Source of the DNA: Pseudomonas sp. ZH-FAD
GTDB lineage: Bacteria; Pseudomonadota; Gammaproteobacteria; Pseudomonadales; Pseudomonadaceae
DNA: 64,000 nucleotides
Assembly: GCF_002803095.1 (NCBI RefSeq)
Contig: NZ_PGLR01000016.1
Span: 1-64,000 of the forward strand
Direction of reading: 5' to 3'
A program made the position numbers and the translations under genes. This document shows positions 1 to 64,000 of the stretch, piece by piece (position 1 is the stretch's first letter; the number at the start of each line of letters is the position of its first letter). The notes beneath the pieces were generated by a model. That model made no database searches. It saw nothing but the letters and a program-made list of their open reading frames with translations, and was not told where the DNA came from.

Positions 1-13
1 CCCTCTCCCCCAG

Positions 14-39
14 CCCCTCTCCCATAAATGGGAGAGGGG
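14..39. repeat. GAGAGGG-type palindrome
   Basis: A perfect 12-bp inverted repeat (CCCCTCTCCCAT / ATGGGAGAGGGG) with a 2-base loop lies in the spacer downstream of ssuD. A single arm of the same family follows at about 88-122. Related copies are at 1351-1387 and 8243-8300, always between genes. Confidence 0.75.
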
Positions 40-178
40 AGCCAACCGAGTCGCTGAACTTGACAGCACCCCGGACAGCTCCCTCGCCCCTCCGGGGAGA
101 GGGTTGGGGAGAGGGGGCTGGCGTCCGGTCCTCCCGGAGTGCATCCGATGACCGCCGTGGGAGCGAGCGGGATGCTTT

Positions 179-1327
179 TCAGCTCGCCGAAGCCGCCTTC
201 GGCAAAATGTCGCTGGAGATCATTTCGCCGAACGGGCTGACATAGCCGCGACTCTCCGGACGCGCAGGCGCGGCCACGTCCAGGTGCGGGAACAGCAGTT
301 CGGCGACCCGGTACGACTCCTCCAGATGCGGGTAGCCGGAGAAGATGAAGGTGTCGATGCCCAGCTCCGCATACTCCTTGACCCGCGCCGCCACGGTCGG
401 GCCGTCGCCCACCAGCGCGGTTCCAGCGCCGCCGCGCACCAGGCCGACACCGGCCCAGAGGTTCGGCGACACTTCCAGGTTGTCGGTCTTGCCGCCGTGC
501 AGGGCGGCCATGCGCTGCTGGCCGACCGAGTCGAAGCGCGCCAGCGAGGCCTGGGCGCGGTCGATGGTGTCCTGATCCAGGTGGCTGATCAGACGATCCG
601 CCGCGGCCCAGGCTTCCTCATTGGTCTCGCGCACGATCACATGCAGGCGAATGCCGAAGCGTACTTCACGGCCCTGCTTAGCCGCCTTCTCGCGCACCTG
701 GGCGATCTTCTCGGCCACCGCAGCCGGCGGCTCGCCCCAGGTCAGGTACAGCTCGACCTGCTCGGCGGCCAGATCCTGCGCCGCGTCGGACGACCCACCG
801 AAATACAGCGGCGGACGCGGCTGCTGGATCGGCGGGTAGAGCAGCTTGGCGCCCTTCACCTGGATGTGCTTGCCGTCGTAGTCGACGGTTTCGCCCTCCA
901 GTACGCGGCGCCAGATGCGGGTGAACTCGACGGAGGCCTCATAGCGCTCAGCGTGCGACAGGTGCAGGCCATCGCCGGCCAGCTCGTCCGGATCGCCCCC
1001 GGTCACCAGATTGAACAGCGCACGGCCGTTCGACAGGCGATCCAGGGTCGCTGCCTGGCGCGCAGCCACGGTCGGCGAAATGATCCCCGGGCGCAGGGCA
1101 ACGAGAAACTTCAGATTCTGCGTGAGCGGGATCAGCGAGGCGGCCACCAGCCAGGAGTCCTCGCAGGAACGTCCGGTGGGAATCAGCACGCCGCCGTAGC
1201 CGAGGCGATCAGCGGCCTGGGCTACCTGGGCCAGATAGCCATGATCGACGGCGCGCGCGCCTTCGGCGGTGCCCAGGTACTTGCCATCGCCATGGGTAGG
1301 CAGGAACCAGAAGATGTTGAGGCTCAT
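179..1327 (-). CDS. ssuD: FMNH2-dependent alkanesulfonate monooxygenase
   Basis: SsuD uses FMNH2 and O2 to split the C-S bond of C2-C10 alkanesulfonates, releasing sulfite and an aldehyde in the cytoplasm. The protein is 382 aa, the normal family length, and reads as a bacterial luciferase-like TIM barrel. Cys55, Arg228 and His230 fall where active-site residues of the E. coli enzyme are known, and the C-terminal phosphate-binding loop ([13 protein letters not shown]) is intact. It is downstream of ssuA on the same strand with only a palindromic repeat between them. ssuC and ssuB would be expected beyond the left edge. The call is firm. Confidence 0.96.
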
Positions 1328-1350
1328 GGAGTTGTCTCCTTGGATTCGCT

Positions 1351-1387
1351 CCCCTCTCCCACCGGGAGAGGGGCTGGGGGTGAGGGT
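1351..1387. repeat. GAGAGGG-type palindrome between ssuA and ssuD
   Basis: CCCCTCTCCC and GGGAGAGGGG form a hairpin inside the ssuA-ssuD spacer, followed by a GGGGTGAGG tail. It belongs to the same family as 14-39 and 8243-8300. In the transcript it could act as an mRNA-stabilising or attenuating hairpin; that role is inference. Confidence 0.7.
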
Positions 1388-1388
1388 T

Positions 1389-2354
1389 CTATTGGGCCTG
1401 CGCGACCTTGGCCGGCGGATTCCAGATCACGTCCTTGATGGTCAGCTGCTTGGGGATCAGCTTCAGCTCGGTAAAGGTGTCGGCGATCTTCTGCTGCGCC
1501 TCGACCACCTCCGGGCTGATGAACTGCGCGCCGTAACCCTGGCGCTCCACGGCCTGGCGGGTGATCTCCGGGGACAGGCCGATCAGCGGCGCGACCTGGC
1601 TGGTGGCTTCGTCGAGGTTGCCCTTGACCCACTCGCCAACACCGCGGATTTCCTCGACCAGCGTGCCGACCACCTGCGGGTTCTTCTCGGCATAGGTGCG
1701 GGTCGCCAGATAGAACTGGTGGTTGTCCACAAGACCGCTACCGTCACGCAGGGTGCGCGCTTGCAGTTGCTTCTCGGCGGCGGACTGGAAGGGGTCCCAG
1801 ATCACCCAGGCATCGACGCTGCCACGCTCGAAGGCGGCGCGGGCATCGGCCGGCGGCAGGTAGACCGGGGTGATGTCGCCGTACTTGAGGCCGGCGTCTT
1901 CCAGCGCGCGCACCAGCAGGTAATGCACGTTGGAGCCCTTGTTCAGGGCGACCTTCTTGCCCTTGAGTTCGGCCACCGATTTGATCGGCGAATCTTTCGG
2001 CACGAGGATCGCCTCGCCGGTTGGGGCCGGCGGCTCATGGGCGACGTAGAGCAGGTCAGCGCCAGCTGCCTGAGCGAACACCGGTGGGGTTTCACCGGTG
2101 ACACCGAAATCCACGGAGCCGACGTTGAGACCCTCGAGCAGTTGCGGACCGCCCGGGAACTCCGTCCACTTGACCTCCACGCCCTGCTCGGCCAAGCGTT
2201 TTTCCAGGGTGCCCTTGGCCTTGAGCAGCACCAGAGTGCCGTATTTCTGATAGCCGATACGCAATGTCTCGGCTTGAGCTTGAGTGATGGCGCCGAAGGA
2301 AATGGCCGCGGCAAACAGGGCGACCAGGCTTCGACGCAAAGTAATGGTGCGCAT
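1389..2354 (-). CDS. ssuA: Aliphatic sulfonate ABC transporter substrate-binding protein
   Basis: This periplasmic protein captures alkanesulfonates for the SsuBC importer. The 321-aa protein begins with a signal peptide (basic MRTITLRR, hydrophobic core, cleavage near AQA-ET). The mature N terminus [11 protein letters not shown] is typical of the SsuA/TauA family, and the [22 protein letters not shown] region matches the hinge and ligand-cleft region. The gene sits between ssuE and ssuD in the usual ssuEAD order. A second, more distant SsuA paralogue is at 21803-22762. Confidence 0.95.
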
Positions 2355-2437
2355 GGCGCTCTCCCTTTGCGGTGATGTCTTGGTTGGCTACCTGCTTGCC
2401 CGTTGGCGGGCGAGTAAGGCGGGGTGTTACAGATGGA

Positions 2438-3031
2438 TCAAATACTCCAGCGGGCGTTCACCAGCCGGTCGTTGAGCAGGTTCGGGTCGATCGGCTTCGG
2501 CCGTCGCGCCAGGGCTGCGCCCAGTTGTTCCAGAGCCTCATCGAGACGTTCGCGCAACTCGTCGTCGATCTGCGCGGGCCTGTCCCCTTCCGGGTAGGCA
2601 ATCTGTTTGTCCACGGCGAACACGCCGGAGAGCATTTCCTGCGCCTTCAGTGCGGCCAGCACCGGCTTGAGCGCGTAGTCCACCGCCAGCAGGTGCGCCG
2701 GGCTACCGCCACTGGCCAGGGGCAGTACCACCTTGTGCGCCAGGGCGCGCTCGGGCAGCAGATCCAGCAACACCTTCAGCGCGCCGGTGAACGACGCCTT
2801 GTACACCGGCGTACCCACCACCAGACCATCGGCGCTGGCCACCACGGCCTGCAGTTGCTGGACAGCCGGGCTGTCGAAGCGCGCATGCAGCAGGTCCTCG
2901 GCCGGAAAATCCCGCACCCGCAGCAGGCTCACTTCCACCTGCTGCGCCTCGAGGCGCTGGCGGACGTAATCCAGCAGCACCTCGGTGCGCGAGCGCGCCG
3001 CAGGGCTGCCGGATAGCAACACGACATGCAT
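2438..3031 (-). CDS. ssuE: NAD(P)H-dependent FMN reductase of the alkanesulfonate system
   Basis: SsuE supplies FMNH2 to SsuD. The 197-aa flavodoxin-fold protein opens with [12 protein letters not shown] (FMN phosphate loop) and has the [14 protein letters not shown] motif at residues 73-86. Tyr119 in DYALKPVL matches the pi-helix tyrosine characteristic of SsuE. It lies between lsfA and ssuA on the same strand and is probably transcribed from the lsfA promoter. Confidence 0.95.
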
Positions 3032-3040
3032 GGTGATTCC

Positions 3041-3679
3041 TTAACGGTTGGGCTGCGGCGTCAGGCGCAGATAGGGTTTGACCGCGCGATAGCCTTTCGG
3101 GAAGCGCTCGGCGATCTCGGCCTCGTCCTTCAACGACGGCACGATCACCACCTCTTCACCGTCCTGCCAGTTGGCCGGCGTGGCCACCTTGTAGTTGTCG
3201 GTCAGTTGCAGCGAATCGACGACGCGCAGGATTTCGTTGAAATTGCGTCCGGTACTGGCCGGATAGGTGATGGTCAGGCGCACCTTCTTGTTCGGGTCGA
3301 TGACGAACAGCGAACGCACGGTCAGGGTGTCGTTGGCATTCGGGTGGATCAGGTCGTAGAGGTCGGACACCTTGCGGTCGGCATCGGCGATGATCGGGAA
3401 GTTGACCGCGGTGTTCTGCGTCTCGTTGATGTCATCGATCCATTTGATGTGCGAATCCACCGGGTCGACCGACAGGGCGATGGCCTTGACGCCACGCTTG
3501 GCGAATTCATCCTTGAGCTTGGCGGTAAAGCCCAGTTCGGTGGTGCACACCGGCGTAAAGTCAGCCGGGTGGGAGAAGAGGATGCCCCAGCTGTCGCCCA
3601 GCCACTCGTGGAAGCGAATGCGGCCTTCACTGGAATCCTGTTCGAAGTCAGGGGCGATGTCGCCCAGACGGATGGTCAT
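3041..3679 (-). CDS. lsfA: 1-Cys peroxiredoxin linked to sulfonate use
   Basis: LsfA is a Prx6-type peroxidase, known in Pseudomonas as a sulfate-starvation-induced protein encoded at the head of the ssu operon. The 212-aa protein has the peroxidatic Cys45 in PADFTPVCTTELG and no resolving-cysteine motif. It probably protects against peroxide from uncoupled FMNH2 chemistry of SsuD/SsuE; that role is inferred. The gene starts 9 bases from ssuE. A (C/A)TAAAAAGAAT motif lies 59 bases upstream (3738-3750) and recurs at other sulfur loci here. Confidence 0.95.
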   Translation of the reverse strand: MTIRLGDIAPDFEQDSSEGRIRFHEWLGDSWGILFSHPADFTPVCTTELGFTAKLKDEFAKRGVKAIALSVDPVDSHIKWIDDINETQNTAVNFPIIADADRKVSDLYDLIHPNANDTLTVRSLFVIDPNKKVRLTITYPASTGRNFNEILRVVDSLQLTDNYKVATPANWQDGEEVVIVPSLKDEAEIAERFPKGYRAVKPYLRLTPQPNR

Positions 3680-3737
3680 GATCGTGCTCCTTGGCAGTAG
3701 CTTGCGTGGCGCTCACTATGCTCAGGAACCAATCGAA

Positions 3738-3750
3738 ATAAAAAGAATAA
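3738..3750 (-). promoter_or_regulatory. Sulfur-locus AT-rich motif upstream of lsfA-ssu
   Basis: The motif ATAAAAAGAATAA lies in the AT-rich divergent spacer between lsfA and the GNAT gene. Close copies occur at 21214-21226, 21245-21257 and 50078-50090, all beside sulfur-metabolism genes. It could be a binding site for a sulfur-limitation regulator such as CysB; this is inferred from position only. Confidence 0.4.
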
Positions 3751-3796
3751 ATAATGATTTATTTATAACCAAAAAGTTATTCAAGGAAGGTTCGTC

Positions 3797-4252
3797 ATGT
3801 CCACCCCAAGCCTGCACAAGGTTCCCAGCGAACAGGTACCGATGGCGCTGCTGCTGGAGGCCGACCCCAGCCCCAGCGTCATCGCCCGCTATCTGCAGGA
3901 GGGTCATTGCGTGGTCGCATGCCTGGACGACGCGATCATCGGCGTCTACGTGATCAAGGCCCTGACCGCCGATAACTGGGAACTGATGAACATCGCCGTG
4001 GCGCCCGAACACCAGGGTCAGGGTATCGGCGCCCTGCTGCTACGTCACGCCATCGACCAGGCCCGGCAGCTCGGGGCGCAGCGCCTGGAATTGGGCACCG
4101 GCACATTCGGTCACCAGTTGACCTTCTACCAGCGCGCCGGTTTTCGCGTGGTGGCGGTTGAGCCGGATTATTTCCCGCAGCACTACCCCGAGCCGCTGTT
4201 CGAGAACGGCCTGCAGCATCGAGATCGTTTGCGCCTAGCCTTGGTACTTTAG
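3797..4252 (+). CDS. GNAT family N-acetyltransferase
   Basis: The 151-aa protein has the GNAT acetyl-CoA pyrophosphate-binding signature in VAPEHQGQGIGALLLRHAI (Q/RxxGxG/A), followed by the FYQRAGF strand-helix motif near the C terminus. The substrate cannot be told from sequence. An AGGAAGG Shine-Dalgarno sequence precedes the start. It is divergent from lsfA across a short AT-rich spacer and overlaps the end of kdpE tail-to-tail by four bases. Confidence 0.88.
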   Translation: MSTPSLHKVPSEQVPMALLLEADPSPSVIARYLQEGHCVVACLDDAIIGVYVIKALTADNWELMNIAVAPEHQGQGIGALLLRHAIDQARQLGAQRLELGTGTFGHQLTFYQRAGFRVVAVEPDYFPQHYPEPLFENGLQHRDRLRLALVL

Positions 4253-4941
4253 GCGGGATCGCGCAGGCGATAACCCACACCGGCCTCGGTGATCAGGTAG
4301 CGCGGCGCGGCCGGGTCGTCGCCGAGTTTCTGCCGCAGGTGGCCGACCACCACGCGTAGGTAATGGCTGTCGCCGACGTGGCTCGGCCCCCAGACATCGC
4401 GCAGCAGTTGCTGCTGGGTCACCACACGGCCAAGGTACTGGGCGAGCAGCGCCAGCACCGCATATTCCTTGGGCGTCAGGGCGATTTCGGCGCCGTCGAG
4501 GCTGACCCGACGATAGGCCAGGTCGATGCTCAGCGCACCACAGACGATGCTCGCAGGCAGCGCTTCGCGACCCTGGCCCTGGCGCAGCAGCACGCGCACG
4601 CGGGCGAGGAACTCCTGGATGCCGAACGGCTTGGTCACGTAGTCGTTGGCGCCGCCGTCGAGCGCCAGCACCTTCTCGCCCTCGCTGGCACGCACCGAGA
4701 GCACCAGCACCGGCACCTGGCTCCATTCGCGCAGGCCGCGCAGCACCTGCTGGCCGTCGAGGTCGGGCAGGCCGAGGTCGAGCACGACGAGATCGGGGTT
4801 GTGCAGCGCCGCCTGGGCCAGGCCGTCTTCGCCGTTCGCCGCCTCCAGCACCCGGTAGCCCTGGGCACTGAGGGCGATGCGCAGGAACTTGCGAATCTGC
4901 GCCTCATCGTCGATCAGCAGAATGCTCGGCCCCTGGCTCAT
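4249..4941 (-). CDS. kdpE: KdpE response regulator
   Basis: This is the OmpR-family regulator that activates kdpFABC when K+ is limiting or turgor is low. The 230-aa protein has a receiver domain with Asp11/Asp12, phosphoacceptor Asp55 (VVLDLGLPD) and Lys104, then a winged-helix domain ending in the recognition helix SHYLRVVVGHLRQKL. The start was chosen because ATGA overlaps the kdpD stop, implying coupled translation. Confidence 0.96.
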   Translation of the reverse strand: MSQGPSILLIDDEAQIRKFLRIALSAQGYRVLEAANGEDGLAQAALHNPDLVVLDLGLPDLDGQQVLRGLREWSQVPVLVLSVRASEGEKVLALDGGANDYVTKPFGIQEFLARVRVLLRQGQGREALPASIVCGALSIDLAYRRVSLDGAEIALTPKEYAVLALLAQYLGRVVTQQQLLRDVWGPSHVGDSHYLRVVVGHLRQKLGDDPAAPRYLITEAGVGYRLRDPA

Positions 4942-7592
4942 CAGTCTTCCTCGGCGGCTTGCGGTTGCGTGGTCAGCGGCAGGTGCAGGGTCAGGCTGGC
5001 GCCACGACCATCGAGGCCCTCGCCGACCGTGACGCGGCCGCCATGGGCACCGACCATGCCCTGGCAGATCGCCAGGCCCAGGCCCGTGCCTTGGCCGCCA
5101 CGATCTCCTCGCGCTGCGGTATAGAACATGTCGAAGATCTTCGCCCGTTCCGCCTCGGGAATGCCAGGGCCCTGATCGGCGACGACGAAGCGCAGTTCCT
5201 GCGCGTCGTACTCCAGCGCCACGCGCAGGCGGCCAGCGGGCGGCGAGAAGCGCGCGGCGTTTTCCAGCACGTTGACCAGCGCCTGCTCGATCAGCGCCGC
5301 ATGCACACTCAGCAGCGGCGGCTCCGGCGGCAGCAGGCATTCGACCTGCAACGGCGCGAGCACCGCGCGCAGGCGTTGCAGGGCGCTGGCGACGATATCG
5401 CTGGGCGCCACCCAGTCGCGCGCCAGCTTGAGCCCGCCATGGCCGAGGCGGGTCATGTCGAGCAGGTTCTGGATATAGCGGTCGAGGCGCTCGGCCTCGT
5501 CGCGGGTGCCCTCCAGCAGCTCGTTGCGATCCGCCGCGGGGATCGCATCACCCAACGCCAGCAGACTGTCGATGGAGCCGCGCATGGCGGTCAATGGCGT
5601 GCGCAGGTCGTGCGACACCGAAGCCAGCAACGCACTACGCAGCTCCTCGGTCTGCCCGTGCAGGCGCGCCGCCTCCAGCTCCTCGGCCAATTGCGCACGG
5701 GCCAGGGCCTGCGCCAGCGGCTGGCCCAGGGCGGCGACCAGGCGTCGGCGCCCGTCCGCCAGCGGCGCGCCGTCGACGCGCTGCAGGCCGATCAGCAGCA
5801 GTGGCCCCTCCTCGCCGCACAGCGGCCACCACCACCAGCGGCTGCTGGGCAGAGTGTCGGTGCCAAGTCCCGCTGGCTGCTCGTGCTGCCAGGCCCAGTC
5901 GGCGGCGGCGCGCTCAGCATCGGGCAACTCGGCGTGCAGCCCGCCCTCATGCTGCCACTGGCCATCCGCCGAACGCGACAACAGGGTCAGCGGCATCTCG
6001 GCCCAGCCGCCCAGTTGTTGCTCGGCCACCGCCAGCACGGCCTGGCGGTCGGCGGCGACGGTGAGCTTGCGCGACAGCTCCAGCAGCGCCGTGGTTTCAC
6101 TCTGCGCCTGACGCAGCGCCTGCACCTGGCGCCGCTGGCGGCTGGCCAGGTTACCAGTCAGCCCGGCCATGAGCAGGAAGAACAGCAGGGTCAGCACGTC
6201 CTCCTGACGCTGGATCTGCATGGTCAGGGTCGGCGGAATAAACAGGAAGTTGTAGGCCAGGAACGACAGCCCCGAGCACGCCAGCGCCGGGCCCAGGCTG
6301 CTGCGCACCGCCACCAGCAGCACGGCGGCGAGAAACACCAGGGAGATGTTCGGCAACTCCAGCACCCGCGCCAGGCCGAGGGAGATCAGCGTGGCGCAGG
6401 CAGTCGCCAGTGCGGCCAGCAGGTAGTCGCGCCAGCGCGGGGCGATGCGCGCACGGCGGCCAGACCGTGGCTGATCTCCTGCTGCATCCAGCACACTCAC
6501 TTCCAGCCCGGCACCGGCGGCCAACAGACGTTCGCCGAGGCCACGACCGAACCAGCGTCGGCGCAGGCGCCGTGTGCTGCTGCCGACCAGGATCAGGCTG
6601 GCGCGGCGCTCGCGGGCGTGATCGAGCAGCGTGCGCGCCACCGAGTCGCCGTGCAGCGTCACCACCTCGCCACCGAGGCGCTCGGCCAGGCGTAGCGCGG
6701 CTTGCAGACGGCCTCGCTGTTCCTCGTCCATGGCTCGGCGGCCGTCCACGTGCACCACCGACCAGGGCAGATGACGCCGCTCGGCCACCCGGCAGGCGTG
6801 GCGCACCAGGCGCTCGGCCTCGCCGTCGCCGTCCACTCCCACCAGCAGGCGCCCGAGCACGCTGGGCGCGGCCTGGCCGAGCTGGCGGTAGCGTTGGTCG
6901 AGGTCGGCATCGACCCGTGCGGCGGCGGTCTGCATGGCCAGCTCGCGCAACGCGGTGAGGTTGGTCGGCGAGAAAAAGGCGTCGATGGCCGCCCGCGCCT
7001 GCTCGGGCATGTACACCTTGCCGTCGCGCAGGCGTTCGAGCAGCTCACGCGGCGGCAGATCGACCAGCTGGATCTCGTCGGCTTCCTGCAGCACCCAGTC
7101 CGGCACCGTTTCGCGCACCTGCACGCCGGTGATGTCGCGCACGCGGTCGTTGAGGCTTTCCAGGTGCTGCACGTTGACCGTGGTGTAGATGTCGATGCCG
7201 GCAGCAAGCAGCTCCTGCACGTCCTGCCAGCGCTTGGCGTGGCGGCTGCCGGGCGCGTTGCTGTGTGCCAGCTCGTCGACCAGCGCCAGCTTGGGTGGGT
7301 CGGCCAGCAGGCCGTCGAGATCCATCTCGCTCAGCTCCAGGCCGCGATACGGCAGGCGCAATGGCGGCTGTTGCGGCAGGCCCAGCAGCAGCGCCTCGGT
7401 CTCGCTGCGGCCGTGGCTTTCCACCACCCCGGCGCGCAGCGCCACGCCCTGGCGCAGTTGCGCATGAGCGGCCTGGAGCATGGCGTAGGTCTTGCCCACG
7501 CCCGGCGCCGCGCCGAGAAACACCTTGAGCCGGCCACGGCCTTCGCGGGGCAGGTCGGCGAGCAGCGCTTCGGCGCGCAGGCTGTCGTTCAT
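4941..7592 (-). CDS. kdpD: KdpD sensor histidine kinase
   Basis: KdpD is the membrane sensor for K+ limitation that phosphorylates KdpE. The 883-aa protein has an N-terminal KdpD domain with Walker A GAAPGVGKT (28-35) and an LVDELAHSN Walker B region. A universal-stress-protein-like domain follows (about 230-370), then four close membrane segments, a GAF-like linker, HisKA with His661 (SHDLRTPLTA) and an HATPase domain (N, G1 DQGPGIP, G2 GTGLGLAI). Length and order are those of the E. coli protein. It starts 10 bases after kdpC. Confidence 0.97.
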   Translation of the reverse strand: MNDSLRAEALLADLPREGRGRLKVFLGAAPGVGKTYAMLQAAHAQLRQGVALRAGVVESHGRSETEALLLGLPQQPPLRLPYRGLELSEMDLDGLLADPPKLALVDELAHSNAPGSRHAKRWQDVQELLAAGIDIYTTVNVQHLESLNDRVRDITGVQVRETVPDWVLQEADEIQLVDLPPRELLERLRDGKVYMPEQARAAIDAFFSPTNLTALRELAMQTAAARVDADLDQRYRQLGQAAPSVLGRLLVGVDGDGEAERLVRHACRVAERRHLPWSVVHVDGRRAMDEEQRGRLQAALRLAERLGGEVVTLHGDSVARTLLDHARERRASLILVGSSTRRLRRRWFGRGLGERLLAAGAGLEVSVLDAAGDQPRSGRRARIAPRWRDYLLAALATACATLISLGLARVLELPNISLVFLAAVLLVAVRSSLGPALACSGLSFLAYNFLFIPPTLTMQIQRQEDVLTLLFFLLMAGLTGNLASRQRRQVQALRQAQSETTALLELSRKLTVAADRQAVLAVAEQQLGGWAEMPLTLLSRSADGQWQHEGGLHAELPDAERAAADWAWQHEQPAGLGTDTLPSSRWWWWPLCGEEGPLLLIGLQRVDGAPLADGRRRLVAALGQPLAQALARAQLAEELEAARLHGQTEELRSALLASVSHDLRTPLTAMRGSIDSLLALGDAIPAADRNELLEGTRDEAERLDRYIQNLLDMTRLGHGGLKLARDWVAPSDIVASALQRLRAVLAPLQVECLLPPEPPLLSVHAALIEQALVNVLENAARFSPPAGRLRVALEYDAQELRFVVADQGPGIPEAERAKIFDMFYTAARGDRGGQGTGLGLAICQGMVGAHGGRVTVGEGLDGRGASLTLHLPLTTQPQAAEED

Positions 7593-7602
7593 CGAGCACT
7601 CG

Positions 7603-8160
7603 TCACTGGGAAGAAGTGGAGGGATTGTCGACCAGCGCCAGGTTCAGAGCCAGCACATTGACCACCGCCGGGCCGAACAGCGGGCGCTCGGTGTATGCCT
7701 CGACCAGGCGCAGCAGCTCGGCCTCGGCCAGGCCACGGGCCTGTGCGATGCGCGGAATCTGCCAGGCGGCGGCCTCGGGCGACAGCTGTGGGTCGAGGCC
7801 GCTGCCCGAGGTGGTCACCAGTTGCATCGGCACTGGCGTGTCACCGGCAAGGCCGGCGCTGGCCTGCTCGATGCGGGCAAACAGCTTCGGATTGCCGGCC
7901 GACAGGTTGCTGGCGCCGCTGGCCACGGTGGCGTAGCTACCTGCCGAGGGGCGCGGCTGGAACCATTGATCGCCGTCGAAGGACTGGGCGATCAGGCGGC
8001 TGCCGCGTACCTGGCCGGCGTCGTCACGCACCAGACTGCCGGCGGCCTGATCGGGGAAGGCCACCTGGGCCACGCCGGTGACCGCCAGCGGGTAAGCCAC
8101 GCCGGTGAGCAGGGTCATCAGCACCAGGGTGGCGATGGCGGGGCGGATAGAGTTGAGCAT
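7603..8160 (-). CDS. kdpC: K+-transporting ATPase subunit KdpC
   Basis: KdpC is the single-span accessory subunit of the Kdp pump and stabilises nucleotide binding by KdpB. The 185-aa protein has one N-terminal membrane helix ([20 protein letters not shown]) and the conserved [14 protein letters not shown] segment. The [11 protein letters not shown] and [15 protein letters not shown] motifs are also present. The start at MLNSIRPA is consistent with the family. Unusually, 167 bases of palindromic repeats separate it from kdpB, whereas the other kdp genes are 10 bases apart or overlap. Confidence 0.96.
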
Positions 8161-8183
8161 GATGAGTCTCCTGATTCGTGTGG

Positions 8184-8206
8184 TCCCGGATTGCATCCGG
8201 GCTACG
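8184..8206. repeat. CCCGGATTGCATCCGGG REP-like palindrome
   Basis: One arm (CCCGGATTGCATCCGGG then CTACG) of the pseudomonad REP-like palindrome also found at 26336-26399 and 46472-46535. This copy is in the kdpB-kdpC spacer, inside the operon. Confidence 0.75.
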
Positions 8207-8242
8207 TCGCGGTGAGAGGGCTTATCCAGCACTACCGAGTGC

Positions 8243-8300
8243 CCTACCCTCTCCCCAGCCCTCTCCACTAGGCGTGCCCCCAATAAATGGGAGAGGGAGC
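8243..8300. repeat. GAGAGGG-type palindrome in kdpB-kdpC spacer
   Basis: CCCTCTCC units face GGGAGAGGG across about 30 bases, the same family as 14-39 and 1351-1387. With the REP arm at 8184 it fills most of the kdpB-kdpC gap. Confidence 0.7.
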
Positions 8301-8327
8301 GGACCGCGTGTGAACGAAACAACGCAC

Positions 8328-10388
8328 TTACACCCAGCCCAACCCCACCAGCAGCAGGTCGAGCAGCTTGATGCCGGCGAAGGGCGCAAGCAGCCCGCCG
8401 AGGCCGTAGATCAGCAGGTTGCGCCGCAACAGTTGGCCGGCGTCCAGCGCGGGGATGCGCACGCCGCGCAACGCCAGCGGAATCAGCGCGACGATGATCA
8501 GCGCGTTGAACACGATGGCCGAGAGGATCGCGCTTTGCGGGCTGTGCAGCTGCATCAGGTTGAGCGCGCCAAGCTGCGGGTAGATGCCGGCGAACAACGC
8601 CGGGAGGATGGCGAAGTACTTGGCCACGTCGTTGGCCACCGAGAAGGTGGTCAGCGCGCCGCGCGTCACCAGCAGTTCCTTGCCCACCTGCACCACGTCG
8701 ATCAGCTTGGTCGGGTCGCTGTCCAGATCCACCAGGTTGGCGGCCTCGCGCGCGGCCTGGGTGCCGTCGTTCATCGCCAGGCCGACGTCGGCCTGGGCCA
8801 GCGCCGGGGCGTCGTTGGCGCCGTCGCCGCACATCGCCACCAGCTTGCCTTCGGCCTGCTCGGCGCGGATGCGCGAGAGCTTCTTCTCCGGCGTGGCCTC
8901 GGCAATCACGTCGTCGACACCCGCCTCGGCAGCGATGGCAGCAGCGGTCAGCGGGTTGTCGCCGGTAACCATCACGGTGCGGATGCCCATGGCGCGCAAC
9001 TCGGCGAAGCGCTCGCGAATGCCCGGTTTGACCACATCCTTGAGGTGGATGGCGCCGAGCAGGCGCCCGTCCCCGGCCACCAGCAGCGGCGTGCCGCCAC
9101 TCTGGGCGATCTTCTCCACCTCGCGCGCCAGGGGCGCCGGCAGATCACTACGGCCCAGGCCGAGGTAGGCCAGCACCGCATCCACCGCGCCTTTACGATA
9201 AGCCACGCCACCCACATCAGCACCGGACAGGCGCGTCTCGGCGCTGAAGGCGATCAGCGTCATTCCGCTACGCTCGGGCACCTCCATCGGGTGCAGCGCT
9301 GCCAGGTACTCGACGATGGACTTGCCCTCGGGCGTGTCGTCGCCCTGCGAGACCAGCAGCGCCGCCTCGGCCAACTCCGGCGTAGACACCCCCGGCGCCT
9401 TGACCATGGCGCTGCAGCGGCGGTTGCCAAAGGTGATGGTGCCGGTCTTGTCCAGCAGCAGGGTGTGCACGTCGCCCGCCGCCTCCACGGCGCGGCCGGA
9501 CTTGGCGATGACGTTGAGGCGCACCAGGCGATCCATGCCGGCGATGCCGATGGCCGAGAGCAGGCCGCCGATGGTGGTCGGAATCAGCGTCACCAGCAGC
9601 GCCGCCAGGTAGATCAGCGGCAGGTCGCCACCGGCAAAGCGGGCGAACGGCTGCAGCGTGGCCACCACCAGCAGGAAGATCAGGGTCAGGCCGATCAGCA
9701 GGATATCCAGCGCCACCTCGTTGGGCGTCTTCTGCCGGCGCGCGCCTTCGACCAGGGCGATCATGCGGTCGAGGGTGGACTCGCCGGGGTTGGCGCTGAT
9801 CCGCACCAGCAGCCAGTCCGACACCAGCCGGGTGTTGCCGGTCACCGCCGAGCGGTCGCCGCCGGACTCGCGGATCACTGGCGCGGACTCGCCGGTAATC
9901 GCCGCCTCGTTGACCGCCGCGACGCCTTCGATCACCTCGCCGTCACCGGGGATCAGCTCACCGGCCTCGACCCGCACCACGTCGCCCTTGCGCAGGCTGC
10001 TGGCCGGGACGGACTGGAACTGCTCGCCGACCTGTTTGTTCGCCATCAAGCCCTGACTGCCGGACTTGAGGCTGTCGGCGCGGGCCTTGCCACGGCCCTC
10101 GGCCAACGCCTCGGCGAAGTTGGCGAAAAGCACGGTGAACCACAGCCACAGGGCGATCTGTACGCCCAGGGCGGTGCTCACCGCTGGGTTGGGGACGAAG
10201 CACAGGACGCTGGTGACCAGCGCCGTCAGCTCCACCACCAGCATCACCGGCGAGCGCACCAGTTGCCGTGGGTCGAGCTTGACGAAGGCCTGCTTGAGGG
10301 CCGGGCGCCACAGCGCGCCGAGGCCGGTCTGCGGCTGGCTGCTGGACGATTGGGCGCTGCGTTGCGCCGTTACGGGGGCATTCATCAC
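8328..10388 (-). CDS. kdpB: K+-transporting P-type ATPase KdpB
   Basis: KdpB is the catalytic ATP-hydrolysing subunit of the KdpFABC potassium pump. The 686-aa protein has the actuator-domain TGES loop (165-168) and the phosphorylated Asp313 in [11 protein letters not shown]. It also has the hinge motif [15 protein letters not shown] and the expected membrane segments before and after. The length equals the family norm. It starts 10 bases downstream of kdpA. Confidence 0.98.
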
Positions 10389-10398
10389 GGTTTCTCCT

Positions 10399-12087
10399 TC
10401 AGAACGCCAGGTGTTCGGCCAGCGGGCCCAGGGCCAGCGCCGGCATGAAGGTCAGGCCACCCACCAGGAGGATGGTCAACGTCAGCAGCACGACGAACAG
10501 CGGCCCATGGGTGGGGAAGCTGTTCTGCCCCTGCGGCGCGGCGCGCTTGGCCGCCAGGCTGCCGGCAATCGCCAGCACCGGCAGGATGTAGCCGAAGCGC
10601 CCGAGCAGCATGGCCAGGCCGAGCATCAGGTTGTGGTAGGGGGTGTCGGCGGTGAAGCCGGCGAAAGCCGAGCCGTTGTTGCCGGTGGCCGAGCCGTAGG
10701 CATACAGCGCCTGGCTGAAGCCATGCGGGCCGGGGTTGCCGATGGAGGCCGCAGGGCCGGTGAAACTCACCGCCAGGGCGCCGAACACCAGCACGCCGAC
10801 CGGCATCACCAGCAGCGTGGCGACCATCAGGCGCACTTCGCGTGCTTCCAGCTTCTTGCCCAGGTAGGCCGGCGTGCGACCGATCATCAGGCCGGCGAGG
10901 AACACCGCGATCAGCACGAACAGCAGCATGCCGTAGAGGCCCGCGCCAATGCCGCCGAAGATGATCTCGCCGAGCAGCATGTTGACCAGCGGCACCAGCC
11001 CGCCGAGGGCACTGAAGCTGTCGTGCATGGCGTTCACCGAGCCGTTGGACGCCGCCGTGGTGGCCGCAGCCCAGAGCACCGAGGCGAAGGTGCCGAAGCG
11101 CGCCTCCTTGCCCTCCAGCGAGCCGACCTGTTCGATGGGCAGCCCCGCCAGCGCCGGGTTCGGCTGCAACTCCGCCCAGGCGCACACACCCAGGCCGATG
11201 ACGAACAGCAGCAGCATGCTGGCGAGGATCGCCCGGCTCTGGCGCAGGTCACGCACGTAATGGCCGAAGGTGAACACCAACGCCGCCGGGATCAGCAGAA
11301 TCGACGCCAGCTCCAGCAGATTGCTCAGCGCCGTGGGGTTCTCGAACGGATGCGCCGAGTTGACGCCGAAAAAGCCGCCGCCGTTGGTGCCCAGTTGCTT
11401 GATGGCGATCTGGCTGGCCGCCGGCCCCATCGGCAGGGTCTGCTCGCTGCCCTGCAGGGTGGTGGCCGACACGTAGTCGCTGAAGTTCTGCGGCACGCCC
11501 TGCCACACCAGCAGCACAGCCAGCACCAGGCACAGCGGCAACAGGCCGTAGAGCACGGCGCGGGTGATATCCACCCAGAAATTGCCCAGGCGGTCGTTGG
11601 ACTGCCGCGCCAAGCCACGGCACAGCACCACCAACACCGCCAAACCCACCGCCGGGCTGACGAAGTTCTGCACGCCGAGGCCGAGCATCTGGCTGAAATA
11701 ACTCAGCTGCGCCTCGCCGCTGTAGGCCTGCCAGTTGGTGTTGGTGACGAAGCTCACCGCCGTGTTGAACGCCAGCGGCACACTCAGCCCGGCGAGCTGC
11801 TGCGGGTTGAGCGGCAAGCCGCCCTGCAGCAGCAGAATGCTCATCAGCGCCAGCAGGCAGACCAGGGTGAAGGCCAACAGCGCCAGGGCGTAGCCGCGCC
11901 AGCTCTGCTCCTGCTGCGGGTCGACGCCGGCTACGCGGTAGCACAGACGCTCCAGCGGCTGTAGCACCGGGCTAAGCCAGGTGCGCTGGCCCTCCATCAC
12001 GCGGTAGAAGTAGCGCCCGAGAAAAGGTGCCGGTGCCAGCACCAGCAGGAAGAAGGCCGCCAGCAGCAGCCAGTCGTAGTCGTGCAT
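10399..12087 (-). CDS. kdpA: K+-transporting ATPase channel subunit KdpA
   Basis: KdpA is the channel-like, K+-selective subunit of the Kdp complex. The 562-aa protein has about ten membrane helices and the conserved filter-proximal motif [19 protein letters not shown], plus [13 protein letters not shown]. The start at MHDYDWLLL (12087) was preferred over an upstream in-frame start because it fits KdpA N termini and has a GAGGAGA sequence upstream. It follows kdpF by 10 bases. Confidence 0.97.
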
Positions 12088-12097
12088 GGCCGTCTCC

Positions 12098-12187
12098 TCA
12101 GCCACGCCCGGCGGTCAGCAGGGCCGACAGCAGGTAGGCGAAGAGGCCGACCACCAGGATCAGCGACACACCATCGATTGCGTTCAT
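12098..12187 (-). CDS. kdpF: Small K+-ATPase subunit KdpF
   Basis: This 29-aa single-helix peptide begins [13 protein letters not shown] and ends LLTAGRG. KdpF is a known small membrane subunit that stabilises KdpABC, and its place directly before kdpA is diagnostic. The upstream spacer holds the only obvious room for the kdp promoter. Two TTTACG/TTTTTACG runs at about 12240-12285 could be KdpE half-sites, but this is weak. Confidence 0.9.
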
Positions 12188-12311
12188 GTGCAAAGCTCCA
12201 CGATGCGGGGAATCCGCTCGCGAGCATTGTCGAAAGGCTGGCCGTAAAAATTCGATTGGCGCCCCGCCGCCGGGGCGTAAAGAAATCGTATTGATGCCGA
12301 GGGATCAGCCC

Positions 12312-12378
12312 TGTGGGAGGCGCTTCAGCGGCGACTTGTCCAGGCCTAGCGGCTGTCGCGGCTAAAGCCCCTCCCACA
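12312..12378. repeat. TGTGGGAGG REP-type inverted repeat
   Basis: CTGTGGGAGG-CGCTTCAGC faces GCTAAAGCCCCTCCCACA, the classic Pseudomonas REP pair arrangement. A second palindromic block with GTAGGGTGGGTTA and TAACCCACC follows at about 12401-12472. Together they fill the 307-base gap between kdpF and chrA apart from the kdp promoter region near 12188-12290. Confidence 0.75.
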
Positions 12379-12494
12379 AAAGCCCTGGCAGCGCGCTCCC
12401 GTAGGGTGGGTTAGCGGCGCAAAACACCGCTCAAACAGCCGCGCACCCACCTCAAGCGCCGCGTAACCCACCAAGCGCTCGCAAGCCCAACCAC

Positions 12495-13829
12495 TCAACC
12501 CAACAACCGAACCGCCAAGCCCACCAGTGCACAGGCCACCAGCGTCTCGATCACCCCACGCTTGAAGCCCAGCAACGCCACGCCCGCACCGAGGGTAATC
12601 AACGCCGACACCCAATCGAACGTACCGGCGAAGCCCTCTGGCCAGAGCACGTGATAACCGAAGAACAGCGCCAGGTTGAGGATCACCCCGACCACCGCAG
12701 CGGTGATCCCGGTCAGCGGCGCTGTGAACTTCAACTGACCATGAGTCGACTCCACCAGCGGCCCGCCAGCGAGGATGAACAGAAACGACGGCAGAAAGGT
12801 GAACCAGGTGACCAGCACCGCCGCCAACGCGCCACTGGCGAAGGCCGAATCGCCACCGAACACCGGCTGGCCAAAGGCACCAACGAAGGCGACGAAAGCC
12901 ACCACCATGATCAGCGGCCCCGGCGTGGTTTCACCCAGCGCCAGACCATCGATCATCTGCGTCGGCGTCAGCCAGCCGTAGTGACCCACCGCGCCCTGAT
13001 ATACATAGGGCAGTACCGCATAGGCGCCGCCGAAGGTCAGCAACGCCGCCTTGGTGAAGAACCAGCCCATCTGCGTCAGCGTGCCCTGCCAGCCGAACGC
13101 CAGGGTTAGCAGGCCCATCGGCAGCAGCCAGAGCAGCGCGCCGGCCAGCAGGATCAGCGCCAGGCGACTGGAGCGAAAATGCGTATGCGCCAGACGCGTC
13201 TCGTCATCGATCAAGGCTGGCGCATGCGTCCCGCCCTTTTCTCCATGGCCACCACCGACGGCGAAATGCTGTGGCGCCAACTGCCCGCCGATGTAACCGA
13301 GCAGCGCCGCACCGAGCACGATCAGCGGGAACGGCAGCTGCAGCACGAAGATGGCCACGAAGGCCGCCGCGGCAATCGCCCACAGCCAGCGATTCTTCAG
13401 CGCCCGACCGCCAATGCGCCAGGCCGCCTGCACCACGATGGCCGTCACCGCCGGCTTGATGCCATAGAAGATCCCGGCCACCAGCGGCACGTCACCGAAC
13501 ACCAGATAGACCCAGGACAGCACGACCAGAATCAGCAGTGACGGCAGCACGAACAGCACCCCGGCAATCACCCCGCCCCAGGTGCGGTGCATCAACCAGC
13601 CGATATAGGTGGCCAACTGCTGCGCCTCCGGCCCGGGCAGCAACATGCAGTAGTTCAGCGCATGCAGAAAGCGCCGCTCGGACAACCAGCGGCGCTTCTC
13701 CACCAGCTCCTGATGCATGATCGAAATCTGCCCCGCCGGCCCACCGAAACTGATCAACCCCAGCTTCAACCAGAACCAGAAGGCCTGCAGCAAACTGACC
13801 GGGGCGGGACGCTCAGGGGATTCGGACAT
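12495..13829 (-). CDS. chrA: Chromate efflux transporter (CHR family)
   Basis: ChrA exports chromate driven by the proton gradient. Because chromate enters through sulfate transporters, the gene fits a sulfur-rich neighbourhood. The 444-aa protein is a long-form CHR member with two homologous chromate_transp halves: the first opens LGLISFGGPAGQI and the second LLTFGGAYAVLPYVYQ. There are about ten hydrophobic segments. It stands alone, with repeats on one side and DnaA-box repeats on the other. Confidence 0.93.
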   Translation of the reverse strand: MSESPERPAPVSLLQAFWFWLKLGLISFGGPAGQISIMHQELVEKRRWLSERRFLHALNYCMLLPGPEAQQLATYIGWLMHRTWGGVIAGVLFVLPSLLILVVLSWVYLVFGDVPLVAGIFYGIKPAVTAIVVQAAWRIGGRALKNRWLWAIAAAAFVAIFVLQLPFPLIVLGAALLGYIGGQLAPQHFAVGGGHGEKGGTHAPALIDDETRLAHTHFRSSRLALILLAGALLWLLPMGLLTLAFGWQGTLTQMGWFFTKAALLTFGGAYAVLPYVYQGAVGHYGWLTPTQMIDGLALGETTPGPLIMVVAFVAFVGAFGQPVFGGDSAFASGALAAVLVTWFTFLPSFLFILAGGPLVESTHGQLKFTAPLTGITAAVVGVILNLALFFGYHVLWPEGFAGTFDWVSALITLGAGVALLGFKRGVIETLVACALVGLAVRLLG

Positions 13830-13964
13830 CGAAGGGCTCCATGGGTGAACAAAATCGACCGGCCACTATAGCCGCACAACATGGCAGCTGCGCGACACCG
13901 AACGAAAAATCACCATCCCCACGCAGCCCTTGCCCCACCTGGCTCGGACGAGTTTTCCCGCATC

Positions 13965-14198
13965 TTATCCACAGCACTTTCCCCAGATTCTGTGCACGAC
14001 GCCAGGTAACAAGTCTCCGCCTTGCCAGGCGGTTGAAGATTCGCCACAAGTTATTGATTTATCGGGATATAGCGCGTGGCGATAACGCCTGCAAAACGTT
14101 ATTGGGCAAAAACTGAACGGCCCACCAAGGCCCGCTTGAATGCTAGGCGCGGAGGGCTTTTGCAAAGGTTATCCACAGCGCTGTTAACAGATTCTGTG
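13965..14198. repeat. DnaA-box-containing direct repeat (two 30-bp copies)
   Basis: Copies at 13965-13994 and 14169-14198 both run TTATCCACAG...CAGATTCTGTG with identical internal spacing and are 204 bases apart; about 25 of 30 positions match. TTATCCACA is the consensus DnaA box. No rep gene or AT-rich unwinding region is obvious, so an origin function is not claimed. The 673-base stretch 13830-14502 otherwise contains no gene I can support. Confidence 0.6.
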
Positions 14199-14387
14199 GG
14201 TGGCAAGGGGATGCCTCAATCCCTGCCCTTCCAAGCGGATACCGATAGCGATGTAGGCGCAATGGCATTTTGCCCAGCCAGCATGGACAGGCTCGCTATG
14301 GATGGACTAGTTTCGAGCGTGAATCTGCTGACGCAGTCGATCAGCAGCTTGGGCTTGCCGTCATCCATGTCGCGTTTCTCCCAGAGT

Positions 14388-14483
14388 GCTGTCGCGTTTG
14401 CCGCGAGCATCTTCAGGCCAGACAAGGACTTGCAGGACGACAAGGAAGGTTATGCGACAGCTGTCGTGGGCAAACGCGACAGC
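14388..14483. repeat. 15-bp inverted repeat flanking the array start
   Basis: GCTGTCGCGTTTGCC at 14388-14402 is repeated exactly in inverted orientation at 14469-14483, with a further GTCGCGTTT at about 14369. It lies just left of the first cassette boundary (14502). It may be a remnant attI region or operator; nothing in it resembles an integrase gene. Confidence 0.55.
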
Positions 14484-14525
14484 CGTGTCGCCTAATTAAT
14501 AGTTATAAACCCAGAGGAAAGTTCA

Positions 14526-15455
14526 GTGGGCAGCAAAATCCCTGAAGCAAAGTTGGTCTCTGGCACAAAGACCACAGCTCTGAATTATGAAGAAAAGCCA
14601 TTCGGCGACATTTTTTGCTGTTCACCTGGGTGCGGTGCGCAACTCTCATTTGTTAAACGCCATGACAGACGCTACTCAACAAAAACTATCGAAATTGCCC
14701 CATGCTTTAGGCTCAAAAAGAACGAAGATCACGACTTAAGCTGCAAATACAATATAGATGGCCAGCTTAATATAATTGCAAAAGGCTCCGAGTCAGAGGT
14801 TTTTTCTGCGATCTCCCAATCTAAATATGAGTTCAGGCTTCACATTCTAATCAAGGCTCTGTGGGAGCTAAAAAACAGTGATATTGAAGCCAAAGGAAAG
14901 AGCTGGGGTGGAAGTGGAGAGCAGAACAAAAATTATTCAAACAAAGGTAAGCTAAGCAATTACCTGAAAACACTGCGCCAGATATTAGAGCTACGGGCCT
15001 TGTGCGAGGACAATCAGGAGCTGAAAAAATTAGTGACTTTGAAGTTCAAGGAAAAGAAAGTCACTTGGGAAAATTTTTATTTCAACCATGAGAACTTAGA
15101 TCGCTTCATCCGGGCTCACGGCGCTAACGAGTTTACTATGCCTCTTGCAATATCAGGGCATATTCATGAAATTAGGGATCCAAATGAAAAATTTAGCTTC
15201 CATGTTGTAGAGCTTAACTCTCCATTCGTAGAGCCTGACGAAAATGGAGTAGTGAGAAAGCCCGTACCCCAGATAGTGCTCAAGAACCCATTATTGCTTA
15301 AGCATATCAATCCAGAAAAAGAGTACATATTTTTCGGGCAATGGAAGGCGCGCCTCCGCGAAAAAAATGGGCGAGGGTCAAACAGCGCTCAAAAATGGAT
15401 CTTTGAAAACATTGAAATGTACATCGACCATAAAGACCATTTTATTGAGTGCTAG
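14526..15455 (+). CDS. Cassette 1: hypothetical protein with Cys/His cluster
   Basis: I do not recognise this 309-aa protein. Near the N terminus it has CCSPGCG (about 32-38), then Cys60 in APCFRLK and HDLSC about 12 residues later. The spacing suggests a zinc-binding knuckle of the kind seen before nuclease-like or CoiA-like domains; this is inference. The rest is charged and soluble, without membrane segments. It starts with GTG behind AGAGGAA, 23 bases inside the cassette boundary, and is AT-rich. Its attC follows the stop immediately. Confidence 0.8.
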   Translation: MGSKIPEAKLVSGTKTTALNYEEKPFGDIFCCSPGCGAQLSFVKRHDRRYSTKTIEIAPCFRLKKNEDHDLSCKYNIDGQLNIIAKGSESEVFSAISQSKYEFRLHILIKALWELKNSDIEAKGKSWGGSGEQNKNYSNKGKLSNYLKTLRQILELRALCEDNQELKKLVTLKFKEKKVTWENFYFNHENLDRFIRAHGANEFTMPLAISGHIHEIRDPNEKFSFHVVELNSPFVEPDENGVVRKPVPQIVLKNPLLLKHINPEKEYIFFGQWKARLREKNGRGSNSAQKWIFENIEMYIDHKDHFIEC

Positions 15456-15457
15456 GT

Positions 15458-15535
15458 TTATAACAACTGGTTCAAGTTCGCTCGCTTCGCTCACTCGGGA
15501 CCGGCTAAAGCCGGCCCCTTAACCAAACGTTATGA
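15458..15535 (+). other. attC site of cassette 1
   Basis: The R'' box TTATAAC (15458-15464) and R' box GTTATGA (15529-15535) bound a 78-bp imperfect palindrome. L-box arms ACTGGTT / AACCAA and an inner hairpin CCGGCTAAAGCCGG are visible. It is nearly the same as the sites at 17817 and 18289, so these three form one family typical of pseudomonad chromosomal integrons. Confidence 0.92.
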
Positions 15536-15541
15536 ATCTAT

Positions 15542-16156
15542 ATGACTGAGCCACAGACCAAAGAATATCTCTACAAAGCTCTTGGGAAAATGATCGTCGA
15601 ATTTCAAGGACTTGAGAGATCTATAGAACACCTTATATTCGCAACGATGACATCTACTCATTCTCAAGTGAGAATTCTAATGAGTGAAATGTCATTTAAG
15701 GTGAAAGTTAATGTAATGAGCTCTTTGATTAAAGATCTTCATTCGGAAGAAGAGACCTTGTTTGACGGGAGCAATATATTTCATAGGGCGGAAGCGATTG
15801 TCAAAACTTGCCATGAGTGCGAAGGAAGGAGGAATCAGCTAGCCCACTCATTCTGGATTCCGGAATTTAAAAGCGCCCCTGATTTAGTAATGAGACTCAA
15901 GGAGAGCTCAAAGTCGAAAAAGGGTTATACCTATAATGTTGAGTCTATTGACTTCGGCAGTTTAGATTCAGATATTGAATCTATCGAGAAGGCCCGGGAC
16001 GAAATTAACGATTTTTGTCAAAAGCTATCGATTCAATACAATCGACATCATGGCATCCATGGAATGGAAGGCTGCCTAGAAAATAAACTTATCATTAATG
16101 CAATACATGAGGCGGTGCTAGCCAAAGCGAGGAATCTAGAGAATGAAAATTCATAA
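15542..16156 (+). CDS. Cassette 2: HEPN-like protein with RNxxxH motif
   Basis: This 204-aa, mostly helical soluble protein has an early FQGLERSIEHLIF helix and SEMSFKVKVNVMSSL. The motif RNQLAH follows at about residue 97. R-N-x-x-x-H is the catalytic signature of HEPN-fold RNases, common in toxins and anti-phage systems. The fold is inferred from this motif and helix pattern only. The ATG is 13 bases into the cassette with no clear Shine-Dalgarno sequence, so translation may depend on upstream DNA. The DNA is AT-rich. Confidence 0.82.
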   Translation: MTEPQTKEYLYKALGKMIVEFQGLERSIEHLIFATMTSTHSQVRILMSEMSFKVKVNVMSSLIKDLHSEEETLFDGSNIFHRAEAIVKTCHECEGRRNQLAHSFWIPEFKSAPDLVMRLKESSKSKKGYTYNVESIDFGSLDSDIESIEKARDEINDFCQKLSIQYNRHHGIHGMEGCLENKLIINAIHEAVLAKARNLENENS

Positions 16157-16198
16157 CAAGGCATTGCAGCGGACAAGCCGCTGAATGCGGCGTTAGAA
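16151..16198 (+). other. attC site of cassette 2 (short form)
   Basis: R'' TCATAAC (16151-16157) and R' GTTAGAA (16192-16198) enclose a short site of 48 bp with the stem GCCGCTGAATGCGGC. It differs from the 76-78-bp family at 15458, 17817 and 18289, so this cassette probably came from another integron pool. The stop codon of the gene (16154-16156) overlaps R''. Confidence 0.88.
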
Positions 16199-16217
16199 GC
16201 CAAGGACACTCTCTACC

Positions 16218-16649
16218 ATGGAATGCTTAGAAGCCTCCGACTGGATAGCAATTGCTGCTCTTGCCGTATCAATGGCAGCTGCATATTTTGCTAAAAGTGC
16301 TAAAGATGCCGCCGAAAAAGCGAATGACATCAACCTTCATACACACCAAAAAATAATCTACGATGCATTCTTTGAGCTAAAGATGCACATGACCATAAAA
16401 ACCGAATTTGCCGAGCTTCAGGAAGTATCAAAGTTTTACTATCCCGCGCTAAATGCAAAGTTTTATTTCAGCCAGGAAATTGCGGAGCAATTTCAGAAAT
16501 TCTTCAACCTTTGTTTTGAAGTTGCCGATCTTGCCAGGGTACAGCGCACTCCTACAGAGCTATCTGAGGCTAACAATAAAGTGGATTGCGCACTAAATAT
16601 TGCCAAGCAATTAGAGAACAAAATCATTGAAAAAATCACACTCGCATAG
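16218..16649 (+). CDS. Cassette 3: small protein with N-terminal membrane helix
   Basis: I do not recognise this 143-aa protein. Residues about 9-25 (WIAIAALAVSMAAAYFA) form one membrane helix with a short N-terminal tail. A charged, probably cytoplasmic helical domain follows, rich in Lys, Glu and Phe (KFYYPALNAKFYF, EQFQKFFNLCFEVADLA). An AAGGAC Shine-Dalgarno sequence precedes the ATG, 25 bases inside the cassette. Small membrane proteins are common in cassette arrays. No function is assigned. Confidence 0.78.
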   Translation: MECLEASDWIAIAALAVSMAAAYFAKSAKDAAEKANDINLHTHQKIIYDAFFELKMHMTIKTEFAELQEVSKFYYPALNAKFYFSQEIAEQFQKFFNLCFEVADLARVQRTPTELSEANNKVDCALNIAKQLENKIIEKITLA

Positions 16650-16651
16650 GC

Positions 16652-16738
16652 TTCTAACTATGCGCTCAACACCGTTCGCTTCGCTCACTGGACTCGCAAA
16701 AGCTACGCTTTTGCTCGCCTGTTAGCACAACGTTATGT
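16652..16738 (+). other. attC site of cassette 3
   Basis: R'' TTCTAAC (16652-16658) and R' GTTATGT (16732-16738) bound an 87-bp site with the inner stem GCAAAAGC / GCTTTTGC. R'' is the exact complement of the cassette's own left junction GTTAGAA at 16192, which supports the boundary assignment. Confidence 0.9.
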
Positions 16739-16769
16739 GCCTTAGTTCAACAGGGAACTTATCTACGCC

Positions 16770-17786
16770 ATGAAGGATAAACCTGAAACCAATCGCCCTA
16801 TTGATCGTTTGCGCGACAGTGCAGGCTCATTAACAATAAGCACGCCAGACGATGACACGCCGATTAGGGAGTTGATATCGACTGATGAACGGCTGCTGAT
16901 AGTTAAAGACAAAGCAATCTACGAGATTGCTCTTGCTGACCAAATCGACCCAGAGCGTACAAACCCAGCCATACCGAATACCATCCAAAAAATATTATCT
17001 TTTGGCGCAACAGACTCATGGGTAGGCGCAGTTATTTTAACTTCTCGCGAGTTATTTCTAAGCTCTTGTTTTGACTCAAATATTGGGCGTAAAGCTTTTA
17101 ACCTCACGCTAGAAATAGCTCAAGACATAGCCGGGGCAAAGCAAATACTTCAAGAGTATTCAAAAAGAGAGTCCGAATCCATAGAGTCGGTCGATCTTAA
17201 TATTCGTCAAGATCGGTCATTTGTTCTGCCTGCAGCAGGCAACGTTGAGACCACTTGCAACGAATACCTTCAACGTGTTGAGCACGCTTTCCGTGAATTA
17301 TTTAAGCTGGCACAGCTGTTCTATCCAGATGTAAGTTCCGGCACGTGGGACAGCCTGAAAGCCAAAATTGATTCAGGCCCACAAGATATCGACAATTTCT
17401 CAATATTCTTGGAGAGCTCCATCGGGTTTCCAAAACTGATTAAGAACGCTAGGAATTGTGTCGAACATCCTCGTCCTGATCAGCGCATCGTCGTCAATGA
17501 CTTCCGTATTGATCAAAATAATAACTTAGTACCTCCTACCATTGAGGTAGTGCATTCTAAGACACCAATGAGCACCACTCTGGTAAAAGGCTTCTTTGAA
17601 AGCTCCTTTGAATCCTTGGTCCAAATTGTCGAGTTGATGGTTGTTTTTTTGAGTTCTCGCCATGCTGGAAAGGCTGGCGGGTTTCAAGTTTTTGTTATGG
17701 AGTTGACACCGGAGCAACGAAAAACCCCTCACGTTAGATACGGGTTTGGACTAGCGATGGGAGATAAGCTTGTTCCGATATCATAA
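16770..17786 (+). CDS. Cassette 4: HEPN-like protein with RNxxxH motif
   Basis: A 338-aa soluble protein of unknown family. The N-terminal half is mixed alpha/beta. The middle is helical (EYLQRVEHAFRELFKLAQLFYP), followed by KNARNCVEHP at about residue 230, which matches the HEPN RNase signature R-N-x-x-x-H. A further helical segment (SFESLVQIVELMVVFLSS) and a short basic C-terminal tail end the protein. AGGGAA lies 16 bases upstream of the ATG. The gene is AT-rich and fills its cassette. HEPN membership is inferred by motif. Confidence 0.8.
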   Translation: MKDKPETNRPIDRLRDSAGSLTISTPDDDTPIRELISTDERLLIVKDKAIYEIALADQIDPERTNPAIPNTIQKILSFGATDSWVGAVILTSRELFLSSCFDSNIGRKAFNLTLEIAQDIAGAKQILQEYSKRESESIESVDLNIRQDRSFVLPAAGNVETTCNEYLQRVEHAFRELFKLAQLFYPDVSSGTWDSLKAKIDSGPQDIDNFSIFLESSIGFPKLIKNARNCVEHPRPDQRIVVNDFRIDQNNNLVPPTIEVVHSKTPMSTTLVKGFFESSFESLVQIVELMVVFLSSRHAGKAGGFQVFVMELTPEQRKTPHVRYGFGLAMGDKLVPIS

Positions 17787-17816
17787 TTTCATCCGGATAG
17801 CCAATGGGCCAACAGC

Positions 17817-17892
17817 ACATAACAACTGGTTCAAACCGTTCGCTGCGCTCACTGGGACGGGCTAAAGCCCGCCCCTTAACCAAACATTAGGG
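17817..17892 (+). other. attC site of cassette 4 with altered R' box
   Basis: R'' ACATAAC (17817-17823) starts a site of the same family as 15458 and 18289. Its right core reads ATTAGGG (17886-17892), with A where the invariant G of GTTRRRY should be. The changed base sits at the recombination point, so excision here may be impaired. Confidence 0.85.
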
Positions 17893-17922
17893 AAACTGCT
17901 CATAACTGAGTGAGGGAACGCA

Positions 17923-18294
17923 ATGAAAAGAGATATGGAGCTGGTCAGAAAATTACTTTTCTTCTTTGAAGAGAAAACTGACCCTAAGCATGTTCAGGTT
18001 CCGCCTATAGAGGGCTACTCCGAAACGCTCATTAAATATCACTGCGTTCTTCTGCATGACGCAGGGCTAATATTCTGCGAGCCAGTAAAGTCATCTACCA
18101 GTGACCGCCCAATTTATGTCATACCTTTTGAGCTGTCGTGGGCCGGCCATGAGTTCCTAGAGAAAATACGCTCAGAAACGGTCTGGGCAAAAGTTAAGTC
18201 TCACGCTCAAGAAAAAAGCATTTCGCTGTCTTTCAATATAATCAATGAGCTGGCGCAGCGAGCGGTTACATCCGCACTCGGGGCATTCCCCTAA
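17923..18294 (+). CDS. Cassette 5: DUF2513 family protein
   Basis: The 123-aa protein opens MKRDMELVRKLLFFFEE and contains YHCVLLHDAGLI, ELSWAGHEFLEKIRSETVWAKVK and SLSFNIINELA. This is the pattern of the DUF2513 family, small winged-helix-like proteins frequent in mobile DNA and of unknown function. GAGGGA provides a good ribosome site. The stop codon overlaps the R'' box of its attC. It is the only cassette product here that I could place in a named family as a whole. Confidence 0.86.
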   Translation: MKRDMELVRKLLFFFEEKTDPKHVQVPPIEGYSETLIKYHCVLLHDAGLIFCEPVKSSTSDRPIYVIPFELSWAGHEFLEKIRSETVWAKVKSHAQEKSISLSFNIINELAQRAVTSALGAFP

Positions 18295-18364
18295 CAAGTC
18301 GCTCAAATCGCTCACTTCGTTCGCTGGGACGGGCTAAAGCCCGCCCCTTAACCAAACGTTAGAG
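18289..18364 (+). other. attC site of cassette 5
   Basis: R'' CCCTAAC (18289-18295) and R' GTTAGAG (18358-18364) bound a 76-bp site with inner stem GGGCTAAAGCCC and L-box AACCAA. It is near-identical to the sites at 15458 and 17817. Confidence 0.92.
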
Positions 18365-18377
18365 CTATGGAGGAGTA

Positions 18378-18920
18378 GTGCGCGAGATTGCAGGCATCGA
18401 AGAGGTGGTACAACGGCTTCTCCCTCATTGGGATGCCATCGAGGCGCACTTCCATCAGGAGAATGAGCGATTCGTCGCGCTATTCGCGCATGATCACGAC
18501 CTTCTCGGGCGCATCCTGAAGTGTCACCTCATTGTTGAGCACTACCTCGATAGGTATCTTTCTGAAAAGCTGGGCCTTCAACACCTAGAGGATGCGCGGC
18601 TCACGTTCGCTCAAAAGGCTAGGCTTCTGCCAACCGCTGGTTCTGCTGCATCCTTCGTTAAGCCCGGTATCCTTCGGCTGAACGCGATACGGAACAGGTT
18701 CGGCCACAATCTTCGAGCGGATGTCCATCCGGGCGAGCTTGGCGCGATCAACGAGGTTCTTGAGGTCGCACGCCGGGGCGTCGAGTTTCCTGGGGCTGTC
18801 GAGCGGATAGAAGCCTTCACAACCGTCGCGTGCACTTGGCTGGTAGTGCCTCCGGCGCACTTAGAGCAGGTGTTCGCAGATGCATTCGCGCAGGTTGAAG
18901 TGGATGAGCGGCCGCTCTAA
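18378..18920 (+). CDS. Cassette 6: HEPN-like protein with RNxxxH motif
   Basis: A 180-aa helical soluble protein. CHLIVEHYLDRYLSEKLG and FAQKARLL precede LNAIRNRFGHN at about residue 110, which matches the HEPN RNase signature R-N-x-x-x-H. It starts at GTG directly behind AGGAG. Base composition is closer to the host than that of cassettes 1-5, suggesting a different source. The stop codon overlaps R'' CTCTAAC (18915-18921), after which the attC is lost. Possibly a toxin-like RNase; no antitoxin is recognised next to it. Confidence 0.83.
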   Translation: MREIAGIEEVVQRLLPHWDAIEAHFHQENERFVALFAHDHDLLGRILKCHLIVEHYLDRYLSEKLGLQHLEDARLTFAQKARLLPTAGSAASFVKPGILRLNAIRNRFGHNLRADVHPGELGAINEVLEVARRGVEFPGAVERIEAFTTVACTWLVVPPAHLEQVFADAFAQVEVDERPL

Positions 18921-18921
18921 C
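18915..18921 (+). other. Truncated attC of cassette 6 (R'' only)
   Basis: CTCTAAC is the exact complement of this cassette's left junction GTTAGAG at 18358, so it is its R'' box. No matching right core occurs downstream within a normal attC length, so the site was cut off. Confidence 0.75.
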
Positions 18922-18941
18922 AACAGCTTCGATCGAAAAGG

Positions 18942-18962
18942 GGACAGATTTATTTACTGTCC
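18942..18962. repeat. GGACAG...CTGTCC palindrome at the array end
   Basis: A 21-base imperfect palindrome within a GGGGACAGATTTATTT stretch. This kind of sequence is often seen beside REP-associated transposase remnants in proteobacteria (from memory). It starts 21 bases after the truncated attC and may mark the event that removed the array's right end. Confidence 0.5.
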
Positions 18963-19400
18963 TTGCAACCTACAGAACATAAAAAAGTTTGGTGCGCGCA
19001 GCGCACCCTACGATAGGAACGCCCATACATCAGACGCGCGAGTAGCCCCTTTAGGAGGGTGAGCGGAATCGTCGTGGAAGAAGTTGAGCGGCATGGATGC
19101 CGCGAGAGCTGCGATGGGCCAGGAATGGCCCTTCGTCTGTGGGCCGCATCCGGTCGGGCCTCTGGAACAGCTATGGCGCGAGCGAACCCCCGGCGAAGCA
19201 GGGCGGAGGCGCCTAGCTCGGATGGCGGGGTGGGCGGTTTTGGTTGCTTTTGTCGGGACGGCCATCTGGAGACAAAGTGACTCGACCGACAGGGCGCAAT
19301 AGTGCGTAGGTTAGGTTGAGTTGCGTAGCGGCGCTTTCCGCCCACCCCTTCCGGCCCTGTTGGGCTTCGCTGCGCTCAGCCCAACCTACGCGCCTGAAAG
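18963..19400. repeat. Non-coding spacer with palindromic repeats
   Basis: No gene is supported here. A GTGCGCGCAGCGCACCCTACG palindrome lies near 18992-19012, a degenerate copy of a common Pseudomonas intergenic sequence (AATGGCCCTTCGT...CAAAGTGACTCG) at about 19060-19285, and a GTAGGTT...GGGCTTCGCTGCGCTCAGCCC repeat at about 19302-19390. Confidence 0.5.
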
Positions 19401-19407
19401 ACGCCCC

Positions 19408-19433
19408 AAAAAAAATCGGGCCTTCGGGCCCGA
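19408..19433 (-). terminator. Rho-independent terminator for the OprD gene
   Basis: Read on the minus strand, the stem TCGGGCC / GGCCCGA with loop CGAA is followed by eight T residues. It probably ends the transcript of the porin gene at 19720-21039, but the MITE-like element at 19505-19713 and a second GC hairpin (19458-19484) now lie between. Confidence 0.75.
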
Positions 19434-19504
19434 AAAGTACTCCACCTTGAAGAGTTCCTGGCCGGCCCGTCGGCGGGCCGGTCAGGAGATGTCACAGGGG
19501 CTAG

Positions 19505-19713
19505 AACCTGCCCAAAGGATCGCGAGCTAGAGCGATGCAAGGCAAAAAGAGGCGAGGAACGGTCGGAGTCGCGGGCGACTGTACTTTTGTACATGAGCAT
19601 GACTAGCCTCGCTCACCCCTCCGGGGCCGCACTAAAGTGCGCTAGCCGCAAGCGGCTTTCCGAGCCTGTTTTTAACGCAGCAGTGCCGACGCGCAGCAGA
19701 CTTTGGGCAGGTT
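19505..19713. mobile_element. MITE-like element, 209 bp
   Basis: Perfect 13-bp terminal inverted repeats (AACCTGCCCAAAG / CTTTGGGCAGGTT) bound a non-coding 209-bp segment with internal palindromic pieces such as TGTACTTTTGTACA. No transposase is inside. It ends seven bases short of the stop codon of the adjacent porin gene. Confidence 0.65.
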
Positions 19714-19719
19714 CGTGGG

Positions 19720-21039
19720 TTACAGCAACGTCAGGGTGTAGCTCAGGATCAAACGGTTCTCGTCGGCGTCGGTGGTGACGTTGCCGCGCTGGGTCGCATT
19801 GCGCCAGGACACGCCGAGGCCTTTCAGCGGGCCGTCCTGCAGGGTGTAGTCGAGGCGGAAATCACGTTCCCATTCCTTCAGATCACCATTGGCGGAATCG
19901 ATATTGTCGCCCTTGAGGTAAGCGACGCTGGCCTTCAGGCCCGGCACGCCGAGCTTGGCGAAGTCGTAGCCGTACTCGGCCACCCAGGTGCGTTCACCAG
20001 CGTTCTGGAACTTGCCGATCTGGCGGTCGGTGATCAGGTAGGACGAGGAGCCGCCGCCCTGGTTGAGGAAGGGGAAGGCGCTGTCGCCTTCGACCTGCTG
20101 GTAGCCCAGGCTGGCGAAGTGGCTGCCCAGGGTGTAGGTGAACAGCGCGCTCCAGGTCTGGTTGTCGACCTCGCCGGTGCTGCTGTCGCCGGCACGCCAA
20201 TAGCCGGCGCTGCGGTAACCCTGGGCGCGACCGGCAGCGCTGCCGTTCTTGCCGTCGGAACCGCTGTCGAAGTAGCGCAGGTCGGTCTTCAGCGAACCCG
20301 GGCCGATGGCCCAGTTGTGCACCAGGCCGAGGAAGTGCTGTTTGTAGAAGTCTTCCAGATTGCCGTAGTAGTACTGCAGCGTCAGGTCCTTGGTCAGCTT
20401 GTAGTCACCACCGGCGAAGTAGAACTTGTTGGTGTCGGCGTCACCGCTGGCACCGGCGATACGCAGAGAGATGTCGTCGGTGGAGCTGCGGGTCTTGGTG
20501 CTTTCCAGCTGGCCGGCGGTCAGGGTCAGGCCGTCGATCTCGTTGGAGGTGATCTGCCCGCCTTCGAAGGTCTGCGGCAGCAGGCGGCCGTCGTTGAAGG
20601 TCACCACCGGCAGCTTCGGCAGCAGGGTGCCGATGCGCGCCTCGGTCTTGGACAGGCGCACCTTGGCGGTCACGCCGGCCTTGCTGTACTCGTCCACCGC
20701 GCTGCCGTCGCTATCGAGCGGGAACAGCTGGCCGGGGGTGCGATCGCGGCCGGCCTTGCTCGCGGTGCCGCCGGAGTCCAGCTTCACCCCCAGCAGGCCG
20801 ATGACATCGAGGCCGAAGCCGAGGGTGCCCTCGGTAAAGCCGGAGCTGTAGTTGAAGATAAAGCCCTGGCCCCACTCGCTGGCCTCGCCGTTGTTGTTGG
20901 CGGTGTTCTTGGTGTTGAGGTCGTAATAGAAATTGCGCAGGCCGATGCTGGCCTTGCTGTCTTCGATGAAACCGGCGGCGGTCGCTTCGCTGGCCAGTGC
21001 GGCCAGGGCGACGGCCAGCGCCAGATTGGACTTGTTCAT
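19720..21039 (-). CDS. OprD family outer membrane porin
   Basis: A substrate-specific channel of the OprD family. The 439-aa protein has a signal peptide (MNKSNLALAVALAALASEATA) and the family N terminus GFIEDSKASIGLRNFYYD, then alternating beta-strands and a terminal aromatic-free strand SYTLTLL. The start at 21039 was chosen because the signal peptide begins there. It is divergent from a sulfonate-type binding protein, and two (C)TAAAAAGAAT motifs lie 175 and 206 bases upstream, so uptake of an organosulfur compound is a reasonable guess. Related to the porin at 61148. Confidence 0.9.
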   Translation of the reverse strand: MNKSNLALAVALAALASEATAAGFIEDSKASIGLRNFYYDLNTKNTANNNGEASEWGQGFIFNYSSGFTEGTLGFGLDVIGLLGVKLDSGGTASKAGRDRTPGQLFPLDSDGSAVDEYSKAGVTAKVRLSKTEARIGTLLPKLPVVTFNDGRLLPQTFEGGQITSNEIDGLTLTAGQLESTKTRSSTDDISLRIAGASGDADTNKFYFAGGDYKLTKDLTLQYYYGNLEDFYKQHFLGLVHNWAIGPGSLKTDLRYFDSGSDGKNGSAAGRAQGYRSAGYWRAGDSSTGEVDNQTWSALFTYTLGSHFASLGYQQVEGDSAFPFLNQGGGSSSYLITDRQIGKFQNAGERTWVAEYGYDFAKLGVPGLKASVAYLKGDNIDSANGDLKEWERDFRLDYTLQDGPLKGLGVSWRNATQRGNVTTDADENRLILSYTLTLL

Positions 21040-21213
21040 GCTCGATGCTCCAGGTGCTGTGTGTGCTGTTATGGGTTTGGCACTGCACAGGGGCTCGGCA
21101 GGACAGCGTACTTGGCGCAGGCCTCGGCGGATTGGCATTAGAGCCCCTGATTCGGGCCCGATGCGGTGGTCCGCTGTCGGCTGGTGGCTAATCTACGAGA
21201 CGATTGTTAATCC

Positions 21214-21257
21214 CTAAAAAGAATTATTTTTTACTTTGTAGTAACTAAAAAGAATAT
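21214..21257 (-). promoter_or_regulatory. Paired sulfur-locus AT-rich motifs upstream of oprD-like gene
   Basis: CTAAAAAGAATTA (21214-21226) and CTAAAAAGAATAT (21245-21257) are direct copies 31 bases apart, about three helical turns. The same motif is at 3738 and 50078. Candidate binding sites of a sulfur-limitation regulator; identity of the regulator is inference. Confidence 0.45.
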
Positions 21258-21268
21258 AAGAGCGACAC

Positions 21269-21650
21269 GTAGGGCGTACCGAGACGCCGGCCGCTCGGAA
21301 GCAGTACACCGTCAGATATGCGCTGCACCGCAAAGCGGCGGACTTTTCGCTTCGCTACGAGCGGCCGGCGTTCCGGTCCGCCCTACACATGGCCGATGCC
21401 CGAGATAGGTGTATGGCCTATCGGACGGCAACCCGTACGCGAAGCAGCTCGGTAGGGCGTACTCGCGGAGCAGTACGCCGTCAAATATGCGCAGTACCAC
21501 AAAGCGGCGGACTGTTCGCTTCGCTCCTGAGTCCGCCCTACACAAGGCCGACGCGCGGCGCGTAGGGCATACCGGGACGCCCTACACATGGCCGATGCGC
21601 AGGGCAGCTCGTAGAGCGTACCGAGCGGCCGGTGTTCTGGACCGATATAT
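21269..21650. repeat. Tandem GTAGGGCGTAC / GTCCGCCCTAC palindromic modules
   Basis: Two long modules (about 21269-21387 and 21452-21543) share GTAGGGCGTAC, CCGTCA-ATATGCGC, AAAGCGGCGGACT-TTCGCTTCGCT and GTCCGCCCTACAC. Shorter relics follow near 21559-21600 and 21611-21650. They occupy most of the spacer between the divergent porin and binding-protein genes; no gene is supported in them. Confidence 0.7.
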
Positions 21651-21802
21651 GCCTAAGCTAATTCCCAAAAATTATTTGTTGGCTATTTTTTAGATCGTCT
21701 AGCTTCTCTCCACCGGATCACCGGACTTCTTTCCCTCAACACTGAAGTACGCGTGATCCGCCGCAATCCCATGGCCGGCACGTGTTCGTATCGAGAGCCG
21801 CC

Positions 21803-22762
21803 ATGTCCAACACTCATTCCAAACGCAGCACACTGATCGCCGCCTCGCTGGCCATCGGTCTGCTCGTCGCTCCGCTCACCGAGGCTGCCGAGCAACTGCG
21901 CATCGGCTACCAGAAATCCTCCACGCTGATCAGCCTGCTGAAGAGCCAGGGCACCCTGGAAAAGGCCCTGGCCGATCAGGACATCACCATCAGCTGGCAC
22001 GAATTCCCCAACGGCCAGCCGCTGCTGGAAGCGCTCAACGTCGGCAACATCGATCTCTCTGCCGATGTCGCCGACACCGTGCCGGTGTTCGCCCAGGCCG
22101 CTGGCGCCGACCTCGCCTACTTCGCCCAGGAGGCGCCCTCTCCCAGCGCGCAGGCGATCATCGTGCGCGAGGATTCACCGATCAAAACCCTGGCCGACCT
22201 CAAGGGCAAAAAGGTTGCTGTGACCAAGGCGGCCGGCGTGCACTACCTGTTGATCGCTGCGCTGCAGCAGGCCGGCCTGAAGTTCAGCGACATCGAACCC
22301 GCCTACCTGACCCCTGCCGATGGCCGCGCCGCCTTCGAGAACCGCAAGGTGGACGCCTGGGTCACCTGGGAGCCCTTCCTCAGCGGCGCGCAGCAACAGC
22401 TGCCGACGCGCATCCTCGCCGACGGCAAGGGCCTGGCCGACTACCAGCGCTACTACCTGACCAGCGCCAAGTTCGCCAAGAGTCACCCGCAGGTGCTGCA
22501 GACCGTATTCGCCGAACTGGTGAAGACCGGCGACTGGCTGCGCGCCAACCCGCGCCAGGCCGCTGAAATCCTCGGGCCGCTGTGGGGCAACCTCGATCCA
22601 GCCATCGTCGAGAAAGCCAACGCCAAGCGCAGCTACCAGGTACGCCTGGTGCAACCAGACAGCCTCGCCGAGCAGCAGAAGATCGCCGATGCCTTCTACG
22701 GCGCCAGCCTGCTGCCGACCTCGGTGGATGCCCGCGAAGTGAGCATCTGGAGCCCGCAATGA
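21803..22762 (+). CDS. Sulfonate-type ABC transporter substrate-binding protein
   Basis: A 319-aa paralogue of SsuA: signal peptide (MSNTHSKRSTLIAASLAIGL...), then EQLRIGYQKSSTLISLLKSQG and the hinge motif [23 protein letters not shown]. It should bind a sulfonate or similar organosulfur compound in the periplasm. No permease or ATPase is adjacent, so it may feed the SsuBC or another importer. The internal ATG at 21803 was chosen for its signal peptide. It ends in an ATGA overlap with the next gene, implying coupled translation. Confidence 0.9.
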   Translation: MSNTHSKRSTLIAASLAIGLLVAPLTEAAEQLRIGYQKSSTLISLLKSQGTLEKALADQDITISWHEFPNGQPLLEALNVGNIDLSADVADTVPVFAQAAGADLAYFAQEAPSPSAQAIIVREDSPIKTLADLKGKKVAVTKAAGVHYLLIAALQQAGLKFSDIEPAYLTPADGRAAFENRKVDAWVTWEPFLSGAQQQLPTRILADGKGLADYQRYYLTSAKFAKSHPQVLQTVFAELVKTGDWLRANPRQAAEILGPLWGNLDPAIVEKANAKRSYQVRLVQPDSLAEQQKIADAFYGASLLPTSVDAREVSIWSPQ

Positions 22763-23988
22763 GCGCCGAGGCCCGCCTACATCCCAGCCTGCGCGACGAA
22801 CCCTTGTTCGCCGCGCACCTGTTCCCCGTGGACTTCGGCAGCCGCACGGCCAAGGTCGAACGCCTGGCCCGGCGCCTGGCGGCCAGCGCGGTGGAACGTG
22901 ATCGTGCTGGCGGCAGCGCCCAGGCCGAACGCGAATTGATCCGTGAAAGCGGCCTGCTGACCCTGGCCGTGCCGCAGCAGTACGGCGGTCAGGGCGTGGC
23001 CTGGCCGGAAATCTATCGCATCACCCGTTACCTCGCGGCGGTGGACAGCTCGCTGGCCCACCTTTTCGCCTTCCAGCACCTGCAGGTGGCGACCATCCTG
23101 CTGTTCGGCAACCCCGATCAGCAGCGCCACTGGCTGACGCGCACGGTGCAGGAGCGCTGGTTCTGGGGCAACGCCACCAATGGCCGCGACACCGGGCTAA
23201 AGCTCAGCCCGCGCGAGGAGCATTACGAGCTCAATGGCAGCAAGTCATTCTGCTCCGGTGCGCTCGGCGCCGATGCGCTGGTGATCAGTGCACCGCGCGG
23301 CAAGAGCCCAGAGGATCGCGTGTTCATCGTGCTGCCCAGCCAGCGCGAGGGCCTGGCGGTGAACAGCGACTGGGACGGCTTCGGCCAACGCCAGACCGAC
23401 AGCGGCACCGTGCAGTTCGAGCAGGTATTCGTCGACGCCAGCGAGCTGCTCGGCCCGGTCGGCCCCAGCCCGCGCACCACCCTGCGCGCCTGCCTGTCAC
23501 AGCTGATCCTCACCCAGCTCTACCTGGGCAATGCCCAGGGCGCGCTGGATGCAGCGCTGCGCTACACCCGCGAGCAGAGTCGCGCCTGGCCGGCATCAGG
23601 CGTGGCCAATGCCAGTGACGATCCGTTTATCCAGCAACGCTACGGCGAGCTGTGGCTGCGCTACCGCAGCGCCCTGCCCCTGGCCGAGCACGCCGCCCAG
23701 CGCCTGCAGAGCGCCTGGGAAAAACCGGCGCTGACTGCCGCCGAACGCGCCGAGGTGGCGCTGGCCATCAGCGAGGCCAAGGTGGTGGCGGCACGCGCGG
23801 CACTGGAGATCACCAGCCAGATCTTCGAAGCCATGGGCGCCCGCGCCACCAGCTCGCGTTACGGCTTCGACCGCTTCTGGCGCAACGTGCGGGTACACAG
23901 CCTGCACGACCCCATCGACTACAAGGTGCGCGACCTCGGTCACTGGCTGCTCAGCGGCCAGGGGCCGCAGCCGTCGCTGTACGGCTGA
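22759..23988 (+). CDS. Acyl-CoA dehydrogenase-fold flavin monooxygenase (SfnC/DszC-like)
   Basis: The 409-aa protein has the acyl-CoA dehydrogenase fold: N-terminal helices, a central segment with FWGNATNGRD and a C-terminal helical domain with the flavin-contacting stretch SQIFEAMGARATSSRYGFDRFWRNVRVHSLHDP. That ending is typical of the DszC/SfnC branch, FMNH2-dependent monooxygenases acting on sulfur compounds, rather than true fatty-acid dehydrogenases. The catalytic Glu region of real dehydrogenases is not evident. It overlaps the binding-protein gene by four bases, so both probably serve one sulfur source; the substrate is unknown. Confidence 0.82.
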   Translation: MSAEARLHPSLRDEPLFAAHLFPVDFGSRTAKVERLARRLAASAVERDRAGGSAQAERELIRESGLLTLAVPQQYGGQGVAWPEIYRITRYLAAVDSSLAHLFAFQHLQVATILLFGNPDQQRHWLTRTVQERWFWGNATNGRDTGLKLSPREEHYELNGSKSFCSGALGADALVISAPRGKSPEDRVFIVLPSQREGLAVNSDWDGFGQRQTDSGTVQFEQVFVDASELLGPVGPSPRTTLRACLSQLILTQLYLGNAQGALDAALRYTREQSRAWPASGVANASDDPFIQQRYGELWLRYRSALPLAEHAAQRLQSAWEKPALTAAERAEVALAISEAKVVAARAALEITSQIFEAMGARATSSRYGFDRFWRNVRVHSLHDPIDYKVRDLGHWLLSGQGPQPSLYG

Positions 23989-24091
23989 GGGAGGTGCGTT
24001 CAACCGGGAATATGCATAGAAAAAAGCGGTATCTCGCTTCGATAAAGGCTGACTAGCCTGAAATCTGCCAACCTTAGAGAGGTCGTCGACA

Positions 24092-25018
24092 ATGACTATC
24101 AAGACCCTGTTCGGCGCCGGCCTGCTGGCCGCCGCCACCCTGCTGCACACGCTGACGGCACAGGCCGCCAGCGACTATCTGGTCAGTACCGACTGGCTGG
24201 AAAAGAACCTGAAAGATCCCAAGGTACGCATCATCGAAGTGAGCGTGGTGCCCGGCGTCTACGAGCGCGGGCATATCCCCGGCGCGGTGAACTTCGCCTG
24301 GCACAGCGACCTGGTCGACCCGGTACGCCGCGACATCGCCAGCCAGGAAGCCTTCCAGCAACTGCTGCGCAAGGCCGGGGTGAACGACGACAGCACCACC
24401 ATTCTCTACGGCGACAACAACAACTGGTTCGCCGCCTGGGGCGCCTGGGTGTTCGACGTGTACGGCGTCGACAACGTCAAGCTGCTCGACGGCGGCCGCG
24501 CCAAGTGGGAGGCCGAAGGGCGCCAGTTGGACAGCCGCGCCAGCACGCCGAAAGCCGGCAACGTCACGGTGCAGGCCGCCAACAAGGATCTGCGCGCCTT
24601 CCTCCCGGACGTGCTGGCCGCCGCGGAGAAGCGCAGCGACGTGCAGCTGGTGGATATCCGCTCGCCGGACGAATACAACGGTAAGGTCTTCGCCCCGCAG
24701 GGCGTGCAGGAGCTGGCCGTGCGCGCTGGCCACGTGCCGGGGGCAGTGAACGTGCCCTGGGGTCAGGCGGTGGCCGCCGACGGCACCTTCAAATCGGCCG
24801 AGGAGCTGAAGAAGGTCTACGCTGCGGTGGGCATCGACGGCAGCAAGCCGATCATCACCTACTGCCGCATCGGCGAGCGATCCAGCCACACCTGGTTCGC
24901 CCTGAAGAAGATCCTCGGCTATGACGTGCGCAACTACGACGGCTCTTGGACCGAGTACGGCAATGCCGTGGGCGTGCCGGTGGTGAACCTGGCGGGCACC
25001 GTCTGGGGTGGCAAGTAA
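24092..25018 (+). CDS. Periplasmic thiosulfate/3-mercaptopyruvate-type sulfurtransferase
   Basis: The 308-aa two-domain rhodanese transfers sulfane sulfur. A signal peptide (MTIKTLFGAGLLAAATLLHTLTAQA) sends it to the periplasm. The N-terminal domain is non-catalytic (YERGHIPGAVNFAW, DDSTTILYGDNNNWFA). The C-terminal domain carries the active loop CRIGERSSH, of the thiosulfate type. AGAGAGG is upstream. The next gene is a TsuA-like transporter, so extracytoplasmic thiosulfate handling is likely. Confidence 0.9.
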   Translation: MTIKTLFGAGLLAAATLLHTLTAQAASDYLVSTDWLEKNLKDPKVRIIEVSVVPGVYERGHIPGAVNFAWHSDLVDPVRRDIASQEAFQQLLRKAGVNDDSTTILYGDNNNWFAAWGAWVFDVYGVDNVKLLDGGRAKWEAEGRQLDSRASTPKAGNVTVQAANKDLRAFLPDVLAAAEKRSDVQLVDIRSPDEYNGKVFAPQGVQELAVRAGHVPGAVNVPWGQAVAADGTFKSAEELKKVYAAVGIDGSKPIITYCRIGERSSHTWFALKKILGYDVRNYDGSWTEYGNAVGVPVVNLAGTVWGGK

Positions 25019-25092
25019 GCGAGCGGCCTAGGCTGGGTGGATCACGCCGCACCGATCCACCCTTGGCTCGAACGGCAACGACAGTACAAACA

Positions 25093-25126
25093 GCGGCCCT
25101 GCGCGCGAAGCCAGGGCCGCTTTCGT
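25093..25126 (+). terminator. Hairpin between sulfurtransferase and TsuA-like gene
   Basis: GCGGCCCTG and CAGGGCCGC form a nine-base stem with a ten-base loop, followed by TTTCGT. The weak T run suggests a partial terminator or attenuator, just before the ribosome site of the next gene. A GGGTGGATC...GATCCACCC palindrome lies at about 25035-25062. Confidence 0.5.
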
Positions 25127-25142
25127 CGGGCAAGGACAACCC

Positions 25143-26327
25143 ATGACCGCCAGCATTGCCTCCCCTCGCGCAACGCTACCCATCGCCACGGCCGGCGTCA
25201 TCGCCATCGCCCTGCTCGCCTTCATCTGGCAGCTGGCCGACGGCAGCAACGAAGGCCGCGCCTTCAGCTACTCGCTGGCCAGCGGCGCGCTGTTCGGCCT
25301 GCTGCTGCAGCGTTCGCGCTTCTGCTTCTTCTGCGTGACCCGCGACTTCGTCGAACGCCGCTTGCCGGACGGTCTGCTCGGCCTGCTCGCTGCCCTGGCG
25401 GTGGGCACCCTCGGCTATCACGCGGTGTTCGGCGCCTTCCTCCCCGACCCCAGCGGCGGGCGCCTGCCCCCGGATGCCCATATCGGCCCGCTGAGCTGGG
25501 TGCTGGCTCTGGCCGCCACGGTGTTCGGTCTCGGCATGGCGATTTCCGGCTCGTGCATCAGCGCGCATCTGTATCGCCTCGGCGAGGGCAATTTCGCCTC
25601 ACTGGCCGCGCTCGCTGGCGCGCTGCTCGGCTTCGCCCTGGGCTTTTTAAGCTGGAACCCGCTGTATCTGGCCGCCCTGCAGGAAGCGCCGGTGCTCTGG
25701 CTGCCCGGCCGGGTTGGTTACGGCGGCTCGCTGCTGCTGCAACTGGCGCTGCTGGGTGCGCTGGCCGCCTGGCTGCTGCGTTATCGCCAGGCGGGCACAG
25801 CTTCCGGGACACAGGGGCTATGGTCGCTACTGTTCGGCGCACGCTGGCCGACCTGGGTCGGCGGCGTGCTGATCGGTGGGCTGGCGGTGCTGGCCTATTT
25901 TCGCGTCGCACCACTGGGGGTGACCGCCGAACTGGGCAGCCTAGCGCGTACCGGCGCGGACAGCCTGGGCTGGCTGCCAGCACGCCTGGAGGGACTCGAC
26001 GGTTTTTCCGGCTGCGCCACGGTGATCAAGGAAAGCCTGCTGTCGAACAACGGCCTGTTCGTCATCGGCCTGGTGATCGCGGCCTGGGCCAGCGCCCTGG
26101 CCGCCGGCGATTTCCGTCCCAGCAGCGGCGCACCCCGCGACTGGCTGCGCGGCCTGCTCGGCGGCGTGCTGCTGGGCTGGGGCAGCCTGCTGGCGTTGGG
26201 CTGCACGGTAGGCACGCTGCTGTCCGGAGTGATGGCCGGCGCGGTGTCGGGCTGGGTGTTCGGGCTGTTCTGCCTGGTTGGCATTGTGCTTGGGCTGAAG
26301 CTGCGAGCGCTGTTGCGCTTGGGCTGA
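25143..26327 (+). CDS. YeeE/YedE (TsuA-like) thiosulfate transporter
   Basis: This 394-aa inner-membrane protein has about ten hydrophobic segments. It shows the cysteine motifs of the YeeE/YedE family: RFCFFCVTRD, ISGSCISAHLYR, DGFSGCATVIKES and LLALGCTVGTLLSG. In characterised TsuA, such cysteines relay thiosulfate through the membrane. AAGGAC precedes the ATG. Pairing with a periplasmic sulfurtransferase supports a thiosulfate or sulfane-sulfur uptake role. Confidence 0.9.
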   Translation: MTASIASPRATLPIATAGVIAIALLAFIWQLADGSNEGRAFSYSLASGALFGLLLQRSRFCFFCVTRDFVERRLPDGLLGLLAALAVGTLGYHAVFGAFLPDPSGGRLPPDAHIGPLSWVLALAATVFGLGMAISGSCISAHLYRLGEGNFASLAALAGALLGFALGFLSWNPLYLAALQEAPVLWLPGRVGYGGSLLLQLALLGALAAWLLRYRQAGTASGTQGLWSLLFGARWPTWVGGVLIGGLAVLAYFRVAPLGVTAELGSLARTGADSLGWLPARLEGLDGFSGCATVIKESLLSNNGLFVIGLVIAAWASALAAGDFRPSSGAPRDWLRGLLGGVLLGWGSLLALGCTVGTLLSGVMAGAVSGWVFGLFCLVGIVLGLKLRALLRLG

Positions 26328-26335
26328 TGCACCTT

Positions 26336-26399
26336 CGTAGCCCGGATGAAATCCGGGGTCTTCTGCTGCTGGTTTCCCCGGATTTCATCCGGGCTACGG
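26336..26399. repeat. CCCGGAT REP-like palindrome pair
   Basis: GTAGCCCGGATGAAATCCGGG faces CCCCGGATTTCATCCGGGCTACG, a complete inverted pair. It is followed at about 26428-26482 by two GTGCGC...GCGCACC palindromes. Same families as 46472-46535 and 48388-48445. Confidence 0.85.
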
Positions 26400-26504
26400 T
26401 TGCATCCGATCTGGCGCTGGGTGGGGGCGGTGCGCGCGGCGCACCCTACACGATTACCCCGTAGGGTGCGCTGTGCGCACCACGTCACGCTGCGACACCA
26501 GCGC

Positions 26505-27746
26505 TCAGGCCGCCTTGCTCGGCGACGCATCCTCGAAGCGATTCACCTTGCGCAGGCTCTTGAAGCCGAGCATCCAGCCGCCGGTCACCGCCAGGGTGCA
26601 GGCGCAGCCGATCAGCGCCGCCGGCACCACGCCGAACCAGGCGGCGCTGGTACCGGCGCGAAATTCGCCGAGCTCGTTGGAAGAGCCGATGAACAGCATG
26701 TTCACCGCGTTGACCCGGCCGCGCATGGCGTCCGGGGTGGAGAACTGCACCAGTGAGGAACGAATGTACATGCTCACCATATCCGCGCCGCCGGCCACCA
26801 CCAGCGCGGCGAAGGACAGCCAGAACAGGCTGGACAGCGCAAACACCAGGTTGGCCACGCCGAACAGCGCCACCGCGCCGAACATCACCAGGCCGACATG
26901 GCGGTTGAACGGCTTCATGCTCAGGTACAAACCGACCGACACTTCGCCGATGGCCATGGCGCTGCGCAGCAGGCCGAGCCCCGTCGGCCCGACTTCCAGC
27001 ACTTCCTGGGCGTAGATCGGCAGCAGCGCGATCACGCCTCCAAGCAGCACGGCGAACAGGTCCAGCGAGATGGTGCCGAGGATGATCGGCCGCGTGCGGA
27101 TGAAGTGGATGCCCGCGGTAAAACGCGCCCACGCGGTGGCTTCCAGCGCCTGCATCTTTTCCGCGTAGCGCACCGGTACCAGCGGCAGCAGTGCGGAGCC
27201 AGCAAGGAAGCAGGCAAGGCACACCGAATAGGTCAGCCCGCCACCGCCGATGGCATACAGGCCGCCGCCGATCACCGGGCCGGAAATGGTCGCGCCACGC
27301 ATGATCATGCTGTTGGCGGCGATGGCCGCGGCCAGGCGCTCGCGCGGCACGATCTGCGGCAGCAGACTGGACAACGCCGGCCCGGTGAAGGCGCGGCCAC
27401 AGCCGTAGAGCACCAGCACCGCGTAGTACCAACTGACGGCCGCTTCGCTCAGCGACAACCACAGCAGCGCCGCCGCACACAGGCCTTCGACCAGCCAGCT
27501 GAGCATGAGAATGAGCTTGCGGTCGTAGCGGTCGATGAGGTCGCCGGCTGGCATCAGCAGCACCAGCATGGGGATGAACTGCGCCAGGCCGACATAGGCC
27601 AGTGACAGCGGGTCGCGCGTCAGGTCGTAGACCTGCCAGGCCACCACGATGGCCTGGATCTGTACGGCGAACACCACCACGATGCGAGCGATGAGAAACG
27701 GCAGGAAACCGGGAAGTCGGTAGACGGAAACAGGGGCAGCGGACAC
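26505..27746 (-). CDS. MFS transporter (EntS-like exporter)
   Basis: The 413-aa protein has twelve predicted membrane segments and the loop 2-3 motif GDLIDRYDRKLILM typical of the major facilitator superfamily. Overall pattern (WQVYDLTRDPLSLAYVGLAQFIP) matches the DHA3/EntS-like exporter branch. The substrate is not evident, and no siderophore genes are nearby. It is flanked on both sides by palindromic repeats and appears monocistronic. Confidence 0.88.
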   Translation of the reverse strand: MSAAPVSVYRLPGFLPFLIARIVVVFAVQIQAIVVAWQVYDLTRDPLSLAYVGLAQFIPMLVLLMPAGDLIDRYDRKLILMLSWLVEGLCAAALLWLSLSEAAVSWYYAVLVLYGCGRAFTGPALSSLLPQIVPRERLAAAIAANSMIMRGATISGPVIGGGLYAIGGGGLTYSVCLACFLAGSALLPLVPVRYAEKMQALEATAWARFTAGIHFIRTRPIILGTISLDLFAVLLGGVIALLPIYAQEVLEVGPTGLGLLRSAMAIGEVSVGLYLSMKPFNRHVGLVMFGAVALFGVANLVFALSSLFWLSFAALVVAGGADMVSMYIRSSLVQFSTPDAMRGRVNAVNMLFIGSSNELGEFRAGTSAAWFGVVPAALIGCACTLAVTGGWMLGFKSLRKVNRFEDASPSKAA

Positions 27747-27933
27747 GGCGAAAATCTCGAGGCAGAACCGGCCAATGCCGGACGAGGTAAGCCGGCCAAT
27801 CTACGGGAAAGCTCCGCCACGGGGCAAACCCAGGAACAGGCTGTTGCGCAGATCGCGCCCTGGACCGCGCGGTGGCGTCAGACACACGAGCGCCTTACTG
27901 GACAACGCCGGGTGCCGCGCCTGGTTCGGTCAC

Positions 27934-28025
27934 TGTAGGAGCGCCGCCCCGGCGCGAAGACGCATGCGGCCGTATCGCAATATCGAGTTGCCGGTTCCAT
28001 TCGCCGCGGGGCGCGGCTCCCACAG
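27934..28025. repeat. TGTAGGAGCG / CGGCTCCCACA REP pair
   Basis: TGTAGGAGCGCCGCCCCGGCG faces CGCCGCGGGGCGCGGCTCCCACA, a typical Pseudomonas REP inverted pair, in the 332-base spacer between the MFS gene and the small gene at 28079. The rest of that spacer (27747-27933) shows no gene. Confidence 0.75.
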
Positions 28026-28078
28026 ATGTTGGCGACGCGGGCGGATGCGGGAGGGCACTCCTCCCGCCAATATCCAGG

Positions 28079-28363
28079 CTAGACGAATGCCTGGTCGCCG
28101 AAACCACGCGGCAGACGCTGCGGGCCTGGCAAGGCAGCCAGACGCGCCTCCCAGGAAGTGCGCCAGTCGTTGACGGCGCGGGCAGCCTTCTCGCGGCGGG
28201 CGGCACGGCGCGCGGCATTGCGTGAATTACGTCGAGCTTCGGTGAACACTTCAGTCTTGCGGCAATTGCGGCATTTGACCTTGGCCAATTCGGTGGTAGC
28301 GGGCAGCTTTTCACCATGAGAGCCACAAGCGAGGTGGCCAGAGACTTTGTAGTGCGTAACCAT
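28079..28363 (-). CDS. Small hypothetical protein with two Cys pairs
   Basis: A 94-aa protein whose N-terminal half has LACGS and a CRNC knuckle (VKCRNCRKTEVF), suggesting a small zinc-binding domain. The middle is strongly basic (RRNSRNAARRAARREKAAR), as in nucleic-acid-binding proteins. GAGATAAC precedes the start. It is divergent from the methyltransferase gene. The pattern is familiar from uncharacterised Pseudomonas proteins but no function is known to me. Confidence 0.7.
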   Translation of the reverse strand: MVTHYKVSGHLACGSHGEKLPATTELAKVKCRNCRKTEVFTEARRNSRNAARRAARREKAARAVNDWRTSWEARLAALPGPQRLPRGFGDQAFV

Positions 28364-28538
28364 CGCGTTATCTCCTTGATTGTGGGCACCCGGCTGCAGA
28401 CAGCCGGTCTACACCCCTCAAGAAATGGGACTTTGCAAGCGGTACGCAGGTTCATTGGCTACCGACCAAGGACCGCGTCGCCTCTGGCCGTGCGCCCCGC
28501 CAAAGGGTTTTAATGCGCTCTTTTACCGGAACCTCACC

Positions 28539-29168
28539 ATGCCCCTGAGCCCCGATGAACTCGCGCAGATCAGCGCCCTCACCCTGGCCCATTACCAGAG
28601 CAGCGCCGAGGATTTTCGCGAGGGCACGCGCGACCATGACGTGAGCCAGAACATCGCCGCGCTGCTGCGCCATATCGAGGGCGAGAAGCCCTGGCGCATC
28701 CTCGATTTCGGCTGTGGGCCGGGGCGGGATCTGCGTACGTTCAGCGGCCTCGGCCATACCGCCGTCGGCCTCGATGGCTGCGCCGAGTTCGTCGCCATGG
28801 CGCGTGCCGATAGCGGCTGCGAGGTGTGGCAGCAGAGCTTTCTCGAACTGGACCTGCCGGCTGGACATTTCGACGGTATCTTCGCCAACGCCAGCCTGTT
28901 CCATGTGCCCGATCAGGAGCTGCCGCGCGTGCTCGGCGAGCTGCATGCGGCGCTCAAGGCCGGCGGCGTGCTGTTCAGCTCCAACCCGCGCGGCGAGAAT
29001 CAGGAAGGCTGGAACGGCCCGCGCTACGGCAGCTACCACGACCTCGAACGCTGGCGCGCGCGGCTCACGGCGGCCGGTTTCGTCGAGCTGGAGCACTACT
29101 ACCGCCCCGCCGGCCTGCCACGCGACCAGCAACCCTGGCTGGCCAGCGTATGGCGACGAGTCGCTTAG
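28539..29168 (+). CDS. Class I SAM-dependent methyltransferase
   Basis: The 209-aa protein has the SAM-binding motif I ILDFGCGPGRDLRTF, motif II GLDGCAEFVAMA, the acidic FDGIFANASLFHVP post-II region and a LHAALKAGGVLFSSNPRG motif. This is the Methyltransf_11 pattern. The start at MPLSPDEL was chosen because upstream in-frame codons have no ribosome site and no family similarity. The methyl acceptor cannot be inferred. Confidence 0.88.
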   Translation: MPLSPDELAQISALTLAHYQSSAEDFREGTRDHDVSQNIAALLRHIEGEKPWRILDFGCGPGRDLRTFSGLGHTAVGLDGCAEFVAMARADSGCEVWQQSFLELDLPAGHFDGIFANASLFHVPDQELPRVLGELHAALKAGGVLFSSNPRGENQEGWNGPRYGSYHDLERWRARLTAAGFVELEHYYRPAGLPRDQQPWLASVWRRVA

Positions 29169-29193
29169 CTCACCACCACAGGCATGCGTCGCC

Positions 29194-29499
29194 CTAGTCG
29201 AATACGGGCCGGAAAAAGCTGCGCTCGTAGCTGAGGATGCAACGTGTCTCTTCGGCGTAGCGAAAGGCCGCCTGACACTCGGCGTCGGCGAAGGAATCCT
29301 GACGATAGCGTTCGTATTCGGCCAGGCTGGGGAAGCTGAACAGCGCCAACGCCACGTTATTGGCCCCCTCGGACGGCAGGAAGTAACCGTGGTGCGTGCC
29401 GCCGAAGCGCTCTACCAACGGAATCCACAGCTTCGCGTAGTGCTCGAAATCCTTGAGTTTGTAGGGATCGACGATATAGCGCAGGTAGCAGGTGATCAT
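29194..29499 (-). CDS. NIPSNAP family protein
   Basis: A 101-aa ferredoxin-like alpha/beta-barrel protein beginning MITCYLRYIVDPYKLKDFEHYA with the FGGTHHGYFLPSEGAN motif of the NIPSNAP family. Such small dimeric proteins often accompany catabolic or export genes, and their activity is mostly unknown. It follows the Fsr-like exporter by 29 bases on the same strand and is probably co-transcribed. Confidence 0.87.
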   Translation of the reverse strand: MITCYLRYIVDPYKLKDFEHYAKLWIPLVERFGGTHHGYFLPSEGANNVALALFSFPSLAEYERYRQDSFADAECQAAFRYAEETRCILSYERSFFRPVFD

Positions 29500-29528
29500 G
29501 GCTGTCCTTCCTTGCGAGTGGTAAGCGA

Positions 29529-30746
29529 CTAATGTTTTTTGAGCGACGGCAACAGCGCGGTGAGGATACCCAGCAACGGCAAGAAGGAGCAGATAAGGAA
29601 CACCTCCTCGATACCGTGGATGTCCGCCAGGTAACCGAGTAGCGCCCCGCCGATGCCACCGAAGCCGAACATCAGGCCGAAGAACAGCCCGGCGATCATG
29701 CCGACGTTGCCCGGCATCAGCTCCTGGGCAAAGACCACGATGGCGGAGAATGCCGAAGCCAGGATGAAGCCGATCACCATGCTCAGCACGCCCGTCCAGA
29801 ACAGATCGACGTGTGGCAGCAGCAGGGAGAACGGCGCCACGCCGAGGATGGAGAACCAGATCACCTGCTTGCGCCCGATGCGGTCGCCTATCGGCCCGCC
29901 GAAGAAGGTGCCAGCGGCCACCGCGCCGAGGAACAGGAACAGGTAGAGCTGCGAGCTGGCCACCGACAGGTCGAACCTCTCGATCAGGAAGAAGGTGAAG
30001 TAGCTGGTGAAGCTGGCCATGTAGAAGTACTTGGAGAACACCAGCAGCGCCAGAATCAGCAAGGCGAACTTCACACGCCCTGTTGACAGACCGTGGGTGG
30101 CCACGCCGCCCTGCTTGAGCTTGAACAGCGTCAGGTGGTGGCGATACCAGCGGCTCAGGCCGTACAACACGACGATGGCGAAGGCGGCGAACAGGCCGAA
30201 CCAGGCGACGTTGCCCTGGCCGTAGGGAATGATGATCGCCGCCGCCAGCAGCGGGCCGAAGGCGGTGCCGGCATTGCCGCCGACCTGGAAGGTGGACTGC
30301 GCTAGCCCGTAGCGCCCGCCCGAAGCCAGACGGGCGATGCGCGACGCCTCGGGGTGGAAGGTCGACGAGCCGACGCCCACCAACGCCGAGGCCAGGAGAA
30401 TCGCCGGGAAGCTGCCGACGAAGGCCAGCATGAGGATGCCGACCAGGGTGCACAACGAGCCGGCGGGCAGCAGCCAGGGCTTGGGATGGCGGTCGGTGTG
30501 GTAGCCCACCCAGGGCTGCAGCAGCGAGGCGGTGAGCTGGAAGGTCAGGGTGATCAGGCCGATCTGGGCGAAGCTCAGGCCGTAGTTGAGCTTGAGCATC
30601 GGGTAGATGGCGGGCAACACCGCCTGGATCAGGTCGTTGATCAGGTGCGCCAGGGCGCAGGCGCCGATCACGCGCATCACCAGAGGGCTGGCCTGACTGA
30701 CGGGCGAGGCGCCGGCCAGGGTCGTAGCGGCAGGACTGCTGGACAT
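29529..30746 (-). CDS. MFS transporter, fosmidomycin-resistance (Fsr) type
   Basis: The 405-aa protein has twelve membrane segments and N-terminal ALAHLINDLIQAVLPAIYPMLK, the signature of the Fsr branch of the major facilitator superfamily. GYHTDRHPKPWLLPAG fills the loop 2-3 motif. E. coli Fsr exports fosmidomycin; the true substrate here is unknown. It is divergent from an AraC regulator, the usual sign of local control. Confidence 0.9.
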   Translation of the reverse strand: MSSSPAATTLAGASPVSQASPLVMRVIGACALAHLINDLIQAVLPAIYPMLKLNYGLSFAQIGLITLTFQLTASLLQPWVGYHTDRHPKPWLLPAGSLCTLVGILMLAFVGSFPAILLASALVGVGSSTFHPEASRIARLASGGRYGLAQSTFQVGGNAGTAFGPLLAAAIIIPYGQGNVAWFGLFAAFAIVVLYGLSRWYRHHLTLFKLKQGGVATHGLSTGRVKFALLILALLVFSKYFYMASFTSYFTFFLIERFDLSVASSQLYLFLFLGAVAAGTFFGGPIGDRIGRKQVIWFSILGVAPFSLLLPHVDLFWTGVLSMVIGFILASAFSAIVVFAQELMPGNVGMIAGLFFGLMFGFGGIGGALLGYLADIHGIEEVFLICSFLPLLGILTALLPSLKKH

Positions 30747-30850
30747 GCTTGAAGCTTCCGGACGAGGTGAGGGACGGCGCTATGCTAGGCTGCGCCTAAT
30801 CGCCTGTCTCACGAAGACAGGGCAGCAACCCTCGCAAAAAAGGCATCTTC

Positions 30851-31624
30851 ATGCGCTTAGCTGACAAGCTGCTGGCCGAGATCGACGCTTCCCCCTGGAT
30901 GGTCAGCAGCAGCGCCACCGATTACCCGCTCAACGCCGTCATCGAGCCGCACTCGCACCGCAACAAGCACCAGCTGATCTATGCGATTTCCGGGGTGATG
31001 GTGGTGACCTCGGCGCTGAACCAGTGGACGGTGCCACCGAGCCGCGGCATCTGGATGCCCTGCGGCCAGGTGCACGCGATCCGCTGCATCGGCAGCGTGC
31101 GAATGCGCAGCGTCTTCGTGCGCCCTGACAGCCTGGCGGACATGCCCGCCGAGTGCCGCGCCGTGGCCATCTCGCCGCTGCTCAGTGAACTGATCCGCGC
31201 CGCCGTGACGATCACCCAGCCCTACGCCGACGATTCGCGCGAAGCACGGGTGATGCGCCTGATCCTCGATGAACTGCGCATCCTGCCGACCCTGCCGCTG
31301 CACCTGCCGCAACCGGCCGAGCCGCGCATCCAGGCGATCTGTTCAACGCTGCAGGACAACCCCGGCGACGCCTCCACCCTGGCCGACTGGAGCACTCGCC
31401 TTTGCCTGGACGAGAAGACCATCCAGCGCCTGTTCCAGAAAGGCACCGGCATGACCTTCGGCCAGTGGCGCCAGCAGGCGCGCCTGTTGCTGGCGCTGGA
31501 GCGCATCGCCTTGGGCGAGAAGATCATCGACATCGCCGGGGAGCTGGGCTACGACAGCCCCAGCGCCTTCGCCACCATGTTCAAGAAGCAGTTCGGCACC
31601 ACGCCCAGCCAGTTCTTCAAGTAA
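30851..31624 (+). CDS. AraC family transcriptional regulator (NimR-like)
   Basis: The 257-aa protein has an N-terminal cupin domain (PHSHRNKHQLIYAISGVMVV) and a C-terminal double helix-turn-helix (LADWSTRLCLDEKTIQRLFQK; GELGYDSPSAFATMFKKQFGTTPSQFFK). Architecture matches NimR-type regulators that control a divergent MFS exporter. It faces the Fsr-like gene across 104 bases that contain a CCTGTCTCACGAAGACAGG hairpin (about 30802-30822). Confidence 0.9.
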   Translation: MRLADKLLAEIDASPWMVSSSATDYPLNAVIEPHSHRNKHQLIYAISGVMVVTSALNQWTVPPSRGIWMPCGQVHAIRCIGSVRMRSVFVRPDSLADMPAECRAVAISPLLSELIRAAVTITQPYADDSREARVMRLILDELRILPTLPLHLPQPAEPRIQAICSTLQDNPGDASTLADWSTRLCLDEKTIQRLFQKGTGMTFGQWRQQARLLLALERIALGEKIIDIAGELGYDSPSAFATMFKKQFGTTPSQFFK

Positions 31625-31639
31625 GCCGAGCCAAATAAC

Positions 31640-32785
31640 TCAAGGCTTCATGCGCAGGATGTCAGGGGTTATGCCCTGTATATCCGTCTGCCCACAGAAC
31701 GCCATGGACAGGTCGAGCTCTTCCCGGATGATGTGCAAGGCCTTGCTGACCCCCTGCTCGCCAAGAGCTCCCAGCCCATAGAGCATGGCTCGCCCGATAT
31801 AGGTGCCTTTGGCCCCCTGCGCGATGGCTTTGAGCACGTCCTGGCCTGAGCGGATACCACTATCGAAGTGCACCTCCGTCTGCCCACCCACAGCATCGAC
31901 GATCTCCGGCAGAGTCGTGATGGATGAGGACGCGCCGTCCAGCTGACGCCCGCCGTGATTGGATACGACCACGGCATCGGCACCGCAGCTCACCGCCAGG
32001 CGCGCGTCATCGGGGTGCTGAATGCCTTTGATGATGAGCTTGCCCTGCCAGCGTTTACGTATCCATTCGATGTCCTGCCAGGAGAGGGTCGGGTCGAATT
32101 GCTCGCGAGTCCACTCCACCAACGACTGGATGTTATCAACACCCTTGGCATGGCCAACGATATTGCCGAACTGGCGATGCTGCGTACCCAACATGCCTAA
32201 ACACCAGCGTGGTTTGCTGAGCATGTTGACGATATTGCGCAGGGTCGGTTTGGGCGGCATGGACAGGCCATTTTTCTTGTCCTTGTGCCGCTGGCCGAAG
32301 ACCTGCAGATCCATCGTCACCACAAGCGCCGAACAGTTGGCGGCCTCGGCCCGAGCGATGAGGCTGTCGACGAACGAGCGATCACGCATGACGTAGAGCT
32401 GAAACCAGAACGGGTGATGTCCGGTCGCCTCGGCCACCGCTTCAAGCGAGCAAATGCTCATGGTGGACAGGGTGAAGGGAATGCCGAACTGCTTGGCCGC
32501 TCGCGCGGCGAGAATCTCGCCATCGGCATGCTGCATACCGGTCAAACCCGTTGGCGCGATGGCCACCGGCATGCTGACAGGTACGCCGACCATGGTGCTG
32601 GCGGTATCGCGATGGGTGATATCGCAGGCAACCCGCTGGCGGAATTCGATACGCTGAAAGTCCGCCTCGTTGGCCCGGTAGGTGTACTCGCTCCACGAGC
32701 CGCCATCGACGTAATCGTAAAACATGCGCGGCACCCGTTTTCTCGCCAGGCGGCGCATATCTTCTATGCAGGTTATTTCAGCCAT
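31640..32785 (-). CDS. FMN-dependent alpha-hydroxy acid oxidase/dehydrogenase (LldD-like)
   Basis: This 381-aa TIM-barrel flavoenzyme oxidises a 2-hydroxy acid to the 2-keto acid. It has the early RMFYDYVDGGS tyrosine and PVAIAPTGLTGM. The substrate-binding QLYVMRD and the catalytic His-Arg in VVSNHGGRQLDG are followed by FDSGIRSGQDVLKAIAQGA. The length fits lactate/mandelate dehydrogenases, but the substrate is not determined. It ends the catabolic island and is separated from the monooxygenase by 88 bases. Confidence 0.9.
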   Translation of the reverse strand: MAEITCIEDMRRLARKRVPRMFYDYVDGGSWSEYTYRANEADFQRIEFRQRVACDITHRDTASTMVGVPVSMPVAIAPTGLTGMQHADGEILAARAAKQFGIPFTLSTMSICSLEAVAEATGHHPFWFQLYVMRDRSFVDSLIARAEAANCSALVVTMDLQVFGQRHKDKKNGLSMPPKPTLRNIVNMLSKPRWCLGMLGTQHRQFGNIVGHAKGVDNIQSLVEWTREQFDPTLSWQDIEWIRKRWQGKLIIKGIQHPDDARLAVSCGADAVVVSNHGGRQLDGASSSITTLPEIVDAVGGQTEVHFDSGIRSGQDVLKAIAQGAKGTYIGRAMLYGLGALGEQGVSKALHIIREELDLSMAFCGQTDIQGITPDILRMKP

Positions 32786-32873
32786 GACATGCCAGCATGT
32801 TTATATCGCGTGCAATTGAAACTGCCGAAATCAGTAACTTCGGCAGTGCGCAAGATAGATCAATTACGCTTTA

Positions 32874-34124
32874 TCAGGCTTTGTCGTAAGCCATATAAGC
32901 GTTTTGCAGGACAATATGGTCGGCAATGTACTTGGCGTCATGCCACACACCATAAATGAAGGACGAGGCGCGATTGACCAAGTTCGGCAAGCCGACAAAG
33001 TAAATGCCACTTTCTGCCGAAATACCGCGTTTATGGAACGGCATGCCCTTGTCGTCGAAGGCGTTGACTTTCAGCCAACTGAAATCGAACTTGAAACCCG
33101 TCGCCCAGATGATGGTGGTGATCCCGGCCTGCTCCAGATCCAGCTGGAGAATCGGATTCTTGATGCACTCGGGGTCTTCGAGCAGAGTCCAGGCCTCTGG
33201 CTCAGGAGGGAATGGCAGGCCATTCTGCTCGATGTAGGCATCGGCCTCGCGCAGTACATCGAAATAAGCCTGGTCGCCATCGGCGATGTTCTTCGCCAAG
33301 CCTTCTTCGAACGCCACGACACCGTCGTTCCAGGCCTTGGTCAGACCGACCAGAGTGATACCGGAATGCGCCAGGCGGCGGAAGTCCACGGTCTTGCCAC
33401 CGTCGTAGCCGCTGACAGCGAAGGCGACATGCTCTTTCTTCGGACGGATCTTGACCTCATCCCACAGGCCCAGCGCCCCCAGCCACCAGCAATAGTCACG
33501 GCTGCGGTAGGAACGCGGTGGACGGTAATGCTCACCAACCGAGAGATAGACACGCTTGCCTGCACGCTGCAGCTCTTCGGCAATCTGCGAGCCCGAGGCA
33601 CCGGCACCGACGACCAGCACAGCGCCATCAGCCAACTGCCCGGGATTCTTGTACTGCGATGAGTGCAACTGCTGAACCTTGGCGCTCTGCGGCACGATCT
33701 GCGGGAAAGTGGGCTTCTGGAACGGGCCGGTTGCCGCCACCACATTGGCCGCCTCGATCACGCCTTCCGAGGTAGTGACCTTGAAGCCGGGACGCGCCAC
33801 CAGGCGCTCCACCTGCAGCACTTCCACCCCCGTACGGATCGGGGCCTTGAGCATCGCGGCATAATCCTCGAAGTATTTCGCCATGCGCTCTTTCGGCGGG
33901 AAGGCTTCAGGCGAGATATTGTCGAATTGCATGCCAGGAAAACGGTCATGCCAGGCCGGACCATTGGCCACCAGGGAATCCCAGCGCTCCGAGCGCCAGC
34001 GCTCGGCAATGCGGCTGCGCTCCAGCACGACATGGGGCACATCCATCAGTGAGAGATGTTCACTCATGGCAATACCGGCCTGGCCGGCACCGATCACCAA
34101 CGTGTTGATTTTTTCAACTGACAT
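32874..34124 (-). CDS. FAD/NAD(P)-dependent flavin-containing monooxygenase
   Basis: The 416-aa protein has two dinucleotide-binding motifs: GAGQAG at residues 12-17 for FAD and VVGAGASGSQIAEEL in the middle for NADPH. The pattern RIAERWRSERWDSLVANGPAWHDRFPG fits the CzcO/FMO superfamily, enzymes that oxygenate N, S or ketone groups. AGGAAAT precedes the start. It belongs to the catabolic island with the LldD-like enzyme; the substrate is unknown. Confidence 0.88.
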   Translation of the reverse strand: MSVEKINTLVIGAGQAGIAMSEHLSLMDVPHVVLERSRIAERWRSERWDSLVANGPAWHDRFPGMQFDNISPEAFPPKERMAKYFEDYAAMLKAPIRTGVEVLQVERLVARPGFKVTTSEGVIEAANVVAATGPFQKPTFPQIVPQSAKVQQLHSSQYKNPGQLADGAVLVVGAGASGSQIAEELQRAGKRVYLSVGEHYRPPRSYRSRDYCWWLGALGLWDEVKIRPKKEHVAFAVSGYDGGKTVDFRRLAHSGITLVGLTKAWNDGVVAFEEGLAKNIADGDQAYFDVLREADAYIEQNGLPFPPEPEAWTLLEDPECIKNPILQLDLEQAGITTIIWATGFKFDFSWLKVNAFDDKGMPFHKRGISAESGIYFVGLPNLVNRASSFIYGVWHDAKYIADHIVLQNAYMAYDKA

Positions 34125-34397
34125 TTGCGAATTTCCTAAAGGGCGTCGAGCCTGTTAAGTGTTGTTGGCGTCTGCCGCCAGCAGTAGGTCGAAGAAGTAC
34201 AGGCGCCCCATACAAAGCATTCAACGACCGTAATAAGTCTGCGTAAATCTGTAACTTTTGAGAATCACGCTTTTTGAATTCAACGCTTCAGAAAAAATGA
34301 AGCGCACCACTAAACTCACCCACCCTTATTGCTCGACTTTATTTATTTCAGGCAGCCGAACGGGTCATAGCCAAGTTCAACTTCAGCGCCGTTTGAA

Positions 34398-35546
34398 TCA
34401 CACGCGAAACATAGCGGTCAGCCGTTCGAGCATGGCGTCGCATGCCTCAAGTTGCGTGGCATGGATAAACTCATCGGGTTTATGTCCCTGATCCATACTG
34501 CCTGGGCCACAGACCACGGTGGCGATGCCAATGCTGTCGAACAGCCCACCTTCTGTACCGAAGGCAACCGTGGTGAAGTCGTCCGAACCACAGATGTCTG
34601 CGATCAGCCGCGCCGCGTCACTCTGCGCATCCGTGGTGAGGCCCGGATAGGCGGAGAGCTCGGCAAAGCGAATGTCGCTGTCTGCCGCCACCGCACGCAT
34701 TCTTGGCAGCACTTCCTGCTGCGCATAGCGCTGCAACTGCTGCGCTACAACCTGTGGATCGGTGTCCGGCAGTGCGCGCACCTCGAAGTCGAAGCGACAC
34801 TCCGCTGGCACGATGTTCAACGCCTTGCCACCGCTGATCACGCCTGTCTGCACGGTGCTGAAGGGCGGGTCGAAACGCGAATCGCACAACTCCGGCGCCC
34901 GCAGCTGCTGACCGATACGCCCAAGCTCGCCGATCAGTTCGGCGGCATATTCGATGGCATTGACCCCTTGCGGGGCATAGGCGGAATGGCAGGCCGCACC
35001 GTGCACGTCGCAGCGCATCGCCAACTTGCCCTTGTGACCGAGCACCGGCTGTAACTGGGTCGGCTCGCCGATGATGCACAGCCGCGGCTTGCAGGGCCTT
35101 TCGGCCAGGCGCGCGATCAGGTCACGAACACCCAGGCAACCGACTTCTTCGTCGTAGGACAGCGCAATGTGAATGGGCAGCCGCAGTGGCTGTGCGAGAA
35201 AGCCAGGCACGGCTGCCAACACGCTGGCGATATAACCTTTCATATCCGCTGTACCACGGCCGTAGAGCTTGCCGTCACGCTCGCTCAACTGGAACGGCGG
35301 CACCGACCAGGCCTGACCATCGACCGGCACGACATCGGTATGCCCGGACAACACGATGCCGGGTACATCCTCCGGGCCGATGGTGGCAAAGAGATTGGCC
35401 TTGCTCCGCTCTTCGTTGAAGATCAGCTCGCTGGAAACGTTCAGCTGCGCCAAGTAGTCATGCACGAAGGCGATCAGTTGCAGGTTGGATTCACGGCTCG
35501 TGGTGTCGAACGAAACCAGGGTGGCCAGTAGCTCTTTGCTGTTCAT
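34398..35546 (-). CDS. M20 family deacylase (acetylornithine deacetylase ArgE-like)
   Basis: The 382-aa zinc-dependent amidohydrolase has the M20 motifs SGHTDVVPVDGQ (metal His, catalytic Asp), GRGTADMKG (bridging Asp), SYDEEVGCLG (catalytic and metal Glu) and a C-terminal HATQ-type region EFIHATQLE. Family resemblance is to ArgE. Because it is inside a transporter/oxidation operon directly downstream of a DUF1028 gene, it more likely deacylates an imported N-acyl compound than serves arginine synthesis. Confidence 0.9.
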   Translation of the reverse strand: MNSKELLATLVSFDTTSRESNLQLIAFVHDYLAQLNVSSELIFNEERSKANLFATIGPEDVPGIVLSGHTDVVPVDGQAWSVPPFQLSERDGKLYGRGTADMKGYIASVLAAVPGFLAQPLRLPIHIALSYDEEVGCLGVRDLIARLAERPCKPRLCIIGEPTQLQPVLGHKGKLAMRCDVHGAACHSAYAPQGVNAIEYAAELIGELGRIGQQLRAPELCDSRFDPPFSTVQTGVISGGKALNIVPAECRFDFEVRALPDTDPQVVAQQLQRYAQQEVLPRMRAVAADSDIRFAELSAYPGLTTDAQSDAARLIADICGSDDFTTVAFGTEGGLFDSIGIATVVCGPGSMDQGHKPDEFIHATQLEACDAMLERLTAMFRV

Positions 35547-36221
35547 TCACTCGTCTCCGGGAACCCCGTAGCTAGGCGCCTTGGTCGGGTCGAGCGCGCG
35601 TGTGATGTAGTCCTGCATCTGCGGCTGATAGGCACGCCACAGCTGCTCCAGAGCGCCAATCGGATCCTCGTCAGCCCAGTCGACACGCAGGTCGACGATG
35701 GGCCATGCCTGCTCCCCCACCACGATCAGCGCGGCCGAGTGCACCGGCCCAGCCTCACCGCCTGCGGCCATGGCGGCCTGCATCGCACTGAGCAGACGTT
35801 CGGCCAGGCAGCCCTCACTGGTTTCGAAGCCACGCACCAGGGCGTCGACGACTGCCTGATTGGCCAGCAAGTTACCGGCGCCGACACATTGCTCCCCGGA
35901 GACGGCATGGTGGCAACCCAGGGTCTCGCTGCCACTGAAATGCGCGGTACGCCCCTGATGGTCGATCAGCGCCAACTGGCGGAACTGGCGGTATTGATCA
36001 CTGGCCAGGGCCAGGTCACGCGCCTGCTGCGGCGAGCAACCAAGCGCGAGTTGCTCCAGCGCCCGATCCCCCAGAGCCGGCAGGGTGACGTTTTGCGTGG
36101 AGACCGCGCCCACGCCAGAACGCAGCCAGGGGCAGCGGGCGCCCACCGCGATACTCGACGAACTGATGGCGATACCCAGTTGCCCGGTCTTGGCGCAACG
36201 GCCGGTGATGGAGAAGGTCAT
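35547..36221 (-). CDS. DUF1028 family protein (Ntn-hydrolase-like)
   Basis: The 224-aa protein begins MTFSITGRCAKTGQLGIAISSSSIAVG and contains GVGAVSTQNVTLP, characteristic of DUF1028, a family with an Ntn-hydrolase-like fold and no firmly known reaction. A GAGNLLANQAVVDAL segment is also typical. It abuts the ArgE-like gene (adjacent stop and start) and follows two permease genes. These neighbours suggest a step in amide or peptide-like substrate breakdown. Confidence 0.9.
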   Translation of the reverse strand: MTFSITGRCAKTGQLGIAISSSSIAVGARCPWLRSGVGAVSTQNVTLPALGDRALEQLALGCSPQQARDLALASDQYRQFRQLALIDHQGRTAHFSGSETLGCHHAVSGEQCVGAGNLLANQAVVDALVRGFETSEGCLAERLLSAMQAAMAAGGEAGPVHSAALIVVGEQAWPIVDLRVDWADEDPIGALEQLWRAYQPQMQDYITRALDPTKAPSYGVPGDE

Positions 36222-36296
36222 GGTCTGCGTTGATCCTGTTGGTGATTGATTCCGCCGTGGCCTGAGGCGGGCTGTGCAAGCCCCCCCGAGCGACGG

Positions 36297-37115
36297 TCAG
36301 CGTGGCGACTCGACATTGAGCACGCGTCCCAGGCCGAGGAAACGGTTGGCCAGCGTCAGCAGCGTGGCCGTCGTGGCGATGTAGATCACCGACAGCGCAG
36401 CCAGGGTCGGATCGGCGAATTCACGCACGTAGTTGTACATGGCCACCGGCAACGTCTGAGTCGCTTGCGTGGTGACGAACAGCGAGGCAGTGAACTCGTT
36501 GAAGGACAGAATCGCGGCGAACAACCAGCCACCGAACAGACCAGGCAGCATGAGCGGCACGGTGATGGTCCAGACGACCCGCAGGGGCGAGGCACCCAGG
36601 CTCGCTGCCGCCAGTTCGATACGCTGTTCCAGGTTGTGCAGCGACACATAGAGGCTGCGCAGCACGAAGGGCAGCACCAGCACCACGTGGCAGAAGATCA
36701 CCAGGGCATAACCACGGCTCAGGTTGAGCTGCGCCACCAGCATCAGCAGGCCGAGACCGATGGTGAAGTGTGGAATGAACAACGGCGACATCAGCACGCC
36801 TTCGAGCAAGCGCTTGAAGCGGAACTCGTAGCGATTGATGGCGATGGCCAGGGTCGTACCGATCACCACCGCCAGGGTCGAGGCCCAGGCTGTGACGATC
36901 AGCCCGGCATAGAAGCCGTTCTTGAAATCGCTGTAATTCAGCGCCCGCTCGAACCAGCGCAGCGACCAGCCTCTGGGCGGGAAGAACAACACCGAGGTGC
37001 TGCTGAACGAGGAGATGAACACCACCACCGTCGGTAGCAGTACGAACATCAGAATCAGCGCGACCAGCAGTCGGCCTGCGTATCCCAGCCATTTGTCTCG
37101 ATTGGAGCGCGTCAT
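36297..37115 (-). CDS. ABC transporter permease (PotC-like)
   Basis: A 272-aa inner-membrane permease with six membrane segments and the EAA loop ELAAASLGASPLRVVWTITVPLMLPGL that docks the ATPase. It resembles PotC/SpuH of the polyamine/opine importer family. The ATG at 37115 was chosen: it lies two bases after the stop of the previous permease gene and has GGAGAAC upstream. A TTG fifteen bases earlier is the alternative. Confidence 0.9.
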   Translation of the reverse strand: MTRSNRDKWLGYAGRLLVALILMFVLLPTVVVFISSFSSTSVLFFPPRGWSLRWFERALNYSDFKNGFYAGLIVTAWASTLAVVIGTTLAIAINRYEFRFKRLLEGVLMSPLFIPHFTIGLGLLMLVAQLNLSRGYALVIFCHVVLVLPFVLRSLYVSLHNLEQRIELAAASLGASPLRVVWTITVPLMLPGLFGGWLFAAILSFNEFTASLFVTTQATQTLPVAMYNYVREFADPTLAALSVIYIATTATLLTLANRFLGLGRVLNVESPR

Positions 37116-37116
37116 C

Positions 37117-37971
37117 TCAGTGTTCTCCAACGTGCTGCAGCGAGCGGCTCATGCGTTTCAGGGCCGCCAGCAGCAACAGGGTCATGACCAGACCGGCGAC
37201 GCTCAAGGCCGCGGCGAACGGGAAGTTCAGCGAGGAGAAACCCAGTTGGTAGACCAGCGTGGCTACCGTGCTGACCTTGCCCCCACCGATCAGCTGCGGT
37301 GTGGCGAAGGCACTGAAGGTCCAGGCGAAAGCCGTGGTGACGCTGGCGACGATACCCGGTAGGGAAAGCGGCAGGGTGATGGTCAGGAACGTGTTGATCG
37401 GGCCAGCACCCAGACTGGTGGCCGCCTTCTCATACGCGGTGTCGATATGAGACAGGCCGGTGGCGAGCATCAGCACCATGATCGGCATGGTCACATGCAC
37501 CAGCGCCAGCACCACGCCGGTGTTGGTGAACATCAGTTGCAGCGGTTTGTCGATCAGCCCCATCGCCATCAGCAGGCTGTTGAGGAAGCCGCTGTTGCCC
37601 AGAACGATGATCCAGGAATAGGTACGCACCACCTCGCCGAGAAACAGCGGGGTAATGGCGATGATCAGGATGCAGGACTTCAACCATGCGGTCTGGGTAC
37701 GCACCAGCGCATAGGCCAGCGGGTAACTCAGCAACAGACCGAACAGCGCAGTCTTGAAGCTCAGGACGACCGTGTTGATGAAGGCATCGGCATACAGGCT
37801 CTTGAGCATGCCCTGGAAGTTGGCCAGGGTAAAACCACCGACCTCCAGCGAGCCTGGAATGTATGCGCGTACGCTGTACTGCAGCACGGTCAGCATGGCG
37901 ATCGTCAGACCAAGAGCGGTCAGCACCGATGGCAGCACGAACCACCGGACAAACGCAGGATTACGAGTCAT
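37117..37971 (-). CDS. ABC transporter permease (PotB-like)
   Basis: A 284-aa partner permease with six membrane segments and EAA loop EKAATSLGAGPINTFLTITLPLSLPGI, like PotB. It is nearly fused to the PotC-like gene. The start MTRNPAF at 37971 was preferred over a longer form (38013), because the extra residues do not resemble the family. The ATPase of this importer is apparently the gene at 43782. Confidence 0.9.
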   Translation of the reverse strand: MTRNPAFVRWFVLPSVLTALGLTIAMLTVLQYSVRAYIPGSLEVGGFTLANFQGMLKSLYADAFINTVVLSFKTALFGLLLSYPLAYALVRTQTAWLKSCILIIAITPLFLGEVVRTYSWIIVLGNSGFLNSLLMAMGLIDKPLQLMFTNTGVVLALVHVTMPIMVLMLATGLSHIDTAYEKAATSLGAGPINTFLTITLPLSLPGIVASVTTAFAWTFSAFATPQLIGGGKVSTVATLVYQLGFSSLNFPFAAALSVAGLVMTLLLLAALKRMSRSLQHVGEH

Positions 37972-38063
37972 GGGCGTTTCCGTTGAAAGCAGCCACATGC
38001 AGTGGCCGCGCAAAAGGACTCAGAGAAAGAAGGCACGGGCATCGCCCGCGCCTGGACTGGCGA

Positions 38064-39092
38064 TCAATGCGCCATGACGTTCTCAGAGAACCACTTGCGC
38101 CATTCAGCGGTTTTTTCCGCGCGCAGTTTCGGGTCGATGTTCAGCGTCGCATCCCATTGCTCGGCCGTGGTCAGCATGCCCGGCAGCTTGGCGATTTCCG
38201 GGTCGACGGTGGCATTGGTGACCACTGGGCTGCCGCGGTTGATCTCGGCGATCTTCGCCTGCACTTCTGGCGACAGGGCGATGTTCATGAAGGTGTAGGC
38301 GAGATCGGCATGCTTGCTGCCCTTGTTGATCCCCATGGCATCAACACCCAGCACCGCACCTTCCTTGGGCATGGCCAGCTTGATGTCCACGCCTTCCTCG
38401 ATCATGTGGTAGGCGTTCATCGACAGCAGCACCTGAACGGGCGTTTCACCGGTGGCGATGAGCTGCTGGCTGTTGGCGTCATTGGTGTAGAACGACTTGA
38501 TGCTGGGTACCAGCGCCTTGAGCTTGTCCTGGCCTTTTTCCCAAGTGCTGGCATCAGCTCCGGAGAGCTTGGCGGATACCGCGATGATATGGCTGGGATC
38601 GAAGTCAGGCAGCGCCAGGGTGGCCTTCAGCTCGGGCCGCCACAGGTCTGCCCAGGTCTCGAAGGTCTCGCCTTCCGGCACCAGATCCGGACGGTAGCCG
38701 ATGGTATAGACGTAGCCCCAGACACCGATGTGGTTCGGGCTCAGCTGCGCCTGATGAACCAGGTTCTTGGCGTTGGGGATCTTGGCCATGTCCAGGTCTT
38801 CGAACAGCCCGTCGTTGGCGTACAACCAACCGACATGCGAGGTGGTGAAGGTCAGGTCGCTCTCGGCGGTGCCGGCCAGCTTGGCCTTGTTCAAGCGGTC
38901 GATGGTGCCGCCGGTGACGTATTCGACTTCGACGCCGGTCTGCTTGGTGAATTCGCGGCCGATGGCCTGATCGATCAGGTCACGGAAACTGCCGCCCCAA
39001 GTGCTGACAACCAGTTTGTCAGCAGCACTGGCGCTCGCGGTCGCCAGCAAGCTGGCACTCAGCACGGTCAAGGCAAGGGCTTTGCGCATCAT
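38064..39092 (-). CDS. Extracellular solute-binding protein (PotD-like)
   Basis: The 342-aa periplasmic binding protein has a signal peptide (MMRKALALTVLSASLLATASASA) and mature start ADKLVVSTWGGSFRDLIDQAIG. TGVEVEYVTGGTIDRLNKAKLAG and the later GYRPDLVPEGETFETWADLW fit the PotD/spermidine-putrescine group. GGAGC precedes the start. Ligand unknown; it is the first gene of the operon that continues with potB-potC-DUF1028-argE. Confidence 0.92.
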   Translation of the reverse strand: MMRKALALTVLSASLLATASASAADKLVVSTWGGSFRDLIDQAIGREFTKQTGVEVEYVTGGTIDRLNKAKLAGTAESDLTFTTSHVGWLYANDGLFEDLDMAKIPNAKNLVHQAQLSPNHIGVWGYVYTIGYRPDLVPEGETFETWADLWRPELKATLALPDFDPSHIIAVSAKLSGADASTWEKGQDKLKALVPSIKSFYTNDANSQQLIATGETPVQVLLSMNAYHMIEEGVDIKLAMPKEGAVLGVDAMGINKGSKHADLAYTFMNIALSPEVQAKIAEINRGSPVVTNATVDPEIAKLPGMLTTAEQWDATLNIDPKLRAEKTAEWRKWFSENVMAH

Positions 39093-39465
39093 TTTTCTGC
39101 TCCGGTTATGGGTCGTGCGTTCTGGCTTGTAAGGACATCGCGACGCGGTCCGATCTTCGTACGGATCGGTTAGCGCCAGCGCCGCCCCGAAATGGGGCAC
39201 AGGTAGGCATAACGTGGTGAATTCATAATGGCGGGGGGGCCCATTCGGGTAAAACAACCTTTACCCGTGCTCTTGCGTAGGAATTTCCTATGCAGCCACA
39301 AGCTGCGATCTGACAAGCTTCCAGGCCTGTCGCAGACACATCCGCCAATGGCTCGGCAGTGAAATCGGCCTTGCTACCGCCCAGGCCACCGGCACGGACC
39401 TTGCGTTAGTGAGCGCAGACCAAGGCGCTGCCTGGATCTGCCAAACCATTGCTCAGAGAGTTCTT
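39093..39465. other. Intergenic region between divergent binding-protein and LysR genes
   Basis: These 373 bases hold the divergent promoters. Near 39286-39299 is an imperfect AT-containing palindrome (TAGGAATTTCCTA), and about 39230-39270 a GGGTAAAACAACCTTTACCC palindrome. Both are plausible LysR-type operator sites, unproven. No gene is supported. Confidence 0.45.
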
Positions 39466-40440
39466 ATGCTTAGTCGAATCACCCAACGACAACTGGAGTA
39501 CTTCGTCGCGTCAGGCGAGGCCGGCAGTCTGCTCGGGGCATCGGAACGCCTCCATGTATCGTCACCGTCGATCTCGGCGGCAGTCAGTCACATCGAGTCA
39601 GAACTGGGTGTGCAGCTGTTCGTCCGCCATCATGCCCAAGGGGTTTCGCTGACCGCGGTCGGCCGTCAGGTGATGAAAGAGGCCAAGCTGATCCTCGACC
39701 AGGTGAACAACCTGTACACCATCGCCTCGGAGTCGCTGAACAGCATTCGTGGTCCCTTGCGGGTCGGCTGCCTGGAGTCGCTGGCACCGATGATCACGCC
39801 AGATCTGGTATTCGGCTTTGGCCGCGCATTCCCTGGCGTTCGTATCAGCCAGTACGAAGGCAACCATGAAGAGCTGCTGAGCAAACTGCACAATGCCGAT
39901 ATCGATATCGCCCTGACCTATGACCTGGCCGCCAGTGATGACATTGAGTTCCAGGCTCTGGCGCAGTTACCACCCTATGTGATGGTCGGCGAGCATCATC
40001 CGCTGGCAAACCTGCCGGCAGTGACGCTGGACGATCTGGAAACCTACCCGATGGTTCTGCTGGACATCCCGGTAAGCCGCGAATATTTCCTCGGCCTGTT
40101 CATGCCCGCCGGCGTCACGCCAAACATCGTGATGCGCTCGAGCAACCTCGAGGTGGTACGGGCGATGGTCGCCAATGGCGTGGGCTACAGCATTGCCAAC
40201 GTGCGACCGAAGGCCAATCTGTCACAGGATGGCAAGCGCTTGATCCGCGTCCGCCTGGCCGGTGAGCATCGGCCCATGCGCCTGGGCTACGCGGTGACCC
40301 GGAACACGCAACTGTCACGTGTGGTCAGCGCCTTCGCCGAACGCTGCCGGATGTTCATTTCCGATCAGTACATCCCGGGCATGGCGGCACCGAGCTTTTT
40401 CGACCCGCACTCGGTGCGCATGCTCAAGGATGTGAGCTGA
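39466..40440 (+). CDS. LysR family transcriptional regulator
   Basis: The 324-aa protein has an N-terminal winged helix (QRQLEYFVASGEAGSLLGASERLHVSSPSISAAVSHIESELGVQLFVRH) followed by a linker helix and a LysR substrate-binding domain (GPLRVGCLESLAPMITPDLV). The start at MLSRITQRQLEY was chosen over one 57 bases upstream because it gives the normal LysR N terminus. It sits between the two halves of the catabolic island, divergent from the PotD-like operon, and probably controls both. Confidence 0.92.
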   Translation: MLSRITQRQLEYFVASGEAGSLLGASERLHVSSPSISAAVSHIESELGVQLFVRHHAQGVSLTAVGRQVMKEAKLILDQVNNLYTIASESLNSIRGPLRVGCLESLAPMITPDLVFGFGRAFPGVRISQYEGNHEELLSKLHNADIDIALTYDLAASDDIEFQALAQLPPYVMVGEHHPLANLPAVTLDDLETYPMVLLDIPVSREYFLGLFMPAGVTPNIVMRSSNLEVVRAMVANGVGYSIANVRPKANLSQDGKRLIRVRLAGEHRPMRLGYAVTRNTQLSRVVSAFAERCRMFISDQYIPGMAAPSFFDPHSVRMLKDVS

Positions 40441-40460
40441 TCAAGGCCTTGGCAGAGCCG

Positions 40461-40727
40461 AGGGTCTGTTGCCGTTTCGCACACGGCCGCGACGGAGCCA
40501 GTTTTTGCGTGGAGCTAGGCGCGAGACGCGAAGTTTGGTCGTCCAAATGAGTCGTCGAGCAACGACGTACCACGCAAAAACTGGCCCGTCCCTTCGGGTT
40601 GCGCGACAAATTGCGCCATGCGTCGTTGCGGGATTTGGCAAGGGAACGACCATTCCCTGCATCCCGCGCCTAGCCTGGCGCAATTTGGCGCAGCAACGCG
40701 GCTCGCGTCGAAACGGCAACAGACCCT
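40461..40727. mobile_element. MITE-like element with 19-bp inverted repeats, 267 bp
   Basis: Perfect terminal inverted repeats AGGGTCTGTTGCCGTTTCG (40461-40479) and CGAAACGGCAACAGACCCT (40709-40727) bound a non-coding segment. An internal inverted pair GCCAGTTTTTGCGTGG / CCACGCAAAAACTGGC gives a nested cruciform. No transposase is inside and no clear target-site duplication is visible. It lies between convergent lysR and 2-hydroxyacid dehydrogenase genes, and the latter's stop codon overlaps its right end. Confidence 0.75.
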
Positions 40728-41658
40728 AGTAGCCGCGTGCAGGGTCGACCTGATGCAGCACTGCCTCGCCACGCTGAAGACGCAGGATGTTGTCGGCAAT
40801 CTGCCTGGCCGCCGATTCGGGTATCGCCACTGAGGCCAGATGCGGGGTGATCAGCACATTCTTCATCCCCCAGAGCGGATCTTCGGGCGGCAATGGCTCG
40901 CGGTCGAAGACATCCAGGGTCGCCCCGGCGATTCGCCCGCTCTCCAGCGCCTCGGTCAACGCCTGTTGATCGACCACGGCCCCGCGCGAGACATTGATGA
41001 AGCAACTGCCAGGCGGTAGCAACGCGAGCCGGCGAGCATCCAGCAAGCCACGAGTCTCCGAGGTCAGCGGCAGCATCACAACGAGTATTTCACTATCAGC
41101 GATGAAGCTGTCCAGGCAATCCAGACCGCTGTAGCAACGCACGCCTTCGAGCTGCTTGGCCGAACGCGACCAACCACTCACAGTGAACCCCTGGCGCACT
41201 AACTCAGCGGCGGCATAGGCGCCCAGTTCACCTAGACCGAGTACCCCGACCCGCACGCTTTGCGGCAGGCGTGGGTGCAGATAATGCCAGCGCCGCTCAC
41301 GCTGAGCCCGTTCGAAAGCCGGGATGTCGCGGGCATAGCGCAGTACGGCGAACAGCACATAGCTGGCCATCATGCGCCCCATGTTCGGGTCGGACAGACG
41401 AGTAATCGGAATGGCTGGGAGATCGTCTCGACCGACCAGCGAGTCGACACCTGCGCCCAGGTTTATCAGCAGTTGCAGGTTGCGGTAACGGGCGAAGAAG
41501 CCCTGCGGCGGCTTCCAGGCAAGGGCATAGAGCACGCTGTCCGGATCCTCGACATCCTGCTCCTGACAGATGCGTACCCCCGGTAGCAAGGGCGCGAGCA
41601 ACGCCTGCCATTGCTCGAATCTGTCGAACTGACTGTAGAACACCAATGTCGGGGTCAT
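40726..41658 (-). CDS. D-2-hydroxyacid dehydrogenase (GhrA-like)
   Basis: The 310-aa NAD(P)-dependent reductase has the Rossmann motif VGVLGLGELGAYAA, followed by the WSRSAKQLEGV loop, whose Arg suggests NADPH preference. The catalytic Arg is in NVSRGAVVD, the Glu in FDREPLP and the His in ITPHLAS. The GhrA type reduces glyoxylate/hydroxypyruvate. Here it may act opposite the LldD-like enzyme on a 2-keto/2-hydroxy acid. It overlaps the AroQ-like gene by four bases. Confidence 0.88.
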   Translation of the reverse strand: MTPTLVFYSQFDRFEQWQALLAPLLPGVRICQEQDVEDPDSVLYALAWKPPQGFFARYRNLQLLINLGAGVDSLVGRDDLPAIPITRLSDPNMGRMMASYVLFAVLRYARDIPAFERAQRERRWHYLHPRLPQSVRVGVLGLGELGAYAAAELVRQGFTVSGWSRSAKQLEGVRCYSGLDCLDSFIADSEILVVMLPLTSETRGLLDARRLALLPPGSCFINVSRGAVVDQQALTEALESGRIAGATLDVFDREPLPPEDPLWGMKNVLITPHLASVAIPESAARQIADNILRLQRGEAVLHQVDPARGY

Positions 41659-42101
41659 GCCTGTTCCTCCAGCAGTTCAGCCACGCTGGACAGCGCCAGG
41701 CGATAGCCCCGCACGCCCAGACCAGCGATGACACCTGTGGCAGCCTTGGATACATAGGAGTGATGACGAAAGCTCTCGCGCTTCCAGATATTGCTCATGT
41801 GCACCTCGATGATCGGGCCCTCGAAGGCAAGCAGCGCATCGAGAATCGGCACCGAGCTGTAGGTCAGCCCAGCAGCGTTGATGATGACGGCGTCGGCACT
41901 CAGGCGTGCCTCCTGAATCCAGTCCACCAGCACGCCTTCATGGTTGCTCTGGCGAAACTCCAGTTGCAGCCCCAGCTCCTCAGCATGAGCCTGGCAACGT
42001 TGCTCGATGCTGGCGAAGCTCTCGCTGCCATAGGTGCCGCTCTTGTCCAGCCCATAGAGATTGGCGTTCGGACCATTGAGGAAAAATACGCGGTACGACA
42101 T
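41655..42101 (-). CDS. Type II 3-dehydroquinate dehydratase homologue with altered active site
   Basis: The 148-aa protein has the flavodoxin-like type II dehydroquinase fold: FLNGPNANLYGL, catalytic-type Tyr in TYGSESF, QSNHEGVLVDWIQEA and EVHMSNIWKRESFRHHSY. Compared with housekeeping AroQ, the usual REP arginine loop reads LDKSG, the NPGAxTHTS stretch reads NAAGLTYSS, and SNVHAREE reads SNIWKRES. Several substrate-contacting residues therefore differ. With its place in a catabolic operon, this argues for a related but different substrate; that is inference. Confidence 0.85.
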   Translation of the reverse strand: MSYRVFFLNGPNANLYGLDKSGTYGSESFASIEQRCQAHAEELGLQLEFRQSNHEGVLVDWIQEARLSADAVIINAAGLTYSSVPILDALLAFEGPIIEVHMSNIWKRESFRHHSYVSKAATGVIAGLGVRGYRLALSSVAELLEEQA

Positions 42102-42114
42102 GGACACTCCTGGG

Positions 42115-42729
42115 TCAGTCCACCGGCCGGGTGGCAAACATGGCCGGGTGTTGATCGAATTCGGCGAACCATTTGGCAGTGGCCGGGTACTCGCTACGCC
42201 AGTCGAACTCGGCGAAGCGGAAGTCCAGATACCCCAGGGCGCAACCAATGGTGATCAGGCCGATGTCATCCGGCTCGCTGCGCCAATGCGCGGCTTGAGT
42301 TTCGATCTCACCCAGGGCGGCGCTGATCTTGCCCAGCTGAGCCTCGACCCAGGCGCGCCAGTGTTTTTCCGGAGGCCGGGCGGTGGCTTCGTAACGGGCC
42401 AGCAGCGCCGCATCGAGCAGGCCATCACCCAGCGCCTGGCGTACCAGGCTGGTCCAGCGCTCAGGCCCTCTGGCGGGAAACAAGGCACCGTCGACCGAGG
42501 CGTTCAGGTATTCGCAGATCACCCGGCTGTCGTACAGCGACACGCCATCAGGGGTCTGCAAGGCCGGGACCTTGGCCAGCGGATTGAACGTCGCGATGCG
42601 CTCGTCACGCTGAATCGGGTGCGCCGCCGAGTCGAGTTTCTCGATGCGCTCGGCCAGTCCCAACACCTGGGCAACGACCATGACCTTGCGCACGTAAGGG
42701 GAGGTGGAGGCGTAATACAGCTTGTACAT
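42115..42729 (-). CDS. Glutathione S-transferase family protein
   Basis: The 204-aa protein starts with a thioredoxin-like domain (LYYASTSPYVRKVMVVAQ; VPALQTPDGVSLYDSRVICEYLN, the cis-Pro and glutathione gamma-Glu site) followed by an all-helical C-terminal domain. It resembles YibF-type bacterial GSTs. It is 13 bases downstream-coupled to the AroQ-like gene and part of the same operon. The substrate is unknown. Confidence 0.9.
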   Translation of the reverse strand: MYKLYYASTSPYVRKVMVVAQVLGLAERIEKLDSAAHPIQRDERIATFNPLAKVPALQTPDGVSLYDSRVICEYLNASVDGALFPARGPERWTSLVRQALGDGLLDAALLARYEATARPPEKHWRAWVEAQLGKISAALGEIETQAAHWRSEPDDIGLITIGCALGYLDFRFAEFDWRSEYPATAKWFAEFDQHPAMFATRPVD

Positions 42730-42769
42730 AGGGGCTCCTGTCGTATGCCGACGTTGCCGGCCGATCCTG

Positions 42770-43753
42770 TTACAGCGAATCAGGGATCAGCAGCACCTTG
42801 CCGATGTTCTCGTTCGCTTCCAGGACGCGATGAGCCTCGGCCGCCTGCTGCAAGGACAAGCGCGCATGAATCAGCGGACGCACCTTGCCTGCTGCCAGCC
42901 AGGGCAGCAGCTGCTCGGTGATGGCAGTGGCCAGACGCGCTTTCTCGGCACTGCTCTTGGGCCGCAAGGTCGATGAGGTCAGGCTGAGGCTCTTGCGCAT
43001 CAACAACAGCAGATCCAGCTCGATCTTCGCCCCCTGCATGAACGACAGGCTGACGTGGCGCCCGCCAGCCGCCATCGCAGCCAGGTTGCGCGCCACGTAA
43101 TCGCCGCCGACGTTATCCAGCACCACATCGACGCCACGGCCCTCGGTGCACCGCTCGATCACCTCGACGAAATCTTCCTCGTAGCGGTCAATGGCCCGCC
43201 ACACGCCGAGCGTTTTCAGTGCCTCCACCTTCTGCACCCCACCCGCGGTGGCGATTACCTTGGCACCTGCCGCATGGGCACACTGAATGGCAAAGGTGCC
43301 GACACCGCTGGCTGCACCATGGATCAGCACCACTTCGTCAGCTTGCAGGCGGCCGAGCTCGAACAGGTTGTGCCAGACCGTGAAGGCCGCTTCCGGCACG
43401 CCGGCCGCCTCTTCCAGGTCTAGCTCTGCCGGAACAGGCAAACAGTGCGCGGCCGTGGCAATGCAATATTGCGCATAGCCGCCACCGTTGAGCAGGGCCA
43501 TGACCCGGTCACCCGGAGCAAAGCCGCACACGCCCTCGCCTACCGCGACCACTGTGCCTGCAGCTTCGAGCCCGAGAATATCGGGCGCGCCAGGTGGCAA
43601 CGGTGCTCCGCTGCGCTGCATCAGATCCGGGCGATTGACCCCCGCAGCCGCGACCTTGATCAGCAGCTCGCCGACGCCCACTGCAGGTAACTGGCGCAGC
43701 ACGCCATCAAGCACTTCAGGACCACCCGGCTCGCGGGCAATCACGGCGTTCAT
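42770..43753 (-). CDS. NAD(P)H:quinone oxidoreductase (zeta-crystallin/PIG3-like)
   Basis: A 327-aa zinc-independent medium-chain reductase: GVNRPDLMQRSG, the NADPH motif IHGAASGVGTFAIQCAHAAGAKVIAT, and DVVLDNVGGDYVARNL. It reduces quinones or enone-type substrates with NADPH. The start MNAVIAREPGG (43753) fits the family; MDSPVIAE at 43780 is an alternative. It is the middle gene of the operon ridA-potA-qor-gst-aroQ-dehydrogenase. Confidence 0.88.
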   Translation of the reverse strand: MNAVIAREPGGPEVLDGVLRQLPAVGVGELLIKVAAAGVNRPDLMQRSGAPLPPGAPDILGLEAAGTVVAVGEGVCGFAPGDRVMALLNGGGYAQYCIATAAHCLPVPAELDLEEAAGVPEAAFTVWHNLFELGRLQADEVVLIHGAASGVGTFAIQCAHAAGAKVIATAGGVQKVEALKTLGVWRAIDRYEEDFVEVIERCTEGRGVDVVLDNVGGDYVARNLAAMAAGGRHVSLSFMQGAKIELDLLLLMRKSLSLTSSTLRPKSSAEKARLATAITEQLLPWLAAGKVRPLIHARLSLQQAAEAHRVLEANENIGKVLLIPDSL

Positions 43754-43781
43754 CGTTTCAGCAATCACAGGACTGTCCATT

Positions 43782-44939
43782 TCAATGGGTAGGCTGGGTT
43801 TCAGCCGCGAAGGCGCAGACGCCTTCGTTGTCGAACGCCAAACCACTAACCGCACCAACCGGCCAGCGGGTGAGGGATTCCAGGCCTGACTGGCGCACGA
43901 ACAGGCGCGTATTGCCCAGCGACGGGACATCCAGATGGATATCGACGTGATCGCCTTGGAACACATGGTTGACCACCGTGCCACTGAGCAGAGCCTCAGC
44001 GCCTAGCGGCACCAGGCGGATGTTCTCCGGCCGCGCGTAGACGTCCAGACGCGAGCCGACCGGGCCATGGACATGCGTGGCAGGCAGGCGCAGGGTGGCG
44101 TCACCCAGTTCCACACAGGCGCTGTCATCACGACTCAGATAACGGCCAGGCAGAATGTTGGCATCGCCGACGAAGCTGGCCACGAACGGATCCTCAGGGT
44201 TGCGGTAGATCGCGTCTGGCGTGCCGATCTGGCGGATATGACCAGCCGACATGACCACCACTCGGTCGCTCATGCTCAAGGCTTCACCCTGATCATGGGT
44301 CACGAATACCGTGGTCACGCCCAGCTTGCGCTGGATGTCCTTGAGCTCGATCTGCATCGACAGCCTGAGGTTCTTGTCCAGTGCCGAGAAAGGCTCATCG
44401 AGCAACAACACCTTGGGCCGAATGACCAACGCACGAGCCAGCGCAACACGCTGCTGCTGACCACCAGACAGCTCACGCGGCTTGCGCTCGCCATAACCGC
44501 TCAGCTTCACCAGTGCCAAGGCCTGTTCCACACGCTCGGCGATTTCGGCCTTTGCCACACCACGCATGCGCAGGCCGTAGCCGACGTTCTTCGCCACGTT
44601 CATATGCGGAAACAGGGCATAGTTCTGGAAGACGATGCCGATCTCGCGCTGATAAGGCGGCGTCTCGGTAACCAGTTGGCCATCGATGAATATCTCGCCG
44701 TTATCGGCCTCGGCGAAGCCTGCCATGAGGTTCAACAGCGTGGTCTTACCACAGCCGGATGGCCCAAGGAGGGTGATGAATTCACCTTCCTGGATTTTCA
44801 GGGACACTTTCTGCAGGGCAATCGAATTGCCGAAGCGCTTCAACACACCATCGAGCTGAACCGCGACATTGCTACTGGGCGCCGTGGCTGCTTCGGTATC
44901 GGGTGTTGGATAGAGAGTCTTGATCTGTGCAGTCGCCAT
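43782..44939 (-). CDS. ABC transporter ATP-binding protein (PotA-like)
   Basis: The 385-aa ATPase has Walker [11 protein letters not shown]-loop QNYALFPHM, signature LSGGQQQRVALARAL, Walker [13 protein letters not shown], His-loop VTHDQGEA and a C-terminal TOBE region. It is the only PotA-type ATPase near the PotB/C/D-like genes at 36297-39092 and probably energises that importer, although a LysR gene and several enzymes separate them. Confidence 0.92.
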   Translation of the reverse strand: MATAQIKTLYPTPDTEAATAPSSNVAVQLDGVLKRFGNSIALQKVSLKIQEGEFITLLGPSGCGKTTLLNLMAGFAEADNGEIFIDGQLVTETPPYQREIGIVFQNYALFPHMNVAKNVGYGLRMRGVAKAEIAERVEQALALVKLSGYGERKPRELSGGQQQRVALARALVIRPKVLLLDEPFSALDKNLRLSMQIELKDIQRKLGVTTVFVTHDQGEALSMSDRVVVMSAGHIRQIGTPDAIYRNPEDPFVASFVGDANILPGRYLSRDDSACVELGDATLRLPATHVHGPVGSRLDVYARPENIRLVPLGAEALLSGTVVNHVFQGDHVDIHLDVPSLGNTRLFVRQSGLESLTRWPVGAVSGLAFDNEGVCAFAAETQPTH

Positions 44940-44970
44940 GGGCGCTCCGATTTACGAATGGGCTAACGAG

Positions 44971-45396
44971 TCAGGCTGCGGGCCAGTCATCCGGGATAAC
45001 GGCGATCACGTCGATTTCCATCAGCCACTGCGGCTGGGCGAGCGCGGATACCACCAAGCCGGTGGAAATCGGGAAAACCCCCTTGAGCCATTTGCCAACT
45101 TCCATGTAAACGGCTTCGCGATAACGCGGATCAATGATGTAAGTGGTGGTCTTGACGATATGGGAGAGGTCCGAGCCGGCCTCCTCAAGCAGCTGCTTGA
45201 CGTTCTTCATTGCCTGCTCGGCTTGTGCCTGCGGGTCTCCCAGACCAATCAGATTGCCGTCGAAATCAGTACCGACCTGCCCCCGCACATAGACTGTGTT
45301 GCCGGCACGCACGGCCTGGCACAGGTCGTTATCCAACGACTGATTGGGGTAGGTCTGCTTGGTGTTGAACATGCGAATACGGGTATGAGTGGGCAT
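44971..45396 (-). CDS. RidA family protein
   Basis: A 141-aa member of the RidA/YjgF family, which hydrolyses reactive enamine/imine intermediates. Recognisable parts are LCQAVRAGNTVYVRGQVGTDFDGN, AEQAMKNVKQLLEEAGS and the strand TTTYIIDPRYREAVYMEV. The start at MPTHTRIRM was preferred over an upstream TTG (45429). As the first gene of the operon it suggests that the pathway produces imines, for example through amine oxidation. Confidence 0.9.
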   Translation of the reverse strand: MPTHTRIRMFNTKQTYPNQSLDNDLCQAVRAGNTVYVRGQVGTDFDGNLIGLGDPQAQAEQAMKNVKQLLEEAGSDLSHIVKTTTYIIDPRYREAVYMEVGKWLKGVFPISTGLVVSALAQPQWLMEIDVIAVIPDDWPAA

Positions 45397-45639
45397 GCCT
45401 GGCGACTCTGCTATGACGTGTTCAGCCAAGCTTCACATTGCTGACAAACCAGAGAAACCAGCATTTGCCGTGGGTGGTGCTTAGGAAAAGCTGAACCGCT
45501 AGCGCTGCCACCAATCGCAGATTTTTCAGTACGTAGCCTCGGCAGGGTCTTACGCTCTAGAACCTGAGGACAGCTTCGTCAGCTCCAGATCAGATAATGG
45601 GAATGCTCGTACCCTGTGGTCTCAGAGTAGGTAGCCGAA
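45397..45639. other. Intergenic region upstream of ridA and modA
   Basis: Divergent promoter region. Apart from the ModE operator at 45640-45667, no gene or repeat family is evident in these bases. Confidence 0.4.
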
Positions 45640-45667
45640 ATCGCTATATAAAAAAAAATATAACGAT
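45640..45667 (+). promoter_or_regulatory. ModE operator upstream of modA
   Basis: Half-sites ATCGCTATAT and ATATAACGAT flank an eight-base A tract, a 28-bp near-perfect palindrome with one mismatch. This matches the known ModE binding consensus. ModE-molybdate represses modABC, so the operon should be on when molybdate is scarce. It lies 53 bases before the modA start. Confidence 0.88.
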
Positions 45668-45671
45668 GTAG

Positions 45672-46535
<864 letters not shown>

Positions 46536-46554
46536 CTGCCACCGGAACCTACAC

Positions 46555-47235
46555 ATGCCGCTGTCCAAGAATGACCTCGACGCCATCCTGCTGACCCTGG
46601 AGCTGGCCTCGCTGACCACCGTGCTGCTGCTGATCATCGGCACCCCCATCGCCCTCTGGCTGGCACGCACCGACTCCTGGCTCAAGCGCCCGGTCGGCGC
46701 GGTGGTGGCGCTGCCGCTGGTGCTGCCGCCGACGGTGATCGGCTTCTATCTGCTGGTGAGCATGGGGCCCAATGGCTTCTTCGGCCAACTGACGCAGAGC
46801 CTCGGTCTCGGCACCTTCACTTTCACCTTTACCGGCCTGGTGATCGGTTCGATCTTCTATTCCCTGCCCTTCGTCGTGCAGCCGCTACAGAACGCCTTCG
46901 AGGCCATCGGCCGCGGCCCGCTGGAGGCTGCCGCGACCTTGCGCGCCAACCCCTGGGACAGTTTCTTCAGCGTGGTGCTGCCACTGGCCCGCCCGGGCTT
47001 CATCACCGCCGCCATTCTCAGCTTCGCCCATACCATCGGTGAGTTCGGCGTGGTGCTGATGATCGGCGGCAATATCCCCGGCAAGACTCAGGTGGTGTCG
47101 GTGCAGATCTACAACCACGTGGAAACCATGAACTACACCCAGGCGCACTGGCTGGCCGGCGGCATGGTGGCGTTCTCCTTCATCGTTCTGCTGGCGTTGT
47201 ACGGCGGGCGCAATGCCCGGATGAGGGCGCTGTGA
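46555..47235 (+). CDS. modB: Molybdate ABC transporter permease
   Basis: A 226-aa inner-membrane permease with five to six membrane segments and the EAA loop [27 protein letters not shown]. The start [19 protein letters not shown] is the usual ModB N terminus; an upstream in-frame ATG would read through the REP. The end [24 protein letters not shown] is highly conserved. The stop overlaps the modC start by one base. Confidence 0.95.
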
Positions 47236-48359
47236 TGTTCGGGTTCGGCAAGGCACCGATACCTGCGATCTACGACGATGGGCGCATTCGCGCGCGCTTT
47301 CTGGTCAAGCATCCAGGCTTCACCCTGGATATCGACCTCGACCTGCCCGGACGCGGCGTCAGTGCGCTGTTCGGCCATTCCGGCTCGGGCAAGACCAGTT
47401 GCCTGCGCTGCTTCGCCGGGCTGGATCGCCCGCAGCAGGGCTACCTGCAGGTGGCTGGAGAGCTCTGGCAAGACAGTGAGCGCGGTTTCTTTCTGCCGGC
47501 GCACAAACGCGCCATCGGCTACGTGTTCCAGGACGCCAACCTGTTCCCGCACCTGAGCGTGCGCAAGAACCTGGAGTACGGCCAGCGGCGCATCCCCGCC
47601 TCGCAACGCAAGGTGGCGCTGGATCAGGCGCTACAGCTGCTGGGCATCGGCCACCTGCTCGAGCGCATGCCCTCGGCGCTGTCCGGCGGCGAACGGCAGC
47701 GCGTCGGCATCGCCCGCGCGCTGGTGACCAGCCCGCGCCTGCTGCTGACGGACGAGCCGCTGGCTTCGCTGGATCTGAAGCGCAAGCAGGAAGTGCTGCC
47801 GTATCTGCAGCGCCTGCACGAGGAGCTGGACATCCCGGTACTCTACGTCAGCCATGCACCGGACGAGGTGGCGCGCCTGGCCGATCATCTGGTGCTGCTC
47901 GACGAAGGCCAGGTGCGCGCCAGCGGCCCGCTCAAGGAAATCCTGCTGCGCGCCGACCTGCCCTTCGCCAGCGACGAGGATGCCGAGGCGGTGATCGACG
48001 GCCAGGTCTGCGGTCATGATGCCGCCTACGATCTGCTGCAACTCAACCTTCCCCAAAGCGAAGCCTGCCTGCGCCTGCCCCATGCGGCGTTGCCCAACGG
48101 CCACTCGGTGCGCGTGAAGATCAAGGCACGCGATGTCAGCCTGGCGCTCAATCGCGCCGAGGATTGCAGCCTGCTCAACCTGCTGCCGGCGACGGTGGAA
48201 AGCTGGCAGGCGCTCGATGCGCAGATGCTGCTGACCCTGCGCATCGGTGATCAACGCCTGCTGGCGCGAATCACCCGCTACTCCTTCGATCAGCTGGGCA
48301 TTCATGCCGGCCAGACACTCTGGGCGCAGATCAAATCGGTGTCGTTGCTGGCGCCGTAA
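47235..48359 (+). CDS. modC: Molybdate ABC transporter ATP-binding protein
   Basis: The 374-aa ATPase has Walker [10 protein letters not shown], signature [15 protein letters not shown], Walker [13 protein letters not shown] and His-loop [15 protein letters not shown]-terminal mop-like domain ([24 protein letters not shown]) senses molybdate in the family. TGATG overlap with modB implies coupled translation; GAGGG is upstream. Confidence 0.95.
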
Positions 48360-48387
48360 TTCCTGGCTATGCGACCGCGGAGCCCCG

Positions 48388-48445
48388 GTGCGCATGGCGC
48401 ACACTACGCTAGAGCCGGCCCCCGTAGGGTGCGCCGCGCGCACCG
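48388..48445. repeat. GTGCGC...GCGCAC palindromes after modC
   Basis: GGTGCGCATGGCGCACACTACG followed by GTAGGGTGCGCCGCGCGCACC, two facing copies of a family also seen at about 18992, 26428-26482, 51541-51566 and 56740-56763. Confidence 0.7.
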
Positions 48446-48505
48446 ATCACGCGTTGGTTGCTAGCTCCCACGCGCAGCGCGAGGAAGATCGGCCTCACCC
48501 ATCCG

Positions 48506-49330
48506 TTACGCAATACCTGGCAACTCCAGATGCTCCGGCCCAATCTCTGCATTTCCAGCCAGCAGCAGGGCGAAGTGAATGACGTTCTCCAGCTCGCGGG
48601 TATTGCCCGGCCAGCGGTGCGCCTCCAGCACCGCCTGCGCCGCCGGGCTGATCGGCGGGATGGCCAGGCCCAGACGCGAGGCGTGGATGCCGAGGAAGTA
48701 CTCGGCCAGCGGCAGGATGTCGCCAACGCGCTGGCGCAGTGCCGGGAACAGCAGCTGACCGTCGCACAGGTAGGCGTACAGGCGCTCGTCGAAGGTGCCG
48801 GCCGCCACGGCGCGGGCCAGGTCGATGCTGCTCGCCGCCACCAGGCGCACGTCTGCCGGCAGGGCCTGGCTGGCGCCGACGCGATACACCTCGCGGGTTT
48901 CCAGCGCGGCCAGCAGCTTGCTCTGCAACGGGCGCGAAAGATCGGCGATCTCGTCCAGGTACAGCGTGCCGCCATTGGCCGAACCGAACCAGCCGGCGCG
49001 GCTGCTGGCGGCCCCGACATGGGCGCCGCCGACATGGCCGAACAGCTCGGCCTCGCCCCATTGCGGGCTGATCGCCGCGCAGCTCAGTGCGACGAACAGG
49101 CCGCCACGCTCGCTCTGCCGGTGAATGTAGCGCGCCAGCAATTCCTTGCCGGTGCCGGTCTCGCCAAGGATCAGCAGCGGCTGACCATTGCCCGCCAGCA
49201 CCTCGGCGCGCTCGCGCAACTGACGTGAACGCGGGTCGACGAATACCAGCGCCTTGGCCCTGATGCTCAGCGGACTCTTGTCCGATTCGGCGAAGGTCAG
49301 CGGCGCCGGGAAGTCGGGTGGAACACTCAT
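48506..49330 (-). CDS. Sigma-54-type AAA+ activator, no DNA-binding domain (SfnR-like)
   Basis: The 274-aa protein is a single AAA+ domain of the bacterial enhancer-binding type: Walker A GETGTGKE (56-63), Walker B GTLYLDEIAD and sensor II WPGNTRELENV. Two features are abnormal: the sigma-54 contact loop GAFTGA reads GAHVGA (102-107), and the protein ends at PGIA just after the AAA+ domain, with no Fis-type helix-turn-helix. It resembles SfnR-like regulators of organosulfur genes. It may act with a partner or as a modulator. The start MSVPPDF fits; longer forms have no support. Confidence 0.82.
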   Translation of the reverse strand: MSVPPDFPAPLTFAESDKSPLSIRAKALVFVDPRSRQLRERAEVLAGNGQPLLILGETGTGKELLARYIHRQSERGGLFVALSCAAISPQWGEAELFGHVGGAHVGAASSRAGWFGSANGGTLYLDEIADLSRPLQSKLLAALETREVYRVGASQALPADVRLVAASSIDLARAVAAGTFDERLYAYLCDGQLLFPALRQRVGDILPLAEYFLGIHASRLGLAIPPISPAAQAVLEAHRWPGNTRELENVIHFALLLAGNAEIGPEHLELPGIA

Positions 49331-49380
49331 GACGTGCAGCTCCAAAGCCGCACCTCGGTGGACGCAGCCCGTAGTCGAGT

Positions 49381-49417
49381 AAAAAAGAGCGGGCGGCTGC
49401 CTGGCCCGTTCCCGCTC
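49381..49417 (-). terminator. Rho-independent terminator after the RBBP9-like gene
   Basis: On the minus strand, GAGCGGG...CCCGCTC is followed by six T residues. It lies between the RBBP9-like gene and the AAA+ activator gene, suggesting separate transcription of the two. Confidence 0.65.
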
Positions 49418-49443
49418 CGAAAGGGTTCGCCCCGTGGGGACGT

Positions 49444-50025
49444 TCAGGCGCGCAGGCGCGTCTGCTGTTCGATGCGGCTCTGCAGGCGATACAGATAGCC
49501 GAAGCCCTGCTCCCAATGGCGGTGCCCGGACTTCACGTTGATATGCCCGGCACCGGTGAGAATCGCCGCCTCGCTGCCCCAGGCACGCGCCAGCTCCAGG
49601 GCACGCAGGGCGCTGGCCGCCGCGTCGTTGTCGGAGCCCACCAGCAGGCTGGGGAAGGGCAGCAGATCACGCGGCATCGGCGCGAAATTCTGCAGCGGTG
49701 CGGGGCAGCCCGGGCGCTCGACATCGGCCGGCGCCACCAGCAGGGCGCCGCGTACGCGACGCAGCAGATCGATCGGTGCATGCGCCGCCCAGTGGGCGAC
49801 GGTGACGCAGCCCAGGCTGTGGGCAATGAGAATGGCAGGGCGCGGGTCGGCGGCCACGGCGCGGTTCAGCTCGCTCACCCAGTCGGCGCGCCGTGGATGG
49901 AGCCAGTCGGCCTGCTCCACCCGCGTGCTGTTCGGCAGGCTGCGCTGCCAATGGCTTTGCCAGTGCTCCTCGGGCGAGCCCTGCCAGCCCGGCAGAATCA
50001 GATAACGGATTGCTTCGCTGCCCAT
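49444..50025 (-). CDS. RBBP9/YdeN family alpha/beta hydrolase
   Basis: The 193-aa serine hydrolase has nucleophile motif AHSLGCVTVAHWA, an N-terminal ILPGWQGSPEEHWQ stretch and the catalytic His in GAGHINVKSGH, the RBBP9 signature. The Asp region is VGSDNDAAAS. Such proteins commonly lie next to sulfate/sulfonate transport genes in Pseudomonas. It diverges from oscA-sbp, and a CTAAAAAGAAT motif is 53 bases upstream. The reaction is unknown. Confidence 0.9.
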   Translation of the reverse strand: MGSEAIRYLILPGWQGSPEEHWQSHWQRSLPNSTRVEQADWLHPRRADWVSELNRAVAADPRPAILIAHSLGCVTVAHWAAHAPIDLLRRVRGALLVAPADVERPGCPAPLQNFAPMPRDLLPFPSLLVGSDNDAAASALRALELARAWGSEAAILTGAGHINVKSGHRHWEQGFGYLYRLQSRIEQQTRLRA

Positions 50026-50077
50026 GACGGCACCTCCTTGAATCGAATGGCGTCAGTCTAGGCAGCATGGTTCAACT

Positions 50078-50090
50078 CTAAAAAGAATAA
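50078..50090 (-). promoter_or_regulatory. Sulfur-locus AT-rich motif between hydrolase and oscA
   Basis: CTAAAAAGAATAA, the fourth copy of the motif at 3738, 21214 and 21245, in the divergent spacer of the RBBP9-like gene and oscA. Candidate sulfur-regulator site. Confidence 0.42.
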
Positions 50091-50161
50091 GAATTTATTT
50101 GCTTATTCCATAAGCACAAGAAAACGCATCGCACCTCATATTTCCAAAAAGCATATAAATG

Positions 50162-50184
50162 TTCTTAAACAATATTTTTAAGAA
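50162..50184 (+). promoter_or_regulatory. TTCTTAAA-N7-TTTAAGAA palindrome upstream of oscA
   Basis: A perfect eight-base inverted repeat about 85 bases before the oscA start, in very AT-rich DNA. Symmetry and position suggest an operator of the oscA-sbp-cysTWA operon; the binding protein is not known from sequence. Confidence 0.45.
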
Positions 50185-50268
50185 TATTTCGGCCTCTCTA
50201 CTATCCGCTCCACGCCAGCGTCGGCCGTCCGCCGTCGTCGTGGCGAATCCGTCACAAGGAGCCTGGAA

Positions 50269-50451
50269 ATGACCGCGACGCTGAGAAACCTGGAAGGCCA
50301 GGACGAAGCCGTGATCCTCCGCGAGATCCAGACCGCCCTGCATGGCCTGAAATTCGGCTCGGTGGAAATCACCGTGCACAACGGCCAGGTAGTGCAGATC
50401 GAGCGCAAGGAAAAGATTCGCCTGCAACAACCGAGCACGAAAAACCCCTGA
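50269..50451 (+). CDS. oscA: OscA small protein (YezD/DUF2292 family)
   Basis: The 60-aa protein ([39 protein letters not shown]) matches the YezD/DUF2292 family. In Pseudomonas corrugata, OscA, encoded next to sbp, is linked to organosulfur use and chromate tolerance. AAGGAG precedes the start. It is the first gene before sbp-cysTWA and is probably co-transcribed from an AT-rich promoter. Its molecular action is unknown. Confidence 0.88.
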
Positions 50452-50542
50452 CACATGCTGCGGCCCGACTGGACCACCAGAGGGCACTGACCCGATAGCC
50501 CCAACGCCAACACAAGAATTTAGCCAGTCTAGGAGCTGCACC

Positions 50543-51541
50543 ATGTCCCTTCGTCGTTTCGCCCTGGCCGCGCTGGCCAGTGCCCTGATCGCCGGCCCGG
50601 TGGCCGCTGCACAAACCCTGCTCAACGTGTCGTACGACCCGACCCGCGAGCTCTATACCGAATTCAACGCCGCGTTCAACAAGCACTGGCAGGGCCAGGG
50701 CAACGAAGCGGTGAACATCCAGCAATCCCACGGCGGCTCGGGCAAGCAGGCCCGTGCGGTGATCGACGGCCTGCGCGCCGACGTGGTGACCCTGGCCCTG
50801 GCCGGTGATATCGACGAGTTGTACAAGCTCGGCAAGCTGATCCCGGAAAACTGGCAGGAGCGCCTGCCGGACGCCAGCACTCCGTACACCTCGACCATCG
50901 TGTTCCTGGTGCGCAAGGGCAACCCCAAGGGCATCAAGGACTGGGATGACCTGGTCAAGCCCGGCGTGGAAGTGATCACCCCCAACCCGAAAACTTCCGG
51001 CGGCGCACGCTGGAACTTCCTCGCCGCCTGGGCCTATGCCCAGCAGAAGTACGGCAGCGAAGCCGAGGCCAAGGCCTTCACCGAGAAGCTGTACAAGAAC
51101 GTGCCGGTGCTCGACACCGGCGCCCGCGGCTCGACCATCACCTTCGTCAACAACGGCATCGGCGACGTGCTGCTGGCCTGGGAAAACGAAGCCTTCCTGG
51201 CCCTCAAGGAAGAAGGTGGCGACAACTTCGAGATCGTCGCGCCGTCGCTGTCGATCCTCGCCGAACCGCCGGTCAGCGTGGTCGACCAGAACGTCGACAA
51301 GAAAGGCACCCGCAAGGTCGCCGAGGCCTACCTGAACTACCTGTACAGCGAGGAAGGCCAGCGCATCGCCGCCAAGCACTTCTACCGTCCGCGCAACCAG
51401 GCGGTGGCGGCCGAGTTCGCCCAGCAGTTCCCGCAGCTCAAGCTGGTGACCATCGACGCTGACTTCGGCGGCTGGAAGAGCGCACAGCCGAAGTTCTTCA
51501 ACGATGGCGGCATCTTCGACCAGATCTACCAGGCGCAGTAG
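50543..51541 (+). CDS. sbp: Sulfate/thiosulfate-binding protein
   Basis: The 332-aa periplasmic protein delivers sulfate (and often thiosulfate) to CysTWA. It has a signal peptide ([22 protein letters not shown]) and Sbp/CysP motifs [46 protein letters not shown] and [24 protein letters not shown] precedes the start. Followed by a GTGCGC palindrome and cysT. Confidence 0.95.
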
Positions 51542-51566
51542 CCCGTAGGGTGCGCCGTGCGCACCA
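51541..51566. repeat. GTAGGGTGCGCCGTGCGCACC palindrome between sbp and cysT
   Basis: Same family as 48388-48445. It starts at the sbp stop codon. Another REP-type hairpin placed right after a binding-protein gene, as in modA-modB. Confidence 0.7.
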
Positions 51567-51630
51567 GTGCACGGCCCACCAGATCGTCGCAGCCAGTGGC
51601 GGGTTCCACCCGCCCTACCAAGGAGCTTGC

Positions 51631-52449
51631 ATGTCTCGCCGCACTTCCCCCGTCATACCCGGCTTCGGGCTGACGCTGGGCTACACCCTGGTGTACCTCA
51701 GCCTGTTGGTGCTGATTCCCCTGGGTGCCATGTTCGTCCACGCTGCCCAGCTCACCTGGGATCAGTTCTGGGCAATCATTTCCTCACCGCGCGTGCTGGC
51801 CGCCCTGAAGCTGAGCTTCGGCACCGCCTTTCTCGCTGCCATCATCAACGGCGTAATCGGTACCCTGCTGGCCTGGGTGCTGGTGCGCTACACCTTCCCC
51901 GGTCGCAAGATCATCGAAGCGATGATCGACCTGCCGTTCGCCCTGCCCACAGCCGTTGCCGGTATCGCCCTGACCGCGCTCTATGCGCCGGGCGGCCTGG
52001 TCGGCCAGTTCGCCACCGCCCTGGGCTTCAAGATCGCCTACACCCCGCTGGGCATCACCCTGGCGCTAACCTTCGTCACCCTGCCCTTCGTCGTGCGCAC
52101 CATCCAGCCGGTACTGGCCGACATCCCACGCGAGGTCGAGGAAGCCGCCGCCTGCCTGGGCGCCCGCCCGCTGCAGGTGGCGCGCCACGTGCTGCTGCCG
52201 GCGCTGCTGCCGGCCTGGCTGACCGGTTTCGCCCTGGCCTTCGCCCGCGGCGTCGGCGAGTACGGCTCGGTGATCTTCATCGCCGGCAATATGCCGATGA
52301 AGACCGAGATCCTGCCGCTGCTGATCATGGTGCAGCTGGACCAGTACAACTACGCCGGCGCCACCGCCATCGGCGTGCTGATGCTGGTGGTGTCGTTCAT
52401 CCTGCTGCTGCTGATCAACCTGCTGCAGCGCCGCATCAGTCGTTCGTAA
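51631..52449 (+). CDS. cysT: Sulfate/thiosulfate ABC transporter permease CysT
   Basis: A 272-aa permease with six membrane segments, [21 protein letters not shown] and the EAA loop [27 protein letters not shown]. The start at 51631 has AAGGAGC upstream; a longer form (51550) reads through the palindrome and is unlikely. CysT pairs with CysW. Confidence 0.94.
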
Positions 52450-52459
52450 GGAGCCAGGC

Positions 52460-53332
52460 ATGTCATCTGCAACCCTGACGGCCAGCGCCGCCAACAAAGC
52501 CGCGCGCCGCGGTAACGCCCTGGGCCGCCGCTTGCTGATCATTTCGGCCTGGCTGGTGTTCGCCTTCTTCCTGCTGCTGCCCTTGTTCGTGGTGGCGACC
52601 GAGGCGCTCAAACAGGGCGTCGGCGTGTTCGTCGCCTCCATCCTCGAGCCCGACGCGATCAGCGCGCTGAAGCTGACCCTGCTCGCCGTGGGCATCGCCG
52701 TGCCGCTCAACCTGGTGTTCGGCGTGGCCGCCGCCTGGTGCGTGAGCAAGTACGAGTTCCGCGGCAAGAGCATCCTGGTGACCCTGATCGACCTGCCGTT
52801 CTCGGTGTCGCCGGTGATCGCCGGTCTGATCTACGTGCTGCTGTTCGGCGCCCAGGGCTTCTTCGGCCCCTGGTTGCGCGAGCACGACATCCAGATCATC
52901 TTCGCCCTGCCCGGCATCGTCCTGGCGACCATCTTCGTCACCGTGCCCTTCGTCGCCCGCGAGCTGATCCCGCTGATGCAGGAACAAGGCACGCAGGAGG
53001 AAGAGGCGGCGCGCCTGCTCGGTGCCAACGGCTGGCAGATGTTCTGGCACGTGACCCTGCCCAATATCAAATGGGGCCTGATCTACGGCGTGGTGCTGTG
53101 CACCGCGCGGGCGATGGGCGAGTTCGGCGCGGTATCGGTGGTCTCCGGGCACATCCGCGGCTACACCAACACGCTGCCGCTGCATGTCGAGATTCTCTAT
53201 AACGAATACAATCACGTCGCCGCCTTCAGCGTTGCCAGCCTGCTGCTGCTTCTGGCGCTGTTCATCCTGCTGCTCAAGCAGTGGAGCGAATCCCGTATCA
53301 ACCGCCTGAAAGCCAGTGCTGGCGAGGAATAA
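52460..53332 (+). CDS. cysW: Sulfate/thiosulfate ABC transporter permease CysW
   Basis: A 290-aa permease with the family motifs [47 protein letters not shown] and [30 protein letters not shown]. It starts ten bases after cysT with AAGGAG upstream and is followed by cysA two bases later. Confidence 0.95.
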
Positions 53333-53334
53333 AC

Positions 53335-54333
53335 ATGAGTATCGAAATCCGCAACGTCAGCAAGAACTTCAATGCGTTCAAGGCGCTGAACGAGATCAAC
53401 CTGAACATCCAGAGCGGCGAACTGGTCGCCCTGCTCGGCCCGTCCGGCTGCGGCAAGACCACCCTGCTGCGCATCATCGCCGGCCTGGAAACCCCGGACA
53501 GCGGCACCATCGAGTTCCACGGCGAGGACGTCTCCAACCACGACGTGCGTGATCGCAACGTCGGCTTCGTGTTCCAGCACTACGCGCTGTTCCGCCACAT
53601 GACGGTGTTCGACAACGTCGCCTTCGGCCTGCGCATGAAGCCCAAGGGCCAGCGCCCGAGTGAAGAGGTGATCCAGCAGAAGGTGCACGAACTGCTCAAT
53701 CTGGTGCAGCTCGACTGGCTTGGCGATCGCTACCCCGAACAGCTGTCCGGCGGTCAGCGCCAGCGTATCGCCCTGGCCCGCGCCCTGGCCGTGGAGCCGA
53801 AAGTGCTGCTGCTCGACGAACCCTTCGGCGCGCTGGATGCCAAGGTGCGCAAGGAGCTGCGCCGCTGGCTGGCGCGCCTGCACGAGGACGTGCACCTGAC
53901 CAGCGTATTCGTCACCCACGATCAGGAAGAAGCCATGGAAGTGGCCGACCGCATCGTGGTGATGAACAAGGGCGTGATCGAGCAGATCGGCACACCGGCC
54001 GAAGTCTACGAATACCCGGCCAGCGACTTCGTCTATCACTTCCTCGGCGATGCCAACCGCCTCTATGTCGGCGGTGGCGATCATCACGTGCTGTTCCGCC
54101 CGCACGAGGTCGACCTGTCGCTGCAGCCGGCGGCCGATCACCAGAGCGGCGAGGTGCGCGACATCCGCCTGCTCGGCGCCATCACCCGCATCACCCTCAA
54201 GGTCGAGGGCCAGGACGAACTGATCGAGGCCGAGGTGGCCAAGGATCACGTCAGCCTGGACAACCTCGCCCGCGGCACCACCCTGTACTTCAAGCCCAAG
54301 GGTGGCAAGCCGGTCGGCACACCGGCCAGCTGA
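53335..54333 (+). CDS. cysA: Sulfate/thiosulfate ABC transporter ATP-binding protein
   Basis: The 332-aa ATPase energises sulfate import: Walker [11 protein letters not shown]-loop QHYALFRHM, signature [15 protein letters not shown], Walker [12 protein letters not shown], His-loop VTHDQEEA and a C-terminal TOBE domain. The start [12 protein letters not shown] is standard. Ends the oscA-sbp-cysTWA operon; GGTGGGC-type repeats follow. Confidence 0.95.
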
Positions 54334-54344
54334 GGCCCATGCAT

Positions 54345-54441
54345 CACGTAGGGTGGGCGTAGGGTGGGCTTCAGCCCACCGAACAGAGCTCAACCTTTGT
54401 TTGGTGGGCTGAAGCGGATCGCCGCCCGGCCCACCCTACGA
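54345..54441. repeat. GTAGGGTGGGC / GCCCACCCTACG palindromic repeats
   Basis: GTAGGGTGGGCTTCAGCCCACC is followed by TTGGTGGGCTGAAGCGG...GGCCCACCCTACG, an inverted pair after cysA that may help end or protect the transcript. Confidence 0.7.
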
Positions 54442-54474
54442 AGCTGGCATTACGTGGCCTCTGAGCCGACCTCA

Positions 54475-54876
54475 TCAAACCACGGCCACCTGCGAATGCT
54501 TCAGGCCGAACCACTGCAACTCGGCCAGCAGCGCCACCGCCAGCGCCTGGGCGATGACGAAGGCGTAGCCGAACAGGTTCGGTGACACCCAGCCGATCAC
54601 CAGCACCAGCAGGCTGTCGATCACCCAGATGGCATTGACCGCGATCACCGCCCAGATCGCCTGGCGGCTGATTTCGGCGCGGTTGGCCAGCCACACCAGC
54701 ATCGCGGCGAAGGGCAGCAGCGCGCTGCCGGCGACCAGCAGCAGCAGGCGCGGCAGTTCGAGAAAGGCGCCCAGCCAGCCGGCGGCCAGCACCAGCAGCA
54801 GACCGGTGGCACCGCTGAGCAGGCCATCGAGCAAGAGGGCGTTGCGCAGCATCGGGGAAGGTTGCAGTGCGTTCAT
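54475..54876 (-). CDS. Four-helix membrane protein, unknown function
   Basis: A 133-aa protein with four hydrophobic segments (LLDGLLSGATGLLLVLAAGWLG; LLLLVAGSALLPFAAMLVWLA; AIWAVIAVNAIWVIDSLLVLV; FGYAFVIAQALAVALLAELQ) and little else. The pattern is common among small Pseudomonas inner-membrane proteins. It is divergent from the MmyB-type regulator at 55000, which probably controls it. AGGAGAT precedes the start. Confidence 0.82.
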   Translation of the reverse strand: MNALQPSPMLRNALLLDGLLSGATGLLLVLAAGWLGAFLELPRLLLLVAGSALLPFAAMLVWLANRAEISRQAIWAVIAVNAIWVIDSLLVLVIGWVSPNLFGYAFVIAQALAVALLAELQWFGLKHSQVAVV

Positions 54877-54999
54877 GGCGAATCTCCTGAAAGCGGCACC
54901 GGGCTGGTGCCTGGCGCACAGATTTCGCCGAAACGCGCAGGGCGTCGATTACCTGCCAGGTAATGGCCGGCATGACGCCGCTGAACTATCTTGCTGGCC

Positions 55000-55794
55000 A
55001 TGAACAATTCCCAGACCGCCGGCGCCCTGTTGCGCCAATGGCGCCAGCGGCGCCGCCTGAGCCAGCTCGACCTCGCCTGCGAGGCCGAAATCTCCACACG
55101 CCACCTGAGCTTCGTCGAAACCGGCCGCGCCCAGCCCAGCCGCGACATGCTGCTGCACCTGGCGGAACAGCTGGAGATGCCGCTGCGCGAGCGCAACCGC
55201 CTGCTCGGCGCCGCCGGCTACGCCCCGCTGTACAGCCAGCACGACCTGGCCGACCCGGCCCTGGCACCGGCGCGCCAGGCCATCGAACAGCTGCTCAAGG
55301 CCCATGAGCCCTATCCGGCGCTGGCCATCGACCGACAGTGGAACCTGCTGGCGGCCAATGCGGCCGTGGGCACCTTCATCGCCGACATGCCGGCGTTCCT
55401 GCTGGGCCCGCCGCTCAACGTGATGCGCCTGTCGCTGCACCCCGAGGGCCTGGCGCCGCGCATCGCCAACCTGGCGCAGTGGCGCGCGCACCTGCTGATG
55501 CGCCTGCAGCGCGATGCCGAAATCAGCGGCGACGAGGCGCTTTTCACCCTGCTCGACGAGCTGCGCAGTTATCCCGCGCCCCTCGAGGTCGCCGAACCGC
55601 ACGCGGATGCGGTACTGGTGCCCCTGCAACTGCACAGCGAGCAAGGCGTGCTGAGCCTGATCAGCACCATCACCGTATTCGGCACGCCGAACGACGTGAC
55701 TCTGGCCGAACTGGCGCTGGAAACCTTCTTCCCCGCCGATGCCTTCACCGCCGCCTACCTGCGCGAACTGGCCGGGCGACCGGGCGAGGGGTGA
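55000..55794 (+). CDS. XRE family regulator with MmyB-like ligand domain
   Basis: The 264-aa protein has an N-terminal helix-turn-helix (LRQWRQRRRLSQLDLACEAEISTRHLSFVETGRAQPSRDML). A larger domain (ALAIDRQWNLLAANAAV; FLLGPPLNVMRLSLHPEGLAPRIANLAQWR) is typical of MmyB-like regulators, whose ligand domain is thought to bind fatty acids. The start MNNSQTAGALLR was chosen by family N termini. It probably regulates the divergent membrane protein. Confidence 0.9.
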   Translation: MNNSQTAGALLRQWRQRRRLSQLDLACEAEISTRHLSFVETGRAQPSRDMLLHLAEQLEMPLRERNRLLGAAGYAPLYSQHDLADPALAPARQAIEQLLKAHEPYPALAIDRQWNLLAANAAVGTFIADMPAFLLGPPLNVMRLSLHPEGLAPRIANLAQWRAHLLMRLQRDAEISGDEALFTLLDELRSYPAPLEVAEPHADAVLVPLQLHSEQGVLSLISTITVFGTPNDVTLAELALETFFPADAFTAAYLRELAGRPGEG

Positions 55795-55965
55795 CGCCTT
55801 GCCGGCCGGCAGCGGGTAGCGGGCGCGTGCAGCGCCTGCGGCTGTTTTCCGACGAAATCACTCTTTCGGGTCATGCTCTGCGACGCGCGACACAGTAGTC
55901 TTGACGCTGCGTCGTTGACGCCGCCCAGTCCCTACCTGCTCAAAACAATAACAAGGAGCACCCGG

Positions 55966-56712
55966 ATGCGCTGTAAAGCACTGTTGCGCCATGCTTTTTT
56001 CTGGACGCTAGGGCTCTTGGCCGGGCTTTCGCCGCTGGCCTTCGCCGAGGCCGTGAGCCCGCAGGAACAGATCCAGATCCACGCCAGCCGCGCCACCAGC
56101 AGCCTGATGCTGTTACGCGGCGAAGGCTTCCAGAAGACCCACCAGCAACGCCTGGAGGCCGACCTGGCTGCGCTGGCAGCCGCCGTGCAGAGCCTGCCGC
56201 AGGGCAGCGCCGAGCTCACCCGTGCCCACCAGGCCCTTGTTACCCAATTGCGCAACGGTGTTTCCTATGGCCCCGGCGACGACAACGTGCCCTGGCGTTT
56301 CCCGGAAGACCTGAGCCGCGCCCTGCGCGACTTCCTCAGCGCCGCCCGCGCCCTGCCCGGCGCGCAGGGGCAGAGCGAGCTGGCGGCCAAGGTCGAATAC
56401 CTCGGCGTGCAGTACCTCAGCCGTTCCTACCTGGGCACCTTCGAGATCGCCCGTGAGCAACCCGACACCTACCTGGGTCAGGACGAACGCCTGCTGCTGC
56501 CGGCCATCGACAGCGAACTGCAGGCGCTGAGCGATCAGTCCGATCCGCAGGTGGCCAAGCTGCAGACCCGCTGGAGCTACCTGCGCGCCGCCCTGGCCGA
56601 CATGAACAGCCAGAGCAACACGCTGGAGAGCGTATCCGGCCGCCCCTTCGCGCCGATCACCGTGGACCGCCACGCGCGCTCGCTGAGCAGCCAGTGGATG
56701 ACCATGTACTGA
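55966..56712 (+). CDS. Secreted hypothetical protein
   Basis: A 248-aa protein with a signal peptide (basic MRCKALLRHAFFW, then LGLLAGLSPLAFA). The mature part is helical and soluble (QIQIHASRATSSLMLLRGEGFQKTHQQRLEADLAAL; DRHARSLSSQWMTMY at the end). It is AAGGAG-led. I do not recognise a functional domain; helix-rich periplasmic proteins like this are common in Pseudomonas. It appears monocistronic and ends near a GTGCGC palindrome (56740-56763). Confidence 0.82.
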   Translation: MRCKALLRHAFFWTLGLLAGLSPLAFAEAVSPQEQIQIHASRATSSLMLLRGEGFQKTHQQRLEADLAALAAAVQSLPQGSAELTRAHQALVTQLRNGVSYGPGDDNVPWRFPEDLSRALRDFLSAARALPGAQGQSELAAKVEYLGVQYLSRSYLGTFEIAREQPDTYLGQDERLLLPAIDSELQALSDQSDPQVAKLQTRWSYLRAALADMNSQSNTLESVSGRPFAPITVDRHARSLSSQWMTMY

Positions 56713-56739
56713 GTGCGGCGAGCTGCGAAAGCCGCTCGT

Positions 56740-56763
56740 CGTGGGGTGCGCCGTGCGCACCGG
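56740..56763. repeat. GGTGCGCCGTGCGCACC palindrome
   Basis: Copy of the GTGCGC family downstream of the secreted-protein gene. The remaining spacer to 56869 shows no gene. Confidence 0.6.
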
Positions 56764-56869
56764 GGGCTCTGCGGTCGCCTAGCCAGGAATTACGGTGCCA
56801 GCAACGACACCGACTTGCTCTGCGCCCAGTGCCGGGGCGTGCAGGACAGGAACATTGCGCGCACCGCGT

Positions 56870-57394
56870 TCACGCCAGCGCCTTCTTCTCGCGAATGCAG
56901 GTGGGCCCGGCGATCTCCACCACGGCATGCTCGATTTCCTTGCGCAGGCCGAGCAGGAAGGCCAGTTCGGCGACCACGAACAGCGGGCCGATCACCAGGC
57001 CCATGACGTCATCGACGAAGGCCGGCTTGCGTCCTTCGTAGTAATGACCGACGAACTGGATGACCCAGCCCACCACGAACAGGCCGATGCCGGCGCTCAG
57101 CCAGAGCGTCGTGGAGGCCTGCGCCAGGCCGGCAGCGCCCCACAGGCAGAGGCCCAGCAGCACCGCCATCAGCAGGCCGAAACGGGTATCCAGGCGCAGG
57201 TAGAACCAGGCCGAAACCAGCGCCACCAAGGTGGCCGGTGCCAGCCACAGGCCGTCCATGGCGAAGCCGGGCCGCGACAGCAGCACCGCCACGGCCAGAA
57301 CTATCATGGGAATGCCGATGAAATGACTGGCGATATTGCGCCGGTCGCGATGGTAGGCCGCATACTGGGCCAGATGATCGACGAGGGTTTTCAT
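56870..57394 (-). CDS. Mpo1/DUF962 family membrane protein
   Basis: The 174-aa protein opens MKTLVDHLAQYAAYHRDRRNIASHFIGIPMI, the conserved His-containing start of the DUF962/Mpo1 family. Yeast Mpo1 is an iron-dependent dioxygenase acting on 2-hydroxy fatty acids. Five hydrophobic segments and VIQFVGHYYEGRKPAFVDD (second His motif) follow. The start at 57394 fits the family. It is divergent from a Crp/Fnr regulator, with a perfect 16-bp palindrome between them. Confidence 0.88.
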   Translation of the reverse strand: MKTLVDHLAQYAAYHRDRRNIASHFIGIPMIVLAVAVLLSRPGFAMDGLWLAPATLVALVSAWFYLRLDTRFGLLMAVLLGLCLWGAAGLAQASTTLWLSAGIGLFVVGWVIQFVGHYYEGRKPAFVDDVMGLVIGPLFVVAELAFLLGLRKEIEHAVVEIAGPTCIREKKALA

Positions 57395-57456
57395 TGTTAT
57401 CGTCCTCAGCTGTGGAACAGGCCCGCTCATGATCGCCGCGGCCCGTGCCACCGCTC

Positions 57457-57472
57457 TGTCGGCTAGCCGACA
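57457..57472. promoter_or_regulatory. Perfect 16-bp palindrome between Mpo1-like gene and Crp/Fnr regulator
   Basis: TGTCGGCTAGCCGACA is exactly self-complementary and sits in the divergent spacer of the two genes. It is a likely operator for the adjacent Crp/Fnr-family regulator, although it differs from the classic Crp and Fnr boxes. Confidence 0.5.
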
Positions 57473-57518
57473 ATGGCAGGGATCGCCGTACCGACCGCAA
57501 CAGCCGACAGGAGCTGCG

Positions 57519-58202
57519 ATGCCCGATCCACACCGCTATCTCGCGCTGCTACGCCAGGGTCACTGGTTCGCCGCGCTGCCCGATGAACTGAGCCAGGCGC
57601 TGCTGGCCATGGCCAGGGTGCAGCGTCTGGAGGCCGGGCAGCGCCTGTTCCACCGTGGCGACAAACCCTGCGGCCTGTACGCCGTGGTCGAAGGCGCGGT
57701 GCGCGTCGGCGCGGTCAGCGAGAGCGGCAAGGAGGCGCTGCTGACGCTGGTGGAGCCGCCCTACTGGTTCGGCGAGATCTCCCTGTTCGACGGCCTGCCG
57801 CGCACCCACGACGCCTTCGCCGACAGCGCCAGCACCCTGCTGCTGTTGCCGCAGCACGAGCTGCTCGCCCTGCTCGAACGCCAGCCGCAGTACTGGCGCG
57901 ACTTCGCCCTGCTGATGACGCACAAGCTGCGCCTGGCCTTCGTCGCCCTGGAAGACATGAGCCTGCTGCCGGCGGCGCCACGTTTGGCCCGGCGCCTGCT
58001 GCTGATGGCCGAGAACTATGGCGAGAGCGAGCCGCGCCGGGTGCTGCACCTGGCTCAGGAACAGCTGGCGCTGATGCTCGCGCTGTCGCGCCAGACCACC
58101 AATCAGATCCTCAAGGAGCTGGAGGCCCAGGGCGTGGTCCGCCTGACCTACGGCGAAATCGAAATTCTCGACCTCCACCGCCTGCGCCAGCTGGCCGGCT
58201 GA
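57519..58202 (+). CDS. Crp/Fnr family transcriptional regulator
   Basis: The 227-aa protein has a cyclic-nucleotide-binding-like N-terminal domain (GQRLFHRGDKPCGLYAVVEGAVRVG; PYWFGEISLFDGLPRTHDAFAD) and a C-terminal winged helix (LALMLALSRQTTNQILKELEAQGVV). There is no N-terminal Fnr cysteine cluster. The start MPDPHRYL has CAGGAGC upstream. The signal is not known. Confidence 0.9.
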   Translation: MPDPHRYLALLRQGHWFAALPDELSQALLAMARVQRLEAGQRLFHRGDKPCGLYAVVEGAVRVGAVSESGKEALLTLVEPPYWFGEISLFDGLPRTHDAFADSASTLLLLPQHELLALLERQPQYWRDFALLMTHKLRLAFVALEDMSLLPAAPRLARRLLLMAENYGESEPRRVLHLAQEQLALMLALSRQTTNQILKELEAQGVVRLTYGEIEILDLHRLRQLAG

Positions 58203-58246
58203 ACCGCCAGCATTGCGCCACTGTCCAAGGCCCGTCTTGCCACAGG

Positions 58247-60205
58247 ATGCCTGCTTCGATGCCCGCCACCGCCACTGCACTGCCCGATGTCATCGCCGGC
58301 CCGCTACTGCGCCGCATGGAACCCGGCCGCCTGGTGCTGTGGCTGGTGGCCAGCCGCGCGCTGCGCCTGCAGCTGTGGCTGCGCCCCGACGACCAGGCGC
58401 CGCAGCTGCACGCGCTGGATGACCAATGCCGGCAGTTGCCGCTGGGCCGGCATGCCGTGCTGCACCTGATCGACCTGCCGCTGCAGCAGCCCCTGCCGCA
58501 GGATGTGCGCATCGCCTATGACCTGCAGGTCGTCGAGGACGGCGGCACACGCGGCCTCGCCGACTGGGCGCCGCACCTGCTCTATCCAGGCGCCGGGCAT
58601 GCCGATTTCGTCCTGCGCTCGCGCCTCGATCACCTCCTGCATGGCTCCTGCCGCAAGCCGCATCACCACGCCACCGACGGCCTGCTGTGCGCCGACCGTC
58701 TGCTCGCCGACCAGACACAGGCCAGCCAGCGCCCGGCCCTGCTGCTGATGAGCGGCGATCAGGTCTACGTCGACGACGTCGCCGGGCCGATGCTGTGCGC
58801 CATCCACCAGCTGATCGCCCGCCTCGGCCTGTTCGACGAAACCCTCGAAGGTGCGGTGGTCGAGGACAGCCAGGCGCTGTACGCCGACCCGGTCGGCTAC
58901 TACCGGCGGGCCGAGCTGCTGCCGGCGCTGAAGAGCAACCAGACCCTGCGCGACAAGTTCTTCGGCGGGGTGGAGAAGCCGATCTTCACCAGCAGCAATG
59001 CCGACAATCACCTGGTGACCTTCGCCGAGATGATCGCCATGTACCTGCTGGTCTGGTCGCCCGTGCCCTGGACGCTGATCGAGGAAGACCAGCCGCCGCT
59101 GGATGCCCTCAGGCAGCAGCGCTACGCCGCGGAGCGTGCGTGCATCGACGCCTTCCGCCGCCAACTCGGCCAGGTCGCGCGGGTATTCGCGCACCTGCCG
59201 ACGCTGATGATCTTCGACGACCATGACGTCACCGACGACTGGAACCTCTCGGCGCGCTGGGAGCAGACCGCCTACGGCCATCCCTTCTCCAAGCGCATCA
59301 TCGGCAACGCCCTGCTCGCCTACCTGCTGTGCCAGGGCTGGGGCAACAACCCGGACGTGTTCGAACAGCCGCTGGAGGCCTTTGCCGAGCTGCTGCAGCA
59401 GCGCCAGGACAACCACCTGCAGGCCGAGATGCAGGATTCGCTGATCGACCAGCTGCTGCACTTCGAGCGCTGGGATTACGTGCTGCCGACCACGCCGGCG
59501 CTGCTGGTGCTGGACACCCGCACGCGCCGCTGGCGCAGCGAAGGGCACCTGTCGAAACCCTCGGGGCTGATGGATTGGGAGGCGCTGTGCGACTTCCAGC
59601 AGGCGCTGCTCGATCACCCGGCGTGCATCATCGTCTCGCCGGCGCCGATGTTCGGGGTGAAGCTGATCGAGGGCATCCAGAAGCTGTTCACCTACGCCGG
59701 CCATCCGCTGCTGGTCGATGCGGAAAACTGGATGGCCCATCGCGGCGCGGCCAGCGTGATGCTGAACATCTTCCGCCACTCGCGCACGCCCGGCGATTTC
59801 GTGATTCTCTCCGGCGACGTGCACTACTCCTTCGTCTACCGCGTGAGCATCCGCCACAAGCGCGCCAGCCCGACCATCTGGCAGATCACCAGCAGCGGCA
59901 TCAAGAACGAGTTCCCGCCGCGCCTGCTGGACTGGTTCGACCGCCTCAACCGCTGGCTCTACGCGCCCTGGTCGCCGCTCAACTGGCTGACCAAGCGCCG
60001 GCGCATGCGCGTCACCCCGCTGATTCCCGACCGCAGCCGCTCGGGCGAGCGCCTGTGGAACGGCGCCGGCCTCGGCCAGGTGTTCTTCGACGAGCAGGGG
60101 CGGCCCCGGCGCATCCTCCAGCTCAACGCCGACGGATCACCGCCGGTGGCCTTCGTCGCCGAGCGCGAGGAGCGCCAGCCGCGGGAAATTGCCGCGCGCT
60201 CGTGA
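58247..60205 (+). CDS. PhoD-like phosphatase/metallophosphoesterase
   Basis: The 652-aa protein has PhoD-like metal-binding motifs: LLMSGDQVYVDD, LPTLMIFDDHDVTDDWN and LSGDVHYSFVYRVSI. Unlike secreted PhoD it has no signal peptide or Tat motif, so a cytoplasmic role is likely. A tryptophan-rich C-terminal part (LNRWLYAPWSPLNWL) follows. Two ATGs twelve bases apart (58247, 58259) are possible starts. The substrate is unknown. Confidence 0.87.
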   Translation: MPASMPATATALPDVIAGPLLRRMEPGRLVLWLVASRALRLQLWLRPDDQAPQLHALDDQCRQLPLGRHAVLHLIDLPLQQPLPQDVRIAYDLQVVEDGGTRGLADWAPHLLYPGAGHADFVLRSRLDHLLHGSCRKPHHHATDGLLCADRLLADQTQASQRPALLLMSGDQVYVDDVAGPMLCAIHQLIARLGLFDETLEGAVVEDSQALYADPVGYYRRAELLPALKSNQTLRDKFFGGVEKPIFTSSNADNHLVTFAEMIAMYLLVWSPVPWTLIEEDQPPLDALRQQRYAAERACIDAFRRQLGQVARVFAHLPTLMIFDDHDVTDDWNLSARWEQTAYGHPFSKRIIGNALLAYLLCQGWGNNPDVFEQPLEAFAELLQQRQDNHLQAEMQDSLIDQLLHFERWDYVLPTTPALLVLDTRTRRWRSEGHLSKPSGLMDWEALCDFQQALLDHPACIIVSPAPMFGVKLIEGIQKLFTYAGHPLLVDAENWMAHRGAASVMLNIFRHSRTPGDFVILSGDVHYSFVYRVSIRHKRASPTIWQITSSGIKNEFPPRLLDWFDRLNRWLYAPWSPLNWLTKRRRMRVTPLIPDRSRSGERLWNGAGLGQVFFDEQGRPRRILQLNADGSPPVAFVAEREERQPREIAARS

Positions 60206-60247
60206 ACCGGCCGAGGCGGCGCAAGCGCCTGCCGCATGACGGACGCC

Positions 60248-61018
60248 TCATTGCGCCAGCCAGCCGCCGTCGATGTTCCACGCAGCGCCACGCACCTGCT
60301 GCGCCGCCGAACTGCACAGAAACAGCGCCAGCTCGCCGAGCTGCTGCGGGGTGACGAAGGCCTGCGACGGCTGCTTCTCGGCCAGCAGCGCCGCGCGCGC
60401 CTGCTCGGGTGATTCGCCTGCGGCGATGCGCGCGTCGATCTGCCGCTGCACCAGGGGCGTGAGCACCCAGCCGGGACAGATGGCATTGCAGGTGACCCCG
60501 CTCAGGGCGGTTTCCAGCGCCACCACCTTGGTCAGGCCGAGCACGCCGTGCTTGGCCGCGACATAGGCCGCCTTGCCGAGCGAGCCGACGCTGCCGTGCA
60601 CCGAGGCGATGTTGATGATGCGCCCCCAGTCCTGCGCGCGCATGTCCGGCAGGGCCAGGCGCGTGCAATGGAATACCGCGCTGAGGTTGAGCGCGAGAAT
60701 GGCGTCCCAGCGTTCGGCGGGAAAGTCCTGCAGCGGCGCGACATGCTGGATGCCGGCATTGTTGACCAGGATATCGACGCGGCCGAACTCGCGCCGGGCG
60801 TAGTCGAACAGCGCCTCGATCTGCGCCGGGTCGGCGAGGTCGGCGGCGTGGTAGCCGACGCGTCCTTCGTGGCGCGCCAGCTGTTCGGCCGCGGCCTGCC
60901 AGTCGCCGAAACCGTTGAGAATGACACTGGCGCCGTTGCGCGCCAGCACCTCGGCGATGCCGAGGCCGATCCCGCTGGTCGAGCCGGTGATCAGAGCGGT
61001 CTTTCCATTGAGCATCAT
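60248..61018 (-). CDS. 3-hydroxybutyrate dehydrogenase
   Basis: A 256-aa SDR enzyme interconverting D-3-hydroxybutyrate and acetoacetate with NAD. It has GSTSGIGLGIAEVLA (cofactor loop), NNAGIQHVAPLQDFP, the Ser-Tyr-Lys triad region SVHGSVGSLGKAAYVAAKHGVLG and the C-terminal IDGGWLAQ. NNAGIQ-HV and VLTPLV are typical of the BDH group. GAATC precedes the start. It follows the PhoD-like gene tail-to-tail. Confidence 0.92.
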   Translation of the reverse strand: MMLNGKTALITGSTSGIGLGIAEVLARNGASVILNGFGDWQAAAEQLARHEGRVGYHAADLADPAQIEALFDYARREFGRVDILVNNAGIQHVAPLQDFPAERWDAILALNLSAVFHCTRLALPDMRAQDWGRIINIASVHGSVGSLGKAAYVAAKHGVLGLTKVVALETALSGVTCNAICPGWVLTPLVQRQIDARIAAGESPEQARAALLAEKQPSQAFVTPQQLGELALFLCSSAAQQVRGAAWNIDGGWLAQ

Positions 61019-61078
61019 GGGATTCCTTGTCGTGTGAGATGAAGCTGCAGCGGCTGCGGCGCCGCTCGCGCTTGCCGG

Positions 61079-61105
61079 AAAAAAGGCCGGGCCAGCTGGC
61101 CCGGC
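61079..61105 (-). terminator. Rho-independent terminator for the OprD-family gene at 61148
   Basis: The perfect palindrome GCCGGGCCAGCTGGCCCGGC (61086-61105) is followed on the minus strand by C and six T residues, 43 bases after the porin stop codon. Confidence 0.85.
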
Positions 61106-61147
61106 AAGGCTTTCACGAGGAGTAATCGCGATAGGCGGGGCGCGGCC

Positions 61148-62413
61148 TTACCAGAGCGGCAGGCTGTAGCTGACGATGAAGCGGTTCTCGTCCAGGTCCG
61201 GGCCGAAGTTGCTGCGCGTGGTGGCGTTGCGCAGACGCAGGCCGAGGTTCTTCAGCGGGCCGCTCTGCACCACGTAGGCCAGGTCGGTGTTGCGCTCCCA
61301 GGTCTTGCCTTCGCTTTGCCCGGCGCCGCGGTCGACGTTGTCGCCGGACAGGTAACGGGTCATCAGGCTCAGGCCGGGGACGCCAAGGGCGGCGAAGTCG
61401 AAGTCGTAGCGCAGCTGCCAGGAGCGCTCGTCCTGGTTGCCGAAGTCGTTGATCTGCACCAGGTTGATCAGCGCGTTGTCGGCCCCGGCGATGTAGGCGA
61501 AGCCGGTGTCGCCGGACAGGTGCTGGTAGCCGGCGGTGAAGCCGTGGCTGCCCAGGCGATAGGTGAACAGCGCACCGAAGGCGTCGTTGTCGACGTTGCT
61601 GCCGCCGTCATCGGTGGAGCGGGCGTAGCGGATGTCCGACTTGAAGCTCTGGCCCTCGCCCAGCGGCAGCTGGTGCACCAGGTTGACCAGGTGCTGCTTG
61701 TAGATGCCGTCGAGGCCGCCGTAGTAGTAGCTGGTGGCGAGCTCCGGGGTCCACTGGTAGCGGCCGCCGGCGAAGATGAACTCGTCGCTGGTCCGCGTGC
61801 TGCCCAGCACGATGTTGCGGCGGCCGCCGTTGAACACGGCCATTTCCTCGTTATCCGAGGAGTCGCGCTGGTTGACCCGGTCCAGTCGGCCGAGGTCCAG
61901 GCTCAGCCCCTCGATCTCGTTGCTGCTCAGCCAGGCACCGCGAAAGGTCTGCGGCAGCAGGCGGCTGTCGTTGCGCATCAGCGCCGGCAGCAGCGGTTGC
62001 AGGGTGCCGAGCTTGAGGGTGCTGTTGGAGGCGCGCAGCTTGGCGGTGAAGCCGGCTTCGCCGTATTCGTCCTGGGCGCGTCTGGGCGCTTCGCGGTCGC
62101 TTTTCAGCAGGCCGGTGCCGATGCGGTCCGGGCTGGAGTCGAGCTTGAGGCCGAGCAGGCCGATGGCGTCGATGCCGAAACCGATCGGCCCCTCGGTGTA
62201 GCCGGACTCGAAGCGCAGCATGAAGCCCTGCGCCCATTCCTCGGCCTTGCTCTGCGCCGCGCCGTTCTGGCGGAAGTCGCGATTGAAGTAGAAATTGCGC
62301 GCATCGAGTACGGCCTTGCTGTCGTCGACGAAGGCGGCGCTGGCGGGGCTGGCGGCGATCAGTACGGCGCCGCCGCAAAGCAGCTGGCAGAGGGAGCTGT
62401 GGTGCAGTCGCAT
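61148..62413 (-). CDS. OprD family outer membrane porin
   Basis: A 421-aa channel of the OprD family with signal peptide (MRLHHSSLCQLLCGGAVLIAASPASA) and mature start AFVDDSKAVLDARNFYFNRDF. It has NAAxxQSKAEEWAQGF-like loops and final strand ENRFIVSYSLPLW. The start at 62413 has AGAGGAAAT upstream. Its neighbours (3-hydroxybutyrate dehydrogenase, tannase-family esterase) hint at uptake of an aromatic or ester-derived acid. A paralogue is at 19720. Confidence 0.91.
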   Translation of the reverse strand: MRLHHSSLCQLLCGGAVLIAASPASAAFVDDSKAVLDARNFYFNRDFRQNGAAQSKAEEWAQGFMLRFESGYTEGPIGFGIDAIGLLGLKLDSSPDRIGTGLLKSDREAPRRAQDEYGEAGFTAKLRASNSTLKLGTLQPLLPALMRNDSRLLPQTFRGAWLSSNEIEGLSLDLGRLDRVNQRDSSDNEEMAVFNGGRRNIVLGSTRTSDEFIFAGGRYQWTPELATSYYYGGLDGIYKQHLVNLVHQLPLGEGQSFKSDIRYARSTDDGGSNVDNDAFGALFTYRLGSHGFTAGYQHLSGDTGFAYIAGADNALINLVQINDFGNQDERSWQLRYDFDFAALGVPGLSLMTRYLSGDNVDRGAGQSEGKTWERNTDLAYVVQSGPLKNLGLRLRNATTRSNFGPDLDENRFIVSYSLPLW

Positions 62414-62656
62414 GGTATTTCCTCTTGTTGTTATGGGCCGCGTTGCGCGGCCGCAAGAGGCAGAGCGAGAAGCGTGCCAGCCCCTCCAGGCAGGCGCCCT
62501 GTCGGCGCAATGCCGCGGGCCAGAGCCTTTCGGCGCAAATGCTGGGGGGTCGGGACGAAAGCGCGGAGTGTCCGCTGCGCTGGACATGTCGGCTGGCCCC
62601 GGCATTGGCTGTCCAGGCCGATGGACGGCGCCGGCCTGGGCGGCCGGCGCCATGCT

Positions 62657-64000
62657 TCAGTGGCCGTTGCGGCTACCGACGCAGACGAAGCTGCTGGCGG
62701 TGTTCACGTCACCCTTGCCGCGGTACTTCGGCCAGCCGGGGTATTCGCACAGCGGACGGGTGCGGCCCGGCACGCCGACGCTGTCGGCGACGATCTGCCC
62801 GCGCGGCGCGCGGCCTCGTTCGACCCAATCCTCCAGTGCGCTGAGCGAATCCCAGGCGGCGTTGAACAGGGTGCTGGCGGCATGGCCGTAGCCGGGAATC
62901 TCGTAGTAGCGCAGAAAGCGCCGGGTCTTGCCCGGGCCCATGTCGCGGCGGATGCGCTCGTAGTACTCGGCGCTGGCACGGCTGCTCACCAGCTGGTCGG
63001 CGGTGCCGTGGGCGATGAGCAGCTTGCCGCCGTTATCGGCGAAGGCCGAGAGGTCGGTCCGGTTGACGTCCTGGCGCAGCGACAGCTCGCTGATGCGCGG
63101 CAGCCAGGGGCCGGGCGCCTCGGGGTCGAGGCCGAGCGAATCGAAGGTCGGGTTGCGCGTCACGAAGTGGCGCACCCATTCGTCCCAGAACCCGGAATGG
63201 TAGGGCGCGCCGTCGGCGAAGCCGGTGCCGTGGACGGGCATCGGGTAGGTCGGCTGCAGGGTGTTGAGGCCGAGTCGATTGACCACCAGCTGCACGCCCT
63301 CGCCCGGTCGGCCGAGGTCGCTGCCCCAGGCGTTGAAGCCTGGGTAGTGGGTCTCGCCACTGGCCAGCGGGAAGTTGAAGCGGATCGGCGTGTTGAACAC
63401 CCGCAGCGCCTCGATCTGCGCATCGGACAGGCAGCGCTGCGAGCTGTCGGCGCCTCCGGGGCAGCGCAGCGGCCGACCGTCGAGCCGGGCGCTGGCCGGG
63501 TCGAAGCGCGCGTTGCAGGCGGCCTGGTGGCTGACCACGCGATCGCGCACGCCATCCAGCCCGTCGCAGGCCTGCAGGGCGGCCTCGAGCAGGGCGGCGC
63601 GTTTTTCCAGGCTGGGAAAGGCGCCGGGCGCAGCTAGCGCGCGGGTGATGCGGCCGAACTGCAGGTTCAGCGCCAGCGCGTTGTAGGCCGGGTAGAGGGC
63701 GATGGCGCCGTCGAAGTCGGTCGGCCACTGCTGCACCACCGCCAGCGCCTCGCGGCCGCCGGTCGAGCCGCCGGCGAAGTAGCTGCGCTCGGGCAGGCTG
63801 CCGTAATGCAGCGCGATGAGATGCCGGGCGGCGTCGCGGGTCTTCTTCAGCGCGTCATGGGCGTAGTTGGCCAGGGCCTCCTCGTTCCAGGCGAAGGCGC
63901 CGGGGCTGAAGGGATCGGCGACGTGCCCGGAGTCGCTGGCGAACACCGCATAGCCGCGGCCCAGTGGCGTGGGCTGGTCCAGCGGGCCGGCCGGCAGGTT
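62657..64000 (-). CDS. Tannase/feruloyl esterase family protein (partial, runs off right edge)
   Basis: At least 447 residues are visible; the N terminus lies beyond 64000, since the frame stays open to the edge (…PTPLGRGYAVFASDSGHVADP). It has the nucleophile motif GGSTGGREAL, acidic residue in HGTADQLVSSRAS and His in IPGYGHAAS. In many family members a disulfide links Cys before Ser and Cys after His (CS-D-HC). Here both positions are Gly and Ala, so that bridge is absent. Likely a secreted or periplasmic ester hydrolase for plant-type phenolic esters. Confidence 0.88.
   Translation of the reverse strand, partial: NLPAGPLDQPTPLGRGYAVFASDSGHVADPFSPGAFAWNEEALANYAHDALKKTRDAARHLIALHYGSLPERSYFAGGSTGGREALAVVQQWPTDFDGAIALYPAYNALALNLQFGRITRALAAPGAFPSLEKRAALLEAALQACDGLDGVRDRVVSHQAACNARFDPASARLDGRPLRCPGGADSSQRCLSDAQIEALRVFNTPIRFNFPLASGETHYPGFNAWGSDLGRPGEGVQLVVNRLGLNTLQPTYPMPVHGTGFADGAPYHSGFWDEWVRHFVTRNPTFDSLGLDPEAPGPWLPRISELSLRQDVNRTDLSAFADNGGKLLIAHGTADQLVSSRASAEYYERIRRDMGPGKTRRFLRYYEIPGYGHAASTLFNAAWDSLSALEDWVERGRAPRGQIVADSVGVPGRTRPLCEYPGWPKYRGKGDVNTASSFVCVGSRNGH

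Follow-up and report, generated by a model that had tools for sequence, protein, structure and literature searches.

A conserved SfnR-derived AAA+ protein of Pseudomonas that keeps its ATP pocket but lacks the sigma-54 contact loop, both arginine fingers and a DNA-binding domain: a putative regulatory subunit of activator rings

Introduction

Bacterial enhancer-binding proteins mostly act as homo-hexamers. SfnR, one of these AAA+ activators, is the Pseudomonas sigma-54 activator of sulfur-source use and sulfur starvation. Some relatives, TyrR, DhaR, HupR and VpsR, act on DNA. Like the protein in this report, these four have lost the sigma-54 contact loop (PMC3162934); unlike in them, no DNA-binding domain was found in our protein. 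In ordinary activators the GAFTGA loop contacts sigma-54, and a glutamate switch joins E108 to N64 (PMC7057263). R299 of NtrC1, analogous to R168 of PspF, contacts the gamma-phosphate in trans (PMC7175178). According to a 2011 survey, replacing the Phe or Thr at the center of GAFTGA mostly abolishes activity; the same survey placed activators without one or both outer domains in a type Ic and set apart the homologues with a defective GAFTGA (PMC3162934).

The closest described system is that of Rhodobacter sphaeroides FleT, an activator-type AAA+ protein without DNA-binding and signal domains (PMC11999139, PMC3162934), as is the protein considered here, although FleT serves another pathway. 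By itself FleT fails to activate, and it assembles with FleQ into hetero-oligomers (PMC11999139). Assemblies that mix paralogous activators have also been described for HrpR and HrpS of Pseudomonas syringae and for the VnfA paralogues of Azotobacter (PMC9542535, PMC4145663); unlike our protein, those of the VnfA type have a DNA-binding domain (PMC9542535). A search of the open-licence literature found neither a conserved lineage combining loss of loop, fingers and DNA-binding domain nor any description of the present protein.

Results and Discussion

The window analyzed here is a stretch of 64,000 nucleotides of Pseudomonas sp. ZH-FAD (NCBI RefSeq assembly GCF_002803095.1, contig NZ_PGLR01000016.1, positions 1 to 64,000). 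An automatic list of open reading frames (ORFs) opened the AAA+ frame at TTG 49516, upstream of ATG 49330; the latter is the start common to nearly all aligned orthologues, and a plausible ribosome site, GGAG, lies 9 nt on its 5' side. The gene and its motifs are as follows.

48506..49330, minus strand: SfnR-derived AAA+ protein, the putative pseudo-activator; start codon ATG 49330, 274 aa, coordinates including the stop
49241..49276, minus strand: N-terminal signature SPLSIRAKALVF, residues 19-30, identical in 52/54 orthologues
49142..49165, minus strand: Walker A GETGTGKE, residues 56-63; GxxGxGKE in 54/54 orthologues
49010..49027, minus strand: L1 loop, residues 102-107, reading GAHVGA where the sigma-54 contact loop would read GAFTGA
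48950..48967, minus strand: Walker B TLYLDE, residues 122-127; DE in 54/54 orthologues
48827..48835, minus strand: sensor I region, residues 166-168, with ASS for ATN; last residue Ser in 54/54
48767..48793, minus strand: arginine-finger region, residues 180-188, with FDERLYAYL for FRxDLxxRL; neither finger position is kept, and Arg stands at 183 instead
48590..48613, minus strand: sensor II WPGNTREL, residues 240-247; Arg in 54/54 orthologues

Pfam matched the protein to Sigma54_activat (PF00158; E of 1e-48), AAA_lid_14 and other AAA+ models. Signal and DNA-binding domains are both absent by Pfam; there is no receiver domain, as in SfnR-type proteins, and no helix-turn-helix (HTH) match. Inspection by eye of all three frames 3' of the ORF, which ends 146 bp from the convergent modC, revealed no HTH remnant. 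These results bear out three statements of an initial annotation made from the sequence: that Walker A, Walker B and sensor II are intact (all three lie at the expected coordinates of the translated ORF), that the loop at 49010-49027 reads GAHVGA instead of GAFTGA, and that the protein ends after the AAA+ core with no Fis-type HTH. Two further losses emerged beyond these, namely both arginine-finger positions and the sensor I Asn, which is replaced by Ser.

A tree was calculated for 20 family members, 16 SfnR-type proteins and, as an outgroup, 23 activators of the window's own genome. A 24th activator of that genome (L024), whose locus overlaps L023, was left out of the tree and the residue comparison and its sequence inspected separately, and seven weak PF00158 matches (23 to 36 bits) lie outside the activator set. 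The family forms one group (100/100) nested in a 100/100 group of family and SfnR-type proteins, and it joins the SfnR-type protein(s) L128/L129 of another genus, g3, at 98/92. By this tree the window protein is an SfnR-derived paralogue and not itself an SfnR. The SfnR-type proteins of the tree are its nearest relatives found, with 47-53% identity. They share with the family the N-terminal segment around SIRA, the lack of a receiver domain and the sulfur context, but differ from it in having a GAFTGA, GAYTGA or GAFSGA loop, both arginine fingers, the sensor I Asn and, in the two scanned, an HTH_8-like end. The SIRA core of the SPLSIRAKALVF segment is also found in most SfnR-type proteins compared; all 24 other activators examined from the own genome lack it. 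The reference SfnR (L133) is so named because its gene adjoins an alkanesulfonate monooxygenase gene (over cut-off) and an SfnB/DszC-type oxidoreductase gene (below cut-off).

The losses were followed through an alignment of 54 orthologues, which leaves out a near-copy (L052), the split gene of genome G095 and repeat fetches (L077-L080, L138-L140, L143-L145). GAFTGA occurs in 0/54; the initial annotation had proposed to check the conservation of the exact GAHVGA and the short end, and these recur in 12/54 and 13/54, which speaks against chance or a sequencing error. The finger positions, 181 and 187, were fixed by alignment to NtrC1 and FlrC. Residue 187, the main finger, is Tyr in all 54 orthologues, and residue 181, the second finger, is H, D, N, S or L and never Arg (0/54). 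Both finger arginines are present in 16/16 SfnR-type proteins and in 23/23 other activators of the own genome (39/39), and L024, with FRRDLLFRL, has both as well. The glutamate-switch Asn position holds Asn in 33/54 and Ser in 21/54. Eight positions that are near-universal in the comparison activators are lost in the family (residues 116, 124, 141, 144, 181, 183, 187 and 190), and ten residues are invariant in the family and rare in the comparison activators (S19, P20, L78, G116, S117, Y124, S168, Y187, G191 and Y211). With Y187 and G191 invariant, the finger helix has been rebuilt and held and is not drifting, a constraint expected of an interface in use.

An AlphaFold model computed from 42 aligned sequences has a mean pLDDT of 89.7, with residues 1-30 at low confidence. 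The best structural matches among Foldseek's best 1000, with matches within 1 of each other taken as tied, were the AAA+ domain of FlrC, at Z 30.3 and an rmsd of 1.8 across 246 residues, and NtrC1, at Z 29.7. The predicted core is folded like an activator, and this is uninformative on activity.

The ATP pocket (P-loop, Walker B and sensor II) is kept, and the parts that, according to the literature, serve DNA reading, sigma-54 contact (GAFTGA) and arginine-finger donation are gone. Since the DNA-binding part, GAFTGA and the usual arginine fingers are missing, the ordinary cycle of sigma-54 activation should be beyond the protein alone. Judged by its motifs, self-sufficient sigma-54 activation is unlikely, and the protein is more probably a regulatory partner than an activator. 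The reading that we favor, with a probability of roughly 0.4, is a pseudo-activator, that is, a nucleotide-binding regulatory subunit that would use its AAA+ interface to dock on an active AAA+ ring. The putative partner would be SfnR-like where such a protein is present and another activator or AAA+ protein elsewhere. The subunit would accept an arginine finger and give no normal one, and the output of the ring would be tuned or blocked according to sulfur supply. By analogy, FleT with FleQ is the nearest precedent. The modulator of mixed hexamers suggested in the initial annotation thus remains the best reading, strengthened by the double arginine-finger loss with an intact ATP pocket, while its partner is a putative one. 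Several observations stand against the reading. SfnR (E<=1e-90) is missing in 69/274 family-bearing genomes, and its association with the family is uncorrected for relatedness. The SIRA signature is absent from the other activators examined in the own genome, and the gene that steadily accompanies the AAA+ gene encodes a hydrolase instead of an activator. In addition, Arg at residue 183 (49/54) might replace a finger, and mild loop changes are frequent among the orthologues, with Ser for Thr in 27/54 and Tyr for Phe in 19/54.

SfnR was counted at a threshold of E<=1e-90, below which more distant SfnR-type paralogues could fall, and at that level it is present in 208 of 298 genomes of the genus. 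Family and SfnR occur together in 205 genomes; 69, the own genome included, have the family alone, 3 have SfnR alone and 21 have neither. SfnR is therefore commoner in family-bearing (205/274) than in family-lacking genomes (3/24; Fisher p of 2e-9, uncorrected for relatedness), and 19 of the 24 family-lacking genomes measure 5.0 Mb or less. SfnR may be one partner of the pseudo-activator but not the only one, the latter idea being ruled out by the family-bearing genomes without it.

The initial annotation placed the gene beside sulfate transport genes, which is right but loose, as the direct neighbors are a convergent modC and a serine hydrolase gene.

49444..50025, minus strand: RBBP9-like serine hydrolase (PF06821), on the strand of the AAA+ gene and upstream of it
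50543..54333, plus strand: sbp-cysT-cysW-cysA sulfate transport, divergent, beyond the hydrolase; all four over the cut-off of NCBIfam sulfate models
45720..48359, plus strand: modA-modB-modC molybdate transport, convergent; over the cut-off of NCBIfam modA, modB_ABC and modC_ABC

The hydrolase gene is followed by the AAA+ gene on one strand in 51/54 loci, the three exceptions being those of genus g3. At the annotated one of these three (L138), the AAA+ gene follows genes for a MetQ/NlpA-type lipoprotein and a PLP enzyme of Cys/Met metabolism. A MetQ-like gene comes after the AAA+ gene in four of six loci viewed by eye, one of them, L065, verified by family search. Also present at L146 are a TauD-type gene and a gene for a TauC/SsuC-type permease below cut-off; at L070, a sulfonate-binding protein scores over cut-off and a DszC/SfnB-type gene below. 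Either sbp or cysT lies inside the fetched flank in 10 of the 28 loci compared with the window genes. From these contexts, the gene travels with sulfur acquisition though its exact neighbors change.

Of the same 28 loci, L079, L080 and L144, which belong to the window's clade, and one other, L073, have modABC converging on the AAA+ gene. A gene for a PAS-GGDEF protein lies between hydrolase and sbp at L078:7013-8005; in P. aeruginosa, PA0285, a GGDEF/EAL enzyme, is described as sitting downstream of cysAWT-sbp (PMC10874727).

A whole-window pattern scan for -24/-12 promoters gave 23 matches, with no excess over a shuffle mean of 44.9, and a scan with the spacer one base too short gave 31 against 43.5. 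As the matches are fewer than in shuffles, we make no claim of a sigma-54 promoter near the gene. Scans for sigma-70 promoters and terminators found no promoter-like site and a single terminator-like one, a level no higher than chance, and the 116-nt gap between the hydrolase and AAA+ genes folds no better than shuffles (z of -0.43).

The steady linkage to the hydrolase raises the possibility, which we rate as substantial though short of even odds, that the protein is a stand-alone ATP-binding switch outside transcription. It would use the retained pocket and a conserved surface of its own to control a partner unrelated to transcription, perhaps a sulfur transporter or the RBBP9-like hydrolase encoded beside it. 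Apart from the shared strand in 51/54 loci, a hydrolase orthologue (E<=1e-70) is missing in 12/24 family-lacking genomes, among them all 3 SfnR-only genomes, and in 0/13 of the family-bearing genomes tested (10 of the genus and 3 of g3); persistence of the family in 69 genomes without SfnR points the same way. However, the hydrolase gene of g3 is unlinked, lying elsewhere in the genome in 3/3 genomes tested, and the hydrolase is retained without a family member in the other 12/24 family-lacking genomes and in G317, of genus g2. Moreover, joint loss of adjacent genes may reflect a single deletion, and SfnR ancestry and sulfur context would fit a role in transcription equally well.

Variation in the loop and finger regions bears on a second alternative, an unorthodox sigma-54 activator that would act from solution, with a changed contact loop and without binding DNA. 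CtcC, FlgR and FleT are described as activators lacking a DNA-binding domain (PMC3162934), and loops as mildly changed as GAYSGA occur in some orthologues. The position of the central Thr is Thr in 1/54 and Ser in 27/54, and that of the Phe is His in 32/54, Tyr in 19/54 and Q, R or S in 3/54. Residue 183, Asp in ordinary activators, is Arg in 49/54 orthologues, and this residue, close to the lost fingers, could in principle act as a displaced finger in their stead. Against such an activator stand the loss of both usual fingers in 54/54, a central loop residue of V, A, Q, N, G or R in 26/54, the occurrence of loops as divergent as GSRGAS and GQSRPS, and the reported effect of Phe or Thr changes (PMC3162934). 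As a homo-ring without arginine fingers should not hydrolyze ATP in the usual way, the activator with changed partner contacts entertained in the initial annotation fares poorly, and we consider activation from solution improbable. In one further orthologue (L081, genome G239), the L1 loop is fully disrupted (ELFGHTGSRGASASS) and the GxxGxGKE P-loop is retained.

The C-terminal ends of the orthologues differ in length. In 13/54 (L031-L041, L146 and L147) the protein ends directly after the AAA+ core, and two more (L072 and L076) nearly do so; the other 39 extend 24 to 69 residues past residue 270, by 30 to 45 in 32 of them. When 12 tails were aligned with six SfnR-type ends, the tails, which contain short helical stretches, matched the SfnR linker and ended before the HTH. 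The alignment is suggestive of a correspondence between family tails and SfnR linker, and a likely order of loss would be the HTH first and then the linker in the window's clade. Pfam gave no HTH_8 match in the five family members scanned (the window protein and four others), whereas both SfnR-type controls gave a weak, sub-threshold one (E of 0.012 and 0.002). GAFTGA-defective relatives exist (PMC3162934), but given HTH matches in 0/5 against 2/2, a sigma-70-type or other DNA-binding regulator resembling TyrR or VpsR is very improbable.

Of 298 genomes sampled from the genus, 273 have a family match at E<=1e-100, and G095, in which the gene lies in two pieces on two contigs, raises the count to 274. 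This number is a lower bound, 16 of the remaining 24 genomes having been searched again in depth and five of the 24 being less than 90% complete; in these 24, the best match is another activator, with E from 1e-51 to 1e-73. Matches of the same strength in a 244-genome sample of the order came solely from the 6 genomes of the same genus and the 3 of g3, a genus of the same taxonomic family, whose orthologues are 65-66% identical to the window protein. Over 16 orthologue pairs, dN/dS is 0.05-0.16. Presence in 274/298 genomes and these ratios indicate a living gene, not decay, and the gene is kept under strong purifying selection across most sampled Pseudomonas genomes. Gene decay or a sequencing error, which the joint loss of several motifs and one domain might suggest and which the initial annotation would have seen in homologues with GAFTGA and an HTH (found in 0/54 aligned and 0/5 scanned, respectively), is rejected on genus-wide conservation, dN/dS and the same losses in separate genomes.

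A scan of the species genome collection returned at least 80 loci and was overwhelmed by general activators, which match the P-loop pattern. Eleven were inspected (L146-L156); two of them, L146 and L147, are family members, and at L154 no activator ORF was found.

To return to the pseudo-activator, a fuller version of that reading would make the family a genus-wide pseudo-ATPase, a ring subunit that takes but is unable to give an arginine finger and that, with no sigma-54 or DNA contact, sets the output of an activator ring in sulfur acquisition. In this extended form the proposal is doubtful; if true, it would provide a built-in asymmetric-ring regulator among the bacterial enhancer-binding proteins. 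Conserved loss of three features needed to stand alone, with the ATP pocket kept, implies a regulatory layer that a plain "sigma-54 interaction domain" match hides. The family would offer a natural, directly testable instance of poisoned or asymmetric rings, and it is likely to be a component so far missing from the picture of Pseudomonas sulfur regulation.

The own genome holds several other activators of note. L023 and L024 (G000:C35:78661-80422) are a pair of short HrpR/HrpS-like activators with open frames of 319 and 313 aa, which may be a type III secretion regulator pair; L023 has a GAYTGA loop, and unlike the window protein both keep their arginine fingers (FRRDLYFRL and FRRDLLFRL). The paralogue L022 (G000:C46:16443-16943), perhaps of the TyrR/PhhR kind, has the loop GAFEGA, with Thr changed to Glu. 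L012 (G000:C31:65087-65587), about 1 kb beyond the window, and L011 (C43:76280-76780) are very similar activator paralogues on different contigs.
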